Of a DNA stretch of 64,000 nucleotides, positions 1 to 64,000 are shown piece by piece. The first letter of the stretch is position 1. The number at the start of each line of letters is the position of its first letter. The notes under the pieces were generated by a model that did no database searches, was not told the origin of the DNA, and saw only the letters and a list, made by a program, of their open reading frames with translations. The DNA is from Branchiostoma floridae (Eukaryota; Chordata; Leptocardii; Amphioxiformes; Branchiostomatidae), in contig NC_049979.1 in the NCBI RefSeq assembly GCF_000003815.2, positions 14,493,459 to 14,557,458 on the forward strand. Direction: 5' to 3'. Both the position numbers and the translations under genes were made by a program.

Positions 1-219
1 CAGGTACATTGTATCACTGTTGCATATAAGTTGCTATACAACGATAAGGTAATTTTTCATGTACTTGGTGACAAAAACGTGAGCAAGATACAACGATTGA
101 CAAGAAAATGCAGTTAACTGATTATAGTAACTTAGTTAGATACAGTAGTGTCCGGTATAATCTTTGAGGCAAGAAAGAGGGGTGGATGTTTTCCCATCCT
201 TACTCCTAAAGCTTGGTGC

Positions 220-766
220 TCATCTGTAAGTCCACAAGCCGTATTCCCGCATGGTCTCGCGGCACAACACCCACTCTGTGGTGTCCGTGTAACCCTTCTT
301 CAGATCCTCTGCACACCTGGAACACATGGAGGGCCAGGTAAGGAACAAGCAGTAGGACAGGATAGATTAAAGCTGCCACATTTAGATGACAACCTCCATT
401 GGCAGATATTCTTAAACATTTTATTATGTCACTAGGTCTATTTTACTCTGGTAGCCCTTGTGTTAGTTACCATTTATGTTTTGTCAAGTTGTAATACATG
501 TTAGTACTTAATTCTGCTACCAGGGAAAAAGTAGTTGGTACAAAATGTACTCGCACGTCCCCCTAGAAATATTTGACCAAGGAGCTCCTTGATTTGACGT
601 ACCCCATGGAACACTTCATGGGGTGAAAGTATCTGCCTGGGTTGGAGAAGGTCCGACTGCATATTGCACAGGCCTCCAAACATTCACCGGGCAGAGCGGT
701 ACACTGCGTGTACAGGGCGGCATTGACCACACACAGCAGTAACGCTACAGGACCGATACGAGCCAT
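220..766 (-). CDS. Small secreted protein with opioid-propeptide-like six-cysteine domain
   Basis: Two-exon model: 766-603 and 316-220, donor GG|GTACGT and acceptor TTCCAG|G, phases agree, 86 residues. A hydrophobic signal peptide (residues 1-24, ending QCTA) is followed by ECLEACAIC, then HPMKCSMGC across the splice junction, then TEWVLC. Cysteine spacing is C-x3-C-x2-C-x15-C-x3-C-x16-C. Vertebrate prodynorphin, as I recall it, has C-x3-C-x2-C-x15-C-x3-C-x12-C with matching landmarks (CLxxC, NPLICSLQC, EEWERC), and the intron here falls between cysteines 4 and 5. The short tail ends EYGLWTYR and has no YGGF core and no dibasic cleavage site, so no opioid peptide is encoded in what is visible. 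A further exon left of the window is possible if the coding exon ends early at a weak internal donor. Eclosion-hormone-type peptides share a similar pattern (C-x3-C-x2-C-x12-C-x3-C-x10-C) and are the main alternative. Confidence 0.6.
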
Positions 767-899
767 CCTCTGGAATAAAGGACAACGTCATTGTGTTATT
801 AACGGAATTATAAAGGTTAGTAAGGTACAGGACATAGGACATTGTAAGAAAAATGTAACCACGGGCATCACGACGACTGGAAATGTAGCGTAAGTTTAT

Positions 900-3800
900 T
901 TGCATGTATGGTGATAGTTATTATTATAAGTAACTTTCTCTTTTTGACAGCAGATCCATTTTCTGTACTTCCTTCGTTAAAACTGCAAACAATTATAGCT
1001 CGTTAAAACGAATAACACTAAGTTTTAAAAAAAAACTCTTTCACGCAGCTCATGATCGATAGTGTTTTTTTAATTGTTGCAAATAGGATAAAAGAACAAG
1101 GCGGCTCCATTTGGGTTAATTATAGCAATAACATCCGTCCAGTATTAAACATAATTAGCTAATGGTCAGGTGTTGTAAGCCTAATGGCTAATAGACTTCA
1201 AAACGGGCAAATTGATGCTCCACGTCCGGTTTGTTTCATAGAGCCACAAAGTCATAGTTTCCCGGTCAATAGACATAATGGTTTTATAATAGGGACATAT
1301 TCAACTTGTGAAGCAAGCTTCTTCCGCCTGGCAGCTGTACAGAATGGTCAATAGTCATTGCAACTAGCGCACGTTTTGATAAACTCACCCCTACCGGAAA
1401 CTGCACGACGTAATCTAAATGTTGATCAGTAAATGGGCACAAGGGGCCGGGTCGCCCATACATCTAATTGAATAATCAACCCTGGGGACACGATGCCGAC
1501 ACGGCGCAATCACTCTCTGCAGACTAATGTGCCAATAATGAACATGTAAAGACTCGCTATATTTTGGAGGATGACATACTGACTTGCGGCCATTTGTTTG
1601 AATAGTTATTTATGTATTTAGGTGGCGTGATGCCAGACGATGAAGTCTTTAGAATATATATTTCAGTTTTTTTTTATTTATCAGGGACAGTTCTACTGAA
1701 CAACTGTGCAAAGAGATTTCCAATCATAGGACTTTATTGAATACTTTCATAAACATATACAGGGCGTAGCTATACACCAGAAACATGTACGCTGTATAAT
1801 ATTGGTATCCAAAGCTATGTTAAGCCATCAGGCGTGACTATGACATTGTCGACCTATAAAACTCATAACAACAGTGATAACATAAAACTGTTACGAAAGG
1901 TCCACGGCACAACATCTGGAACCTATAATTACGGTAAAGATAAGATCAGAGGAAGTCTCTGGGATTGACAGGGAGGATCAAACCTTTCATCCGTACTTCA
2001 AGCCCAAGGCACGAAGCTGCCCTATAACTCACACGTGGCTGTCAGATTACAACAGCCGCGAGAAACGGCATGAACTCAATTAAACCGCCGACCTGCTGCA
2101 ATTGACCTCCAATTCATCAGTAATGGCCAGGGTACACGCGTGTTCCGAGTTCACTGGGCGACGGTAAAAGCGGCAAAACGTTTCTTACCTGATCGCATTA
2201 TGATATGGATATCATTTAATGGCATGATGGCGTGATAGAGGACTTGTATGGAGTTCCAATGAGAAAGGATAATGGGCACTTTACATAAAGTGACTTTTCT
2301 TTAATAGGAAACGGACCGATGAAGATATATCATTAAGATTTTATGTAACTTAAAAATAGTGCGGCCTCATACGATAGGAATGAACTCATATGGGTGGTTG
2401 ACAAATCCTGCGATCCTCCATTTCCAGATGCCTACCGCTAGTGCATTTGCTCAAGTGAACAATATCGATGTGCCGATTATTGAACGCGTCATTGTAACCT
2501 TAGAGGGAATATTATTCTTTATTTCAGGCACTACAGGCCCATAACAATACAAACAATTAAAAATAATAATCAGCATCATAGTTGTCACAATATGAAAACT
2601 TTGAGCAAACCAGTCAGTAAAACCAGGGACAGGTCCCAAAACTTGCACTCTACTTTGCACAATGGAAGGCACCATGATCAGCACCACGGACAGGTCTGAA
2701 ATCAGCACCATGGACAGCACCATAAGACGCACCACAGATAGCAGTAAAATTAGCATCTGTGCTACGGGTAAAGGCATGGGCAGGTGTTAAACGTTGAGTG
2801 TTATGGTCCAGTAGGCAGTATCACGCATGACCAATCATTCTTACGGTTCTTTTTTGTCCAATATGTTTGAAAATCCTCTGTAGCTATTTCCGCTCTTCAA
2901 ACTCCTCCTGATATCATAATTGTATTTTCTTAAACCACATTTACCTCATGAAAAATAAGGCAGAAAATCAATATCGTCTCCTACATTGCAGACGTATGGA
3001 TACCTTTCTTGCTTTGGAGACGCCAAGAAGAAGAGGGGGGAGATGGCTACTTGCCACACGTGACATTGGCTTTTGAGTGCTGTTATGTATTGTCTCTTCG
3101 TTAAGGTCCATCGACGCATGAAATAGCAAGATGGTGAAAACTCACTTCTAATCTTAACCATGTCGTCAAACAAGTCAGAACTTAAACTATCTTCTCTGAC
3201 ACCTCCATATGTGCGGAGAAGAGAACTCTAAAGAAGTTTGTCGGACCGGGGTAATTCAACCTTCTTTACATCCAAAGGGAACCATTAGTCATGAAGTGAA
3301 CGTATGAAATAGCGCGTTAACTGCCGCTTCTATTCTTGTACCCGGTCCTTATCGATGGAGCAAATGCGAATACATGGAAGTAACACCGACTTTTAACCCG
3401 GTGTACTTTGCTATACAGTGAATATAAATATTCACTGTTTTAGTCTTATCTGGTTAATAGTGCGCACAAACAGATTCATGATACTTTTATCGTAGACATA
3501 ATAAAGGCCTTTTGTGGCAGGAGGGACATTTTCGTCGTGCGATGAGGGCGCTTGTACCGAAGGCGTTCAGAAAAAAATCAGTACTTTTACATACCTACAG
3601 TACATGTTTCTGAGTCTATAAATTTGTCAATAAAGACGAAAATGGTAACGCTTTACTTTGTCCTATTCCTCTCTACTTGCTTACGTTCAGCACGAGGACA
3701 AAGCCCAGAGAACAGCAATCTTACTTTTAAGTCCTTCTATTTCCACAGTCATTCTTTTACATCTCCCCACTTAAGTACATTTATCATAAAAAAGAAGCCA

Positions 3801-6800
3801 GTATAAGGTACCCACCTACCAGTAGCGTGCCAGGACTTCTGTAACTCTTCCGATTCTTCCGCTCCCTTCCTTCCCGCTTCTTCGCCCGGATAGTGACCAG
3901 TGATCTCACACGTACACGCTTAGCTGACGGTACCTATGTGGAGAACTTGGAGCCCATTCGGCGCAGGTGCACCAGCCCCGCCCTCCCCTGGGTCCGGATA
4001 TCATTGATATGTAACGACCACATAGTGATGACGTCAAGCAATATATGCCAGCGCGCCATCTATAACCGAGGTTAAACTAACTGTAATCAATAAGGATTCT
4101 TTATGTCACCGCATTGTGGTTAAGATAGAAAAAAGGCATATCTTATAATGAAGCAGTCTTTCAGTCATTTGAGCGACAAAAAGCTTGCCCATTGGCCAGT
4201 ACAAGTAGAAGGTGCCATAGTCAGTCTCCTGTGGATTTTAACACAATGTGATTTACGGACTTGCTGGACACATGGAGTTCAGATGTCAATGACCTGGCGA
4301 TGAACTGTGAATGATGAGAAACCAGGGTTAAAAGTTGGAGGCTTCATAATCCTGGTGTGACGTGCTTTAAATAGTGTTTGCAAGCAGGGTAATTAGTGTG
4401 TATCGTGTACACCTATATTCCTATTACTAACGTCTAATGATTTACTGTGAGCATGTAATCAACATCATTCATGTACTGTAATATCTATAATATTCATTCT
4501 ACTCCTGATTTACTTCTTATGCGCCTAAGAGCGTTTATTTCACATTTACTTATAATTTGTTACTGGGCATGGACTTTTGCCCTAATCTGTATGTAAATGC
4601 TTTAATGTGTCCCATGAGCTCCTGGTGACAATTCTCTATTTTAGTGACATGGGATGAAATATATAGTCATACACACAAAACTTATTGTATTGTAAATCAA
4701 GAGTACACGAACCAGTAAGGGGTTTGAAAATATAGGAAAACACTTCAATTGACGAATTTGAAAAGCTGTAACTTAATTTTCCCCCCGCTAAACCACACAA
4801 ACAATCTGATTTATATGTTCTGAGGATGACTGATTGTGGCTTTAGGCAGATACTAGTGGCACTGACATTTGAGATAAGCTAGTTATCTATTGAGTGAGTG
4901 AGTGAGTTATCTATTTCATAAAACAAGACAATTATTAGGACAGATAATGAGTGACTGAGAGAGCTGGATTGTGCGAGATGTGAATTCTTGTCCTGTTCTA
5001 GGATTGCCTGAAAGAAACGATGTCAAAGGCTAATTTGTGGTCTAGAGGTTTTTCTGAAGATCAAAGTTTAGTGTTTTATGCAAATTACATACCTTTTGAT
5101 TCCTACTCCCACGGCTGTGTTTGTTAATAGCAAACTTTGATGTTATATCTCAACAATAGCAGCAGATGTTGGTTCCAATTTCTACCTCCCAAAGGTAATC
5201 TGCCTCATCAATAGGTAATGGAGGACGAGTCAGTCAGCCATTTCCGTACCATTAACAACTGACAAGATCAATGCCGATCTTCAGTGGGAAGTTGTTCCAT
5301 GGCAAAACTTTGTCTTCAACAGTAACATTCAAAGTCAGGAGGGTAAAACTATGCCACCTTGGATGAACATTCATAACATGAAAGTAAGGAGTTGGGAAAC
5401 ACCATAGTCATTTTGATCAGTTTATTCAGTTTTCCTAAAATCTTCCTACCACTGACATACATCTGAAGCCATTTAATACCTACATGTTGTATATGTGTTA
5501 TTCTAATGTTGTTTTCTGTTTGAAGGAAATGCAAAGGAAAAAAATCCACTGAAGTAAGTTACACCCAATACCATGTACTTCAGCATCAACATTTACCTTA
5601 TTTAGATGCAAATATGGAAGGCACAGCAACATTCTTAGTATTTGATTGTCATATAAAGTACTGCACATTCATGTCTTTATTATTGCTGGAAAAAGATGAG
5701 CCAGTAGCAGTTTTAGTAGTCAAGAGTTTCAAGCCTTATCTGTGTACTTGCATCCCGCTATAGATTTCTTTAAAAGGAGATGCTTAAAGATGAGATAAGA
5801 CTCGAGATACAAATATGAAATACACAATCATGTAGATGACAGCACAGGGCTAATACCATTACTACATAAAAGATGGTAATTGTTAATGCTCCCCAACTTT
5901 TGAGAGTCACTTGCATAACATTTGTACAAATTGGGAAGGTACCATTAAAAGTCTTTCCTTTTTTGCAGAGCAGTAACAACCGAACTTATAATTCCTACAA
6001 TGAATAGCACTAGCACTGAAACATAAATTTTTCTGTCGGAAGTTCCTACTCCAGATATTATTCAGCTTTCTGAAAGCCTATTATGTGATTTAAAAGTATA
6101 AAGCCTGCTGATATGAATCTTGCAGGATCTTACAGAATTCTTTTGAAATATGAGCAAACAGAATTGCTATAGATCTATTTTAAACAACCATTTACATTAC
6201 ACTCAACATATACAACATATATATACAAAAATTACTTTCCTTAAGCTTATAGTAATTTGTTTAAATCTTTATGGTTTGCAATAACACCAGGTTATTGCAC
6301 TTTTCCAAGTGGAAACAAGAGATGCAGCTATGTTTGTGACTCCCAACAACAGTGCAACATATTCAGTGCTTTTCTGCCAGAGACGTCCCAGTATTGAGGT
6401 GGCAAGAAGTGAGGCGATGTCAGGATTACGTGTCAGGAATGATGTTGAGCAGAGAATATAAGACCCTAAACATGGTAATATTTAGTAGTATTGACTTAGG
6501 GGATGCTTAACATACATATGTGACAAAAACATGAAAGTTGGTACATTGTATATGAAAGGTACATGCTTTATAGGGTTTTCTTGGTAGACTACATGAATCA
6601 CACAGAAGCATGTCTCCTAAATTGCCTGTTGTAGAAATTGTCTTTTCATCATTAGTAATTGCTTGCAGAAATCCCTTTCCATTGCACCACATGTGGGAAA
6701 ATAAAGGATGTTTCATAGACAACTGTGCTGTATGGAGGTTTTGTACAGTACATTTATTTGATTCAGCTGTAGCTGATATATTTCATTGTAGCTCTATTGT

Positions 6801-7245
6801 AGAGATAGTGATTAATCTCCAGTGTTTGCTGCCCCAAGCAGGCTGTATATTCTTGCCTTAAGCTTTGATAATCCATCATTAGGCCTACTAAAAAAATGTT
6901 GAGTTTCTGGTGGCCAAGATGTAGCTACCCACTCTTACTGAGAAAAACCTGCTGTCCCCAGCTTTTTTGGGTGGTTTCACCTCTGGCAAGGGTCATAAAA
7001 TCTTTGATGTGACATCTGAGTAATCTCCTAATTTCAACATGTTCTCCTCATTTCTTATACAGTAGGAAAAGACCTGCCATGCCTACATGTAGGTCCAATC
7101 TATGTTGACTCCTTGTCATGTTGATAGCCAAACAACACATGTATAAATAGAAAAGGAAAAAATTATAAAGAACTATCTTTTTGCACTGCAATCAGAAACA
7201 CAACATTAACTTTCCTAGGCCTTATGATTGAGAGTGGTTTGGTTG
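900..7245. other. Long stretch without a recognisable gene
   Basis: No open frame here resembles a known protein, and no exon chain with matching phases was found. The part from about 1030 to 4130 looks more even in base composition than the AT-rich sequence that follows. It holds a short imperfect repeat of CACCATGGACAG-like units near 2680-2740. One frame starting at 3642 begins with a good signal-peptide-like stretch (MVTLYFVLFLSTCLRSARGQ) 20-odd bases after a TATAAA motif, but no continuing exon was identified. The 3' untranslated part of the DDHD1 gene probably ends near the right border. Confidence 0.5.
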
Positions 7246-7246
7246 C

Positions 7247-7252
7247 TTTATT
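7247..7252 (-). terminator. Polyadenylation signal AATAAA of DDHD1
   Basis: AATAAA on the minus strand lies 17 bases after the DDHD1 stop codon, which would give an unusually short 3' untranslated region. Further signals downstream cannot be excluded. Confidence 0.45.
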
Positions 7253-7268
7253 ATGACCGTCATATACA

Positions 7269-10200
7269 TCATGGCTTCATGGCCTGCGGAGGGTACATGT
7301 GCATCAGCAGGAACAGCGCAACATCGCGGGAAACCCAGTAGGACGTGTGTGACGTGATGGCCGAGATGTAGCGACTCTCCACACGACCCTCGCGCAACAC
7401 ATAGTCGATCCGGTGTTCCAACTCTGAGGGGGTGGGAATTCATTTGTTAAAATTTGACATAGCAATTATGTAATATGTTCCTAGCGTGTACATATTAAAT
7501 ATGTTACAATCCTACAAGGTACCCCAAAAATATTCTGACTATTTTATAATAGTTTTTGAAATCTGATAACTGTAAAGCCAAAATATAGATCAACCGAAAA
7601 GTAAATGTCTTGTTAATAAGTCTAATATACAATTCATATGTATAACATACGATTGTATTGATTTCTTGTAATTAGAGCATCATACAATACTGTCCATGTT
7701 AAAGAATGGCAGTGTATTGATATGGTCAATCAATGTGAATTTTTTCCAACTAAAGGGTATATGTATTGGGAATTCCATGCATTTTGGGAACATCCAAGTA
7801 TGACCACATGATTAACCTCAAGGCCTACCTGGCAGGGAGGGGTCCTCTATTGGGAAGAGCAGATAAAAAGGAAGAAGAAACAGACTGAGTAAGATGCTTG
7901 AGACATACGATATCTAATCTCACAAAGATGCAAGTAAGATGCAAGTAAAATACAGCTCAAAGGACTTGGAACCATACTTGTTTCTAAAATTTCTAGATGA
8001 CAAGTTCTTTATAAAGCAGATAGTATTTGTCAGCAGTAATATCTGCAAACTCTCTGAGCATTTTTTGTAAATCCTGATGTCCTGTACCTGCGTCTGTGTC
8101 AGCCAGCATGTCATCGTCTGAACAGAGGCACAGAGAGGAGCAGAGACAGGAACAGCATGTTAGAGTAAGACACATCAGTACAGGAGTGCTAAGGAGACTG
8201 ATTTTTAAATCAGATTGTTAAAACAGAAACGTTAGTCAGGCGCAAGTTTACAAAAGACACAAATACAGAAGGAGATGTGTTGGGGCTATACCATTTCAAC
8301 AGCTGAGAAGGGGGTGGAGAAGTAAGTTTTCGAGTTACTGTAGTAAAATTCTGCCATGCCTTTTCATCTAAAAAATTCTCATAACCGCATGCCATCTCTG
8401 TGATAGCTCTCAATGATATAGAAACTGTATCTGGCAAGTGAGTCTGTGCCAATTTTAAAGGCCAGCTTAGTACATGCAAACAGAGGAACTCCACAATACC
8501 TGAGTATCTGTATCCAGCCAGAGGAAAGGACACTAAAGGGAAGATGCAGACAGGGAGACAAAATAGCAGCAAGCTGATATATGTTACAGCATATGTGCAG
8601 AGCATCATTGCCAATTTGGCCAAAGGTTACTTGTTCAACTTAGAATGTTAGAGGACAGAGGGGAATAATGGGTAGAACATGTAAGCTAGAATGATGAGTT
8701 ATATCAAGGTCATTGTTTAAACCATGCCTTTTTGTGTTTCAATTGTTTCATCAGTGCTACATCTTTAAAACCAGCATGCTGCTGTTAGCAGTGAGTGGAT
8801 CAGCACAGGTTCATGGTACACAGAAAGGGCACAATAGCAACCAACCAAATAAAAACTGTACCATAATAAGAGTGAAGCAGACCACCTAATAAGTAAAACA
8901 TAATATTCAGAAGCCCTAGATCCATCCAGTAAATTAACATTCATGGTATGGCTTGCAGAAAAAACCCCACTGGTATGGTAAAATAAGGTGATAACAAATT
9001 GTTGATACGGTACCAGTAATTGAAATGTCTCTCAATCCAGTATCAATTGTCTATTCCTTCACTACTTGCTTATAATTCAACTTTTCAACAAGTACAAAGG
9101 ACATTACATCTTACAATTTTCCGTCACAAGCCTGGCAAAATTTGCAGTAAGGCAAATGAAAGATTGTCTGGTCAGGTTTGCAATCTGTGGACCATGTATG
9201 CTTGACATGTACCTATTCATACCCAGTTTGTAAAAAACTACCACCTCCTCTCCCACGTATACAGATGGACAATGAAATGAACCATGCAACAGATGCAGCC
9301 CCTGAACATACCAGCCATTTGTCAGGTGTGACCTCTGCGTGGCCCCTGACCAAGGCCAACTCAGACCACCCCACCCCAGCACCAGCTGTTCTCCTGCCTT
9401 TATGGTCTACATGTCAGTAATGGAGTGAGATTGTCTTCCCATGGAACACGCATTATGCTTTTATGCTGCATGAATCGAAACACCATAAAAGGGCCACTGG
9501 GCATGTTTCATAACTGCTGCTTGCTTATGATTGTTTATCAGTGTCATTTTATATTAACTCAGAAATATTGATCTGCTTTGTAACGTTGATGCATTGTACC
9601 CTATATTTTCTTCTATTATTGCAAAATATAAACTTTAATGAAATACAACTGTGACCATCAAAAAGGTAATATTTGCATTTTTCAAGTAATGTATGGAAAA
9701 TTTGTAAAATGGGCATGATTTTCAGTGATAAGTGTTTCATTAATTCATTCAATCATTCATTCATTCACTCATTCAATTACTTCATGCAAACAGAGTACTT
9801 CAGATTCTTTTTGAATTTGATCATCCATCTTAACTTATGTGCTTTTGTTTGGTTTGTGCCAGGCCCTCCTTCGTCTGACATAATGATAAGAACACCAAAA
9901 ACTAACATACAAATAGGATAATGGATAAAAAATGAAAAACAATCCTGCTGTCCCCCCCGCACCCACCTGTGCTGTCCACAAGGCCGTCCATACTGCTGAA
10001 GGACACAGCCGGCCCTCCTGACTCCAGCTCTCCCTCCAGCAGCACCTGCAGCTCCTTAGGAGCATCTGACCTCCCACTCCACTTGGACCACAAGCTCAAG
10101 GCACCTGGATACAAATATTAAGCAAATAACAAATTCTTATAAGATACCTTTGCTTGGAAAATCTTGATCATGATTTGACCAGTATGGAATCCCCAATTCT

Positions 10201-13200
10201 CATGTTTTTGATTTACTTCTTTGGGCCTGAGTCATTTAACACTACCTTAATATCATTGCAATACTATCCCTATTAATGTACATTTTGCTTATCTCTATTC
10301 AACAAAATACCAAATGACTACTAGTGCTCACCTTGTACCAGTGTGGACTCCTGGTCTTTCTTCCCATCAGCCACCTCAGCCGTGTGTAAGGGTGACGATG
10401 ATTCCAGTGGTGTGGAGCTGCCACTGCCTGCCCCATTGCCATTTTCCTGCCCAGTAGATGCACCTAACTCAACAGATTCAACATCATTAATATAATACAT
10501 TGGGTCACTCAGTTGCCATTGTTTACATCAAGAACAGGCTGAAGATTTTCATCCACTTTTCTATAGCTTCAACAGCAGTTCTGCACTCAATGTTGGCACA
10601 ACTAGAATCCTAGCTAGTCACCGTTTTTCATGCAGAATCTGGCAGCATACATGTAGTTTTGTACTGTTTTCCATTTCTTTATGCCTTTCCTTGTATGCAG
10701 ATCCTTGTCTAGGTACTATGATCCTAATTAGTCAATATCTGCTCCCTTAGTTGGTATCTGGCAGGTAGTGATTTGGGAGCAGATGTTACCTGAATGATGG
10801 TAGGTAATTCACCTTTTATCTATTGATCATATCACACTTCTACATGTATAATGCAATCTTTTCCTGATATGAGCAAATAAATTGGTTATCCTGAAGAAGA
10901 CTAGAGTTCTGGTCAAAAATTGTATTTTTCCACATCCCAAAAGATTTATCAGGGTTAACTTTGCATAAGGTACCCAAGCTGCGTACATGTACCCCTTACT
11001 GACCTTTATCGACCATTTGCTGTTCTTTGGCCTTTTTGAAGGCCACAGGTTTGATGTCATAGTAGAGCGGGAGGGCAGACTGGCTGTAGTTGTGGATGAG
11101 CTGGGGCTGGATACCGGCATAATGTCTGAGGATGAGGGGCTCGATCCTGTAGGCCTGATGTAGAAAAGGTGGCATAGACTGTTCCATTTGCTATCAACAT
11201 CTGAACTAAAACTACCACTACCTGTCTCTTAAATCATACAAATTTTAAATCTTACAATCTGTAAGTTCAAAGGAGTACACCTTTTATAGGAAAAAGTTTC
11301 TTTCCTGACTGTTTATTTCCATAACAAATACAAACTTAATGCTTCACAGCTTAGCTTCAAGAGAATCTTAATGAGTACCTACCACTGGGTCTGCTGGATG
11401 GAAGATGTTAAAGAGCCTCTTGCAGAGATTGGCAGGTATGATGTGCTCCAGAGTACCAACCCCCTGTGCACGGACCCCCCTCAGACACAGGAACACAGCC
11501 AGGGGGGAGCCCAGACAAAAAAAGTTTTCCACCTGTAATAGATGGGACAAGGTGTTATTAACAGCTTCAGGCCACAAGAAGTGCTATTGAGAGATGACCT
11601 AGTTTTCTTAACATCAAATCTTGTATATGGGAGCCCCAAAGTGACAAAATTAGGTCATCTTGCCATCTAGGACATCAACAGCTTCAAGATGAAATAATAA
11701 CTAACTTGTCATAAGTTTTTACAATGAGTAATTATTAAGATGGTTTATGATACCACTCCACTTTATGCAGAATGTGAACAAAAAAGTACAGAAAATTGTC
11801 CTGCAGATACCTCACTTCGTCACTATTAGTATTGCATTGTATCAATCAACTATCATTGGTCAACATCCCCATATGCTTCATTCTCAAAAATGGAGAAAGG
11901 TCACCGATCAAAGATCATGAAATAAGTCAACCATTACTTATTAAGTAGCAAGCTTTGCCTAACAAAGGTCAACATCCTGTTAACATACTTATTACACAGA
12001 CAGGAATAACAGCAACAGTTACTTCAAGTAAACTTATTGTGGGCCTGCAGAAATCAGTAAGCACATTCTGCTAGTATAAACACAGTGGACTAGCAAACAC
12101 TGTATAAGATGGCACCTAGAGCTGTGGTGCTTTTGTTCCTTCTGTTAGTAGATCTCAGCTATGAAGCTGTTCCTATAGGGGTCAGGAACAGGCTGGGAGA
12201 GACCGAGGAAGCTGATCACACTACAACAGCCTCTGTAAGTAACTGTCTGACGTTTTGTACCACCTGGCTGTAATCCCAACTGTTCTAAGCAATAACTGTA
12301 GCAGTCATGTTTCCAGTGTCTGCTTTAAAGATTAAGATTTGCAATGAAAAACACACTGAAGGTTCATAACCTGTTCAACAGGTTAATGGCTTTAATGCAG
12401 TGGCCAAATGCAAGCTGAGTGGGAAGTTTGTGCAAGGCTAAGGATTCAATACAAGCAAATTTTTGGAGTGTAACAATCAACAACATGGATTGCTTATTAG
12501 TAGTAAGTCGTGAGGTGGAATAGAAATCCTGTTAATCTGTTTGTTTCAATGAATTGACACATTATTCCAACATTGTCACCCAGTGCACATCGACATGCTG
12601 CTCGTCCAGTTCGGACCAGGCGCTGGAACACCTGCTGCAGTACCTGCACACACAGGACCACCTGGAGACCACTGTGCAGGAACTACAGGGCAAGGCTGAT
12701 GTTCTTCAGGCACAGGTCAACGAACTCAATCAGAATGAGCAGAGTGCAGTAAGTGTGGGGAGGGGGCAGATGCCACAAATAAATAGAAGTTCTTCAGGAT
12801 CTTCTTATTCTTCATAGATTTGATCTCATGAGAACCTTGAAATATCCAATAATCCATTGGAGTTGGAAAACAACATCTACTACACATATGACAAGCCCTG
12901 TCTATTCCCAAAAGGTACCCAAATCTTGGGGCTTTTATCCAACCATGTCATATCTACTTGACTGGTGTTCAATTGACACCAGACCTGTCTTTCTGTGGTT
13001 AAAATCTGTCATTTTAAGCTTACAAAAATATCTTTTCATCAATGTCGCGTTATTAAGTCAGATTTTTTGACAAATGTGGGTCCAATAAAACATGTGTGCC
13101 AGTAGGGCCAATCTAATTATCACTAATATTAGAGTTAAAGGCCATGTCTTTTGTCATTGTCATTTGTAGGATTAACTCAAGACCCCCATCTTGTGCTTCC

Positions 13201-16200
13201 AGTACCTTGCTGAACAGGACCTAAGGGCAGCAATAGCTACCCTTCAGAATACTGTCACCAACCAGGATGCCCTGATGGAACAGCAGGACAGCACCATCCA
13301 GCAACAGGCTGCAGCTTTACAGCAACTCCAGGGAACCATACAGCAACAAGCTGCCCTGATACAGCAGCAGGACAGCACAATTACACAGATGCAGGCTCTC
13401 CTGGCACAGCTGGCCAGTAAGGACCCAGTAATAGCTCAGTTTTTTTCCATACAGTTCTTTAAAAAATGTTTGAACAAGAAGAAATGGCCTATGTACACAT
13501 TTTTACAATACCAATCCAATTGGCTATTGTACATGTACAGGTGCGTGTGCACTTGTGTGCTGGATGACATGGGATAAGGATAAGTAACAACAATTCATTC
13601 AAGATTATGAATGTATAATAGCCAGACAGGCATTTTGACATGGTAACAGGCATCCTTGATGTAAATAGTTTCTATAGTCAATTTCCTTTAGAAGTGGTTA
13701 ATGACCACACAAGCGTGTATATTTTGAGGTCTTTTGTTCCTTAATTTCAGACAAAGTGAACGGTCCCCGTGACTGCCTGGAGCTGTTGAACACCGGCCAC
13801 ACCACCAGTGATGTCTACACCATCTACCCAGATGGAGGGGGGAAGAGCCCCATCCATGTGTACTGTGACATGGACACTGATGGGGGCGGATGGACGGTAC
13901 TCTTACACCCCATTTGATCTGACACCCGTGTTCCAACACCCATATTTTCTGACATACCGGTACTCTAACCCCAGCCTTAACATAGAAATACCAGAATATA
14001 GGGCTATTCCCCAATGGTACTTAGGTAGTGGAAATCAGTTTTCTGACTGAATGGTATGTACGTTATCAGTATTGACTTTATTCAGAGATGTCCTACAAAA
14101 CTACAAATATGCGAGCAATAATTGCACAACAAACATAACATGTACTGATATCTACTTCATCAGCTCTTCCAAAAGCGTCAGGATGGTTCAGTGGATTTCT
14201 ACCTGGACTGGCAGGCATACAAGACAGGGTTTGGGGACCTGAGAGGAGAGTTCTGGCTAGGTATATAGAGTAGGATCAGGGTCAAGCCTGTACTTTGCCT
14301 TGTTTTGTGTTCTGCCATCACCATACAGCTACTAGTACTGCTACTAGATGTCTTCACACCTGAAGAGCTATAATAGCATTGTTGTACATCATAACCTGGC
14401 ATGTTGTTATCTAATGGTTAATCAGATTCAACTCGGAATGAATGGCTTACAAAATCAACTGGGGACATATTACAGTAGTAAGTGAATTTAAGATAGTTCT
14501 TTTCATAATAGATAGAGATTATATGTAAGACTCCGCAGTTAAGTGACATAATTATGTGTTTAACCATGAACTCTGCAATTACTGACAAGAAGACTTTTGG
14601 CCAAAGACCTAATTCAATCTTTTTATTAAGAATACCTTTTTTCATTGATATCTTCTTTTAATATCACAGGCAATGACAACCTACACCGACTGACATCCCA
14701 GGGTATGTATGAGCTGAGGGTGGAGCTGGAGGACTTTGACAGCAACACAACCTTTGCCGAATACAGCACATTCAGGGTGGAAGATGAGATGCACAAGTAC
14801 AAGCTATCTCTTCAGGGGTTCTCTGGAACTGCAGGTTAGTGACCAATCTTATAGACAGAAATTATAACATGAATCTCTAATACATTGTATCTCAGATTCA
14901 GATCTAGACATTTGTTACAATTTCCACTTTATACTAAACCCACTTGAAAGCACTGCAAGCTACAACAGAATAAAACAATCAGTATGAGAAATCCACTTTG
15001 TGACATATTCTGTACAGGGATGTATGAGTTTTGATATTGCCTGGTATTCCACCATACATCATTCAATGAAAGCTAGATTACATGATTGCATGTAATAGGA
15101 AATAGAGAAATACATCCCAAACTAGAATCATAAAGCCACAAAGTCAAGAGTGTATGAAAAAATCCATGAATCTATACATGAATACAACTTTGTAAGCAGT
15201 CATTCAAACTTCACAGAGACCCTCACAGAATGATCTGGGCAATGGATATGTCCACATTACTGTATCTTGGGTGGAAAGAGACTCAAAGCTGAAGAATACT
15301 TTTGTTGTTCTGGTACAGGTGATGGCATGGCCAACCACAACAACATGTACTTCTCCACCAAGGACAGAGACAATGAACAGCACGGTTATGACTGTGCTGA
15401 CAAGTATAAGGGAGCATGGTGGTACGGAGACCGCATCTGCCACCGGTCCAACCTGAACGGACAGTACCATGCCGGGGCCCACCAGTCCTTTGCTGATGGA
15501 ATCAACTGGCAGCCGTGGTTGGGAAACAACTACTCCCTGAAGCGTACTGAGATGAAGATTAGGCCAAACTAGATTTCATCACTATTCGGTTATCAATAAA
15601 GTATCAAAGTCAAGAAATCCATGTAGTGATGTTGTGACCTTAAATCTAAAGGTTTTGATTGGCTGACAATGAAAGAAAGAAAGAGAACGCAGGTCACTAG
15701 GCCAGCAAAAACAAAGTGTTCTCCTTTGGAAACCTTCTTTTTCATCAAATCCCCAGGATAATTATTTTTCTTTCCTTGGACATCAATAGGCTAAAACATG
15801 GAACAATCACTTTCATAAGAGACAAACACTTTGACGATACTTTGCAAGAAGCAGCAAAAAGCAGTGATGAGCATGAATTGGTAAGAAATTTGCAGTGAAA
15901 AGAAGACATTGCCAAAGAACATTGTTGTATTTGTACCAGTGGTGCACCATCAATTCACATACATTTTGCAGTAATACAACAGGATGATAGGGGGAGCATA
16001 TAATTGCCTGTTTCTGTCTCCACCGTTCTAACACCCAATAATGTCTATATTTTCAGATGTTGACATTGGTTGTATAAGATACACAAGCACACACATATAA
16101 ACACACAAATAGAAAATAAGCAAACAAACATAATACACATACTAGCTGTTTAAAAACATGATCATGCCCTGGTGACTTGTGTTCAACTTGAATAGAAACC

Positions 16201-19200
16201 AGACTTCAACCAATCCCTGAATTTCTTGGTTGTTTTCCCTTACATCTATGGTATCCAGACCATTAGTGTGTCATGTTTTGTTAGCTGCCTTAAGTTTGTT
16301 CATCACATGATGCTACATGTGTATATACAGTATACACAAGTTTGTGGGGTGACTTCTAAGTTCTATCAAAAACAAAAAGATCTCCTTGGTGGCAGTCATA
16401 AAGAATATTTCCTGTAAAAGATGGATGCTTTTGTTTGGGATGTACAGCTAGCAGCTGGCTGAAGATAATCGTCTTAGATGTGTACTCCAACAATAATGTT
16501 CAGAATTTTTTCTGGCAGAAAACAGTATCCTAAACTGTTACATAAGTTTATATATTAAACAGAACACATGCAAAGTTGCACACATACATGTATACACAAA
16601 TGGATTTAATAAACAATATTTATTGTGTTTTAAAGGAATTTGTTTACACAGGGACAAAAGAACTGCGTGCATGATCTTTGGGGGTTAGAGAAAATGCTAC
16701 ATAGAAAACACACATAGTCATATTAGTTGATATAGCACTATCCCCAACCATAGCCATAGAGGTGGCTAACCGTTTTTCTTATTTTGACAGGTCCAGAAAA
16801 ATGGAAATGAAAAAATTCTGTGGACCGGATATTGGACCTATTTGAAAATTAATTGGAAAACAGATTATATGATTAGGCATTCATGCATTTTGGGGCTTAC
16901 TGGTCGAGGAAAGTAAGAGCTCAGTAGAGTAGAGTCTTAAATCATTTCTACCCAAGTTTTAAACAAATGTACAGTCAATCGAAAAGAGGCAGTTAGCCTT
17001 GTAGGGTTTTAAAATGCCGATGGGAGTCAAATACTCTACCAAACACATTTCTTTCTCAGATGTAGCGAAATGGACCATTGTTTTGCATATCATCCATTCA
17101 CAAGTTTTCACATACTGAATCACTCAGGTCCAGGTTCAGGTCTGGACCTGGACCTGATCCTCTGGACCTGAACCAGACCTGGACCTGAATTTTCTGTACG
17201 GGTAGTCCGGTACCCAGCCCTAGCCATTGTGTTGAGGAAAATCATATTTCACTGAGTAGCAAGGTGTGTAGTGAAGTTATGTTATTTGTATTGATCTTAT
17301 AGACATATAAAATATTCATAGTATAGGAAACAGTGACAATTATGCGGCCATTTGCCTTGCCTGGTGGCTCAATGTGGCAGTTGTTAAGATACATTATGTA
17401 CCAATATATCACATGAATGCCCTGGTAGCCAACAGAAATAGAAATGAATCTCCAACCAATCCATGATTTCCTGAATTCCTTGGTTGTTTTCATCTGCAAC
17501 AATTGCCATAGTATCCAGACCATTCCTGTGTCATGTAGTCGTGGCTTACATTTGTTTATCACATGTTGCTACACGATTGTGCACAAAATGAGACTTTAGA
17601 CTCAAAAAAAGGTCCCGTGCCCCTCACCTTCAAAACAGCATAACAAGCAAAACTCAAATCTCCTGACACTGTCTGGAATGTTTATCAACCTAGTGATTAA
17701 TGACCCACTCATCTATTCATATCTACTGATTGCTAAGAGTGTTTGCTTGAAGATAGTGTTTGCATACTCAACAATAGTTACGCAAGCAAAGCAAGACTTG
17801 TCTTGTTGCCAGAGTAACTTTTGTATAGAACAACTCATTAGCCTAGATGTCTAACCTTCACAAAGGTAGCACAGTCAGCATTTTTCTCTGGTTACAAACA
17901 ATCCAGAAAAATATGCATGCTCTCACTGCCAGTGGTCAATGTGATTTTAAACAACACTGGGACAGTCTGCTTATTGGCCTTACATGTCAATTATAAGCAA
18001 CCAGTCCTTTGTCATGATTTATTTTGTCATATATTTCAAACTATCGAGATATTCAACTTCATAGCCAAGTAATTTTCCAAAACAAACACAATTGTCTTCA
18101 AATTCCAAGTGGACAATATCAACCACATTTCCTGAACGACCGAAAAACCCTTAAAGTAATTGTTTATGCCAAGTGTCAGAAAAGTTTGTCCACTCTATGA
18201 TTTATCTACAAACATGTATGTAAAACATCAACAGTGCTTAGCATGAAGATTGTTGTTACGATATTTGGTCAACATACCTCTGTATAGGCTATGGGGGCAT
18301 TCAATAAGTTCTCGTCCTTGAAATGGGCACAATTCAAATTTTGAGGAACAAATATAAATCCTTTTACAAATATCCACCCAAATCTCATCATTGTGGTCGT
18401 TACTCTGTAGGCAAGGCTCTTTTCAAATTCAAGGAATATGAGGCAAGAAAAACTTGAGTTGTGTTTCTCATGCCATGAAACCTACAAACTTTAGGACATT
18501 ATCAAAATGTTCATTGAGGAATCACTTTCAATTGGATATTAATCAGAAGGAAGTGTGTGTGACTTCAAGCAGAGCACCACCTCTACCTTAAGGACCTTGG
18601 TACAGTTCAATTGCCCATGGCTTTCCTTTTCTCTTACCGCTTTCAAAACTTTTCATACTTCTCTTTCAAAATGTTGCCTGCAAATTAATGATCAGTTACT
18701 TAATTTTTGTTGTACATTGACTAAAGGCTTCATACTTCATATTAAGCCAAACCAGGTCTCAGTAACCACTTAAGGGACTTAAATTTGGCCGTACATTTTT
18801 TATTACCTTCACTCAAGGTCATTGGCTGTGTCTGGTTTGACTATACCCAAAATTTGAGATGTGCCCCAAATGTTTCTAGGTGAGGCCAAGAATTTATTGA
18901 TTGTCCCTTGTATTTAACAACTCTGGATTTCATGTGACCTGCCACCAAACAATGACGTGAATGTGCCATTTAAAAACCTGGCTTTGATCGCTGGGTCCAT
19001 TCCTGACAGAAAACACCATGAGGGGACTCGTGGTTCTGGCGCTTGTTGTGCTGCTGCACCAAGGAGAGGCAGTGAGCAACAAGAAACTTCTTGAGAAACT
19101 GCCTGAGAACGTCCGTGGGAAGGACTCTGGCGAGGCTGACAACATCGCACGTTCAAGCGAATCGGGGAACTGGGGAAATTGGTGGCAGTCACTGTCACAA

Positions 19201-22200
19201 TCATCATCATCATGTCAGGCATCCTGCCAGACCCTGGAGGACATGCAGTCCTACATGACCAATGACGTAAGTACTACTTTTACACAAAATACATGGTATT
19301 TTCAGACTGTCTCTTGCTTCAATTTTTTTTGTCGACTTTTAGAAATAAAAAAATGTCTTAAAATCAAAGAGCTAATGCATCACGGAAAAAGTAAAGCATC
19401 TTGTCTTCCATTTGTGAAAGTCAAACCAAACACATGGAGATATAGAAATTCTTTGACAAAGACTAGCTTGTTTCCCAGCATCTTGTATACACAATCCCTG
19501 TCACTAATCATGTTTCTTCCAAGCTGTCTGATATGAATAGACAATAAACTCAATATTTGAAATTTATAATTGTGGATGTGGTCAAATTCAATGAAGAGGG
19601 GTTTTGTGCTACAAGCCATTCCTTATTAGATGAATCTGACTCCAAGAATAATGTTCAACATATAATCAGATACCTTATCAAAGTTTGATATCAAGCAGAT
19701 CTGATGGGAAAACAAGTGCTTCATACATTGTTCACTTATAAGTTTCCATTCTAATGGTAATGATAACAGTCTTAAGCAAAAAGATGGCTGTAGCCTTGAA
19801 CAAAGAAGGCATGGTCTTTTTTCTTTGGCCTGTTTTAGAGAATTTCAGGGCAATGAAGGCTAGTCTGTGTTTTGCAAACTCAGCTTTCCGGGGCTAATTG
19901 GCCCCTCCCCACAGGCGGGGCAATGTAGGACAGGGCCAATAACAAGCGCAATTAAATCAGGATAAAGAAAAGCTAAATCATACCATACTTGCTTCACACA
20001 GTAACATTTTCAGCATCAGAAATCTTTAGAAGCTAGACAGGTATTTTTTCAGACCATTTTGACAAATCAAGTTAGAGGTCTTCCAGCATTTATTATATTT
20101 CAATGTCCAGGTAATGGCTACAATCACTATGCAATTTTCGTTCATTCATGAAGTTCACAAAGTAGACACAAAACAAGCAAGAAAGAGACACAGCAAAAAC
20201 AATTGATTCTGAAGCCACATACAAATTGGTAGAAGAAAGCTTCTTGGAAATAAAAAGCTATGATATCAATGAATTTCAATTGCTACATGTAAACTTAAGA
20301 AAATTTGTTTGACAGTTGCAGGCCCAGACAGACCAGACCACCACAATTCAGGCTCTCCAGGCAACAGCCAGCAGTCAGGACAGCATCATCCAGCAGCAGG
20401 CTGCAGCTTTACAGCAGCTGGAGGGAACTCTGCAGCAACAGGCCACCCTGATTCAACAACAGGCCAGCAGCCTGCAGCAACAGCACGGCACCAGCCAACA
20501 ACAAGCTAGCTCATTGCAGCAACTGGAGACCACCATACAACAACATGAAACCACCATCCAGGCACAGGCCACCAGCCTGCAGCAACTGGAAGCCACCAAC
20601 CAGCAACAAGCCACCAGCCTGCAGCAACTCGAAGCCACCAACCAACAACAAGCCACCAGCCTGCAGCAACTGGAATCCACCAATCAACAACAAGCCACCA
20701 GCCTGCAGCAACTGGAAGCTACCAACCAGCAACAGGCCACGCTGATTCAGCAACAGGCCACATACCTGCAGCAACTGGAAGCCACGATCGAGCGGCATGA
20801 AAAAAATGAAGAACTACTGGCAGGAGAATTGCAGCAACTTCAAGCAACTGTCCATCAACAGGGAAGTGACCTACAGCAACACGTTCAGCAACTGGCCCTC
20901 AGCCTGCAGCAGCAAGATACTGCTGACCAGCAACAAGCCAGCACATTGCAGCAGCTGGAGACCACTCTACAGCAACATGAAACCACCATCCAGGCACAAG
21001 TAACAGGCCTGCAGCAACTGGAAGGAACTGTGCAGCAACAAGCCACTAGCCTGCAGCAACATGAATCCAACATCCAGGCACAAGCCACCAACCTGCAGCA
21101 GTTAGAAGGAACAGTTCAGCAACAAGCCACCAGCCTGCAGCTGCAGGAAACTGCTGACCAGCAGCTGGCAACCAACCTGCAGCAACTAGAGGGGACTGTG
21201 CAGCAACAAGCCACCAGCCTGCAGCAACAGGAAGCTGCTGACCAGCAGCTGGCAACCAACTTGCAGCAGTTGGAGGGAACTGTGCAGCAACAAGCCACCA
21301 GCCTGCAGCAACAAGTCATGACGTATGGACAACAAGCAACCAGCTTACAGCAACAGGCTGCCATCATCCAGGAACAAGCCAGCAACATCCAGCAACTGGA
21401 AGGTAAGACCAAAAAGCATCAGATTCTTCAGTACTCCATACAAGAATCCGTTTTCACCAGATGTGATAAATCAGTACATGGGTGTACTTAGGAAGTATAT
21501 TTCTTCACTCTCAGATATACTGAATGCTCCCCGTGACTGCCTGGACCTGTTCAACACCGGCCACAACACCAGTGATGTCTACACCATCTACCCAGGGGGG
21601 AAGGATCCCATCCATGTGTACTGTGACATGGACACAGACGGGGGAGGATGGACGGTACTAACTATCAAATAGTATCATAAAATATACAAGTACCATGGAT
21701 GATTGAGACACTGAATTTTGTATACTATGGGCAAGTAGTGACTTACAGTCTACTCTAAAGCAATGATAGGCATAGCATTCTACCACAAGTACACACAAAC
21801 ACAAAGATAATATATCAACTTAGTATACCCTCTTAACTGCAACCTCCAGAAAGTATAGCAGCAATGTGTGCTTCAGAATCTAGGATAAAACCCAGTTACA
21901 TCTCATGATTAACAATCAATACTTAGATAAATACATGGGCCTCCTTTGACCAGGTTTTACACAATCATAATTTGTAAATGATAAAGAAAAACTCTTTGTC
22001 GTCCTACCAAGTAATGTACATCTGGTGGATTTTTGTCTGATGCAGGTCTTCCAAAGACGACATGATGGTTCAGTAAGCTTCTCCTTGGACTGGCAGGCCT
22101 ACAAGACGGGCTTTGGAGACATCAAGTCAGAGTTCTGGTTAGGTAAAATATCAAATTGTTATCCCATATGACATCAGGATTCTGCTGAAAGATTCACTTC

Positions 22201-25200
22201 AGAGATGAGAACTAACTAAGAAGGAAAAGGGTTAAGGTAGCTACTAGTTTAGAATTCAACATTTCAATCTATGCTGCCTATAATTACAGCATACATTTCC
22301 CAAACCTAATACTATGTATATTCTGAGACTGCAATGCTATATCTTGACAGTCAAAGGATTATACAAATCAATTTACAGGCAATGACCATCTGGCAGAACT
22401 GACTGCCCAGGACGTGTATGAACTGAGGGTGGACCTGGAAGACTTTGAGGGAAACTCAGCCTACGCCAAATACAGCACCTTCAGGGTTGCAGATGAAGTG
22501 GAGGATTACAAACTGACTGTAGATGGATACTCTGGAACTGCAGGTATGAGGAAAACAATCCCAGTGTCTCCCAGTTCATAGCACACACACCAAAGCAAGA
22601 AGAGAACAAAAGGCATACTTGAGGAAGTAACAGTCTTAAAGACTTCTTGAAATTTTCCTTCCAAATCATATCTAGATATTCTAATTACATGATTGTATTT
22701 CAATCAAATTGTCATAGTACAATAACATACTGGTAACTACTGTATACCCATTGCTTACCTGTGATTGATAATATGATCTTATGAACTTTACAACAAATTC
22801 TAACATCATTCTCTTTGCTACTTTTCTGAAAAAGAAAATGCACAATCATAAATTTTGGGGTGGGGTAACAGACCTGGTATTTCCTTATCTTATGAACAAG
22901 TGGATCTGTTATTTCAGGGGACGACATGACATGGAGTTCCACCGCATCCTTCTCCACCAAGGATGCGAGTAACTATGTCCACCATGGCAACTGTGACCTT
23001 GGCAACAAGGGCGGCTGGTGGTACAGCAGTTGCCGTGATCCCAACCTGAACGGCCAGTACCTGGTTGGGCCACATCAGTCTAATGGGGACGGGGTGAACT
23101 GGAACCAGTGGAGGGGAGACCGCTACTCTCTCAAACACACTGAGATGAAGATCAGGCCTACCTAAACTCCAGCTCTATGAATGCTCATGGCCATACTAAC
23201 ATTAAAGTTAGTCAAGACAACCTGTTCAATCTGTCGAGTATCATTAATGTGCCATCCTCTGCAAAAAAATTTTAAACTTAAGTACATTTAGAGATCAAAA
23301 TGACATATTCTTGATGTGTGGCTGGCCCCACATTGCTGCACATAGGGAGTAGATTTATTTCAATGCCACTTCATGAATAACCTATATTTTGAACTGTTCC
23401 ATTATGGCTTTAAGAAGTGGTTACAGTCAATGTACTAAGAAACCTTGTAATTCTTACGAATGTATGTATTTATGGCAAATATACCTGGATCCTCTGAGAC
23501 CCAATATTTTGAGCCTTAAAATACAACACTGCAATTTTTTTCGAGAAGTGCACATTGACAAAGTGGCCTATGAGTGTATTAGATAGAAATAAAAACTTTT
23601 CAACTGCTTCTATGGGTGCAAGTTGAGTTTTTCCAGCTTGTTCAGCACAGTTGAATACTTTAAGCGTTACTAATATAATAAGTAGCTTATGTCCTTCATT
23701 TGAAAGTATGTGAAGGTTTTGTCACTGACTTTGCAACATTCTCCCTAGTGTAGACCCATGGCAATATGGGTCTCTCTGTGGTCGCTCTACCACACTCTCC
23801 TTAACACTCCTCACACACAAGTTGTTAGAAGCAGCGGACAAACCTAGCCAAGGGACCACACTAACTTCTCGCGGGCTTTTGACTCCGTCCAACACAGGAC
23901 CATTTCTTAACTAATCAATCTCGGCATTCACCCATTACTCGTACCATGGGTAGGCGACAGAGAGTCAGGTACATAGGTGTAGTGTCAGACTGGCAGATGT
24001 TATCATGCAACGCACCCCAAGGCCAGTTGATTTTCCTGGATATGTAAATGATGCTGTCCCAGTCAACGAAACTACAGCAGACACCTACAAATGTGTTGAT
24101 GATATGTCCTTTTCAGAGTCATGATGTGTCTAAATCACCATCTATCTAAGATTACATCGACGGCCTACATGTAGCTCGGTGGACTAATGACAATTATATG
24201 ACTCTCAGCCTCTCAAGATGTAAAGTCCTTGCTTTTGTACATTAAACACCAGCCACCACTGCCACCTAAGAATACAATCAGTCCCACACGACTGGAGGTG
24301 GTTGATGCTGCACTTATTCTCAGAGTGATCTTATAGATTAATATGAAGTGGTCTAAACATATCGCCATGATTGTTGGGAAGAGTAGTACCCTCTGTAAAG
24401 AAGGAATGGACTCTTTGACCTGGTATAAGTGTACATTGGCTTTGTTCGCCAAGTGCTGGAATATGCATGGCAGGTATGGCACCTGGTGCTGACTGTCACA
24501 GAATCAAAGTCGATTGAAAGGGTCCAGAAAAGGGCATGCAGGATAATTCTTGGCCGGTCCTTAACTACTTCTGACTCTTAGGAAGTTGCTACAACTGTCT
24601 GAAAGGTTTGTCAACTAAGTGATTTATTACACACTAAGAACAGTGATAAGTGTGCTCTACATTCTCAATTCTCCTCAAAACAATCTTTCAAATCTCAAAG
24701 AAATGTTTACCAAAGCTGTCAGAAAAAGTTTTGTAACCAACCATATTGCTATGGTATGTAAAACTATGTCCGGACACATTTGCATAGGAGGACAATATGC
24801 AGGCTATTTTAGTACCTAAAAAACACCAGCCATTGACAGCCAGACAACTTGACCAACCCAGAGTCCCTATTTGATATTGATTATGCAACATTTGCCAGCC
24901 AACAAGCATGAAGTCAAGCACGTGGTTATCAGAATAACGGCAGACTTGTTCATACCAGCACAACATAGCAATGTGAGAAATCTACAGGTAGAATATTTGA
25001 TAATGTTTAAATAGGCTGTGGTTCTTATAACTACCAAATGAAACACAGAGGGACCAAATCTTTAATTAATGTCAAGGACTGTGGACTTAGCCCTCTAGAT
25101 GGCAATCCACAATTGTGTGCAGACTGAGGAGATCACCTGATTGGTGGGGATGTGTTTTTTAGTCAACATTGTGGTGCATAAATATCCCACTTTGGTCACA

Positions 25201-28200
25201 GTATCCATTTCTGACCTGCCTCACCATGAAGTGGCTGGTAGTGGTACTGGCGCTTGTTTTGCTGCAGCAAGGGGGTGTGGAAGGTGTTCCTGGGAACGGA
25301 AACAGTAACCATGGGAACACACAGTCATGCGACGTTACCTGTCAGACCCTGACTGACTTCCAGTCCTTCATGACCACTGCTGTAAGTACTAAATGTAACC
25401 AACTCAAAGGAATTTGTGACAGAAGTCCTTTTTCCGGTGTTTTCCTCCAGAATTTTTGTGACTATGTTGGCAATACAGCTCCTTATCATGTAACTTTTAG
25501 TTAACAATCTACTCAGATACTATCATGGCAAAAACACAGCGTACATGTATTAAAAGATGAAGAACATCCCTTCTCTGCTGCCGAACTTTTGTAGCTACAC
25601 CAAGGAGCTTTTATACACATATATATATACAATGACAGATGAAACCCTTTTAAACTGTGCAAATCTTGGACTGATTTGATGTGGTTAGTAATGTTGCACC
25701 TTTTCCTTTCTGCTGAATTTGTCTTTCTTTTTGACTTATGCTGATCCTTGATTGTGTGCAATGTTTGGTGGCCCTTTTTTGGGAGTTAAAAAAAAATTTC
25801 TGGGCAGGTGAATGGGCACCTGGTGTGCCTCCCCCTAAATCCATGTGAATGCTCTGCATTATAATCAGTAAATTCCATATATGATTTTTACAATGTACAC
25901 ATGGTGTACCCGTACAAAACCAGTTTTTCTTCTTGGACCGGTACAGAAAAAACAGACCGGAAAAAAGTCAGTGGACCAGATCATGGACTGATTAGAAAAT
26001 GAACAGATTATATCGGCAGGCGTTCACGCGTTTTGGGGCTTACTGGTGCAAGAAAATAACAAGACCAAAGTAAAGGAGAGTTAATGTTAAAAACAAGTAA
26101 GTTATTTTTACCAAGTTTCTAAAGTCAAACTTGGTCAAAGTTAGTGTTTTTTACCTGGAGATAGGACTCTAAAATGCCAGTGGATGTCCAATACTCCACA
26201 AAACCGAATCCTTTAATAGCGAAATGGACTATTGTTTTGTGTATCACCCATTCACAAATTTTCACAGACAATTACGTAGGTCAAGATCCAGGTCCAGACC
26301 TGGACCTGATCCTCTGGCCCTGGACTGTGCCTGTACCTGAATGTTCTGTACTGGTACCCACCCCTAGTACATATGCTACAGACAGAGTATCCTAACATAT
26401 GACAAAATTTGCATTTTTGCTTTTTTCAGAAGTGCTGATGAATCTAAGAAACAAAAAAAAGCATCAGCTTTTAGAATATCTAAGCCTTCCTCTGACATTC
26501 AAGTTGTCATCGTGCATATACTTAACCCCCTTATGTGACAAGGGCTGTATTTAGCACAATCCAGCTTCTGGACGCCAAAGCATAATCATGCCCTTCACCA
26601 CCAGCACAGTGATGCAACCGGGTGAAAAAATACATAAGAATAAATACACTCAGAGACCCAAATTTCTTTTGTTTTGTAAAGCTTTTCTTATGTGTTCAAC
26701 AGCATGACTGCTTGGTAGAGGTTATATATTTGAGGGTAGAAGCCACCACTAGACAGTTATTTGGTGCCACCCATATCATTTTTTATATACTATTTTTTGA
26801 AAAAGCAATCATTTGCCCAAATGACAGCTTTGTTGACATGGAGTAGGTTTATCTACCTGTAGGCTTATGTTCAAGTAATGGGTTGGGCAATCTTAGAGAG
26901 GTTCCCATGTGAACACACTTCCAAACTGTTCACTATGTGCTTACTTCTCACTGTCACTGATAGTGGTAGTTCACATAGGACCAGAATGTTAAAGATTTTT
27001 TAAGTATTGCTTCCCCCTTAAGTTTGAGTATGTGCTACCTTTTGGACATTGTTTCCCTAATGCTCTGTATTCCCTTTTTGACCATTTTATATCTATTCTG
27101 GTATTCTGTATGTCATGTTCTTAGTCTTATCGTAGTAAATACCTTTCAAGCTTGTTCTCCATACATGTGGAGATTGTAACTAAATCAAAAGAAATTGGGT
27201 GAGCTTATTTTCATAAATTATATTTATATTTATGTTTAAACAGCCACAGGCTCAGACAGACCAGTCCACCACGATTCAAGCTCTCCAGGCAACAGCCAGC
27301 AGTCAGGACAACATCATCCAGCAGCAGGCTGCAGCTTTACAGCAACTGGAGGGAACTCTGCAGCAACAGGCCACCCTGATTCAACAACAGGCCACCAGCC
27401 TGCAGCAACTGGAGACTACCTTGCAAGAACATGAATTGACCATCCAGGCACAGGCCACCAGCCTACAGCAACAGGTAACTGCTGACCAGCAGCTAGCAAG
27501 CAACTTGCAGCAACTGGAAGGAACTATACAGCAACAAGCCACCAGCCTGCAGCAGCATGAATCCACCATCCAGGCACAGGCCACCAGCCTGCAGCAACAG
27601 GACAGCACCATCCAGCAACAAGCCACCAGCCTGCAGCAACTGGAAGCCACCAACCAGCAACAAGCCACCAGCCTGCAGCAACTGGAAGCAACCAACCAAC
27701 AACAAGCCACCAGCCTGCAGCAACTGGAAACCACCAATCAGCAACAGGCCAGCAGCTTGCAGCAACTGGAAGCCATCAACCAGCAACAAGCCACCCTGAT
27801 TCAAGAACAGGCCAGCAGCTTGCAGGAACTGGAAGCCACGATCGAGCGGCATGAAAAAAATGAAGAACTACTGGCAGGAGAATTGCAGCAACTTCAATCA
27901 ACTGTCCATCAACAGGGAAGTGACCTACAGCAACACGTTCAGCAACTGGCCCTCAGCCTGCAGCAGCAAGATACTGCTGATCAGCAACAAGCCAGCACAT
28001 TGCAGCAACTGGAGACCACTCTACAGCAACATGAAACCGCCATCCAGGCACAAGCCACCAGCCTGCAGCAACATGAATCTACTATCCAGGCACAAGCCAC
28101 CAGCCTGCAACAGCTAGAAGGAACTGTACAGCAACAAGCCACCAGCCTGCAGCAACAGGCAACTGCTGACCAGCAGCTGGCAACCAATCTGCAACAACTG

Positions 28201-31200
28201 GAAGGAACTGTACAGCAACAAGCCACCAGCCTGCAGCAACAGGAAGCCGCTGACCAGCAGCTGGCAATCAACCTGCAGCAGCTAGAAGGAACTGTGCAGC
28301 AACAAGCCACCAGCCTGCAGCAACAGGCAACTGCTGACCAGCAGCTGGCAACCAATCTGCAACAACTGGAAGGAACGGTACAGCAACAAGCCACCAGCTT
28401 GCAGCAACAGGAAACTGCTGACCAGCAGCTGGCAACCAACCTGCAGCAACTAGAGGGAACTGTGCAGCAACAAGCCACCAGCCTGCAGCAACAGGCAACC
28501 GCTGACCAGCAGCTGGCAACCAACCTGCAGCAGCTGGAGGGAACTGTGCAGCAACAAGCCACCAGTCTGCAGCAACAGGAAACTGCTGACCAGCAGCTGG
28601 CAACAAACCTGCAGCAACTAGAGGGAACTGTGCAGCAACAAGCCACCGGCCTGCAGCAACAAGCCATCACGTATGCCCAACAAGCCACCAACTTGCAGCA
28701 ACAGGCTGCCATCATCCAGGAACAATCCGGCACCATCCAGCAACTGGAAGGTATGAATTGATAGTTTGTAGATTTTTACCTTCTTTTGATTGACTTTACA
28801 ATTCGCTGAATTATGTACCTATCCTCTGAATTATGGCACATTCTTTCAGTATTACTTTGCATTACAAAGCAAAAACCTAGTACATATTTTGCTAAAATGC
28901 CTGTAGTATTCAAAAGAGTAGCAAAACCAAAGTCCGACACGTAAATACTGGTGTTTTTGAAAAAAGGAGACCCAGGCTAGTTTCAGCAGTGTGTTTTTTT
29001 TATCACATACATATTCAGAAAGCATATTTCTTCACTCTCAGATATACTGAATGCTCCACGTGACTGCCTGGACTTGTTCAACACCGGCCACAACACCAGT
29101 GATGTCTACGCCATCTACCCAGGGGGGAAGGATCCCATCCATGTGTACTGTGACATGGACACTGACGGGGGCGGATGGACGGTACAAAAATTCAACCAAC
29201 AGAAGCTTTTCAATAATTTGTCTCTGTCAATTCCTCTGTTTCATAATTCCACCAATGAAAAATACAAAATCCATACTGTAGCAGTGTAAATTGTCACTGG
29301 TCCAAGTTTCATGTAACATATTATCAAGATGTCATTGTACCAACATGACTGATGAGGTTTTGTCTGATGCAGGTCTTCCAAAGGCGCCATGATGGTTCAG
29401 TAAGTTTCTCCTTGGACTGGCAGGCCTACAAGACCGGCTTTGGGGACATCAAGTCAGAGTTCTGGCTAGGTAACATATCAATTTGATATATTGAATGTGA
29501 TGGCATATTGTAGTAGTAAATGGAGTAAATTCTAGGCTTACTAAAGTATATGTTATTTTATTTTATTTATTCATTCGGTTGACGTTATGACTCAAAGCAC
29601 AAATTCAATGATGTTTTGAGAAAGAAGTTTGCTAATCATTTTACAGGCAATGACAATCTGGCTGCACTGACTGCCCAAGACGTGTTTGAACTGAGGGTCG
29701 ACCTGGAAGACTTTGAGGGAAACTTAGCTTATGCCAAATACAGCACCTTCAGGGTGAAAGACGAAGTCGAGAACTACCAAATGAATGTGGGTGGATATTC
29801 AGGAACTGCAGGTATGAGGAACAATATCTAACATTTTCTACTCTGAATAGAAACATTTCTTATACACGCAATACAACTTCCAACTTGCCTCCTCCCCCCT
29901 CCCACTTATGAACAATGGACCTGTTCTTTCAGGGGACGACATGACATGGAGTTCCACTGCATTCTTCTCCACCATCGACGCAAGCAACTATGTCCATCCT
30001 GGCCACTGCAACCTTGGCAACAAGGGCGGCTGGTGGTACAGCAGTTGTCGTGATGCCAACCTGAACGGCCAGTACCTGGTTGGAACCCACCAGTACAACG
30101 GGGAAGGAGTGAACTGGTACCAGTGGAAGGGAGACAACTACTCCCTCAAACACACTGAGATGAAGATCAGGCCCAACTAGGCTCACTCACTTGGTCCTAA
30201 CAAATGGTTATAGCTGTACTGTAACTCGAGACATGGCAACCTGCTAAATCTGTGTGAGACGATCTTTCTGCTTCCTGCTGACTTCAATGTTCATCTTTGT
30301 TTCCAGTTTGTGTGCTGCCTACATGTATAGTCCATACCTTGTTTGGCAAGGTACAAACTATAGGGAAGCGAACACAAGGTGGAAACAAAAACATAGCATG
30401 GTTCTGAATGTTGGCTGAGATAAGTGATTTAAATGGATACACATCTTAATGGACATGATGCACATAGGAAAGTAGAAAATAGATGATAGGTAACTCTCTT
30501 ATGCCTCATCATCTGCTGTTAGTGTTTTAGAGCAGCTGAAATGAAGTTGACATTTGAAGGAACTACAGAGTGACTGTAATACCGAGTGGACTGCATGACA
30601 AAACTGTAAACATCCTTTGGTGGGAAATAAAACCTTCACTTCCAGCTTCAATCTTTTTATATGCCTGTATGTTGAATGTGATTGTGTTTTTGTGATATGT
30701 GTTCAAACAAATGATGTCCATTAGTTTCATAAAAAGTAAGAGGATTCAACTAGACATGAATACACAGATTGCAAAAGCATCCTGAAGATCAAAAGTTCAA
30801 CATTCTATGTTTGTTCATTTGCATTGCATAATGGAAATGGGGTCAAATTTTGGGGTCAACATAACTACGCCTGCGCGGTACAGCCGACAGCGTGATTTAT
30901 GACATGGGCATATCGGGATACGTTCCGAACTGTATGGTGTAACACACCAGTATTAAACTTTGGTGTTGGTAAGTGACCTAGGTGTGTCTCCCTTCAATTA
31001 GTCAATAACATAAAGGACCTCCAGCTTAATGCAACTGCCAAAGGACTGTAAACATTTCTAGCAACATGTGAGGTATATGTAGGTTAACAATGGGCATGAT
31101 TTAAACTCTCAACCTCTAGTTCTATAGTCAAGGTTACTCATCCATGGACCAAATTGTTCACTTTTAAGCAACATTGGGACTGGTGTTTTTCAAGTAGAAT

Positions 31201-34200
31201 CAAACTCCAATCAGGACAGTAAAAAACTTAACAGACTCTAGTTTCTATGGTCCACTTTTAGTCTGCTTGAGACTGGCTTAGCCTGATTAATCTTGCTTAT
31301 AGCAGCCTGACCAACATCCTGCCAGCTTGCAGGGAGGGGCCAGTTACAGCCCTAGACAGCAGAGTTTGTGTTACACAAAGACTTTCTCATTCACCACATT
31401 CTAACATTATCAATACATGTTTGAAACAGGGATATTGTATTATGAGGAGTAATTGGACTACTACTTACATCAAATCTGAGAGCAGGAGGTCTGGAACTTA
31501 AGGCATATGTGGACGAGGCCATCAACTTCTTCTCTAGGTCTTCAAGCCTGAATGCATAGAAGAATAGTATGATCAATCGTCCATCCGTTCATAAAGAAAA
31601 CTTAAGTGAAATCTCCATCATCACAGATTTTTTAAACAAATAAAAAGTGCATGTTCTTCTATCAGTTGTAAATTCAGAAAAAAATCTTAAACAGCAAAAA
31701 ATGCAGATAAAAAGTGTCATCCTTACTGCTGTCTGGCTCTCTTGACCTCTGACACCAGCTGTTCCTGACCCAGGGCCACCTGGACTAAGTCTGGGTGTTC
31801 AGTCTGCAAAGATGGAGGACAACAGTGAAAACAGGACTTTTAGAAACATGGTGTTACACTAACACAATGTAATGCTAACCATAATTTCCACTTGTACAGA
31901 CGCACCCTAATAAACACCTCCTGAGACTGGACTGCCAAAGACTTACCGCACATGTACTATTACTTAAAAGTAACTATTTATGAGTCCAAGGAACAATCCA
32001 AATTGAATTAGAAGAGTTGCTTTAAGTTGAAGTTATAGTTATACTGGATATCCGCTTGCACAATTAGCATGGTTGCTAGTGTAACTACATGTAGGCAATA
32101 CATCCTGTACAGACCATATGATACAAATGTAGCATAGAATGTGGTGAGGAATACTTGTAGCATGTTGTGCATGAAAAACAACAACTTGGCATGACCAATT
32201 ACATGTACCATGAACACATAGTGTGTCAGAGTCAGACAGATTATACTAAGATGGGACCAACTTTTGGTTTGAGCTGAATTCTTTTTGAGGCATGAAAACA
32301 TTTTTTTACTTAATTGTTACACACAAAAATATACAAGTAACATTTATATATATTATAAGCCAAGAAGGCCAGATGTTGGACAAAACTGGAAAAATTCCCA
32401 CATTCATCAAATGAACATTTCGTTTACACAGAAAGTAAGTCTTGTCTTACCTTCTCATGTGAAAGGTATTGGTCGTACTGCTGTATGGGGCTCCAGCCAG
32501 TCATGATGTCATAGGTGATGACGCTCCCCAGGGAGTGTGCCAGGAGCGAAACCTTCCCCCCCTTCGGCTGGAAGTACGGGTTCCTGGTGCAGAACTCCTG
32601 GTAGATCCTGTTCAACTCCTGTTGGAGACATCTGGTGATCTGGGAACAAAACAGATAACATGTCTCTGTGTGATCTGAATGTGCAGTGGATACAGCATGG
32701 TGTTTTTTCAATCTCAATTTGTCAAAGTTATTGAGACTGGAATGCCTCAGATACTTCTCCCAGAAGTCCAGTGGTATGTGAAAGGTGTCCACTGTGAAAC
32801 ATACTTCAGTTATTGGGTAAATATATAACTTATGATTATCATCACCATCATTCTTTCTGCTTTTTCAGCAGACGTTCTACTGACTGGTTAATACAGGTAC
32901 AGAGTCTCTCAAAGTCTATATCAAACCTCATTTCTGTAGAGGGGGCTCATGTAGTACATGATGTCCATGGCACTAGCATTCAGAACCTCCCGTAACCCAC
33001 GGATCTTGTCTGGTGTGATGCTCTCCACTATGCCTGCCAAAAAAAAGGATGTTTTACAAGATGACACTTAATTTTTATTACAAAATAGCAATACAACTAC
33101 ATAACATTACATTACAGAGATGCAAAGAAACAGATTTTGATCAATTAGCATTACACTGTGTTTTTAGCTATAATGATATACTCTTTAAAAATACTGGGTA
33201 CTGCAAAGCATCTACAATTATTCTGTCATCAACAATTCGTAAGGTCATGTAAGTATCAAATAAGGAAGCATTAACCTAAATGACCCCTCTGTCAGAGATG
33301 ACAAAAGTAATAAAGGTAGGCTGGGGATTATGTGAATTAAGGATACTGACAAGACACCCCTGGAACATTGTCCTCAGTTGGGAAGGAGCAAGAGACTTTG
33401 CAATGACCTACATGTAAGCTGGAGTACTTTTGAAACTATCAAATGCTCCAGGTGGAATAGGAGGGCCTGAGTAAGAATAACTAAGACCCCACCTCCATCC
33501 AGTGTCAGCCCCGACCTCCATTCCACAGGGAGGAACTCCACCCGCTGGTCGTCTGGCAGGTGGGGGAAGTGGCTCTCCTGTATCTTACTGGCTGCCTGTC
33601 TGAGACTGTAGGGGGAGGGGGGCACACCAAGAAAACATCTTTTTTCAGTGGTAACAACAGGAATTGTGCCATATCTTAGAATCACATAGTGTCACCCAAC
33701 TTATGTTCTTATTGATAAAAAAATTCTATAGGAAGGGATGACGTGATGTAGGATGTAACTTATTCTTAGAGTTGTGGTCAATCATGCTCACCTACAATTA
33801 AAAATATAAATGTTCAAAATACATTATGAGAATTTTCCCTATAATATGTGCACTTTAAAGATTCGTCTGGCATTTATTGATTTTGTTCCAGGCTCCAGCT
33901 GGTATCACATGACAGAGGCCAACTCCTGGGTCATAGTTGTCATTGAGTTAATGTAGCATGGTGTGCTGATATGTGTCTGTGCTGTTGTAGAATCCACAAG
34001 GCCAAGCTGAGACACCTGTGTTCATTAATCCTCACTGTGTCCACCTCTGATAGTAACTCACCCACTGTTCAAATCAACCCAAAATCAATAGTGTAGAAGG
34101 ACTTGGAAATACCAAACGAATACCAAGTACTAATACTGGTCGTTTCAATTTTGGAAAGTACTTTTTTTTAAATGTCATGGGCAATGTTAGAACCCCCATA

Positions 34201-37200
34201 TTTAATCTTAATGATCATTCCAAATACTGTTTGAACCATGCCTCCCTATTTAATATTGCATCGTTATTTCTGTAAGAATGTTTTATGGTTTTCATAGATT
34301 GAACACAGAGGTTAAAACAGTAGCCGTAAAATCAGAACAGTGCTTAATGTTGTGTGCATAATACTCTTAGTACTTAGGAACTGAAATATTATCTGATGTC
34401 TCTTTTACCAGTGTTTTGTTTCATTACTGTTGTCCAGCCATTGTAACTTGGTAGCGTGTACTCGTTACTTACTCAGCCACACATTTGATAATCCTGCCAG
34501 TGTCCATTTTCTGCCCAATGCCATGGATGACCAGAACCAGGTGTGTTATGTCTGATGGTTTGTCGTCCATCTTGGCCTCATATCGATAGCCACGGTGAAG
34601 TTTGGTGCCACTAGTCGTAGCTAGAAAAGAAAAGACATGATCTTCTTGCTCTTATACTGTAATATACCTGTAAAAAATACATCAGCTACAGTTTTGTAAC
34701 ATTTCTGTCATAACTACCAAATACATGCTCTACTGTCATCAATAAATGTTTGAAAATGCTGTTTGGAGTGAAGAACATACCTTTAGAAATCCCAAGCTTC
34801 TTCCCAACGAACCGGATACCACGGGAAGTCTTGCTGTCACTGAAGAGGAAGACCTCAGACGGGCTGTACCAATCCACATGGCTGTCTTGAAACCTCACAT
34901 TCAGCACTGGGGACACAATCAATACTCCAATTAGCTAAATGTAGGTACAATGAGTCTGCGTTGTGGGATATTGTCTGGAACAGCCGATAACTAATGGTGT
35001 CTTTTGGGATCTGGACTAATTCAGAATAAACCGGTATTCACCTACATGGATGATATGGATGATATCCATCATATGTACACTCATTTGGCCTTCCCAAGGA
35101 CATAACATATAATCAAATATAATGCACGATACAAATATATATAATGCCATTTGAGATCTCCAGGGATGCATAACATCCACTTGGTGTGGCCTATTGTCAG
35201 CCTACATGTTTAGTTGGTAAAATCTTATTTAACGTGGTGTAATCAAATACAGTGTACTGTACGCAATTTCACACAAATGTGTAACAAATAATCTGAGAGT
35301 CCACAATAACAATGACTGGAAATAGCAAGGCAAATCATTCCCAGTAACCACTGTTGTTTTTTTATGTTTTGCTGATAGCCTTGACCTGTTTCCCATCCCA
35401 TAATCATGATGACTTGGCTCCAGGCCAGCCCTCTAGATGGTATATAATGTCCCCTCCCCATAGCTAGGATGAATATCAGGTGATATTGGTACTCTATCTG
35501 ACCATGATTGCAGCTGTGACTATCATTCTAGAAGTAAGTTCTGGAAATCTAGAGATCCATATAAGGCCACAGCAAGTAAATTTTCTGGATGACATCAGCG
35601 CGTGCATTGATTTTTGCATGATTTCAGAAAAAAAAACAAGATTTTTTTTCTTCTGCAGGGATGGTCAACATGACGATAGAGTACCAAAATGAGCAAATAT
35701 ATTGTGCTGTAGCCTAATAATTGTACTTGTAGAAGTGACACTTACGAGGTACCCAGGGCTGTAGTTGTAGAAATGAAACTTATTGGATAGTTGTAAAAGT
35801 GACACCAATATGGAAGCTATGAGTGTGGTTACCAACTTTGTTGGTGATGCCAATCTACCACACTAGTGTCACTTTTTCCACACCAGTGCATGTCTTAAAT
35901 ACAGGAATGAATGCGTTTTTGCCTCTGATACCATGTTTTGTCCCTTTAAGTCTGTTTACAACAGTCATCACAACTTGATGGTGCCTATTTTTGAAGATTT
36001 TGAAGATATTTTTTTTTCACCCATCTTGTTTTTTTTTTTCGCCCTATCGCACTATTTTTGCAGTCTGCAGAGGATGTCATCCATAAAATTTACTTGCTGT
36101 GGCCTAATGCAGATCAGAACATCTGTTGGCACAACATGAGATGCAAAATGCAGGAAAGTATGATCTACTGTACTAGTACTTTGAAACAGTCAAAAATGAC
36201 ATGAGGAAAATAAATAAAAGAATTGACGTTGGCTATATCTACTAAGACAGGTTGGGTTTGACTTGTTTTCTGGAAGCAAAGGATGACAAAGAGTAAATTT
36301 TTCTACAATTTGTGGGTTTTGAGAATGTAACCAAGGAGCTTTGATAAGATAAAAGCTCCTTGATGTAACTTAAGAAAAAAGGGGGTTTCTGGAAAGGTAT
36401 GGGAATGCCATTGTGACAATTGTTTCTTTTGACAGAATAAAATGAGCTTGGAAATCAAATGTCAACTTCTGGTCCAGAAGCAGGGTAAATATCCACTATA
36501 TATACCATATACACATGCTACAAATAAACAAACCCGTTTGTTGTTTGGTGGGGCTGCTGTGCAGAGGAACCCTCTGTCCTCTCCACTTCCCCAGATGTTC
36601 TGTCTCCAGCTGTGCTGCAATGTCCTCCTCCACAGGCTGCCACGTCCCGTCATGGAACCACTGACCCCGCAGCACCTTGATGGGCTTACCTGTGTGTGTG
36701 TATGGGGGGAGGTAAGATATTTTGTTGCTTTCACATAAACAGAAAGTAATGTACACTTTAATGGCATTGCCATATTGTATCGGATATTCCGTGTGTTTGA
36801 CTTTGAAGACTGAATGTAGAACATGTATCTTCATCACTGTTCATTACGAAACTCCCCCCCCCCCCACCCCACAGAATCATAGACATTGTGATATGATGTG
36901 ATACAAGGTAGTAAGTGATACAAAACTGCAAATCTAATCCATTGCTATTTATAACCTTTCATCTCTGTCACGCACACACACACACACACTCACGCACACA
37001 CACACACATCATGGTTGCCATGGCAACTGCCTCCTCCTGTGACTCACCTGACCAGTAGATGGGGTAGCAATGTTTGGTGGCCACACACACCTCGTGAACA
37101 CCTCCCCGCACCACGATCAGGTCCACTTTCTCCTCTGGGGGCGTGTTCCCCTGGTGGAAGTGAACCTGTCGGTACTTAGTCTCAATCCTTAAGGAGTCGT

Positions 37201-37600
37201 AACCGATGAAGGGTTCCCACTGAGGCTTCTTCCCGGGTTCTTCCGTCTCGTAGAACCATCTGACTTCCTCGGGTCTCAAGTCCGTCACGACGTCTTGGGT
37301 TGTGGAGACGTTGGCGCTAGCAGAGGGGAGACCCGGGCGAGGGGGTACCGCGGGCCTGGGCGGCCTGGGGGGCCTGGCAGGGCTTTGCCGCACGGGAGAC
37401 TCCGTCAGATCGATAACTTCGGGATTGTAAGCGGGTGGTCTCTCGTCTTCGTACTGCTGTGCCATCTCCAACCCGTACGGATCTGAGTCGTCAAAAGCAG
37501 CCTGCTGACGATAGTTCCTGCCCATGGCTACCATGGGCCTCCAGACACCTTCACCACTGTCTCGATCACCGAACTGGTCCCCGGGGGACGGGTATTCCAT
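7269..37600 (-). CDS. DDHD1: Phospholipase DDHD1 (phosphatidic-acid-preferring phospholipase A1)
   Basis: Fifteen coding exons, 767 residues: 37600-37048, 36689-36534, 34906-34781, 34620-34473, 33605-33493, 33033-32927, 32639-32451, 31803-31727, 31547-31469, 11532-11383, 11154-11004, 10463-10332, 10104-9967, 8117-8088, 7423-7269; all splice phases close. Landmarks in order: [10 protein letters not shown] and [10 protein letters not shown] near residue 110-140; [12 protein letters not shown]; the [14 protein letters not shown] loop; [10 protein letters not shown]; the catalytic serine motif [16 protein letters not shown] near residue 437; then the DDHD domain with [34 protein letters not shown] and [13 protein letters not shown]1 hydrolyses phosphatidic acid and phosphatidylinositol at cytosolic membrane surfaces; the MTGW block and the C-terminus separate it from DDHD2 and SEC23IP. 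The stretch between residues 616 and 716 is low-complexity Ser/Gly-rich and poorly conserved, so small exons there could be missed or alternative. The Pro-rich N-terminus is unlike the Gly-rich human one. Confidence 0.93.
9738..9772. repeat. ATTC microsatellite
   Basis: Interrupted tandem ATTC units (TTCATTCAATCATTCATTCA and onward) inside a DDHD1 intron. Confidence 0.8.
12109..15572 (+). CDS. Fibrinogen-domain lectin A (ficolin-like), nested in DDHD1 intron 9
   Basis: Seven exons, 388 residues: 12109-12234, 12584-12748, 13203-13416, 13751-13896, 14164-14260, 14670-14834, 15319-15572, phases closed. Signal peptide [20 protein letters not shown], then a Cys cluster CTSTCC that could link chains, then about 125 residues of Gln-rich coiled coil, then a C-terminal fibrinogen-related domain starting [20 protein letters not shown] and passing [69 protein letters not shown] and ending [10 protein letters not shown]. 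The calcium-site DRD and the paired cysteines are present. Such proteins are secreted oligomeric lectins that bind acetylated sugars; the immune role here is inferred from family. A TATAAA sits at 12075-12080. Acceptor of exon 5 is TCATCAG rather than the TGATGCAG used in copies B and C. Confidence 0.88.
15595..15600 (+). terminator. Polyadenylation signal AATAAA of lectin A
   Basis: AATAAA 22 bases after the lectin A stop codon. Confidence 0.7.
16190..16330 (+). repeat. Dispersed repeat, copy 1 of a close pair
   Basis: The stretch with CCAACCAATCCCTGAATTTC, TTGGTTGTTTTC, GGTATCCAGACCATT and GTGTGTCATG is repeated in the same orientation at about 17425-17575 with small indels. It is about 140 bases long and has no visible coding content. 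Not assigned to a family. Confidence 0.7.
16748..17225 (+). repeat. About 470-bp interspersed element, copy 1
   Basis: Shares order and sequence with 25893-26368: a TTTTTCTT...GGACCGG start, GCATTTTGGGGCTTACTGG, GAAATGGACNATTGTTTTG, a CACAAGTTTTCACA block, and an end dominated by GGTCCAGGT/ACCTGGACC inverted motifs and GTACNGGTACCCA. The inverted ACCGGTACAGAA-like ends suggest a non-autonomous DNA transposon. It lies between lectin genes A and B. Confidence 0.7.
17425..17575 (+). repeat. Dispersed repeat, copy 2 of a close pair
   Basis: Same-orientation partner of 16190-16330, sharing CCTTGGTTGTTTTC, ATAGTATCCAGACCATTC, TGTGTCATG and TTTATCACATGTTGCTACA. The two copies flank the 470-bp element copy 1 (16748-17225), which may have inserted between or inside them. 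Confidence 0.65.
18290..18915. mobile_element. Decayed TIR element, possibly mariner-like
   Basis: Starts GGGGGCATTCAATAAGTTCT and ends with AGAATTTATTGATTGTCCCT, which is an imperfect inverted copy of the start. The interior shows no readable transposase. The TTCAATAAGTT terminus is reminiscent of some mariner relatives, but the family call is weak. Confidence 0.35.
19018..23165 (+). CDS. Fibrinogen-domain lectin B with Gln-rich coiled-coil repeats
   Basis: Six exons, 661 residues: 19018-19266, 20316-21402, 21515-21654, 22046-22142, 22379-22543, 22918-23165. Signal peptide [18 protein letters not shown], a short linker, the Cys pair CQASC, then one 1087-base exon encoding about 360 residues of heptad coiled coil built from 14-residue units ([14 protein letters not shown], four near-identical in a row) and 28-residue units (two full copies of the [12 protein letters not shown] type). 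The fibrinogen-related domain runs from [20 protein letters not shown] to [10 protein letters not shown] with [32 protein letters not shown] and LNGQYL. The calcium motif seen in copy A as STKDRDNE reads STKDASNY here, so the second acidic residue is gone. Likely a secreted multimeric lectin; coil length implies a stalk several times longer than in copy A. Confidence 0.88.
21080..21335 (+). repeat. 84-bp coding minisatellite in lectin B
   Basis: Near-identical 84-base units encode [18 protein letters not shown] plus a variable ten-residue end. Two full units and flanking partial units are present. Each unit is two 42-base sub-units, that is four heptads, so copy-number change keeps the coil register. 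Confidence 0.85.
23588..23593 (+). terminator. Candidate polyadenylation signal of lectin B
   Basis: AATAAA about 420 bases after the lectin B stop codon; no closer canonical signal was seen. Confidence 0.4.
23780..24830 (+). mobile_element. Decayed non-LTR retrotransposon (LINE) reverse-transcriptase fragment
   Basis: Translating the three plus frames piecewise gives the order of a CR1/L2-like reverse transcriptase: SRAFDSVQH, a [10 protein letters not shown] block, QRTPRPVDF with [15 protein letters not shown] (the FADD-box equivalent, here VDD), [33 protein letters not shown] and a [17 protein letters not shown]-like C-terminal segment. Frame changes and stops interrupt it many times, and the 5' endonuclease part is absent. 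It sits between lectin genes B and C, in the same orientation. Confidence 0.7.
25226..30180 (+). CDS. Fibrinogen-domain lectin C with longer Gln-rich coiled coil
   Basis: Six exons, 770 residues: 25226-25381, 27244-28750, 29042-29181, 29373-29469, 29647-29811, 29933-30180. The exon structure is the same as copy B. Signal peptide [20 protein letters not shown], Cys pair CDVTC, then a 1507-base coiled-coil exon with four 14-residue QATSLQQLE-type units and six 28-residue [12 protein letters not shown]-type units (two in copy B). The exon is exactly 420 bases longer than its partner in B, a multiple of 42. The fibrinogen-related domain spans [20 protein letters not shown] to [10 protein letters not shown]. 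The calcium motif is STIDASNY, again without the D-x-D of copy [11 protein letters not shown] and LNGQYL remain. A CATAAATA motif lies about 50 bases before the start codon. Function by family: secreted pattern-recognition lectin. Confidence 0.88.
25893..26368 (+). repeat. About 470-bp interspersed element, copy 2
   Basis: Same-orientation copy of 16748-17225, located in the first intron of lectin C. Shared blocks include CGTTTTGGGGCTTACTGG, GCGAAATGGACTATTGTTTTG, AGGTCCAGACCTGGACCTGA and GTACTGGTACCCACCCC. Together the two copies bracket lectin B and the LINE fragment. Confidence 0.7.
28100..28665 (+). repeat. 84-bp coding minisatellite in lectin C
   Basis: Six near-identical 84-base units encode [18 protein letters not shown] followed by QQQ and an alternating [12 protein letters not shown] or ETADQQ end. 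The alternation of ATADQQ and ETADQQ units suggests that the array grew by duplicating a 168-base pair of units. Confidence 0.88.
30626..30631 (+). terminator. Candidate polyadenylation signal of lectin C
   Basis: AATAAA about 450 bases after the stop codon, a distance like that of lectin B. Confidence 0.45.
36970..37011. repeat. CA microsatellite
   Basis: CACACACAC run interrupted by CTCACG, just downstream of the first DDHD1 exon. Confidence 0.85.
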
Positions 37601-38496
37601 GGTGACAGGCGCGTTTTCTCAGTTTTTACCAGGAATCAGCTTTCTGGGTTCCAACGTACACAGCACCCGGCAGGTCACTCCAGGGCGTTCACCTTTCACC
37701 CTTCAGCTGTTATCAACGCAGCTAAATGTAAAAACCTTCATATATGTCTTCCGTCAAAATTTTACAAATAATCTCCCATACCTAGATTTTTTTACATCAC
37801 AATTAATATTTTGACGGATTTAAGTTATAGGAAGTAAATATTGTACCCATCATTGTTTACTTTTAGAGAGTGCAATTATGACCTTTATGTTTCGATGCTA
37901 CTCAATCAAGAAATATAGGAGAGGTGACTCAGAACGTGATGTTGGTTTCGTAATTCCCAAATCATCATACGTAAGTCACTTCACATCATACGTGTTCATT
38001 GTTTTATACTTTCTCGGTTAGGGAAAATCTCTTGTCATTCCTTCAAGATTTATAGTAGAAGGTAAGGTTTGGTCATTGAACGTTGGGGAGGGGGGAAGAG
38101 CAGAGGGAGGGGTGTTTAAATAGGGATGTTACTCAACATGCTACAAAGTTAAGTTGTGCACTATTCTCTCAAAGTACTTTGTACATGTGGTATTCCTGTG
38201 TAACTTGTGTAGTGTACGCAAGGCGTACTAATTGTATGTATACTTTGATTATTTTTTATCCATCCAAGGACGTTAAACTTATATAACGTCCTTGATCCTC
38301 TTTTATGGGTTATGCTTAGTCTTATTTTCTTGACGCAATGAATGTGATTTGTCAAGTTATTTGCTTAACGTACTGAATAAGTAGATAAAACGTTAAGTTA
38401 GATGTTTCATTCTTGCAGGATTTTCCATATTCTTTCGAAACTCCATAAAATCTGTCAATAGAATCTCTCTTAAACCTGTTCCATTCCAGTTTGCAG
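37601..38496. promoter_or_regulatory. Divergent interval between DDHD1 and SMIM12
   Basis: Start codons of DDHD1 (minus) and SMIM12 (plus) face away from each other about 0.9 kb apart, so both promoters must lie here. SMIM12 coding sequence begins shortly after an acceptor-like CATTCCAG/TTTGCAG, implying a non-coding first exon upstream. No TATA box was recognised. Confidence 0.5.
38265..38294. repeat. Short palindrome CAAGGACGTTA...TAACGTCCTTG
   Basis: Eleven-base arms, CAAGGACGTTA and TAACGTCCTTG, with an eight-base loop. The same arms recur at 48845-48868 with a two-base loop, which suggests a very small fold-back element or solo ends of one. Confidence 0.65.
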
Positions 38497-38524
38497 GTTC
38501 CTGAGAGTCCAAACCAACGCTGCA

Positions 38525-38794
38525 ATGTGGCAGGTTTTCATCAGGACCTACGCACCGTACATCACCTTCCCTTTTGCCCTGGTCATCGGCTTCGTTGGGT
38601 ACAACTTTGAGAACCTCGTACGTGGCGGGAAACAGCAGCCTTACCGGAACAAGAGCATCCTTGAGGAGCGAGAGGAGAGGAAGTTGGAGGCAATTGAGGA
38701 GAAGGACCCCACGGAAGTGGACAAGTTGAAGGAGAAGAAGTTTGTGCCTCGTTCAGTGTTGGACAAAAACCAGCCGGGCTGGAAGGGTTTGTGA
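38525..38794 (+). CDS. SMIM12: Small integral membrane protein 12
   Basis: A single coding exon of 89 residues: MWQVFIRTYAPYITFPFALV, a transmembrane helix (about residues 10-30) and a charged C-terminal half with SILEEREERKLE and FVPRSVLDKNQPGW. Human SMIM12 has the same plan ([46 protein letters not shown]) and nearly the same length. It is a single-pass membrane protein with no settled function. The start codon is the first ATG after a probable splice acceptor. Confidence 0.92.
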   Translation: MWQVFIRTYAPYITFPFALVIGFVGYNFENLVRGGKQQPYRNKSILEEREERKLEAIEEKDPTEVDKLKEKKFVPRSVLDKNQPGWKGL

Positions 38795-39512
38795 TGACAC
38801 GCCCAAAATTGACAACAAGTGCAGGTTGTAGGCATTGTAGCATTGCCCATTGATGTTTTCCACAGACTTGTTTTTTTCACGCCCTGGCTACTTGGACTGG
38901 TATTGCATGGTAATTTTTGGTGCCTATATAATTCAACAATACAGTTGTGGAATGCTGCTGGTTTTTGTACTTTAAAAGTATGAACGTGATCATCTGATGA
39001 CCAATCTGAACTATCCTTAAAAAAATGTGGGTATCAAATGTGATTTGGACAGCATATTGCAGCAGCTTCCTTCCTGTCAGGATAAGTGTTAGAAATAGAG
39101 ATTATTTCCAATTAATACCAGTGTGAAAATAATGTGTCTCAACACAGATGTAGCTACAAATTACAGAATACCCAGCACACAAGAGATTTCAGCATCTAAG
39201 ATATTTTGGTTATCTTCAACGTTTAGTCATCAATGTTTTGGTGTTATGTATGTAACATTATAATTCTTATTGAAAAGTATGAAATTGTATTCACTTTGAA
39301 ACATCCCACTGTATATTTAATACCACTTGATGTTACCAGGTCTGGCCTTAACATTATCTTGTAGTATTACCTTAGAAAGTGCAGTACTGTAATTTGAGAC
39401 GTCACCACTTAACCAGATCAATGCATGGAAGCTATTTAATATGTCTTTTCCTTGAATGAGTCAATGAAACTACATGTAACATGTATTTTTGATATACATG
39501 TACCCGGTAATA

Positions 39513-39655
39513 CTGTAAATGCATTTAACTTCCCGGGGATTTAATTTCGCGGTAACGGGAAAAGGGACTTTTCGCGGTGGTTTTAAGTTCATGGTGACGT
39601 GGTCACCGCGAAAACCACGAACATTAATCCACCGCAAACATTTCTGCATTTACAG
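39513..39655. mobile_element. MITE with CTGTAAATGCA inverted ends, TA duplication
   Basis: CTGTAAATGCATTTAACTTC at the left end is inverted as TTTCTGCATTTACAG at the right, flanked by TA on both sides. The interior has further inverted CGCGGTGG/CCACGAA motifs, so nearly the whole element folds back. TA target and size fit a mariner-type MITE. Confidence 0.75.
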
Positions 39656-39814
39656 TACTACATGTTCTAAGTTAGTGTCCAACCATTTATTTATAGGGCT
39701 ATTACTATATTGCTGTTATTGAAGAATTGTGCGTGGAAACCCTCCTTTGTAACTGAGTTGGTGAATGGATCCTTGGTATGATTGTAAACATAAAGTCATG
39801 AAGTTTTTCCTGTA

Positions 39815-40298
39815 CAGTCAATCCTGCCCAAGCGACCACCCCCCTTCAACTTCAAGCCGACCACCTGGTAATTAGGACTGCTTTTTCTCGGTCCCAAAAA
39901 TTTTCATTGTCATAAGCATTAAGTGACCTTTTCAATCGACCACCTGGCCACTGCAACAGTAAAAAATTTGGATTGCACAGGACCAAATCACTGCCCATGA
40001 CGACCACACCATTTTCAAGCTTGAGGTGTCATCTATTTTTGATGATAACTAGCATGACTTTTGCCGAAATCGGCCACTAGTTTGCGTTGGATTTTGACTG
40101 CCATACGATGTTGTGTTCAAAATAAAGATCTCAGTGGATGCAGGTGGGTGGGTCATTTGGGGTCAATGGGGCAGTCTGGTGATGGAAGCAAATTTTGTTG
40201 TACCATTTATGCTATGCCCATGGCATGTGATACTCTTCACCTGTCCAAAACGACCACTTTTGTCCAGTCCCTCGAGTGGTCGTCTTGAGATTTGACTG
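39815..40298. mobile_element. Mariner-type MITE with CAGTCAA inverted ends
   Basis: Left end CAGTCAATCCTGCCCAAGCG and right end CGTCTTGAGATTTGACTG are inverted copies, with TA immediately outside each. Internal CGACCAC motifs recur in both orientations. No transposase is visible; 484 bases fits a non-autonomous Tc1/mariner element. Confidence 0.75.
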
Positions 40299-40371
40299 TA
40301 TTCAATAAATACATTTGATCAGTAAACTTATGGGATATGTTGACTACACGAAATGACCTTGAATCCTGGCC

Positions 40372-41690
40372 AATACGTACAGGTATTTCTCTGTATTTTT
40401 AGTGAATACAGGTGAATACAGGTGGGTCCGACAATACAGGCAAATCCAATCCAATTTGTAACGAATCCCAACATTGGACACCGTCATTTGAAATCTACGA
40501 TACGAAAAAATAAAAAAAATAGGGATTTTCGACAGATACGCAGAGGCGGCGGCAGCAAATTTCGTATGGGGGGCGAACTTTACTGACAGAATTTTGCAGC
40601 ACATATAGCGCCGAAGGCGCTACCCGTCGCGCCGTATGCGCGACCATCCTAGGGGGGTCCGGGGGCATGCTCCCTCGGGAAAATTTGAAATCTTGACCCT
40701 CTAAAATGCCATTTCCTTCGTTTTGACGGGCAAATTTTGCTGCCAGACTAAGCTAAATTTGATGGCAATTCTGTAAGAAAGACACATGGTGATGGCGATG
40801 CCCCAAAATATTTTCATGATTTCGAGTACATGTACCAAAGGTGCGAGCTGTCGCAAGGTTGGTCTGGGGAAATTTCGAAATTTGCACCCTCTGAAATGCC
40901 ATTTTCTGTATTTTTAGGGACAAATTTTGCTGGCAGACTATGCTAAATCTAATGCCATTTTTGTCAAAGAAAGAAATTGTTTGAGGGCGATGACCCACAC
41001 AAATTTTCACCATGTCGTTGTGAGTGCCCGAGGCGCAAATTATCGCTAGGGAGGTCCGGAGGAAATTTAGAAATCTTGACCGTCTGAAACGTCATTTCCT
41101 GCATTTGGGGGCCACATTCTGCTTGTAAACTAAGCTAAGTACGATAGATAAATTCAGTTTAAAAGATTTTTGAGAGCGACACTCCCGCAATATATTGTCC
41201 TGCGCGGGCCGTCACAAGGGAGGAAATTTTGAAATCGGGACTCTCTGAAACGCCATTTCTTACATTTTCGGGGGTAAATTTTGCCATTAGACTAGCTTGA
41301 TTTAATGAAATTTCCATCATCAAAAAAATACACAAGGTTTCAGCTTGCTTTCTGGGGGGGCGACGCCCCCCCCCCCAAACATATTTTCCTGCTCCCCCCG
41401 GTGCCGCCGCCACTGATACGGAACCATAATCTTTCTGTATCTTGGGTGAATCTGCAACAAATCCTAACATCGGATGCTGCTATCTGGAACCTCAGATCCG
41501 ACAAAATCCAAAAATAAGGATTTTTTATGGATACGGAACCATATTCTGTCTTTATTTTTCGTGTAGCCGACTGGAAATCTGTAACATGTAACATATCCGA
41601 ATGCTGGACGCTGCTATCCCAAACAATAAATCTGACAAAATCCGAAAACAAGGATTTTTGACAGGTCTGGAGCCTTATTTACATTTGTAT
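40372..41690. repeat. About 120-bp tandem repeat interrupted by an insertion
   Basis: A unit containing ATACGGAACCATA, AATCTGCAACAAATCC, ATCGGATGCTGCTAT and CCGACAAAATCCAAAAATA is present about once before 40541 and at least twice after 41415. The first copy is split from the rest by an 875-base mobile element. Later units drift at several positions. Confidence 0.7.
40541..41415. mobile_element. Non-autonomous DNA transposon made of 190-bp tandem units
   Basis: Ends CAGAGGCGGCGGCA and TGCCGCCGCCACTG are inverted copies; ATACG lies directly outside both ends as a possible 5-bp target duplication. The interior is about four diverged copies of a roughly 190-base unit with GAAATTTNGAAATCTTGACC, CTCTGAAATGCCATTTNCT and CAAATTTTGCTGNCAGACTA. 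The same unit fills the element at 53120-54640 in opposite orientation. CAG...CTG ends resemble hAT termini, but the duplication is not 8 bp, so the superfamily is uncertain. Confidence 0.7.
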
Positions 41691-42239
41691 TTGCCATAAT
41701 CCAACATACAGACTTAACAGATATTCTCACCCTGATATGTTTGCATTTACCACAAATACACACAGATCTAACACATGAACTTTGATAAAATGGTTTATTA
41801 TGCATCCGTAAGTTTCATACACAAATTACCGACTCGGTTAACGTTACACCCCATACATCATCATTCAAAGCTATCACTACTCACTCCGGCGAGCTCGCTC
41901 AGAGTCTCCACATTACTAGTTTCCTCCACCTCTCTTTGTCATCCATCATTGCGGGAAGTTGCTGCAGGTCCAAACCGCTGTCTTAAGCAAGCTGCTTAAT
42001 GATCCTTAATGTATGACTTCCGCGGTCTTCCCCTGCCTCTGTGTCCAAGCTCGATTTCCAGCATATCTGTATGTCACATTTCCAAGTTCAGAACCAATCC
42101 AATGAAATATAATACTGAGTCAGAAGTTGTGTGGCGAAGTAATCATTTTCCCTTTTAGGTAGGCTGAATGACATCCACATCATAGCATCATAGGGGGCTG
42201 AAACTGATAAGCGACGACTAGCGGTCGTATGTGTAATGT

Positions 42240-42340
42240 AGTACTATTGAGACCCGCCTGGTGGCGCTGTTGCAGGTCACCCAACCAACCGCCCGACAAG
42301 GACGCTTCGCCATTTTGTGGTTCCTTCCACATTCTCTCCT
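42240..42340 (+). promoter_or_regulatory. Candidate promoter and non-coding first exon of NDUFB1
   Basis: A locally GC-rich stretch contains CGCCATTTTGTGG (42308-42320), a good YY1-type site often found at starts of genes for mitochondrial proteins. The NDUFB1 coding exon starts at a splice acceptor (43120), so a leader exon must lie upstream and this is the best-looking place. Confidence 0.4.
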
Positions 42341-42925
42341 GAGCTTTGCTCAACTTTGTTGGGCTGGTTCTGACCGCAAGAAAACAAAGCTGCAGCTGCT
42401 TGTAATCCTTGGGGATTGAGGACCACTTTTGTCGGTGACAGGTACGTTACAAGGCTCCAAGTCTTCGTCTTGGTCAGTTGCAGAATCGTCCTCTAAACGT
42501 GGGAAAACTAAGGGGGAGGGGGGCAAAATGTCTGTCTGCACTTACATGTATTGCTTAACCTTGATGTAGCATTTATACAAGTATTGTGACGTTGTAAGAT
42601 ATAAACAACTATGTTGCTTGAGGATGAACGATCTAGGTATCTCCTAACGTCCACCCATATATATATAGCAGCTTCCTAATTTGTTGCCATCATCATCAAG
42701 CTACCGGCTATTATATATGCGGTGTTAATTATAGAATTAAAGATACTAGTACCGTACCACCTATCTTTGAGATAGATTATCTATCTACACAGTTCCTTGG
42801 CTTTTTCATGATCATGCCAATCAATATGGCAGGTTGGTGTTAGCTAGCGTTATGACTAAGAGACAGACATCTTCTTTCGTTTTGAGGCTACCAACTTCAA
42901 CCTGCTGAAGACCTTTGTAGCCTAT

Positions 42926-43069
42926 ATACTCATTTTTCACTTGAGTGAAGTGAGGAAAGTCGTGTAAAGTGCCTTTCCCAAGGGCACAAGATCGGTGACA
43001 CGGCGGGGTTTGAACTCAGGACCTTCAGGACCTGAGTCAAACGTGCTGCCGATAGCGCCACGCGGTCCC
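42926..43069 (-). mobile_element. tRNA-derived SINE
   Basis: Read on the minus strand, the head GGGACCGCGTGGCGCTATCG to GAGTTCAAACCCCGCCG has tRNA-like length, an A-box-like TGGCGCTATCGG and a B-box-like GAGTTCAAACCCC. The body that follows (CTTGTGCCCTTGGGAAAGGC, ACTTTACACGACTTTCC) is of a type found in SINEs of many marine animals. It ends 50 bases before the NDUFB1 acceptor. Confidence 0.6.
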
Positions 43070-43136
43070 AGCTATCCACAAGCATACATTGAAATGAATG
43101 TCTCTTGCATGTTTCTGTAGGTACAGCAACGCAGAC

Positions 43137-43319
43137 ATGGTGGTGAACGCAGTGCGGAGCGTGATAAAGGACTACTGGGCCCTGTCATTCCCCCTCGCAG
43201 GCGTCGTCTTCGGCTTGTGGCTCAACAACTACGAGTCCACGCACATGCTGGGCACCTACAAGAACAAGAGCAAGCTGTTCCATAGAGAGCTCAAGCCGGG
43301 GGAGAAGGAGCCATGGTGA
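43137..43319 (+). CDS. NDUFB1: NADH dehydrogenase 1 beta subcomplex subunit 1
   Basis: Sixty residues in one coding exon that starts at the acceptor TTTCTGTAG (43120). MVVNAVRSVIKDYWALSFPL is followed by a single membrane helix (GVVFGLWL) and the signature NKSKLFHRELKPGEKEPW. Human NDUFB1 has NKSMLFKRELQPSEEVTW at the same place and 58 residues in total. It is an accessory single-helix subunit of the membrane arm of mitochondrial complex I. I chose the ATG at 43137 because the upstream in-frame ATG lies in the intron. Confidence 0.9.
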   Translation: MVVNAVRSVIKDYWALSFPLAGVVFGLWLNNYESTHMLGTYKNKSKLFHRELKPGEKEPW

Positions 43320-43618
43320 CAGACTAGCAGGATGTCGAAGAGACTTTAATATGATCTATGTGGTTATTGTTGAAGACCAGAAATGTGATTTCCAAGCATC
43401 TCCTATAGTTGGTAATACCTGTGTATAACCACAGCCAATCAACTTTATGTATGACAGTATGTAATAGAAATATCTCCTTTTCCTTTTAAAAACATTACAA
43501 CTATGAGTCCCCAGCTGTTGGGAAATGAATGAACACAAACCATGTTGAACAGTTTCTTCACAAATACTAATAGATTTATTTGTAAGACTAGACATACTAT
43601 GTTCACACAACATAACAC

Positions 43619-43624
43619 AATAAA
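43619..43624 (+). terminator. Candidate polyadenylation signal of NDUFB1
   Basis: AATAAA 300 bases after the NDUFB1 stop codon. NEK2 ends 380 bases further right on the opposite strand, so the two genes converge. Confidence 0.5.
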
Positions 43625-44003
43625 AATGTAAACACTGCATACTTGAAAAGTTTTCTTCAATCATGTACTGTTTTTGTTTTTTTACAGAATATTTACAGTT
43701 ATTTGTTCAGGCAATAGGGACTATGTACATGGCACAGTTGGCAAAAGTGATCAATGGAAAAATCATATTGCAATCACGTCATTTGCATAGCAACCATCAA
43801 TCAAATGTGGTTTTTGAGAAGAAATTCCCACAGGGACAACTCTACAGTTATACTGTACTGCTAATTTCAAGTTAAATACACTTTGGGGATATCAGTTGTT
43901 CAGATGAATGTCTTTTCTCCTAACTTTTATCGAAATTTCCTCAAGTCTATCCCATACAAACTAAATTGTGCTTTTCTCTGACATTTCTTTAAATTATTCC
44001 AGT

Positions 44004-47000
44004 CTATCTCATGCCGAGTAGCTGTCTACTCTTGAAGGTGGCGTTAGCCTCCACATGCTTGAGCGCCACACCCCGTATCCTGGCCCGGTCAAGTCGTGCC
44101 TTCAGATCCGCTTTGTTCCCGCCCGCCTTGTAGCCATTGTACTGGGAGATAAAGCTTGATCCCAGGTCATCATCGGCCCGCTCATTCTCCTTCCCGGGGA
44201 GGATGGAGAAATGCACCTTCTTCTTAGACGGGGATTTCTCTGCAAAACAGAAGGAAGTCAGATTGGTATTTGTATGAATAACAACAGCTATAAAAAGATG
44301 TAACTTTTTGTTCGAAAAGCTAAATATGAAGGACACCAAATGCCAACAATCATGGTGGAGTTGTGTGGACTAATATGCAAATTAGGCCATTGAATTCAGT
44401 CCTGCATTGTGATTGGCTGACAGAGTTAATCTAATTAAGAATTTTGTCACTAATTACAAGCTAATTATGACTCAATTTTTTCCTTTTATTGGTTTAAGCG
44501 ATCAACTTTACATAATAGCACATACCTGTACAAGAAAACTCATGATTTTATCTATCTAACATTAAAAACAATCCTATGGTCTTCTTTTATTACACTGATG
44601 TATGTAGCATGCAGTACATTATTAGAAGAGACTTTTTGTTTTATTAGAGCAGTGGTTAAAGCAAAAAGGTTAACCAGACTCCCATTGTTAAAACCAACAA
44701 GGCTAATCAAATGTTTTCTATAATCAGCTTAAAATTATGACTGCCCGTTTCATACATACAAGTCATCATCCAGTTTTACAGAAATGGTAGTGCCATTTGT
44801 ATCATAACGACAGTGAGACATGAATACAGCCCAATGTTCCACAACAGTCCTAATAGTTTACAAGACGGAGATTTCTGTGCTGGAACTCTACTCTCGATTA
44901 CACAGCATTCAGCAAGTGGGTCCCCAAAAACACCTGACAATATAATAGTGGAATCAGGTACAATCATCAGCATGACTGAGGCTTTTTACAGCTACATGTT
45001 AGAAGAAAAAATGATCTAGACATATTTCTCAACAGTCATTTAGAAGTTTCCCTTACTGTATCTGTGAATATTAGACATTTGGAGAAATATGAAGAGGAAG
45101 CAGTTGTAGTAGATAAAATGTGATCTAAAAGTTGTGCCCCTTCTTTATATATCAAAATTAAAACCAACTCATTAAAAACCTTATAAAAACGTGGCCAATA
45201 CCCATCCCTCTTACAGAGAAAGTAGCCCCTCCCCTAGCCCTACAACGGAGACCGACATCCCCTCCCATTCTTCCTCTCCCTCACACGTAAGTAATGAAGA
45301 GCCTTATTGTTGTCAGTAAGCCGAGGTGAGAGTCTACCTGTGCATGTGTCGTCAGCATTTATGTCAAAATCAGCCAGTGCCCGGTTGGCCTTGGCAACAG
45401 CCAGCTCAGTGTACTGCTTCATCAGTGACTCCGCCCTGTGCAACAAAACCATTTTAATTTATCAGTTTAACCTCCATAAGAGTATCCAATCAACATTTTG
45501 CCACTGCAATTTAGCACATTCTATTTCTAATTCATATTCTATGATCAATTGCTTCCACAAAGAAAGCAGTAATAAAATCTTCAGAGACTTGTACACAGGT
45601 CATAAATTTTCCCAGTTAGTTTCCCAAAACTAACCACTGCATGATATAATGTACTGCCCTTGTGATACAGCATGGCATTTGTGCTCTAGTGCCAGATATG
45701 TACAGCTATGGAAAACAAACAAAATAACATACCTTGCTAACTTGTCTTCCACAATCTTTTCCCTCACTGCTAGGTTTTTCTCTCGGGCTGAAATAATGGA
45801 TCAAAACAGGTCAGAATTTCAGAAACAATGAAATATTGGATACTACTACTACTAATGATAAAGTATCTAATCGTTTAGCGATTGTACCAACATCAAAGCA
45901 GAGTCTGTGTAGCCAGAATGCCAGATGAAAGACACGTACCCTCCACCTCCTTCTCTTTGTCCTCCAAGGAACGCTCCCTCGCCACAAGAGCATCCTCGCG
46001 CTGCTTCAACAGGTCCTCTTTCTCTCGCGATCGCCTGCGATCCCCCACATCCTCGCGCGACCTGCGGCGTGGGGCCTCGGCTTTGTCATTCTTACCGTTG
46101 TACTCTCTCAGCCGAGAGGCCAGCTGTGGTGTCTGAAGCAATGTCTCAATGTCTGGCCTGCGATCATCCTGGACAAGAGACAAGTCACTTAGTACTGGTA
46201 GTGCCACTACTTGGTAATAGTCTTGTCTTCCTGACCAGATTCCTCATTTCCAGATGCCTAAATTCACAATTTTGTACTAAGGCACTGTATTTAAGGCACC
46301 AAAGGACAGGTGTGATCCAACTGCAAAGTTTCCCTTAAAGCAGAACAACACATAAATATCTGCTAGGAGAATAGTTTTACAAGGTTGTTAGCAAATGTAT
46401 GACCACAAGATTACCGGAACCATGCAGAAACAGGAGGAACAGACAAGTTTGTCTCACCGTGATGTTGAGCATGGAGCCGATGACAGAGTTCAGCTCATCT
46501 GAGTACTGATACGGAACTCTGCGGTACTTCCCCTCCCGCACACGCACTGCCAGCTGCTTCTGATTGGCTGCCAGGAAGGGTGGCCTGTCAAACAATTATA
46601 CAGGTTATTCACTCGAACAATGCTTTTATAATAAACCATAATTTTCACATCAATCATGGCGGCATAGCAACAAGATCATATCAGTGTCTCATTGAAGACA
46701 ACTCTGTACTGAAGTGTGATTCACCATGCTGATAATGGACAGTGGCAGCAGATGCACTAACGATGACACATGCATATGCTATGTACAAACTACTACATAC
46801 AGTAAATGACTGGAAATTAAGAAGCTTATAACAGTTAAATATGAAAGTAATTTTTTTTTCTAAGATAAGAAAATAAGAATATGAGAATGTAGTCTTGATC
46901 CCTTTCATAGAGATACATTCCCTTAATCTTTGATACACAGGACTGATTAGAGTTGACTAGATTTGTCAAGAAACTGATGAAGTTAACTCACGACAAGGAG

Positions 47001-49350
47001 CAGAGTTCATAGATGAGGCATCCTAGTGACCAGATGTCTGATTTTTCATTGTACGACATGTTGTTCATTTGTTCCTGTAAAAACAGAAATACAATTGTTA
47101 CAGCCTGTTATACAAAGAAACATGACTGATTCCTTTCTCAACTCCACAAATGTCATGACGGCATATGAACGACAATTGTTGTAGTTCCCTGATTGTATCG
47201 ATTTTGTTAACTGCATTGTACTGTGTATTCAGTCATTTGTTCCACCTTCCTGACCACTCACCGGAGACATATAGTATGGCGTCCCAACAAAAGTTTTGGC
47301 GAAGCTCGTATCATGGGCCAGAACCCTCGCCAGCCCAAAGTCTCCCAGCTTCACATCCTTGTTAGCATCCAGAAACACGTTGGCAGGTTTCAGGTCACGA
47401 TGCAGGAAGGTTTTCCCGTCGCGTCGGTTATGACATTCCTTCAGCGCCAGGCAGATTTGGAAGAACAGCTTCCAGATCATGTCCTCTTCCAAGTATCGCC
47501 TAGGGATGAGAATTAGAGATCGAGTCAGGAAAAATGCAGTTGGTAGATGAATGAACAAATATAAATGTACAAAGGAAAAAACGAAAGAATGGATGAATAC
47601 ACCAACAGGCTTGTAATTGTGTGGTCCTACCTTTCCCGGCGACACCTGGAGATGAGGCTAGCTAGGTCTCCGCCCTCACAGTACTCCATGACGATGTAGA
47701 TGGTGGTGTTGCTGCGGTCGATGATGCGGTCGTAGTACCGCACAATGTGCTGGTGCTTCAGCTCTCGCAGCAGGTTCACCTCTGACACCAGCATCGACTT
47801 CTCCGCCTCTGACATGGTGCCATAGTCCATCTCCTTCCATACCAGGACCTGCAATGATGCACAACAATAGACAATCAGCACATGAACAACTGTAAATGCA
47901 GGGATTTGATTTCATGGTAGCAGAAAATGGGGTGTTCATGATGGCATTTAGAAGTTAAGTTTAGCGGCTGAAACAAGGTGGTAGGCAGGCACTATGACAA
48001 ACAATCATTTTGGTGAAGAGGTTACCACGAAAACTGCAAACATTAAACCACTATGAACATATAGAATACAACACGGTGTATTCCGTATCACCCAAGGTTA
48101 GGTAGCAGCCCGACCGCGGGTCGGATCTTCGGCCGGAGGGTGATCGGACCCACGGGAGGGCTGAAACTGAGGGTGATGTGGAATACACCGTGTTGTATTT
48201 TATTATGTCATACCCACCTGAGAAAACCCATGTTTTGATCCGAAATGTGCCAGAAGTTGAACAAATTTGGTGCCCTCGAACAAAAAAGTGTTGCAACAGC
48301 AATGTTCCAACGTCCAAATCAGGTAATGCCAACTGTGCCGTATTCGGCCCGCTCAAAACAGTTCGATTTATTCGAATGGAGCCTGTGTGATATGCCTTTC
48401 GAACCTGTGCGATACAGAAGCGTACGGCCTGGTCCGGAACACCCGTATCGAACGTTTTCGCGTCACAGGTATGACATAATGTATAATACACACTTGAAAC
48501 CTCAGCACCTCTCCATACCTTGTGACTTCTGAAGCACAAGCTGTTGACATCACACCTGGTAAAACCAGCTTATCACACAACACTTTCACAAGCAATCACC
48601 CTGCCTCGAGGTGACTAGACCACCATTGTCTTTCACTTCTGTGGAGTGCTTGGAGACAAAAGCATGTCTGCACACGCGCAGAAGTCTTGTATAGAGCTTT
48701 GCTTTTCAACAAAGGTGGTCAGGGTTTGCAAAAAATTATGCATAAACTATAGGGTATGTGTAAAATGAATGCCAGAAGTGATAATTACCTGAAGTGCTAA
48801 TTATTGGCAGTCTTAAAAGATTCTGGCAGAAACTTGTATTAAACCAAGGACGTTATATAACGTCCTTGATTTAAACCAAGGTCTTTTTTAACCTCCTTGA
48901 TTAAACGTAAAAGCTTTGGTTGCATCGCTTCAGTCGTATTTTCCAGCTCACTTTGCTCACCAATATGCCAAGATATCTCTGTCCTTTTCTCTTGATGAGA
49001 TTAATCAAGCCAATCAACGTAATTTCAAACAACAGCTGCTGGCGTGGTAGCCTGGATACCATACCCCAACCTCAAATATCTTTCGTGTTGGGCGATAGAT
49101 ACTTGAGATCGGGCTGGGGTTTGGTAACCAGGCTACTGGCGTGGCGCCTTGACTTGAGTGAACGTCAGCCAGACTTCACATGCCTTGTTATCTGACATTG
49201 TTATCCGTGATCAAACAAATCGATATGCATGCACAGAAGTAAACTTGCTACCTTGCCATCGGTCCTCCGCCGAACTTTCTTGCAGGTTCCATAAGAGCCG
49301 GTCCCGATGGTGTACAGAACTTCGTAGTCTTCCAATCTTGAAGTAGGCAT
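44004..49350 (-). CDS. NEK2: Cell-cycle kinase NEK2
   Basis: Nine exons, 460 residues: 49350-49252, 47848-47631, 47499-47262, 47074-46992, 46584-46458, 46168-45940, 45787-45733, 45435-45338, 44239-44004. Kinase domain from [20 protein letters not shown] (Gly loop) through VWKEMDYG (Lys), [34 protein letters not shown] and [13 protein letters not shown] leucine-rich coiled coil follows, then KKKVHFS (a PP1-docking KVxF), GKENERADD (KEN box) and the end KSRQLLGMR (Met-Arg tail). In vertebrate NEK2A these three elements recruit PP1 and the anaphase-promoting complex, so mitotic destruction is probably conserved. NEK2 acts at centrosomes to split the linker at G2/M. Length is close to the 445 residues of the human protein. 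Confidence 0.95.
47888..48056. mobile_element. Degenerate relative of the CTGTAAATGCA MITE
   Basis: ACTGTAAATGCAGGGATTTG at the left and ACCACGAAAACTGCAAACATTAAACCAC-like sequence at the right match the parts of 39513-39655 in the same order. The right terminal TTTACAG is worn away. Lies in the first NEK2 intron. Confidence 0.5.
48065..48490. mobile_element. Compound palindromic element
   Basis: First inverted pair: AATACAACACGGTGTATTCC (48065) against GGAATACACCGTGTTGTATT (48180-48199). Second pair: GTATTTTATTATGTCATACC (from 48194) against GGTATGACATAATGTATAAT (from 48469). The two hairpins overlap at the GTATT junction, as if one TIR element lay beside or inside another. The interior is GC-rich and shows no protein. 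Confidence 0.65.
48845..48868. repeat. Short palindrome CAAGGACGTTA...TAACGTCCTTG
   Basis: The same arms as 38265-38294 with almost no loop (CAAGGACGTTATATAACGTC and so on). A related AACCAAGGTC...CCTCCTTGATT pair follows directly. Confidence 0.65.
49048..49135. mobile_element. 88-bp MITE with exact 9-bp target duplication
   Basis: TAGCCTGGATACCATACCCC and the inverse of GGGGTTTGGTAACCAGGCTA form the arms; further GATACTTGAGAT pairing extends them. CTGGCGTGG occurs exactly on both sides (49039-49047 and 49136-49144). A 9-bp duplication with long inverted arms points to a Mutator-like transposase. Located in the first NEK2 intron. Confidence 0.8.
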
Positions 49351-49744
49351 GATGCTGCTGGACTGCGCTTGGCTTGGCTTGGCTTCGTCTCGATCTGTTG
49401 ATTCCGCAAAACAAACAAAGCTGCCAGATGATGAAAACGGTACAGTTTTTTGCGTCAATCAGTCGAAATTTTCAGTAGCGATACTCCGTTGGTGCAAGCT
49501 CACTCTGTGATTGAATACAGACTTGAAAAATGGCCGTTTTTTTGCACAGTGAACGATTAAAAAATGAGGAGTCTGAGTGAGAGCTGCAGCGTCCGTCTGG
49601 TCTGCCCAGCTGTTTAAAAATTGCCACAAATTTCACTGAGCGCTGATTGGTCCGGATAGAATGCCGCGCTTTTTGATTGGTTGATCGATAAACAGGGTTT
49701 TCCCCGCGCGAAGCACCCTGGGAAAAGTGACGTCATTGTCCAAA
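49351..49744. promoter_or_regulatory. Shared NEK2/ATXN3 promoter
   Basis: 394 bases separate the two start codons, which face away from each other. Motifs: two ATTGG (inverted CCAAT) boxes at 49646-49650 and 49676-49680 about 30 bases apart, a full CRE TGACGTCA at 49728-49735, and TTTAAA near 49612. Paired CCAAT boxes spaced 30 or so bases are typical of G2/M genes such as NEK2; the CRE lies 10 bases before the ATXN3 start codon. Confidence 0.65.
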
Positions 49745-52700
49745 ATGGAGTCGATCTTTCACGAAAAGGTGAGTTGTTGTGGACTTTTCCCGATGATTAC
49801 GTTTTAGACGACTGTCGGTTAGGATGGTGGATATTTTTTGTGTAAACATAGAACATTTCTTACTGGAGTTGTATGAAATACTATGTCAAAAGTAAGAGTC
49901 TCCAGCCTATAATGGACTTGATGTTTTTATGACAACGAACTGCTTGTCATCATGATGGTAACATCGCATGACGATACCGGAAGCGCTGTTCGGGAGAATC
50001 ATAGAAACGTCCCCAACTTTGAAAACAAAGATTTTTCTCTGGACACTTCATCTTGATGATCGGATCGTATCTTGATGATCGGATCAAAGGTTTGTTTTAG
50101 TACAGACGTAACAATGGTCACCAAAGATCAGGTTCAGTAATTATATTTATTGTATGTCTAGGGACATATATGACTTCGCCTCCACCTCACAAAACGATTG
50201 ACTATGATCTCAATATGATATGAGCCGGTACATACTAGTATTCAACCCTCCGAGTGTTCGGGTTGATTAGAACTCGACTTACCGGGTAGGGACTAATTAT
50301 TACCAAATTTGGAAGGTATTAATTGCCGACAGATTCTCACTTGGTAATTAGTAAAACAGTACCCAAAAGATATCTCGCTTCTGGGACCAAACAGGTGCCC
50401 CTATGTTGAAAGTTTAAATTGCTTCCTTATACTTTCAGCAAGAGGGTTCACTGTGTGCTCAGCATTGCCTCAATGCTCTACTGCAAGGTAAGTCATCGTG
50501 AAGAGTTTGTGTTTTGCATATTTTTTACACTCAACTCTTGTACACTCTCTACAACTAATAAGTCAAGACAGAAATTAACAACACAATTATCATTGTAGTG
50601 TGATTGTACTTGACATTGAAACTTAAAACACTATTGCCATCATGGTAGAGTGCAGGTCCCAAACTTAGATAGGAAGTACCAGTGGTTATTCAGAAAACAA
50701 GTTGTTGCCAAAGAAAGACAATACATGTACTTGTGCACTGTACTCTTGTTCTCTGTAGATATGCATCAGGTAAAAGCTCAGCAAGCCCAAGGTGATGGAA
50801 TACTAATTGTTTCTCCCACGATGATGTTACCAAAATGACTGGTCTTAGATTACTAGTATGTGGTAGTCACATGACTGTTAACATATTTGAAATAGTAATG
50901 ATATTACGCCTGCCTTGGAACAGGTCCAGCCCGTTCAGCCAAATGTAACCATGGCTTTTGGACTTGCAATGTCATTGATCTAATTTCTGTTCCTTGGCAT
51001 GGTAACAAGGTGCATTTATCCAACATCTACCATGTGATTTATGTTGACAGACAGTTTTAAACTCAAGTTAACTGAGCATGACGTAACGGGATAGAAAACT
51101 GAAGGTTTAGAGATTTTAGCCAGAGGTTACTTTATAATAACTATAAGTGACAAAATTGTCAAACCCTGTACCGGTATTAAATCTGAATGGGTGATATACA
51201 TGAACATCTAATCATTTTATTTCAGATAAGATCTTGAGACTCTGTGCAATACATCAGATATTAGCCTCTGTCACAGTGTTATCTATGCAATATGAATGTT
51301 TTATATGTCATTAATATGATACATGTCTTTTCCCATAGGTGAATACTTCACGGCGGTTGACCTGGCCTCGTTTGCCCAGCAACTGGATGAGGCTGAGCGG
51401 GAGAGGATGGCAGAGGGAGGAACAACAACAGCAGAGTACCAGCACTTCCTACAGGTATGATGCCAGCCTCCGTAGTGACTGCTGGCTCAATCCTTTTGCT
51501 TGCTGACCATGGAAGTGAATGGATTGATCCAATGGTCAATATGGAGGCTGGTACTCAGGCAAATGGTATAGGTGCTTCAGACCAAGCAGAATACAATGTG
51601 ATTTTTCCCACAAAACATTCTAGGCTGCAATGTTTTGTGGGGAAAAAAAACTTGTATTCTGCTTGGTCTGAAGCAGCTTAGTTTACACTGATCCAAGCTT
51701 GCCAAAAGCCATCCTCTCTTAGCTATATCTACACTCAAGTAAAGAGTCATTCTCCTGCCCATTAGATGAGAGCATCAATACCTGCCAAAAGATTGTATCT
51801 GATCTTTTCCCCAGACTTTCCTGCACTAATCTATTTACTGTAGTTGAGTCCAGACAAAGTCATTAGAAGTACTTGTCAGTCTGCAGGAAAACTTAATGAG
51901 GATCCTTCTTTATCTGCCCTCCACAGCAACCATCTTCAAATATGGATGACAGCGGCTTCTTTTCCATCCAGGTAAGCTCAACCTTGTAATCAACTTTCTT
52001 TACTTTTGCTTGAAGTTGTTGTGGCTATATTTTGTCATGACTGTAGATCACTATACCATGCTGTGATTCCATGTAAATTATGAAAAAAAGATTACCATTA
52101 GTTTAGCCACTAGTCCCTACTACCAGAGAGAGCCGAAGGCGACTACACCTTCGTCTTCGGAACGACACACATCTACAAGTCCCGTACTGCCGAACCACCA
52201 CGTACAAGAACAGTTTTGTCCCCTACAGCACACGACTCTGGAATAGTCTTCCCATGGAAGTAAAGGAAGCCACATCTTACAACCAGTTCAAAAAGAAGTG
52301 CAGAGATCACATTCTGTCTTCCCGTCAACACCAGAAGTTTCGTAGACTTGGAAATCGCCAGAGCAACATCCTTACTACCAGACTACGTCTTGGCTGGTGT
52401 CAGCTCAACTCTACGTTGGCTAAGTTCAACATCACAACCCGGAGCTGTGCTTGTGGTGCTACGTCCGAGACGGTTGCACACTTTCTACTTCACTGTCCTC
52501 TGCACACGGCTGCACGGCAAACCCTAGCTTCTTCAGTGCTCCAACTGTCGGCCAGTCTCTCTCAACCGGAGTCCTCCTTAATGGTTCTCCAGGTCAAAAC
52601 TCTGCTACAAACCAAAAACTCTCAGACGCTCTGCATTCATTTTTAACATCAACAAACCGATTTACAGCACCTTCCATCTGCTCCTAATAGCTTACGTAGC

Positions 52701-55700
52701 CTATGTGGCCTATTATGTACATATGTGTAATTTAGGTTTGTTTGTTGTATCTTTGTGGGTCAGCCGTCATCAGCTTGAATAGACTGCCTAGGCTGGCCCA
52801 GTGTAATGACTTGTTGTCATTTTCAATAAATAAATAAAAATAAATACCATTAGTTTGTTCTGTTTCTAGGTAATCAGTAGGGCACTGGAAGTGTGGTGCC
52901 TCAGACTGGTGCCAGTAACAAGTCAGGAATACCTGGAGACGTCTGAACATCCCACGTAAGGATGACACATAGTGCTAAACATCCTGACTTTTTTTCTGTA
53001 ACACACAGCTTTGCTTGCATGTGGCTATTGTTGGTTCTATTACAATAAACGGCTTCTCACACCTAACCCTATGTATCCAAGAAGATTTTTAACACCGAGG
53101 CCAGAAAAGTACTATGTTAGGGACCGTACGGCATTTAGCGAGGGCGGAGGGCCGGTCGCCAGGGGGGGGAGGGCCTAGCAAAAAAATATTTTGTCAGGGG
53201 GAGGGCCCAGCAAAAAAATTTTGACTTGGGGGGAGGGCCAAGCAAAAAAAAAACATAGCTTGGTCTACCAGCAAAATTTGTCCCTTAAAATCCAAGAAAC
53301 AGCGTTTCAGAGGGTCAGGATTTCAAAATTTTTCTGGACCTCCGCAAGGGATCGCCCAAGGTTGGCGCTCGGGACACAGTGAAAATGCGAAAGGGGAGGG
53401 GGCGGGGCTTATGCATCGCCCTCGAAAACCTTTTTCACTTACAGAAATGTTATCAAACTCTAGATTAGTCTGCCAGCAAAAATTACTTGATTACGTAAAA
53501 ATTACGTAAAGATTTGCAAATTTCCCTGGATCTCTTTTGACGTGACCGGCATCGCGCCTTTGGTGGCCGACATCGTGATAATGTGTTCGGGGGGGATTTA
53601 ATTTTGTATTTCTAAATTGAAATGCCATTAAAGTTAGCTTTGTTTGCCAGCAAAATATTTCCCTCAAACTGCAGGAAATAGCTTTTAAGAGGGTCAAGAT
53701 TTCAAAATTTCCCCGGACCTACCTTGCGATTCTTCGTGCCTTTGGCGCCAGACATGGTGTTCAAAACGTCGTTCTCAAAAACTTGAAACCCTCGTATTCT
53801 TTTTTTCATAGAAATGTCATTTAACCAGAAAATTTTCCCATAAAAAAGCAATGCACGAAATCGTGACAAAAAAGCGTGGCATTTTTAAAAGATCTCCGGC
53901 AAGTCTGCGTTCTCGCGCCCGCCGGCAGCTAGAGAGATCGGTCTACCCCGCCGTGGGAAAATCAGCGTCATGCGTCGGCGCCCCCCTCCCCACTACAGTT
54001 TTGGTTAGTCGAATCGTGTTGTCGTTTTGGTTTTCATTTTTCACCGATTTACCGTAAGTTATTACCACCACAGGAACCAGGAAAAAGTTTAAAAATACAG
54101 TGTAACGTTATATGTACATCTACATTGAAAATGGTTTCCGTCAAGCCGCTCCGGGCGGCCCGCGAGCTTGCAATACGTAAATTAAGGGGCGGGGCACGCG
54201 CCGCTTCATGGCGCAAATCTACTAGAAATCCAGGTACAAATGCTTTTTAGGTGTTGTTTTGATATCAAAACAATGAAATAGCTGCTATAATGCAAATATT
54301 TATGCCTCCATGAAGCAGATATTTATCCCTCTATTATTAAGCAAATAGTTTGAGCCATTCTGTTTTCCTTTTTTTACTAGGGGCGAGAGATCTGCTTTGC
54401 GATGAAAATCATGAAAAAGTAGGACGCAAAGCACATTTCCAAATGAGAGCACATGTTTTATTGGCGTCTTGAATATTTTTTCAAAGTTGATAGGAGGGGG
54501 GAGGGCCTAGCAAAAAAATATTTTGCCAGGGGGAGGGCCTAGCAAAAAAAATTTTACCTGGGGGGAGGGCCTAGCAAAAATTTTTTGACCCGACCCTCTG
54601 GCGACCGGCCCTCCCCCCTCACTAAACGCCGTACGGTCCCTTATTTGAATGAAGAGGTACACTCTGAAATACTGCCAATAGTGCAATACATGTGTACTAG
54701 CACAGTAACAGGAAATATTGAGATACAAAGTATACCTAGATTCTGGTTATTTTTGAGCACTTTTCCCTTTTTCCTTCCCCCAGCCAAGAGCAAGCTTTCA
54801 TCTGTAACTTCCGTGAGCACTGGTTGTCTATCAGGAAACTGGGATATCAGGTAGGCGTGGCTGTTACACATAACCTACAGTTTCCTGAAATGTACCCTAA
54901 TCTTTTATTGTCATAAGACAATGATTGACATTGTCATAAGACAATTTTTCACCGGAATTGTGGACTTCGTTTTGCTGTTTTATCAGAAAGGTTGCCTGCA
55001 TCGTGTTTATCACAAACGTTTGTCTTTCAGTGGTTCAACCTGAACTCCCTTCTGATTGGTCCCGAGCTGATATCCGACACCTACCTGTCACTCTTCTTAG
55101 CTCAGCTGCAACAGGAAGGTACGTGTGACCCACAGACACAACATGCAACATTTTACAAAAGTCTCAAAGGGGTATCCTCAGCCACTGACAAAAGATAGTG
55201 AATGCTGTTTGAAACCTCTAAACCATCTATCTAAATTTAGTTACACGAATAACTCTTGTATTGTGTATCTCATTACCTGGATGTCTAATCTTCATCTACA
55301 CTTCATAGAAATCTCTCTCAGTCCAGTTTTAGCTTGCAGAAAGACATTTTCCCACTCATCATAACAAGAAGAACAGAAGTTATGTGCAGTATGTTAAGAG
55401 TCAAAGTTTCTTTGCAAATTTCCCATGCTGCTTCTGACTTGTACATTGAAAAGCAACCCTGTCTTGTATCTAGGCTACTCCATCTACTCTGTGCGAGGAA
55501 CCCTCCCTGAATGTGAAGCTGATGGAATCTTGAGAATAAGTCCAGCTGTGCAGCTGGAAAGACCAAAACTCATCAGTGAAGTGAACAAACAGAGAGAAAA
55601 GGACGAGGGGAGATCCAGTGATGCCAGCACCGGGGAGCAGTCTAGTCAGGAGGATGACCCAGAGCTGGCCGAGGCCCTGAGGATAAGTCGGCAGGAGAAT

Positions 55701-57314
55701 GAGCTGGATGACAAGTCGCTACAGGAGGCACTGAGACTCAGTATGCAAGGTGGGAGCTTATCATATCACTCTAGGGAGGATTTATCATGACAATTTATCA
55801 ATTTTTTTCATGATTGTCTTGATACCCATTGATGCAAAAAGAATGTCCTGATGTTACCCTGGTAATGTACTTCTGACATATTTCTCTATTGCAGGTTATT
55901 TAGAAAATTCTCCCCATCAAGGGCAGGACCTTATGCCAGAGTCCTCTGTTGTCAGTAGCAGTGTGCCCCCCTCCCACCCCACACAGCAGACAACCTCTCA
56001 CCCAACAAAGGAACCTGACCCTGTTGACCTTGATGAGTTGAGGCAGCGGAGACAAGCTTTCTTTGAAAGGTGCGCCAGGGGCAGATTCAACTGTTTTTTG
56101 TATATCTCCTACTGAAGCTTTACGGACAATAAACATTTGTGGTACATGTGTATAAAGTTTATAGATTTGTACATAATAAACAGTAGTATAGGCCACGCCT
56201 TTTTCATTTGTTGGTTCTTTGATACATTTATGTAAAATATCAGGAAGAGGCCATCTTTTGAAAAAAAGGCTTTGAGGAAAATTAACACCTGACCCTGTTT
56301 AATTCCTGAAACTGAGAATACCAGAGTACAGACTTCCCCTCAGATCCGTTAACATGATGATATTCCAATCCAGCATTATCATTTGACATCCGAGAACCAA
56401 AAATTGAATTCGTTGACGAGTTGGTTGGTGTTGATATGTGTTGATGAGTCAATGGTACATTGCCAATATTTTGAGCTTCTGTAACTCCTACTTATAGATC
56501 TCAATAAATGAATACCAGTAACTGTTCCATCCCCAGACAACAGACAAACCCTGCATCTCCAGACAAAGGACCCCCTGCAGAGCCAGGCCAGGACAGACCA
56601 CACCCCGTGGAGAACGATGTCTCCCCAGTGGACTCCTTACCTGACGAAGACTCCAGCAGGGAGGAACCAGGTTGGTCAGGGAGGGGATTTTCATTTAGTT
56701 TCTTTTGACTATTTCATGATGCCATATTCAAACCCAGATTTCATCAATGATATTCATCCGATTTACTTAATGTTATCTCAGGGTAATTGATTTAGATTTA
56801 AGTTATAAAATAAAAAGATACAGGACAATGATATTAGTCACAGTAAGGCATATACATATATGTAGTACTAGTATCTGTCAAATGATCAATTTCACTAACC
56901 TGCTGGGAAGATAACAGATAAACCATCAGTGTCACAGAGTGATTATTACGGAACCCAGGCCAACTCCTTTGGATGTAGTTAACATATATAGGGATATAAC
57001 TAATATAGCTTTTGAGTTAGTCAATCACTGTCCCTGTCACATGTATGTTTCTTATATCTCTGCCCTATGTATGTTTCTCAGCCCTACATATTTGCATTCA
57101 GCCTTCGGACACGTACTTGCAACTTAACCTACTAAGTTAAGTCACAACCTGCCATGATGCTTGCTTGGAATACCTGTCACATCAAAAGTGTGTGTTGGTT
57201 CCAGCTGTGTCAGAGATGACGGAGGATGAGATGCTTCAAGCGGCGCTGAAGATGTCCATGGAGGCCACTCAACAGGACACAAACCAAACACAGGACACCA
57301 ACTCTACCTCCTAG
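49745..57314 (+). CDS. ATXN3: Ataxin-3 deubiquitinase, three UIMs, no polyglutamine
   Basis: Eleven exons, 389 residues: 49745-49768, 50439-50487, 51339-51454, 51927-51971, 52870-52955, 54784-54850, 55031-55118, 55474-55749, 55895-56069, 56537-56670, 57205-57314; phases closed. Josephin domain MESIFHEKQEGSLCAQHCLN holds the catalytic Cys14; the His is in FREHWLSIRKLG and the Asn in QWFNLNSLL. Ubiquitin-interacting motifs: DDPELAEALRISRQ, DKSLQEALRLSMQ, and a third near the end, EDEMLQAALKMSMEA. Where human ATXN3 has its variable polyglutamine after RRQAYFEKQ-like sequence, this protein has RRQAFFERQQTNPASP and no glutamine run. Ataxin-3 trims ubiquitin chains in cytosol and nucleus. Read-through of exon 9 would give a shorter form without the last UIM. 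A LINE fragment lies in intron 4 and a transposon in intron 5. Confidence 0.95.
51460..51554. repeat. Imperfect hairpin in ATXN3 intron 3
   Basis: TGCCAGCCTCCGTAGTGACT near 51461 is an imperfect inverse of CAATATGGAGGCTGGTACTC at its right end, with CTCAATCC against GGATTGAT in the stem. It begins directly after the exon 3 donor. Confidence 0.55.
51573..51675. mobile_element. 103-bp near-perfect palindrome in ATXN3 intron 3
   Basis: TGCTTCAGACCAAGCAGAAT at the left is inverted exactly as ATTCTGCTTGGTCTGAAGCA at the right, and CCACAAAACATT pairs with AATGTTTTGTGG in the middle. About 47-base arms. No clear target duplication was found. It follows the hairpin at 51460-51554 by 18 bases. Confidence 0.7.
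52120..52850 (+). mobile_element. 3' end of a non-LTR retrotransposon (LINE)
   Basis: A plus-strand open stretch reads SFVPYSTRLWNSLPMEVKEA then TSYNQFKKKCRDHILSSRQH and a CxC...HFLLHCP zinc-knuckle-like block (SCACGATSETVAHFLLHCPL), typical of the C-terminus of CR1/Jockey-type LINE polyproteins. The element ends in an AATAAATAAAAATAAATA tail at 52824-52847. The reverse transcriptase core is missing, as expected of a 5'-truncated copy. The longest frame is intact over about 130 codons, so this insertion is fairly young. Confidence 0.8.
53120..54640. mobile_element. 1.5-kb non-autonomous DNA transposon, TTA duplication
   Basis: Left end GGGACCGTACGGCATTTAGC to GGAGGGCCGGTCGCCA is inverted at the right end (TGGCGACCGGCCCTCC to GCCGTACGGTCCC), with TTA outside each. 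A 3-bp TTA/TWA target and such ends fit PIF/Harbinger. Inside each TIR lie three copies of a GGGGGAGGGCCTAGCAAAAA unit, in the same orientation at both ends. The middle holds about three 190-base units shared with 40541-41415. No transposase is visible. It fills most of ATXN3 intron 5. Confidence 0.78.
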
Positions 57315-58631
57315 CACTCCACAAGTAATGTCATGGGTTTTCCCACATCCAGCCATGGTGTGGTTCCAGTTCCAGTCTTCCAAAGCTGACTTTCAGCTGG
57401 CATCCTATCTTTTTGTCTTTTTCCATTGGTCATTTCCTCCCAGGAGACACATGAAATTCTCTGTACTGTACTTACGGAACAATGAGAAATAGCACTTTAG
57501 CCATTTAGAAAACAGTCGCTACTGACAAAAAACTGCAAAAAAATGAAAGTATAGATCAGGAGACTGCCATGGAGGCCATTTCAAACCTTCTATCGGGGTT
57601 ATAAAAAACAAAAGTTTTGGTCTCGTCACTCTCTTCACACCAGATATCAATGGTGGTGTTTATAATGCATTCCCATGTATGTATCAAACACAATTAGAAT
57701 GTGTGTGAAGGTAAATTTTTCAATAGAGCTAAACTTACTGTTGGGCACATGTAGTTGTTGCAGAAGGTCACAGGAGAGATGTTGCAGTCTAGAAAACATA
57801 TTTCATGTCCCATCCAAGAGTAGTTACTGGAAAGTACGGTTAATCTACATGCACATCAGCTCCACAGAATCAATTGCTTCATTGTTCTACACCTGTATTA
57901 CACTACATACATTATGTAGGAGTTTGAAAATGGGGACACCATCTCAGGGTGGATTGTTTTTCTTATACCTATGTCTTATGTTTATTGCTTTATGTTCCTT
58001 GCAGCTTTTTCTCTTGAGTAAATGTCACTATTTTATCAATGGTTCATGACAAAACTTGACTTAATGTAATGAGCCATTGCCAAGTGCCAGCAAAGCTGTT
58101 ATGTTTTACTGAGATTCTGTATAATGTTACAACGTTGTTGATTAAAAGGTTTATTGTGACAATCTGTTATCACTTGACTTTTCAATCAAGCAAACCTATT
58201 AAAAGGAAATAACCCAGCAAACTGAGAAGTTGTGTGCTTTCAGATTAACTTTAATGACAGTAACATTGGAGCAGTCACTGGAAATACAGTATATATGAAA
58301 GCATGGTATAGTATAACACAGTTGTACAAGGGGACTAGTTCTCATCTGCATCAGGAGCTTAGGCATCAGCTAGTTTTACACAACACTTGGAGCTAGATAC
58401 CCAGCTGTCAACTTTGTGAAGACTTCTGACATAATGGAAGAGGCCACATGAATGCAAAGCTGGTGTGTTGCACAGAAGGACAGTTGTTGCACATGTACAT
58501 CTACATGGTGACTACAATAGATCAAGAAAAATGGTGGCGGAGCATTGAAGTGCAACATATGACAATGAAATTAGGTAAGGACTGAGGTAAAGGTAACAAT
58601 TGCATAACAATGTCACAGTTTTCAGTGCTAA
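57315..58631. other. Convergent gap between ATXN3 and B3GAT3
   Basis: ATXN3 and B3GAT3 end facing each other here. The stretch should hold both 3' untranslated regions; ATTAAA-type signals occur near 58142. No coding or repeat structure was recognised. Confidence 0.5.
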
Positions 58632-61600
58632 CTACACTTCTATCCTTGGGTCTGAAGGTCGTCCAGCCTGGATGAGAAAATTTTCCTGCTTCATCTTTGG
58701 TTTCTCCGTCCTCGTGTGCCAGACTAGGACCTGTGGGGACAGGACATGGAACGAATTGTAAAGGAAAATTGTGACCAAACAGACTACATCTTTAGAAAAA
58801 AATTACTCCTACAGTGTTCATTTCATACATGTGCTCAAATACTTGCACTTTTTGTATAAAGTAGCGGTGACTACGCATATAAAGCAGGGCTCGAAATTAA
58901 CATAGTCCCATAGGCCCGGGGCACCAAAAATTTAGGCCGGGAACACTAGAAAATCACTTTGGGACCTTTTTTGGGACGATAGAAAAATAATCAACATCAG
59001 AATGTAATTTTTAGTTTTATTGAGAAGTTAACTGGGGTTACGGGAGCTTGGTGGCAGCTTATTTACTGATGATCTGCTCGATTCTCCCAAGGAGGTTGAA
59101 AAAAAGATTTTCCCAGCTGCGCGCCACGGCGTTTATTTACATGGAGTAAAATCTTCCGAAGGAAATTCGACATGTAAGTCCTAAAGTTCTACACAAACAG
59201 TGTACATCTTTAATGTCAGAAGATAATAATTCTCCTTCTGATGGCCCAAAATCACCAGTTAAAAAGTTTTTCTTCCCAACCTCCACTTGTTATGTTTGGT
59301 TTGTCTCAAATTTCTGGACAAGACATGTTTTTTGAATCTGCGTTGATTTCGAGTTTATTGTATACATGTAATTGACAATTAGTTATACAGAAATTTTGTA
59401 CTCTGAGTCTGACTCAACATTATATTTATTGTTGTAATACATACTTCCTACGTGGGACCATCCATCCTCACTTCGGGACGATTGGAATTTATTTTTGGGA
59501 ACACTTCTGGGACAGTAGGGGGAAAAGTTAATTTCGAGGCCTGATAAAGTAAGAAATAACACGGGATACAGTAGAGTAAACATCAGAAAGACCTTAGTAC
59601 AGTTGTCTGCCAGAGGTTCAAGTTCATCCATGGTGACCAGATGCTGCAAAAGAGATGACTCCAGGTAACCCCGCCGCACACGCAGCTCGAACTTCACCTG
59701 ACGATTCTCCAGGATCAGCTGCAGGTTCACCGCAAATCCCGCCATGTCGATGGCGAAGGGCCTCTCTGGTCGCCAGTACGTGTACCATCTGAGGTGTAGA
59801 GATGTAGTGATGAATTACAAGTCATGGGATCAAATCAAAAGTCTGAACCTAATGTGCACACTACCCACAGCAGTCGTGTCTGTATTGATATTATAAAGAG
59901 AATGCCCCAATGAGTGATGTCCTTTGTATATCTCTATCCCTAAGTTTGGAACTGGTGCATTATCCCATGAGATAGTTTGCTAGTTGTACCCTACAAAAGA
60001 ACTGTACAAACGTAAACAGACCTGACAACCTTGCCATGTTCCACCACGGGTCGTTCAAACCTCATTCCCCCCACCAGTCCCACAGGCCACACAGACACAC
60101 CGCGGGTGTGCCTCATCTGGAAAACAAAGAACTATGTATACGTAGCATGGTGCATTATGGCTTTAGAAGCCATCAACAGGAGAGCTACAGCAAGGTCTCC
60201 TTGCTTTTCTATTTCGATTATTACCAAAAGAGGATGCCTCAAACAGTGGTCATCTGCTTCCCAGCCTTGAAAACTTGGTGACTGTGTTTTAATCTAGGAT
60301 GACAGTACATACCTGCTTGATGTCAATTTTGTGTGCATCTATTTTCAACCATAAATTGCAACACTCAATATCACCAGATGCTAGTTTCTTATTCATAATT
60401 GTGTAAATCAGTAAGTACACACACACATTGTCACCACTTCTTGTGCGAACACAGTGGCACGGGCAATTGTTAATATGTCAACATTGAATAACTAGTCTCT
60501 GCATAAGTTAGTCCAAGCCATCTACCATAATGCTACCTCATCAAACAGCTGCAAGCTGTAGGTGTTGTCATCATCAGCAAAGTAAACCACGCCCCTATCC
60601 CTGTCCAAGTCCAGGTTTTCTCTCAACCACTGCAGTCCGACGTTCCTCTGCTCCACACCACGAGGCTTCAGCCAGTTGGGATCCGTCTCCTTCAACTGGT
60701 AATTCTCTGGAGTTTTAATGTTTAGGTGTGTGTATTTGATCCCACATGATGCTAGGAACCGGGTCACCAAGTCTGTCTGACTGTCCGAATCCTCCACAAG
60801 GATCCAGTGGAAGTTCTTGACGTGCAGAAAGGTTTGTGCGAGGCGCGTGAGTTCCGCCTTCTGTACGTGCCTGGTGTGGGTAGGCATGATGGCATAGATG
60901 GTGGGGAGGTTGGCATCTTCCTGGGGTTTCTTCAGTAAGTCTCTTTCCCTTCTCCTCAGACGCTCCTCCCATTGTCTTAGATCTTTTGTCTTCGTTAGAA
61001 GTGTTTCTTCTTCTTTACTGCTTGTGTCGCAGAATAGGCCTGCAAGTGTAAAAAACAAGGCAACAATGGACAAGAATAAAGATATTAATACATGTTTGAA
61101 GTTCCTCGTATTCCTAGCATCTTAAGACATAACGTTATTACCTTTCACCTGGGTGGGATGCCACTGAAGGGGTAAAGTATAGATGTAGATGTAGATGACC
61201 TTACAACATCTATCTCAGCAGTGTTTACACTCTTTCACGGATTTCACTACCCATGTGCGGGCAACAAGAATTCTGGGTAACAGGTTCATTTGTCTAGGGT
61301 GAAGGCCCCTGACGGTTCCCCCTGACTGAAAATCTTGCATTCGCCATTGCATTCCCGACATTGTTATGCAAACAATGGTTCAGACAAGACATCTCAGGGG
61401 CCTTCATCTTTGACATATTACATGTGCATGTGTACTACTCTCCAAGCAGAGGTTGAGTCGCGTAGATAGAGTAGAAGTGGAAAAATACTTCTACTATATC
61501 TACGCGACTCAACCTCTGCTTGGAGAGTACATGTGTACCTAGAATTCCTGTCACCGCACATGCCCAGTAAAAACTGTGAACAAGCTTATACAATGTGTTT

Positions 61601-61814
61601 GGTCTGTCTGTCTGTCTGTGTATGGTTCTAACACGTTATATCGGTTATCTATTTCTACGGGTCATGATACCAAAAATAAAGAAGAAAATGAATATCAAAC
61701 AGATTCAGAAATACCCTTGGACTCACCGAAGTTGAGGATCAGCCAGAGCAGAGCACCAGTGGACATGACAAAGTACACCATCAGCAGCTTCTTCAGCGAC
61801 AACAGACGCACCAT
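58632..61814 (-). CDS. B3GAT3: Galactosylgalactosylxylosylprotein 3-beta-glucuronosyltransferase (GlcAT-I)
   Basis: Five exons, 326 residues: 61814-61727, 61039-60537, 60116-60022, 59788-59593, 58730-58632; phases closed. A short cytosolic end, one membrane anchor ([20 protein letters not shown]), a charged stem, then a family-43 glycosyltransferase domain: [49 protein letters not shown], the metal-binding [65 protein letters not shown] and the end [16 protein letters not shown]...SDPRIEV. The C-terminus and length match B3GAT3 (335 residues in human) rather than the HNK-1 enzymes B3GAT1/2. It adds the glucuronic acid that completes the GAG-protein linker tetrasaccharide in the Golgi. Confidence 0.93.
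58885..59543. mobile_element. TIR element CAGGGCTCGAAATTAAC, hAT-like
   Basis: Left CAGGGCTCGAAATTAACATA and right GTTAATTTCGAGGCCTG are inverted ends. ATAAAG lies on both sides. GGGACGAT motifs recur near both ends. CAGGCCTCGAAATTAAC-type ends are seen in non-autonomous hAT elements of many animals; the visible duplication is only six bases. Located in the last B3GAT3 intron. Confidence 0.7.
61436..61529. mobile_element. 94-bp MITE with exact 9-bp target duplication
   Basis: Arms of about 43 bases: TACTCTCCAAGCAGAGGTTG to AGTAGAAGT pairs with ACTTCTACT to AACCTCTGCTTGGAGAGTA with one or two mismatches, around an eight-base loop. CATGTGTAC occurs exactly on both sides (61427-61435 and 61530-61538). 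A 9-bp duplication again suggests a Mutator-like source. It is in the first B3GAT3 intron and looks young. Confidence 0.85.
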
Positions 61815-62199
61815 GATGGTTGCACCACTTGTTTGTGACTGCAGAAGTCGTCCCTATAAACACTAACAGGCAACACCGCCTGTTCCCAAGCAAGATAATC
61901 AAATTAACGTTACAGACAGCATTTTGTCAGTAATTTTGTGCACAAGCTTCATCCCCCATCTCCCTTGGACTTTGGCACAGGTTCAGAAACGTTCAAAAAC
62001 GTAGCCTACCGCTTTCTTTACTTACAAAATTCTAAAACCATATGGCAACGTAAAAGTACTGCTTGCTTCCGGACGTTTTAAATGTCGTGTCAAGGGTCAA
62101 CCCTCGCGCGCTCATTTAAAAGCGCCAACTAGCACATTTGAGTAGTATTGCAGCCTGGAAACGCCCCCAAGCAACGCAGACAACTTCCGGGTGAACAAC
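61815..62199. promoter_or_regulatory. Divergent promoter of B3GAT3 and the 62.2-kb gene
   Basis: 385 bases separate two start codons on opposite strands. The stretch includes CGCGCGCTCATTTAAAAGCG near 62104 and CTTCCGG (ETS-like) motifs near 62069 and 62186. No TATA box was identified with confidence. Confidence 0.5.
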
Positions 62200-63432
62200 A
62201 TGGTGAGCAGGATGCATGTGGAGGCGGTTCAACTGTTGGTGTCGCTGGTCCTGGCGTTTCTGCCCACTTCCTTACACTTTCCTATGCCCATGCACACCAT
62301 GATTGACTCTGTAGATAGACTAGTGAACTATTATGCGGACAATTACAAAGAAATGAACGTCGATGGAATATTTGGACTCAGAGCGCTGGAAGGTAATTTA
62401 TTTACTTGCGTGCAGTAACTGCAGTTGGCGCCTATCTCGACGATTACCATATGCGTATGTAATGACGAAGGACTTTAGAAACTTCAGAGTCTCCTGATTC
62501 ACCATATCACAAAATTTTACTCAGCAATTTAACCACAGTTTCGTCGCAATGGAGGGGGGGGGGGGTGCTCGAATAATTTGCCTGAATTAATTCCACTCAA
62601 TGCTAATTCATATCGAGCCGGTCGAACGAGTCTGCCTAAACACCACAAACGATCGTGCTTGCTTGCATTTGAGGCTGAAATACACTTACAAGTTTTATAA
62701 ATTGACAATGATAGAAATAATTTGCGGTATGCTATAATGTATAACCAACAACTTCCATAGTTTTATCGCACTGTCGTCTATAGAGGAAGGTATCGAGAAC
62801 TTCCCAGACTACTAGCATGGGCGATCCAACATGGTGGCCAAGAATTGCTTCGATCTTGAAACCAGTGGTCTAACTCAAAATAACTCGTGAATACGTAGGA
62901 GTCGTTGTGTTTTTTAAATTCATAAATGTATAAACATTGTCTCCAGTGCGTCACACAATGTCGTTGCCCCATATACACTGCTTATTAGAGTCGTTTGTTG
63001 TCGTTTGTGGTATTTAGACAGACCGCCGGTCGAACCGCTCATGTACAAAACCCACCAACAGTGGGAGGTGTGAAATCGGACATACATGTATCATTATCAC
63101 CCTGTGTGGGCAATGCCACACCTCCAAAACTTCACAGGTAATTAACATTTTAAAGACCTCAACAAAATTGCTCTTCACTGTTTGGTGTGTGTGTGGCGGG
63201 GTGTGTGTTTTGGGCAATAAGGCGTGCTGTCAGTTTCCCCCCATTTCCTTATGTGTGTGACCTTTAATATCTCAGGCCAGCTCCTCATGATTCATGAAGA
63301 GTATGAGCAGGGGAAGCGTCTGCGTCTGGACCGCACCACGGCGGATCACATCAAAGAACTGAGCACAAAGGCTTCAGGTGTGGGGAACATGGCCATCCCT
63401 CACCTGCAGAACTTGGATCCTGAGTACTTCAG
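62200..63432 (+). CDS. Secreted protein, C16orf89/DUF4735-like, first two exons (partial)
   Basis: Exons 62200-62392 and 63276-63432 join in phase and give 116 residues before the next donor; the rest is beyond the window. A signal peptide (VQLLVSLVLAFLPTSLHFP) is followed by a helical segment: MHTMIDSVDRLVNYYADNYK, MNVDGIFGLRALEGQLLMIH, STKASGVGNMAIPHLQNLDP and EYFR. I tentatively place it with the DUF4735/C16orf89 family from the pattern of a leader followed by YY-x-MNxDGxxGxRxLEgQL and DPEYF; this is from memory and not certain. A GTG nine bases upstream is in frame but has no reason to be used. Confidence 0.55.
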
Positions 63433-64000
63433 GTGAGAAGTGTTGCCATGGCAACTAATGGTTGACAATGAGTACAAGTTCACCTGGATGGGTGATGAAT
63501 ACAAGTACAATACATGTATACGAAGTGTATTAGCCTCAACAGCAGGCTCTGATTATGTACTCATTACCTCCATGAAATGTTATGGAATGGAGGTTATATT
63601 TTCTGTTATGTGTCTCTGTCTGTGTAGATGATTACTCAAGAACGGCTGGATGGATTGGTTTCATACTTGTTGTGTTGGTGGGGTGTGATGAAAGCTTGAA
63701 TTGATGAGATATTGGGAGCCGTATCTGTCGTTATAATCGATGTAATAATATCAGAAATCACCCCTATATTTGAGATATATTGGTACAGGCATCGTGCTTT
63801 ATGTGTTTGTTAATGGGCTTAGCTGCAAGCAGATAGTGAGGTGACAGCTGTTTGGGGAACCCCCAGTAGTTTTATTTATGTCTGCTTAGGACTGTTTGAA
63901 ATATTTGTAACAGTTGGCACATTAGCAGCTGTTTCCCGATGCTGGGCAACTGTTTCCCGATGCTGGACAATTTGAATATGATAAATAACTTTGTATTTAG
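63433..64000. other. Intron of the 62.2-kb gene
   Basis: No further exon could be placed. It holds a 21-base tandem duplication (CTGTTTCCCGATGCTGG twice, 63929-63970) and nothing else recognised. Confidence 0.5.

Follow-up and report, generated by a model that had tools for sequence, protein, structure and literature searches.

The window, meaning the whole 64-kb stretch of Branchiostoma floridae DNA analysed here, opens with a small two-exon gene on its minus strand; the gene sits on the 35.3-Mb contig C1, of which the window covers 14,493,459-14,557,458. A sequence-only reading of this DNA had proposed a two-exon protein with six cysteines spaced C-x3-C-x2-C-x15-C-x3-C-x16-C and split by an intron between cysteines 4 and 5. 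Both points hold in the gene model, which has an in-frame GT-AG splice and the following features:

766, minus strand: start codon, which opens coding exon 1
603..766, minus strand: coding exon 1, with a signal-like start and domain cysteines 1 to 4 (from coordinates, translation and hydropathy)
766..695, minus strand: signal-like start, residues 1-24, placed by inspection (hydropathy and small residues at 22-24)
317..602, minus strand: intron of 286 bp, GT-AG, phase 2, inside the Gly codon right before cysteine 5
splice sites of the 286-bp intron, minus strand: donor CATGGG/GTACGT (cut before GTACGT); acceptor TGTTCCAG, then GTGTGC
220..316, minus strand: coding exon 2, with cysteines 5 and 6, the W-x2-C motif and a C-terminal tail ending in GLWTYR
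222..220, minus strand: stop codon TGA, end of exon 2
770..771, minus strand: putative splice-acceptor AG (TTGTCCTTTATTCCAG), three bases ahead of the ATG, read from the sequence only

Conceptual splicing of both exons gives a protein of 86 residues, in which the domain cysteines were counted at residues 29, 33, 36, 52, 56 and 73. Hydropathy peaks at 2.97 over residues 6-14, and the start of the protein suggests a signal peptide cleaved after residue 24, leaving a mature chain of about 62 residues. Similarly, the AG at 770..771 suggests a 5′ non-coding exon upstream of the gene. The intron donor is moderate: under a consensus matrix, 2.5% of the 7,883 GT dinucleotides in the window, both strands counted, score as high. 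In the six frames of the 64 kb, the pattern C-x3-C-x2-C-x8-22-C-x3, with no extra cysteines between, has a single match, which is this gene. A run of 1,065 N lies directly left of window base 1, and the readable 3′ side of the gene amounts to 219 bases. A single-sequence AlphaFold model of the protein has a mean pLDDT of 52.5, which is too low for use.

Elsewhere in the window, Pfam recognised four domains, in genes that may be DDHD1-like, SMIM12, NEK2-like and B3GAT-like, respectively:

36971-37618, minus strand: WWE domain
38474-38791, plus strand: UPF0767
47232-47657, minus strand: protein kinase
60525-61121, minus strand: glycosyltransferase family 43

Between 12536 and 30177 on the plus strand lie several fibrinogen-like-looking gene pieces with long Gln-rich repeat stretches, of which Pfam confirmed Fibrinogen_C only at 29851-30177. 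An open frame at 52107-52643 (plus strand), containing CGATSETVAHFLLHCPLH, has no Pfam match and may be the C-terminal end of a reverse transcriptase of the non-LTR type.

The cysteine pattern had been likened to that of prodynorphin, and a search with PF01160, the N-terminal domain of vertebrate opioid precursors, bears this out: PF01160 is the best Pfam family for the 86-residue protein, at 25.9 bits against a cut-off of 23.5, with a match spanning both exons. The C2HC zinc finger reached 16.4 bits (cut-off 27) and NCBIfam gave 0 families. A better score for the eclosion-hormone family, which the first reading had named as grounds for giving up the opioid likeness, did not appear, since Eclosion (PF04736) gave 12.4 bits against a cut-off of 25; membership of that family was rejected on this score. 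As controls, human PENK, PDYN and PNOC scored 66-68 bits on PF01160 with no eclosion match, two eclosion hormones scored 113-120 bits on their own family with no PF01160 match, and POMC fell in its own Pfam family, NPP. Pfam put all six of these human and insect reference sequences in the expected families.

The main rival explanation is convergence, in which lancelets and vertebrates each evolved a cysteine-stabilised helical hairpin (C-x3-C-x2-C ... C-x3-C ... C) on their own and PF01160 rewards this scaffold together with a few chance residues. The nominal Pfam E value of 1.1e-5 overstates the case for a chain so rich in cysteines, because shuffles in which the cysteines were held fixed also give PF01160 matches: 2 of 10 concatenates (50 shuffles in all) matched, at 15.4 and 17.4 bits. 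However, the window protein scored well above these scaffold-only matches, and both it and a relative on contig C14 (C14a, below) beat all 50 shuffles on Pfam. We also built a profile from the human PENK, PDYN and PNOC domains and took significance from full or cysteine-fixed shuffles of the query. The window protein scored 23.3 bits. None of 10,000 full shuffles came up to this score, and a single one of 10,000 cysteine-fixed shuffles did; a separate count gave 0 of 5,000 cysteine-fixed shuffles, and when the tryptophan was held besides the cysteines, 5 of 3,000 shuffles reached its score. The opioid test is partly post hoc, the protein having been chosen for its likeness to prodynorphin. In pairwise comparisons, the score was reached by 4 of 3,000 shuffles against PDYN and 57 of 3,000 against PENK, while PNOC (1,792 of 3,000) and POMC (465 of 3,000) were matched no better than by shuffles. 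Profile-profile comparison gave the window protein a probability of 65.5 with the human profile and 2.5 with the eclosion profile.

Beyond the cysteines, a tryptophan three residues before cysteine 6 (W-x2-C) is common to the window protein, the C14a and C4 relatives, PENK, PDYN and PNOC, in contrast to isoleucine in both eclosion hormones. The first four cysteine gaps of the window protein fit the 3-2-(14 or 15)-3-12 of the human precursors, and its last gap is four longer. This gap, between cysteines 5 and 6, measures 12 in C14a, C4 and the three human precursors and 10 in eclosion hormone; the window protein has 16 residues there and C14b 21. The x12 gap of C14a and C4 is, with W-x2-C, a further feature common to the precursors that speaks against convergence. 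On the other side stand the spacing of eclosion hormone (3,2,12,3,10), which is nearly identical, and the different intron place and the lack of synteny on two markers described below. Taken together, we regard convergence as unlikely, though a serious contender.

The lancelet domain is not confined to the window. In a six-frame PF01160 scan of the lancelet genome, 30 candidates were scored and 16 matched, two of them over 23.5 bits; the window gene is absent from these matches because it is split by its intron. Twelve of the 16 were inspected (C18, C12, C9 and C17 among them), the other four lying on C235, C6:16.3 Mb, C8 and C4:27.7 Mb. Two of the twelve are gene-like, namely C14a (25.0 bits in the scan and 25.7 bits as a joined protein) and C4 (18.1 bits in the scan, below the cut-off), and ten are chance-like. 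C14a came up over the cut-off independently of the gene chosen in the first reading, which speaks for the opioid-domain reading. The second over-cut-off place contains a stop and is chance-like, and no gene was seen at the C17 match. The places of the relatives are:

C14:14522496-14522687, minus strand: C14a domain from the PF01160 scan, with a signal-like start and six cysteines
C14, about 14526817-14527134, minus strand: C14b gene, of the same plan as C14a and about 4 kb from it
C4:21071769-21071987, plus strand: C4 domain from the PF01160 scan, with a signal-like start and six cysteines

The motif at cysteine 6 reads MWRYC in C14a, MWKLC in C4 and MWKKC in C14b. In both C14a and C4, the domain is followed by a donor-type GTAAGT (AT then GTAAGTT) and, 0.6-0.7 kb downstream, by a matching exon behind an acceptor-type AG, with a transmembrane stretch (LKWQYILAI.. 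and LKWQHVLAI..). All three genes, C4, C14a and C14b, are predicted to encode small membrane proteins; each has a phase-2 intron, and the exon that follows the domain is a predicted transmembrane one. Joined across their introns, the C14a and C4 proteins share 40% identity along 110 residues. When the genome was searched with the C4 protein, C4 and C14a came back with E values no higher than 1.5e-11, and three weak matches on C10, C3 and C13 (E 0.39-1.8) were dismissed by eye. Neither the window protein (at E up to 0.001) nor C14b retrieved anything but itself. Hence at least four lancelet genes carry a domain of this kind, the window gene and three predicted membrane forms, and four is a lower bound because the search with the C4 protein missed C14b. 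The earlier proposal of an opioid-type domain in a lancelet is supported by the PF01160 match, but as an account it was incomplete, with at least three predicted transmembrane relatives besides. No family name was found for the C4, C14a and C14b genes.

Against the human-precursor profile, cysteine-fixed shuffles reached the score of C14a in 9 of 5,000 cases, that of C4 in 131 of 5,000 and that of C14b in 220 of 5,000. The first of these figures, like the 1 in 10,000 of the window protein, speaks against convergence. With the tryptophan also held, the counts were 64 of 3,000 for C14a and 826 of 3,000 for C4. The PF01160 scores of C4 (17.3 bits) and C14b (12.6 bits) mean little alone, because scaffold shuffles reach 17.4. 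In the reverse direction, a profile of the three transmembrane proteins gave scores reached by cysteine-fixed shuffles in 20 of 5,000 cases for PENK, 13 of 5,000 for PDYN and 36 of 5,000 for PNOC, and by 887 and 2,929 of 5,000 shuffles for the two eclosion hormones. The same profile likes the window protein weakly (247 of 5,000); hence there is no clear sign that the window gene is nearer to its C4 and C14 relatives than to the vertebrate genes. Searches further afield gave nothing credible: solved structures were matched at best at E 0.13 (Mdm2) by the window protein, and at 0.25 (a designed protein) and 6.5 (an envelope glycoprotein) by a profile of three lancelet domains, while in viral contigs 3 stretches fit a pattern and 0 were confirmed as relatives.

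The sequence-only reading had also taken the place of the intron as evidence for a link with opioid precursors, and this argument fails. According to Sundstrom et al. (2010, PMC2865548), the first exon of medaka PENK carries the first three cysteines, hence the vertebrate split, as seen in PENK, lies between cysteines 3 and 4. The window gene has no coding intron at that place; its own split comes after cysteine 4 and before cysteine 5. In the C4 and C14 genes, the whole domain lies within one exon. Two marker gene families of the opioid paralogon were taken from the list in PMC2865548. Stathmin is found on lancelet C2 and C17 and NKAIN on C17, while the domain genes are on C1, C4 and C14, so that the two markers tested give no synteny with the paralogon. 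If the contig numbers are the published chromosome numbers, C2 and C17 share CLGJ ancestry (PMC7269912). The different intron place, the lack of synteny on two markers and the missing opioid core count against strict orthology of the lancelet genes with vertebrate opioid precursors.

Concerning that core, the first reading had seen neither an opioid core nor a dibasic site in the protein. The former holds, as no Y/FGGF flanked by dibasic sites occurs in the window gene; the latter does not, a KK pair being present at residues 61-62, inside the domain. YGGF or FGGF occurs once in the six frames of the window, at 6731, on the strand opposite to the gene. Near the C4 and C14a domains (open reading frames of at least 25 codons on the gene strand, 10 kb around and downstream; C14b left out), no YGGF was found, and one YGGM occurs near C4. 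Across the genome, [KR][RS]YGGF is at chance level, with 26 matches against 26 in a reversed control, and the sole close pair, at C8:5153400-5153540 (minus strand), was rejected as a stop-filled tandem repeat whose unit reads KRYGGF. This repeat is a trap for opioid-core searches. Judged from its predicted sequence, the window protein is not an opioid precursor.

The 2010 study states that opioid peptide genes were not identifiable in B. floridae (PMC2865548), a 2018 review considers the opioid system likely to be a vertebrate novelty, or else lost outside, and a 2024 paper reports that no POMC gene was found in amphioxus or urochordates. No report of a lancelet opioid-domain gene was found in a literature coverage from which subscription papers are mostly absent.

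A second rival holds that the window protein is a lancelet ligand of the eclosion-hormone type, acting on a receptor guanylyl cyclase, with the opioid likeness either secondary or due to one superfamily in which the protein stands between the two. Over its first half it can be aligned with the eclosion hormone of Drosophila (CLEACAIC..GRYF...C against CLNNCVQC..GDYF...C), with a pairwise score reached by 40 of 3,000 cysteine-fixed shuffles (125 of 3,000 for Manduca). On an eclosion-hormone profile it scored 11.0 bits, reached by 63 of 10,000 cysteine-fixed and 6 of 10,000 full shuffles, and by 35 of 5,000 in another count. Conversely, on a profile of the four lancelet domains, the score of the Manduca hormone was reached by 62 of 5,000 shuffles and that of Drosophila by 380 of 5,000; the Manduca figure leaves room for one superfamily. 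A 2019 paper (PMC6660194) reports an eclosion-hormone-type receptor guanylyl cyclase in cephalochordates; where it lists holders of the ligand beyond arthropods, it names cnidarians, acoels, hemichordates, lophotrochozoans, onychophorans, echinoderms and tardigrades, and leaves cephalochordates unnamed. However, the score of 12.4 bits under the Pfam cut-off and the tryptophan, where both eclosion hormones have isoleucine, argue against this reading, as does a more eclosion-like half-domain elsewhere in the genome. This half-domain (DCISSCEVKKGRVIPECAHIDAI) lies at C6:10684368-10684499 (minus strand), scores 19.4 bits on PF04736, below the cut-off, and shares 45% identity with the Drosophila hormone across 22 residues; no first exon for it was found in about 25 kb upstream. 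It is the only eclosion-like one of the five matches in a genome scan with PF04736, none of which is over the cut-off, and the best of them, on C7 (21.3 bits), is not eclosion-like. The window peptide is one candidate ligand of the lancelet eclosion-type guanylyl cyclase and the C6 half-domain another, and the reading as a whole appears improbable.

That the gene is a hidden opioid precursor, through an alternative transcript which bypasses the termination codon and picks up exons hidden in the 1,065 unread bases, seems very improbable. The window does start right at this N run, and donor-like sites occur at 203 (GTAAGG, after the stop) and 274 (GTGGGT, before it). However, the former comes too late to bypass the stop and the latter would lose cysteine 6, the 10 kb to the left, where readable, has no YGGF on the gene strand (one FGGF is on the other strand), and the genome-wide counts of [KR][RS]YGGF and its stop-filled repeat give no support. 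Finally, a chance joining of two open stretches is hardly to be believed: the donor is moderate and the model known from sequence alone, but the signal-like start, the in-frame splice, the six cysteines across it, the Pfam match over both exons and a genome scan in which just two of 30 candidate places exceed 23.5 bits, one of them a gene-like relative, indicate that this is probably a real gene.

We therefore favour, with some reserve, the reading in which the window gene encodes a small secreted one-domain protein of the PF01160 kind, without opioid peptide, belonging to a small lancelet set on C1, C4 and C14. Its product is probably related to the N-domain of opioid precursors, in free, secreted form, which would imply common descent with the vertebrate domain. 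In the predicted pathway, removal of a signal peptide of about 24 residues would leave one disulphide-rich domain to be secreted. A disulphide-bonded peptide of about 62 residues is the likeliest product because the chain is too short to be the precursor of anything else. With three presumed internal disulphides, this peptide might act on an extracellular partner; that it acts as a free ligand is inferred from the domain making up all that remains of the chain. The working parallel, by analogy, would be eclosion hormone, a free six-cysteine peptide on a receptor guanylyl cyclase.

On this secreted one-domain reading, the domain may have existed on its own, secreted or at the cell surface, before there were vertebrates, and opioid precursors could have arisen when a domain-bearing gene gained a last exon with YGGF cassettes. 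A bolder version has lancelets retaining the pre-opioid state, with a free hormone (the window gene) and cell-surface forms, eclosion hormone in one ancient superfamily, the window peptide as ligand for the eclosion-type guanylyl cyclase and vertebrate precursors made by added enkephalin cassettes; as a whole, we hold it to be improbable. The conserved N-domain of opioid precursors is usually treated as a sorting piece. Our results suggest that this module is perhaps older than the opioid peptides. If so, how the opioid system arose would turn on the gain of a domain, which is testable one gene at a time, and the ancestor of the conserved N-domain may have been a signalling peptide. The free and membrane-bound lancelet forms of the domain are together worth more than the window gene alone.

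Among known systems, the N-terminal region of POMC (PF08384, NPP) resembles the window protein in being an N-terminal cysteine region of a precursor from the same vertebrate gene family, but it has four cysteines in the compared stretch and NPP gave no Pfam match on the window protein. Eclosion hormone (PF04736) is likewise a short protein made up of the six-cysteine part alone, with a similar spacing and G-x-[YW]-F before cysteine 4; the window protein differs in falling under the family cut-off, in having W rather than I before cysteine 6, and in gaps that are longer by 3 residues ahead of cysteine 4 and by 6 ahead of cysteine 6. The C4, C14a and C14b genes have in common with the window gene a signal-like start, the six-cysteine domain, W-x2-C and a phase-2 intron, although in another place; they differ by their predicted transmembrane exon and by a domain held in one exon, whereas the window gene ends after the domain. 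From PENK, PDYN and PNOC, the window protein is set apart by having no opioid core, a total of 86 residues, C5-x16-C6 instead of x12, an intron between cysteines 4 and 5 (3 and 4 in PENK) and a gene off the contigs of the two markers. With these precursors it nevertheless shares a signal-like start, six cysteines with first gaps of 3-2-(14 or 15)-3, W-x2-C and one coding intron.
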